The notes under the pieces were generated by a model that was not told the DNA's origin, ran no database searches, and saw only the letters and a list, made by a program, of their open reading frames with translations. The position numbers and the translations under genes were made by a program. Source: an uncultured Bacilli bacterium (GTDB lineage Bacteria > Bacillota_I > Bacilli_A > RF39 > UBA660). Taken from it: a DNA stretch of 5,382 nucleotides. The stretch covers positions 1 to 5,382 of the forward strand of contig CANRCL010000079.1 in NCBI GenBank assembly GCA_947629115.1. Reading direction: 5' to 3'. The first letter of the stretch is position 1; each line of letters starts with the position of its first letter. Of this stretch, positions 1 through 5,382 are shown in pieces.

Positions 1-22
1 ATAACATAATGAAATTTATATA

Positions 23-51
23 TTGAAATTATTAATTTTAAACGTTATAAT
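23..51 (+). promoter_or_regulatory. Predicted sigma-A promoter of the left-end small transcript
   Basis: TTGAAA at 23-28 and a perfect TATAAT at 46-51 are separated by 17 bp. The expected start is near 57-60. No open reading frame with a ribosome binding site follows, and a terminator lies at 156-186, so the promoter would make a short untranslated RNA of about 130 nt. The surrounding DNA is very AT-rich, so a chance match is possible. Confidence 0.5.
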
Positions 52-57
52 TAATTT

Positions 58-186
58 ATCAAATGTGATGAATCAGGCTGTAAGGTGCAAAACCCCTTTT
101 GCAAACGCACCAGAAGTGTATTATCTGAACTTAATAAAGTTTAGTTTAATAGTATTCCTATCTCAATATAACGAGGTAGGATTTTT
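58..186 (+). ncRNA. Candidate small structured RNA, family not recognised
   Basis: The stretch has a promoter upstream, an intrinsic terminator at its end and a GC-richer core (about 74-115) in otherwise AT-rich DNA. The core contains a perfect 7-bp hairpin (TGCAAAA 86-92, CCCC loop, TTTTGCA 97-103). An alternative stem, GGTGC 84-88 with GCACC 107-111, competes for 86-88. TCAG 73-76 can pair with CTGA 125-128 as an outer stem. I compared it from memory with SRP RNA, RNase P, tmRNA, 5S and common riboswitches and saw no match. It probably is not a leader of yefM, which has its own promoter beyond the terminator. Alternatives are a decayed gene end (one frame reads 26 residues with three cysteines from 64 to a TAG at 142) or a 43-codon ORF from ATG 68 that lacks a Shine-Dalgarno and runs through the terminator. 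Confidence 0.35.
156..186 (+). terminator. Intrinsic terminator of the left-end transcript
   Basis: A 9-bp stem (TCCTATCTC 156-164 with GAGGTAGGA 173-181, one G-U pair) encloses an 8-nt loop and is followed at once by TTTTT (182-186). It ends transcription ahead of the toxin-antitoxin operon and insulates yefM from upstream transcripts. Confidence 0.75.
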
Positions 187-257
187 AATTTACTTCTAAC
201 CAAATGTTTAAAATATAGTATAAATAACTTACTATTAGCATATAATAAAATAAATAA

Positions 258-286
258 TTGGCGTACGTAAAAAAGTACGTTATAAT
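258..286 (+). promoter_or_regulatory. yefM-yoeB promoter with embedded operator (two GTAC cores)
   Basis: TTGGCG (258-263) and TATAAT (281-286) are 17 bp apart, putting the start near 293, just at the ribosome binding site of yefM. The spacer carries two GTAC palindromes, 263-266 (within CGTACG) and 275-278, whose centres are exactly 12 bp apart, and an ACGTA/TACGT inverted repeat (265-269/276-280). In E. coli the YefM-YoeB complex represses its own promoter by binding two palindromes with TGTACA cores spaced 12 bp, so these sites are inferred to be the autoregulatory operator. Binding inside the -35/-10 spacer would block RNA polymerase directly. Confidence 0.6.
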
Positions 287-305
287 TAATTCAAGGTGAG
301 AAATT

Positions 306-563
306 ATGAGTACAATAAATATAACTAATGCGAGAGCAAATTTATTTCAATTAGTTTTAGATGTAAATGTTGGATTTAACCCAATTACAATTGTTAATAA
401 TAAAGGAAAAAATGCTGTTTTAATATCAGAAGACGAGTGGAAAAACATTGAGGAAACTTTATTTTTATCAAGTATACCAGGCTATGTTGAAAATATAAAT
501 AATATAAAAAATAACGAAAACTGGAATAATGCTAGGGAATATAAAAAAGATGAAGAATGGTAA
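306..563 (+). CDS. yefM: YefM-type antitoxin (Phd/YefM family)
   Basis: This 85-residue protein is the antitoxin of a type II toxin-antitoxin pair. It would bind and neutralise the YoeB toxin encoded next and repress the shared promoter. The N-terminal half fits the Phd/YefM DNA-binding fold: an early beta strand, the T-N-A-R-A-N-L segment with Arg10 and Leu13 as in E. coli YefM, then I-T-I-V-N-N-K-G-K-N-A-V-L-I-S (about residues 27-41) and the E-D-E-W-x-x-I-E-E-T helix. The C-terminal part (about 55-85) is Asn/Lys/Glu-rich and is expected to be the flexible toxin-binding tail. The start is fixed by AAGGTGAG at 293-300, five bases before the ATG. The stop overlaps the toxin start by 14 nt, which favours coupled translation. 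The length is typical of the family. Confidence 0.9.
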   Translation: MSTINITNARANLFQLVLDVNVGFNPITIVNNKGKNAVLISEDEWKNIEETLFLSSIPGYVENINNIKNNENWNNAREYKKDEEW

Positions 564-831
564 TTCTTATATAATTAAATTTTCTAAACAAGCCGAAGAA
601 GATAAAATAAAACTTAAAAGTGCAAATTTAGATAAAAATTGTAAAAACATATTAAATTTAATGTTTGAAAATTCATTTGGTTATCCACCTGCCTACGAAA
701 AATTAACTGGTGAATTATCTGATTTATATTCTAGAAGAATTAATAGGCAACACAGAATTGTATACGAGGTTGATGAAAATAAAAAAGAAATTCACATTTT
801 AAGAATGTGGACACATTATGAAAAATTATGA
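550..831 (+). CDS. yoeB: YoeB-type mRNA interferase toxin (Txe/YoeB family)
   Basis: This is a ribosome-dependent endoribonuclease of the RelE superfamily that cleaves mRNA in the A site and stops growth when the antitoxin is lost. From ATG 550 the protein has 93 residues, against 84 in E. coli YoeB. Residues expected for catalysis are present: Glu50 in Y-E-K-L-T-G, Arg69 in S-R-R-I-N-R-Q-H-R-I-V-Y, and His89-Tyr90 in W-T-H-Y-E near the C terminus, matching E. coli Glu46, Arg65, His83 and Tyr84. Nothing suggests inactivation. I chose ATG 550 over ATG 529 because the family starts a few residues before the first beta strand (S-Y-I-I-K-F) and AGGGA lies at 534-538. The gene overlaps yefM by 14 nt and ends in TGA, followed by a TAA. 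Confidence 0.9.
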   Translation: MKNGNSYIIKFSKQAEEDKIKLKSANLDKNCKNILNLMFENSFGYPPAYEKLTGELSDLYSRRINRQHRIVYEVDENKKEIHILRMWTHYEKL

Positions 832-889
832 TAAAGTGATAAATATCTATGTCACTTGCAACAAATTACTAATAAACTTGAACCAAGTT

Positions 890-927
890 TAGTACTTAGT
901 TTGATGACAATTAAGTACTATTTTTTT
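890..927 (+). terminator. Terminator of the yefM-yoeB operon
   Basis: TAGTACTTA (890-898) pairs perfectly with TAAGTACTA (912-920) around a 13-nt loop, and seven T follow (921-927). A second perfect hairpin lies just upstream: AAACTTG 874-880 with CAAGTTT 884-890 and a 3-nt loop. The two share base 890, so they would compete for that one base when formed in tandem. Confidence 0.85.
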
Positions 928-928
928 C

Positions 929-957
929 TTTACATTCCATTAGATAAGCATTATAAT
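929..957 (+). promoter_or_regulatory. Sigma-A promoter of the DUF1003 gene
   Basis: TTTACA (929-934) and TATAAT (952-957) are 17 bp apart. Transcription would begin near 964, leaving a leader of only about 16 nt that holds the Shine-Dalgarno. This excludes TTG 962 as the translation start. The promoter begins two bases after the T-tract of the preceding terminator, so the gene is a separate unit from yefM-yoeB. Confidence 0.75.
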
Positions 958-979
958 TACCTTGAAAGGTAGGACAAAA

Positions 980-1486
980 ATGGAAAAAACTAAAAAAGAA
1001 ATTGTTAAGATGTTATTAAATCAAAATTTAGAAGAAAAAGACGAAGAAGAAATAATTGATTTACTTGTCGATAGTCATATTACCGTTGATGTTGATAAAG
1101 AAAACGATGCTAAAATGACTTTTGGCGATAAAGTGGCTGATAAATTATCAGAAATTGCTGGAAGTTGGACTTTTATCATTATTTTTTGTTTATTTCTTCT
1201 ATTTTGGATTATTTTAAATAGTGTTATATTAATTAACGGAGTAGACCCTTATCCTTTTATTCTCCTTAATTTATTATTATCTTGTCTTGCGGCTTTACAA
1301 GCCCCTATTATTATGATGAGTCAAAATCGTCAAGCAAAAAAAGATACAATAAGAAATAAAAATGATTATCGAACTGATTTAAAGAGTGAACTTATATTAG
1401 AGCAATTATATGAACATATTGAAGAAGTACTAAAAAATCAAAAAAAGATTTTAAAATATTTACAAGAAGATGAAAAAAATAAATAA
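980..1486 (+). CDS. DUF1003 family membrane protein
   Basis: This 168-residue protein has an acidic, charged N-terminal region (1-45), two predicted transmembrane helices (about 64-84 and 93-113) and a basic, then coiled-coil-like C-terminal tail (about 117-168, rich in Lys/Glu). The DUF1003 signature is clear: T-F-G-D-K-V-A-D-K at 47-55, G-S-W at 61-63, D-P-Y-P-F-I-L-L-N at 89-97, then A-A-L-Q-A-P-I-I-M-M-S-Q-N-R-Q at 104-118 and D-Y at 129-130. The family's biochemical role is not established; it is a cytoplasmic-membrane protein with both termini probably on one side. The start is ATG 980, with AGGTAGGA at 967-974; the in-frame TTG at 962 lies at or before the predicted transcript start. 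It is monocistronic by promoter placement, and no terminator is visible after it. Confidence 0.9.
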   Translation: MEKTKKEIVKMLLNQNLEEKDEEEIIDLLVDSHITVDVDKENDAKMTFGDKVADKLSEIAGSWTFIIIFCLFLLFWIILNSVILINGVDPYPFILLNLLLSCLAALQAPIIMMSQNRQAKKDTIRNKNDYRTDLKSELILEQLYEHIEEVLKNQKKILKYLQEDEKNK

Positions 1487-1495
1487 TGTAAGAAA

Positions 1496-1523
1496 TTGTC
1501 AATATTAAATAAAATGCTATAAA
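1496..1523 (+). promoter_or_regulatory. Probable extended -10 promoter
   Basis: TTGTCA (1496-1501) and TATAAA (1518-1523) are 16 bp apart, with TG at 1515-1516 one base before the -10 box, forming an extended -10 element. The start would fall near 1530, about 22 nt ahead of the following gene. Confidence 0.55.
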
Positions 1524-1551
1524 TTAAATAAGAAGTAGAGAAGTGATAAAT

Positions 1552-1968
1552 ATGAAAATGCCCGGAATATTGTTATTAAAAAATTTTAATATTTTAGAAT
1601 TACAATACGATTTTATGGGCTATTTTATTTATACAGATAAAGATTTATCATATCATCATTTATTAATTCCTAATTGTCTTTTAAAAAATAGTTATTATTA
1701 TTGGAATGGGGTAATTTTAAATTCCAAAACTAGTCATCCTTATTTACACGCTATTGAACAATTTGATAAAGATAGATTTTTAGCCATTACTTGTGAAATG
1801 TTAGATGAAAAAGTTAAAGGTTATTTAGATATGGAAAATATAGAATATATTGATGATATTCTAACTTCTTTTGAAAATGAGTATAGTAATAAAACTTGGC
1901 ATAATGGACACCCAATAATTAAAGAAGAATATACTAAAAGAATTTTAAGCAAGAAAAAAAGCCATTAA
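1552..1968 (+). CDS. Hypothetical protein, unrecognised
   Basis: This is a 138-residue protein with no family I recognise. It has no signal peptide or convincing membrane helix and is rich in Tyr, Phe, Asn and Lys. The N-terminal part (about 5-60) looks beta-strand rich with aromatic clusters such as S-Y-Y-Y-W-N-G-V-I-L-N near 48-58. The C-terminal half is acidic (D-M-E-N-I-E-Y-I-D-D-I-L near 95) and ends in a basic tail, with histidines in T-W-H-N-G-H-P just before it. ATG 1552 is preferred, with GAGAAGTGA upstream; GTG 1543 and ATG 1558 are alternatives. It has its own probable promoter and points head-on at the dCMP deaminase gene, five bases away. The last codons double as part of the terminator of that opposite gene. 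Coding status is supported by codon use like its neighbours and clean termination. Confidence 0.7.
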   Translation: MKMPGILLLKNFNILELQYDFMGYFIYTDKDLSYHHLLIPNCLLKNSYYYWNGVILNSKTSHPYLHAIEQFDKDRFLAITCEMLDEKVKGYLDMENIEYIDDILTSFENEYSNKTWHNGHPIIKEEYTKRILSKKKSH

Positions 1969-1975
1969 GATGGCT
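1954..1975 (-). terminator. Intrinsic terminator of the dCMP deaminase gene
   Basis: Read on the minus strand, AGCCAT (1975-1970) pairs with ATGGCT (1965-1960) around a 4-nt loop, and a run of T follows (1960-1954). The stem overlaps the deaminase TAG stop (1976-1974) and the loop covers the TAA stop of the convergent gene. On the plus strand no T-run follows, so it works in one direction only. Confidence 0.75.
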
Positions 1976-2459
1976 AATAACCCATTACTCCTTCTAAAGA
2001 TTCATCATTTTCAATAAATTCAGATACGGGAATAATTTCGTATTCTTTTTTATTTTGTCTAATAACAATTTCTTTAATACCAGCATTAATAATCATTCTT
2101 TTACACATAGAACAAGGTCTCGCATTAACGACATAAGTATTATCACTGGCATTTTTTCCTGCAAGATATAGAGTTGAATCAATTAAGTCTCGTCTAGATG
2201 CTGAAATAATAGCATTTGCTTCAGCATGAACACTTCTACAAAGTTCATATCTTTCTCCTCTTGGAATATTTAATTTTTCTCTAATACAATATTTTAAATC
2301 TTGACAGTTTTTTCTTCCTCTGGGAGCCCCATTATAACCTGTGGAAATAATTTCATCATTTTTAACAATAACTGCACCCCAATGTTTTCTTAAACAAGTA
2401 CATCTTTCTGAGGCTACTTCCGCCATATCTAAATAATAATTTCTTTTATCTACTCGCAT
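1974..2459 (-). CDS. comEB: Deoxycytidylate (dCMP) deaminase, ComEB-like
   Basis: This cytosolic zinc enzyme converts dCMP to dUMP, the substrate of thymidylate synthase. The 161-residue protein carries the cytidine/deoxycytidylate deaminase signature: His78 and the proton-shuttling Glu80 in V-H-A-E-A-N-A-I, and Cys116 and Cys119 in P-C-S-M-C as the remaining zinc ligands. The N-terminal C-T-C-L-R-K-H-W-G-A-V-I-V-K (20-33) and Y-N-G-A-P-R-G-x-x-N-C (42-52) blocks are typical of the ComEB type. The length is normal for the family and the active site looks intact. AGGTGAGA (2470-2463) lies just before ATG 2459. The symbol reflects the Bacillus orthologue family; no competence genes adjoin it here, so the role is taken as pyrimidine metabolism. 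Confidence 0.92.
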   Translation of the reverse strand: MRVDKRNYYLDMAEVASERCTCLRKHWGAVIVKNDEIISTGYNGAPRGRKNCQDLKYCIREKLNIPRGERYELCRSVHAEANAIISASRRDLIDSTLYLAGKNASDNTYVVNARPCSMCKRMIINAGIKEIVIRQNKKEYEIIPVSEFIENDESLEGVMGY

Positions 2460-2476
2460 TTATCTCACCTAAAAAA

Positions 2477-2505
2477 ATTATAATAAAAATTTTAATTTTT
2501 GTAAA
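2477..2505 (-). promoter_or_regulatory. Sigma-A promoter of the dCMP deaminase gene
   Basis: On the minus strand TTTACA (2505-2500) and TATAAT (2482-2477) are 17 bp apart. The start would be near 2470, giving a leader of only about 11 nt that consists mainly of the Shine-Dalgarno. It is the same box pair and spacing as the DUF1003 promoter. Confidence 0.75.
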
Positions 2506-2544
2506 TGAAATCCAATTTTTAAGCCATACTATTAATGATGAAGT

Positions 2545-3687
2545 ATGAAAAATAAAGTATTATATATAGTTATAACAATTTTAATCGTTTTAAATCTTTT
2601 AACTTTTAAGTTTTTTTATGAAGAAAAACCTCCCAAAGCCAATCTTTGTTTTTATGAATTAGATAGTAAATATGTTTTAGTAGAAAAAAATGAAATAAAT
2701 AATAGTATTACAAGTTATTTATATAAAGATAGTGATAATAACTTTTTGGGTAAAATATATGAAAATAATACCCAAAAAGAACTTAATATAAATGATTTAA
2801 TTAAAGAAGATAAGTTAGATTTATTTACTCAAAAAATTAATGACTTATTATTCTTAAAATATCCTAAATTTATTGCTACTATTTTAAGTAGTGAAGAGGT
2901 AAATAAATCTTATTTACTTCGTGATAATGAATTAGTTATATATTATAATGATTATGAAATAAATCCCGAAGTAAATGAATTATTATATTTAAAAGTTAAT
3001 TATAATGAAATAAAAGATTATTTAAATTTTACTGTTATTTTAGATAGTAAATATGAAAATGAATCAGGATATAATTATACTAATGCTAAAAAAAGTATTG
3101 CTATAACTTTTGATGATAGTCCTAATAAAAATAAAACTAGTAAAATATTAGATTATTTAAGTGATAATCATTTTAGGGCTACTTTCTTTGTTGTAGGTGA
3201 AAGAGTAAATTATAATAAAGATTTATTTTTAGAATTAAAAAATTCGGGTAATGAAGTAGGAAGTCATACTTATAAGCATGATAATATGAGTAAAATGAGT
3301 GATACAGAAATAATTAGTGATTTTGAATTAATGAATGATTTATATGAGCAAGTCTTTAATAAAAAGTTAGAACTTATAAGACCTCCTTATGGAGCCATTA
3401 AAAAAAGTCAACTTAATTTAATTGATGCTTCCTTTATTTTATGGAGTCTAGATACTAATGACTGGCGTTATCGAAATAGTGATTATTTAATTAATTATGT
3501 TTTAGATAATGTTCAAGATGGAGATATTATTTTATTTCATGATTCTTATGATTCCACAGTTAAGGCTATTCAAGAATTATTACCTATTTTATATAGTAAA
3601 GGTTATCAAGTAATGAGTGTATCAGAATTATTAAATTTAAAAGGTATAAATTTAGAAAAAAATACTATTATTCATAGTGCTTATTAG
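2545..3687 (+). CDS. Membrane-anchored DUF3298 + NodB polysaccharide deacetylase (PdaC-like)
   Basis: This is a predicted extracellular, metal-dependent deacetylase of carbohydrate esterase family 4, probably acting on N-acetyl groups of peptidoglycan. Of 380 residues, about 5-25 form an N-terminal membrane anchor with no lipobox. Residues about 30-170 resemble DUF3298, the lysozyme-binding-type domain of RsiV and PdaC: N-D-L near 80, then L-V-I-Y-Y-N-D-Y-E-I-N-P and a late Y-L-K-V-N-Y-N-E-I-K-D-Y-L. The NodB domain follows with all motifs: T-F-D-D-S-P (Asp190, Asp191), metal ligands His241 and His245 in S-H-T-Y-K-H, R-P-P-Y-G (279-283), D-T-N-D-W (303-307) and His332 in L-F-H-D. Ser192 replaces the usual Gly of motif 1. 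This architecture matches B. subtilis PdaC, though somewhat shorter. The Shine-Dalgarno is weak (GATGAAG), and no strong promoter or downstream plus-strand terminator is visible. The 3' end overlaps the convergent gene by 4 nt. Confidence 0.88.
   Translation: MKNKVLYIVITILIVLNLLTFKFFYEEKPPKANLCFYELDSKYVLVEKNEINNSITSYLYKDSDNNFLGKIYENNTQKELNINDLIKEDKLDLFTQKINDLLFLKYPKFIATILSSEEVNKSYLLRDNELVIYYNDYEINPEVNELLYLKVNYNEIKDYLNFTVILDSKYENESGYNYTNAKKSIAITFDDSPNKNKTSKILDYLSDNHFRATFFVVGERVNYNKDLFLELKNSGNEVGSHTYKHDNMSKMSDTEIISDFELMNDLYEQVFNKKLELIRPPYGAIKKSQLNLIDASFILWSLDTNDWRYRNSDYLINYVLDNVQDGDIILFHDSYDSTVKAIQELLPILYSKGYQVMSVSELLNLKGINLEKNTIIHSAY
3656..3678 (-). terminator. Weak terminator candidate for the three-helix membrane protein gene
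   Basis: On the minus strand ACTAT (3678-3674) pairs with ATAGT (3668-3664) around a 5-nt loop, and after one A come seven T (3662-3656). The 5-bp stem is AT-rich and may be inefficient. It lies inside the 3' coding end of the convergent deacetylase gene. Confidence 0.4.
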
Positions 3688-4058
3688 AAAATGGCTAAAT
3701 CGACATCACCAGCATTATCATCAAGTTCAGTATAAATAGATAAAGCACCCCCAATTAGAAAAACTAAAGTAGTTATTAATCTTTCTAAAGCCACTTTTTG
3801 TCTTCTAGCATCTCTATTTTGAGAAATTTGCATATCTTCAATAGCAATAATTACATAATATAAATAAATAATAAAAGCAATTATTAATAAAACAATATTA
3901 ATATTACGACCTTTTTGTCTATCTTGTTTATTTTTAGTATAAATATATTTTTCTTCAAAACTATTGGCAATTAAAGCAAATAAGACAATAAAAAAATAGA
4001 TATACCAAATAATATCTTCTTCTTTTAATAATCTTAAATCTCGTGCCCAATCTTTCAT
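3684..4058 (-). CDS. Small membrane protein, unrecognised (three predicted helices)
   Basis: This 124-residue protein has predicted transmembrane helices at about 16-32, 53-73 and 94-109. A basic loop lies between the first two (Lys42 to Arg51) and a second basic stretch at 82-88 (R-D-A-R-R-Q-K); by the positive-inside rule these would be cytoplasmic or at the interface. The C terminus is acidic. I recognise no family. Trp-rich, charged N-terminal residues argue against a cleaved signal peptide. The start is uncertain: no Shine-Dalgarno precedes ATG 4058 (the upstream bases are AATTATAGT), and the terminator of the upstream same-strand gene occupies the space where a promoter would be. Its stop region overlaps the deacetylase stop by 4 nt on the opposite strand. 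The intact frame and strong hydrophobic pattern support a real gene. Confidence 0.7.
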   Translation of the reverse strand: MKDWARDLRLLKEEDIIWYIYFFIVLFALIANSFEEKYIYTKNKQDRQKGRNINIVLLIIAFIIYLYYVIIAIEDMQISQNRDARRQKVALERLITTLVFLIGGALSIYTELDDNAGDVDLAIF

Positions 4059-4074
4059 ACTATAATTTTATGTT

Positions 4075-4112
4075 AAAAAAAAGAAATAATTTTTTACTAG
4101 TTATTTCTTTTT
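4075..4112 (-). terminator. Intrinsic terminator of the two-helix membrane protein gene
   Basis: A perfect 12-bp inverted repeat (4078-4089 with 4101-4112, core AAAGAAATAA/TTATTTCTTT) encloses an 11-nt loop. On the minus strand the distal arm runs into eight consecutive T (4082-4075). The proximal arm contains the last lysine codons and the TAA stop of the gene it terminates. Being almost all A-T, the stem is long but weak per base pair, so some readthrough is plausible. Confidence 0.65.
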
Positions 4113-4394
4113 GCTTTGTTTAATTAAATAATCATTTAATTTATTAATTCTTATTTTAAAACTAGCAATAATAAAAGTAAAAGAAGCCAGTAATAAAATA
4201 ATGCCCGTTACAATATCCCATTTAGTAGTATTAAAGATAAATAGATAAATACTAAATAATATACCCATAATCCCAATAATTAATAAACGATTTAAACGGG
4301 CTCTTAATTCATTACCATATTGCGTAGCATAAAAATTATTTTTAAGTTTATATTTTTCTTCTTTATTTAAAGAATAATATTTTAATTTATACAT
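4101..4394 (-). CDS. Small membrane protein, unrecognised (two predicted helices)
   Basis: This 97-residue protein has a Lys/Tyr-rich N-terminal region (1-36), two predicted transmembrane helices (about 37-54 and 61-79) joined by a short hairpin loop, and a basic tail ending in Lys-Lys-Lys. By the positive-inside rule both ends face the cytoplasm. I recognise no family. The start is ATG 4394: AGGTGA at 4405-4400 is a good Shine-Dalgarno, and the in-frame GTG at 4403 is part of that site rather than a start. It has a strong promoter divergent from yceD and its own terminator, so it looks like a single-gene unit, although imperfect termination could feed the next minus-strand membrane gene (3684-4058). 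Confidence 0.75.
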   Translation of the reverse strand: MYKLKYYSLNKEEKYKLKNNFYATQYGNELRARLNRLLIIGIMGILFSIYLFIFNTTKWDIVTGIILLLASFTFIIASFKIRINKLNDYLIKQSKKK

Positions 4395-4411
4395 CAAAAT
4401 CACCTAAATAA

Positions 4412-4440
4412 ATTGTATCATTTACTTAAATTAGTTGCAA
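4412..4440 (-). promoter_or_regulatory. Minus-strand promoter of the two-helix membrane protein gene
   Basis: On the minus strand TTGCAA (4440-4435) and TACAAT (4417-4412) are 17 bp apart, and TG lies one base before the -10 box (TGATACAAT), making an extended -10. The -35 hexamer is self-complementary and is also used by the yceD promoter on the other strand. Confidence 0.65.
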
Positions 4441-4464
4441 TAAGTTAAAATATTAAGTTATAAT
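4435..4464 (+). promoter_or_regulatory. Promoter of yceD-rpmF
   Basis: TTGCAA (4435-4440) and a perfect TATAAT (4459-4464) are 18 bp apart, with a start expected near 4471 and a leader of about 20 nt. It shares its -35 hexamer with the divergent promoter, so one polymerase at a time could use it. Confidence 0.65.
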
Positions 4465-4490
4465 TATTTTAAATAGAAGGAGTAATTAAA

Positions 4491-4979
4491 ATGATTATTA
4501 ATTTAGATGAATTAAATACTAAAGATTACATAGATATTAATTATAAAGTAGAAAAAGATGAATATATTGATAAAAGAATTTATGATTTAAAAGATGGTTT
4601 AGTTAAAGGTAAAGTTTATCAAAATAGTAATAGTGATATTATTTTAGATTGTATATTTACGGGTAGTATGATAATTGAAGACTCTATTACTTTAGATTTA
4701 GTTCCTTATCATTTTCAAATCAATATTGAAGAAAATTTAGATAATTTAGTGGAAAATTATGAAGATTGTTATGAAAATGCACAAAATACACTTGATTTAA
4801 AGACAATTTTATGGCAAAATATTGTATTGGAAGTTCCCATCAGTTATACTTTATGTAAAGATGCAAACATTAAAGGTAATGGTTGGGAGTTAAAAAGTGA
4901 AACTAGTGAGGTTCAAGGTACTAAACAAATAGACCCGAGACTTAAAAAGTTAGAAGATTTATTGAAAGGTGATGATTAG
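4491..4979 (+). CDS. yceD: YceD/DUF177 family 23S rRNA accumulation protein
   Basis: The YceD (DUF177) family is linked to 23S rRNA accumulation and is found next to rpmF across bacteria; in B. subtilis the member is YlbN. The 162-residue protein shows the family pattern: a central L-D-C-I-F-T-G (Cys54) where members usually have a cysteine ahead of a strand, the D-L-K-T-I-L-W-Q-N-I-V-L-E-V-P-I segment at 102-117 followed by Cys122, and the closing I-D-P-R-L-K-K-L-E-D-L-L (147-158), which is the family hallmark. It is acidic and cytosolic with no membrane segment. AAGGAG at 4477-4482 sets the ATG. The stop is 2 nt before rpmF, whose ribosome binding site lies inside this gene, so the two are co-transcribed and probably translationally coupled. 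Confidence 0.9.
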   Translation: MIINLDELNTKDYIDINYKVEKDEYIDKRIYDLKDGLVKGKVYQNSNSDIILDCIFTGSMIIEDSITLDLVPYHFQINIEENLDNLVENYEDCYENAQNTLDLKTILWQNIVLEVPISYTLCKDANIKGNGWELKSETSEVQGTKQIDPRLKKLEDLLKGDD

Positions 4980-4981
4980 TT

Positions 4982-5167
4982 ATGGCAGTTCCTTTTAGAA
5001 GAACGAGTAAAACCAAAAAGAATATGAGAAGAACACATTTAAAAAAGGAAGTTGGAGCAGTTGCAACTTGTCCAAAATGTGGAGCACCTTTAAGACCACA
5101 TAGAGCATGTACTAAATGTGGCAACTATAAAGGTGAAAATGTCTTAAAAGTTGAAGAAGATAAATAA
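4982..5167 (+). CDS. rpmF: 50S ribosomal protein bL32
   Basis: This is a small basic protein of the large ribosomal subunit. The 61 residues begin with the conserved M-A-V-P-F-R-R-T-S-K-T-K-K-N-M-R-R-T-H (1-19) and contain a zinc ribbon formed by Cys30, Cys33, Cys43 and Cys46 (C-P-K-C and C-T-K-C). The four cysteines mark it as the zinc-binding form, not the cysteine-free paralogue some Bacillota induce under zinc limitation. AAAGGTGAT at 4964-4972, inside the end of yceD, is the ribosome binding site. Length is normal. The stop codon sits in the base of the following terminator. Confidence 0.97.
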   Translation: MAVPFRRTSKTKKNMRRTHLKKEVGAVATCPKCGAPLRPHRACTKCGNYKGENVLKVEEDK

Positions 5168-5191
5168 GGTGTAGTAAGATACATCTTTTTT
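5166..5191 (+). terminator. Intrinsic terminator of yceD-rpmF
   Basis: AAGGTGTA (5166-5173) pairs with TACATCTT (5180-5187), with one G-U pair, around a 6-nt loop, and the T-run extends to 5191. The stem starts within the rpmF TAA stop. Confidence 0.75.
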
Positions 5192-5192
5192 G

Positions 5193-5211
5193 TTGTCAAA
5201 TTTTGTCAAAT
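5193..5211 (+). repeat. Short tandem direct repeat TTGTCAAAT
   Basis: TTGTCAAAT occurs at 5193-5201 and again at 5203-5211, a 10-bp period, i.e. about one helical turn. It lies just after the rpmF terminator and upstream of the poly-G promoter-like element. A DNA-binding protein site is possible; chance is not excluded. Confidence 0.35.
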
Positions 5212-5235
5212 AATAAAGAAATTAAAGAAAACCTC

Positions 5236-5263
5236 TTGATTTTCGGGGGGGGGTAATTATAAT
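5236..5263 (+). promoter_or_regulatory. Promoter-like element with a G9 tract in its spacer
   Basis: TTGATT (5236-5241) and a perfect TATAAT (5258-5263) are 16 bp apart, and nine consecutive G (5245-5253) fill most of the spacer. Gain or loss of one G by slipped-strand mispairing would move the spacing to 17 or 15 bp and so raise or lower promoter strength. A Shine-Dalgarno-like AAAGG (5273-5277) follows, but no convincing gene begins inside the window; GTG 5284 gives only 13 codons. The controlled gene, if any, would lie beyond the right edge. Confidence 0.5.
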
Positions 5264-5284
5264 TAATCTTATAAAGGTAGAGAG

Positions 5285-5382
5285 TGTCAAGTAAACATAA
5301 AGTGATAAAAATAATATATCAATAGAAGAAAAAATATATTATACTTAATACGTATATATAATAAATATTGTTTACTTGAACA
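5285..5382. repeat. Terminal inverted repeats bounding 98 bases (possible MITE or insertion-sequence end)
   Basis: TGTCAAGTAAACA (5285-5297) and TGTTTACTTGAACA (5369-5382) are inverted copies with a perfect 10-bp core and one extra base in the right arm. The block begins TG and ends CA, as many transposable elements do. The interior is AT-rich and has no ORF of useful size. A target-site duplication cannot be judged because the window ends at the last base of the right arm. It could instead be one end of a larger element or a long-range operator. Confidence 0.4.

Follow-up and report, generated by a model that had tools for sequence, protein, structure and literature searches.

A poly-G promoter spacer in an uncultured Bacilli bacterium as one copy of a repeated, probably phase-variable surface-protein cassette

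Phase variation through homopolymeric tracts is, to our knowledge, a matter mainly of pathogens and, where the tract lies in a promoter, mainly of single loci. In Neisseria porA, a single locus of a Gram-negative pathogen, a poly-G tract occupies the promoter spacer, and the vlp genes of Mycoplasma hyorhinis carry poly-A promoter switches. As given in the available part of the published account, one Campylobacter jejuni strain has 29 G/C tracts of at least seven bases, which mostly affect surface structures and were scored from G8 to G12, with switching frequencies of 0.004 for a G8 tract and 0.02 for G11 (PMC4965091). The accessible text on the uncultivated Candidatus Mycoplasma girerdii describes a BspA-like surface protein family subject to repeat-length variation; a mod gene in this organism is controlled by one G(8) tract (PMC5476646). 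For nspA of Neisseria meningitidis, the portion of the report available to us describes a one-base homopolymer change upstream of the -10 element that sets expression of the surface protein (PMC6389960).

The window, by which we mean the whole stretch of DNA analysed here, comprises 5382 bases with a GC content of 23.5%. Besides a toxin-antitoxin pair and rpmF, it encodes a DUF1003 gene, a deaminase, a polysaccharide deacetylase and a yceD-like gene whose Pfam match falls under the cut-off. On the + strand 3' of rpmF lies the arrangement TTGATT-TTC-G9-TAAT-TATAAT, and the features referred to below are as follows.

306 to 831: toxin-antitoxin pair of the phd/YefM-YoeB type.
4982 to 5167, + strand: rpmF, ribosomal protein L32 (PF01783, E 5e-21), the upstream neighbour, outside the switch.
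5168 to 5191, + strand: candidate weak rpmF terminator, GGTGTA..TACATC followed by T6, identified by eye.
5236 to 5241, + strand: -35 hexamer TTGATT, which aligns with TTGATT or TTGACT of homologous cassettes.
5245 to 5253, + strand: G9 tract within the spacer; related cassettes have 6 to 10 G.
5258 to 5263, + strand: -10 hexamer TATAAT, giving a spacer of 16 (5242 to 5257) at G9.
5267 to 5273, + strand: TCTTATA shortly 3' of the -10, conserved in this type of cassette, with some aligned rows differing.
5274 to 5382, + strand: 5' leader, homologous to the leaders of surface-protein genes in genomes G001 and G209.

Taken alone, the hexamers are at chance level, with 2 promoter-like sites in positions 4900 to 5382 against 2.2 ± 1.8 in shuffled sequences. 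For G runs of at least nine, a first-order Markov model of the window gives an expectation between 7e-5 (run removed) and 1.2e-4, and the second-longest G run in the window has four bases. The preliminary description had placed a run of nine G between TTGATT and TATAAT with a spacer of 16 and had called such a run very unusual in AT-rich DNA; both points hold, the hexamers and tract having been re-read at the coordinates above and only about 1e-4 such runs being expected per window. A terminator scan of the window reported none, the interval 5168 to 5191 included, and an Rfam scan of the window gave two matches only, both far under the gathering score. When viral contigs were searched with the window's exact flanks and a variable tract, 0 matches were obtained.

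The contig ends ahead of the expected ribosome-binding site and start codon. Within the genus, the best match of positions 5168 to 5382 is on contig C83 of G209 (73% over query 22-202, E 2e-14); all 38 genus genomes match this interval at E 0.01, the weak matches being AT-rich and uninformative. In an alignment, the window and eight homologues from G001 and G209 have a leader of ~140 nt in common, and likewise the -35, G tract and -10, except for G209_C73, which has a different promoter. The start codon, where identified, lies 141-148 nt past the tract in the long-leader homologues (locus L214 has no start before its piece ends), while the leaders of other cassette copies measure 34-56 nt; the start called in L225, at 100 nt, is doubtful. 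Since the window extends 129 nt past its tract, the start codon is expected just past the window end. At two loci whose leaders match that of the window, L141 and L145, the encoded protein has a single membrane segment at its N-terminus together with a DUF285 domain (PF03382); this domain occurs in 9 of the 34 proteins encoded downstream in G001, G209 and G005. Off the contig, the gene of the window itself would, we infer, belong to this DUF285-type class. By eye, the leader contains inverted arms at about 5285-5297 and 5368-5381, and related leaders fold similarly; a conserved leader RNA structure is nevertheless not proposed, RNAalifold giving 37 pairs, of which 4 are changed on both sides, with a covariation term of only -0.24.

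Relatives were collected through an L32 protein search, which yielded 505 confirmed loci, and the best 80 of the 505 were used. These 80 are mostly titled uncultured Bacilli, many from animal guts by title, the remaining titles being Mycoplasma, Tenericutes, Erysipelotrichaceae, plain bacterium and one Ruminococcus; we take the relatives to belong to the order RF39. The most similar gene block is that of L005 in G001 (deaminase 96%, yceD 77%, deacetylase 71%); L32 itself is closer in L001 and L002 (93%) than in L005 (85%). No orthologous tract was found at the same place, within 600 bases 3' of rpmF, in 13 syntenic loci, for three of which the sequence available there amounts to only 150 (L005), 104 (L009) and 497 bases (L019). 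Eight G runs of at least 7, with lengths of 8-10, occur in the best 80 of the 505 loci, six of them between a -35 and a -10 and two near the start of a reading frame (L017 and L028:6488), together with one C7 that by eye falls within a tRNA-like gene. At L017:579, a G9 lies in the leader of a prepilin-like gene, and the start codon and the prepilin frame are out of register as assembled. At L045:6247, in a distant relative, a G8-tract promoter stands 69 bases past the matched rpmF stretch and before another anchored protein; it is probably independent of the window's promoter.

The same arrangement was then counted genome by genome. A strict pattern, TTGAC-N3..13-G7-N0..10-TATAAT, is present in 38 of 193 family genomes, with a maximum of 38 matches in one genome (G094), and absent from 155, and the control, in which the pattern was read backwards, gave 0 everywhere. 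A cassette pattern anchored on TCTTATA matched 13 of 20 genomes, up to 39 times (G222), again with a reversed control of 0. Wider draws were positive in 25 of 296 genomes of the class and 21 of 392 of the phylum (controls 0); the two draws overlap, and some of the family members counted above are among them. Runs of at least 8 G occur in 136 of the 193 family genomes, with up to 79 per genome on both strands (G173). The place of the G tract within the spacer differs between genomes, with unrelated flanks. In 392,515 bases of genome G005, sampled as pieces of at most 20 kb from 20 contigs (C1-C14 and six chosen for having hits), G/C runs of 6, 7, 8 and 9 number 2, 6, 16 and 2, against expectations of 9.1, 1.5, 0.25 and 0.04; for runs of at least 8 this amounts to 18 against 0.3. 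Nineteen of the 24 runs of at least 7 in these pieces lie within a promoter, as called by script. On the reverse strand of L172 (G005:C12), two G8 tracts 77 bases apart precede the same gene, which encodes an N-terminal membrane segment. Under a looser promoter rule, loci L081-L110, the first hits from 15 genomes, contain 24 tracts of at least 8, 18 in promoter spacers and 6 labelled 5' coding; in three of these six (L081, L084 and L089) a frame of 300 aa or longer is open after the tract. In the wider group, G tracts are also found inside coding sequences, close to the beginning of surface or prepilin genes, in the manner of known contingency loci. By these sequence matches, the window promoter with its leader represents one member of a cassette family repeated among related uncultured Bacilli, not a single switch.

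Most of the genes behind the tracts share a common feature. In G005, 20 of the 24 tracts were given a gene (19 distinct) and 4 were not; all 19 distinct genes encode one N-terminal membrane segment, compared with 42 of 276 others (p 8e-15). For 130 promoters from eight genomes, 111 of 112 reading frames begin with a membrane segment at a looser threshold, the other 18 promoters being without a reading frame in the piece. A further set was drawn from other family genomes (31 sites in 30 of the 38 that were positive, each represented by one locus); a reading frame follows 27 of these sites, and 23 of the 27 frames have an N-terminal membrane segment (threshold 1.6). The preliminary description had named surface or defence genes as frequent downstream partners of such switches, and in relatives the former proved correct by all three counts, the products being mostly anchored or secreted proteins. 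Pfam matches among the 27 comprise the prepilin N-methylation motif (4), camelysin-like (3), fn3 (2), Gp10_C (2), DUF285 (1) and a BspA-type LRR (1), with single matches to GtrA-like, Band-7, ABC ATPase and metal-sensing repressor families; outside the genus, therefore, most but not all of the genes are of surface type. Defence genes may also be among them: PADLOC gave one weak match, to a type I specificity subunit (E 4e-4), among 34 downstream proteins of nearer relatives, and matches to nine models, one member each (best E 2e-28), among the 27 proteins of other family genomes, its output giving these matches for the set as a whole and not by protein.

A flank-anchored pattern without a G requirement, in which fixed flanks enclose 4 to 17 free bases, was used to assess tract purity and length. 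It returned 82 sites (31 in G225, 34 in G222, 13 in G006 and 4 in G211, genomes picked for sharing these flanks) and 0 in the reversed control. One site is interrupted, and the other 81 consist of G alone, 6 to 10 in number; in these 81 copies, as in the window, an uninterrupted homopolymer separates the -35 from the -10, as is characteristic of the porA type. The 31 copies in G225 have 6 (1), 7 (6), 8 (17), 9 (5) or 10 G (2), and 29 of the 34 copies in G222 have G8. In the eight-genome set, which omits 10 G runs of at least 6 without a promoter match (two of them, in L170, have a -35 just beyond the reach of the script), the 130 promoters divide into G6 (2), G7 (15), G8 (95), G9 (15) and G10 (3), and their spacers measure 13 (1), 14 (9), 15 (32), 16 (76), 17 (8), 18 (1), 19 (2) and 20 bp (1). 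At the 31 sites in 30 other family genomes the spacers range from 15 to 25 bp and are most commonly 19, so many of the assembled copies would be poor sigma-70 promoters, or else their -35 has been mis-assigned; assembly consensus may also misreport homopolymer lengths.

The clearest length difference between orthologues is that between the sister genomes G001 (L218, G9) and G209 (L228, G8). Over ~1.1 kb, from the start of the alignment to past the membrane anchor, the one-G difference is the single indel, and around the promoter there are 17 substitutions in 759 aligned positions, a divergence of about 2%. Among seven pairs at least 90% identical over at least 250 nt downstream, not all of them independent, the number of G differs in four, one of which (L141/L226) also has dissimilar promoter flanks. 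Among nine between-genome pairs at least 85% identical upstream, six have equal numbers of G and three different; of these three, L218/L228 gives a clean alignment across the promoter, and the alignment there is poor for the other two. Variable tract length, as proposed in the preliminary description, is thus seen among some paralogues and orthologues, that is, in relatives rather than at the window's own locus. Within the genus, the bases flanking the tract and past the -10 are conserved, which counts against switching. MutS (MutS_I), which would correct single-base slips, was found in 184 of the 193 family genomes, in 183 above the family cut-off; the idea that a loss of mismatch repair promotes slippage is unsupported, and fast slippage through missing repair is not expected. 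By the C. jejuni frequency for G8, the mostly-G8 tracts here would be slow switches.

Taken together, these observations are, with good though not full confidence, best explained by a repeated poly-G spacer cassette with a surface-protein gene that is phase-variable by slippage. Each cassette would comprise a promoter of sigma-70 type whose spacer contains a pure G tract, then a leader, then the beginning of a gene for a membrane-anchored surface protein. In replication, slipped-strand mispairing would add or remove single Gs and thereby change the distance between -35 and -10 (13 to 20 bp in relatives, mostly 14 to 17), and the changed spacing would raise or lower transcription of that one gene. 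The lineage most likely holds a set of porA-type phase-variable promoters, and these poly-G promoters probably switch cell-surface genes at random, either on and off or in strength. Both slippage in living populations and its effect on transcription are what we infer from sequence. With tens of cassettes in some genomes, each slipping alone, sister cells would be expected to show different mixtures of surface proteins.

A more far-reaching reading, which we put forward as tentative, is that poly-G spacers are the main surface-variation device of the lineage, a genome of roughly 1.2 Mb having up to tens of slippery promoters that act independently, and that the block of promoter, leader and anchor additionally serves as homology for exchange of the outer domain; both the choice of protein and its form would then change. 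The sister loci L218 (G001:C39) and L228 (G209:C35) are near identical through promoter and anchor; beyond the anchor their outer domains abruptly become different, as though that domain had been exchanged, and this would fit such exchange.

Two explanations do away with switching. In one of them, the tract is the operator of a CsoR/FrmR/RcnR-type repressor, or of some other G-tract binder, and marks a co-regulated regulon in which its length is incidental. Known CsoR operators are pseudopalindromes that contain G tracts, according to the part of PMC3902906 available; the lengths here cluster at G8; one of the 27 downstream proteins matches PF02583 (E 4e-28), and a PF02583 protein is encoded in 6 of 10 cassette-bearing genomes. 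L130 (G051:C6:32272-32300), one of the matches to the strict pattern, with TATACC-AA-G7-TATA and an arm match of 5 of 6 before a repressor-like frame, is probably a true CsoR-type operator, unlike the cassette. The arm match in 31 flank pairs from 30 family genomes is also slightly high (3.71, against a shuffled mean of 3.47, 3.13-3.77), but palindromy in the 77 distinct flank pairs of the genus does not exceed that of shuffled partners (3.27 vs 3.36 of 6), the window's own arms matching at 4 of 6. Moreover, as the tract varies from 6 to 10 Gs its two flanks are displaced against one another, the position of the tract in the spacer varies among genomes, and no PF02583 match was found in G001, G209, G214 and G210, four of the ten genomes and all of them cassette-bearing, although these assemblies may be incomplete. 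The absent palindromy and the missing PF02583 in 4 of 10 genomes lead us to reject a CsoR-type operator for the genus cassette, and we regard operator function in general as unlikely. Some tracts in G418, G371, G442, G426 and other genomes of the class have TATAC- or TATAT-like sequence, G8 or more and TATAAT, with a palindromic look; these may be operators or switches.

The other explanation, to which we give still less weight and which we consider very improbable, holds that the tract is a fixed promoter architecture copied with gene duplication, its length differences being slow drift. A fixed functional motif would give the clustering at G8 (95/130) and at a 16-bp spacer (76/130), as well as the predominance of G8 in G222 (29/34); six of nine close between-genome pairs are of equal length, MutS is present, and the cassettes are paralogues with conserved leaders. 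Descent from one promoter, however, does not predict spacer positions that differ with unrelated flanks; 81 of 82 copies are uninterrupted despite their varying length, and the tract holds the single indel of an orthologous stretch that is otherwise about 2% diverged. Nor do we attach more than the slightest probability to a chance run or to a sequencing or assembly artefact: the window is indeed the end of a short contig, but only ~1e-4 G9 runs are expected in it, homologues with the same flanks exist in other genomes and the reversed-pattern controls are 0. Barring a systematic fault of assembly, the recurrence of this arrangement in many further genome assemblies makes an artefact of reads or assembly unlikely.

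If the phase-variable cassette reading is correct, an uncultured, apparently gut-dwelling lineage has slippery promoters for whole families of surface proteins, and the surface diversity between its cells could be read from existing metagenome reads by counting Gs; this could bear on commensal immune evasion, phage resistance and adhesion. Literature searches returned no match joining RF39 and phase variation, and those on DUF285 and phase variation concerned, by title, Mycoplasma or general repeats and domains. Poly-G promoter families in gut Bacilli are not reported, by title or start of abstract, among the matches listed, a scope outside which subscription literature falls.

The closest described systems share parts of this arrangement. 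As in porA, a pure G tract between -35 and -10 sets the spacing and a surface protein lies downstream (here in relatives); unlike porA, a single genome of these uncultured Bacilli can have as many as tens of paralogous promoters. The vlp system of M. hyorhinis is similar in that several related surface-protein genes each have a homopolymer in their promoter, and in its host, a low-GC Gram-positive relative, but differs in its poly-A tracts, few genes and different proteins. For nspA, the available part of the report concerns poly-A (5A/6A) at a single gene and is experimentally tested (PMC6389960). In Ca. M. girerdii, the accessible text deals mainly with dinucleotide repeats acting on the reading frame and with population read counts behind them (PMC5476646). 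Finally, in the available part of the C. jejuni account, 23 of the 29 tracts fall within the main body of reading frames (PMC4965091), whereas 19 of the 24 tracts in the G005 pieces are found in promoter spacers.
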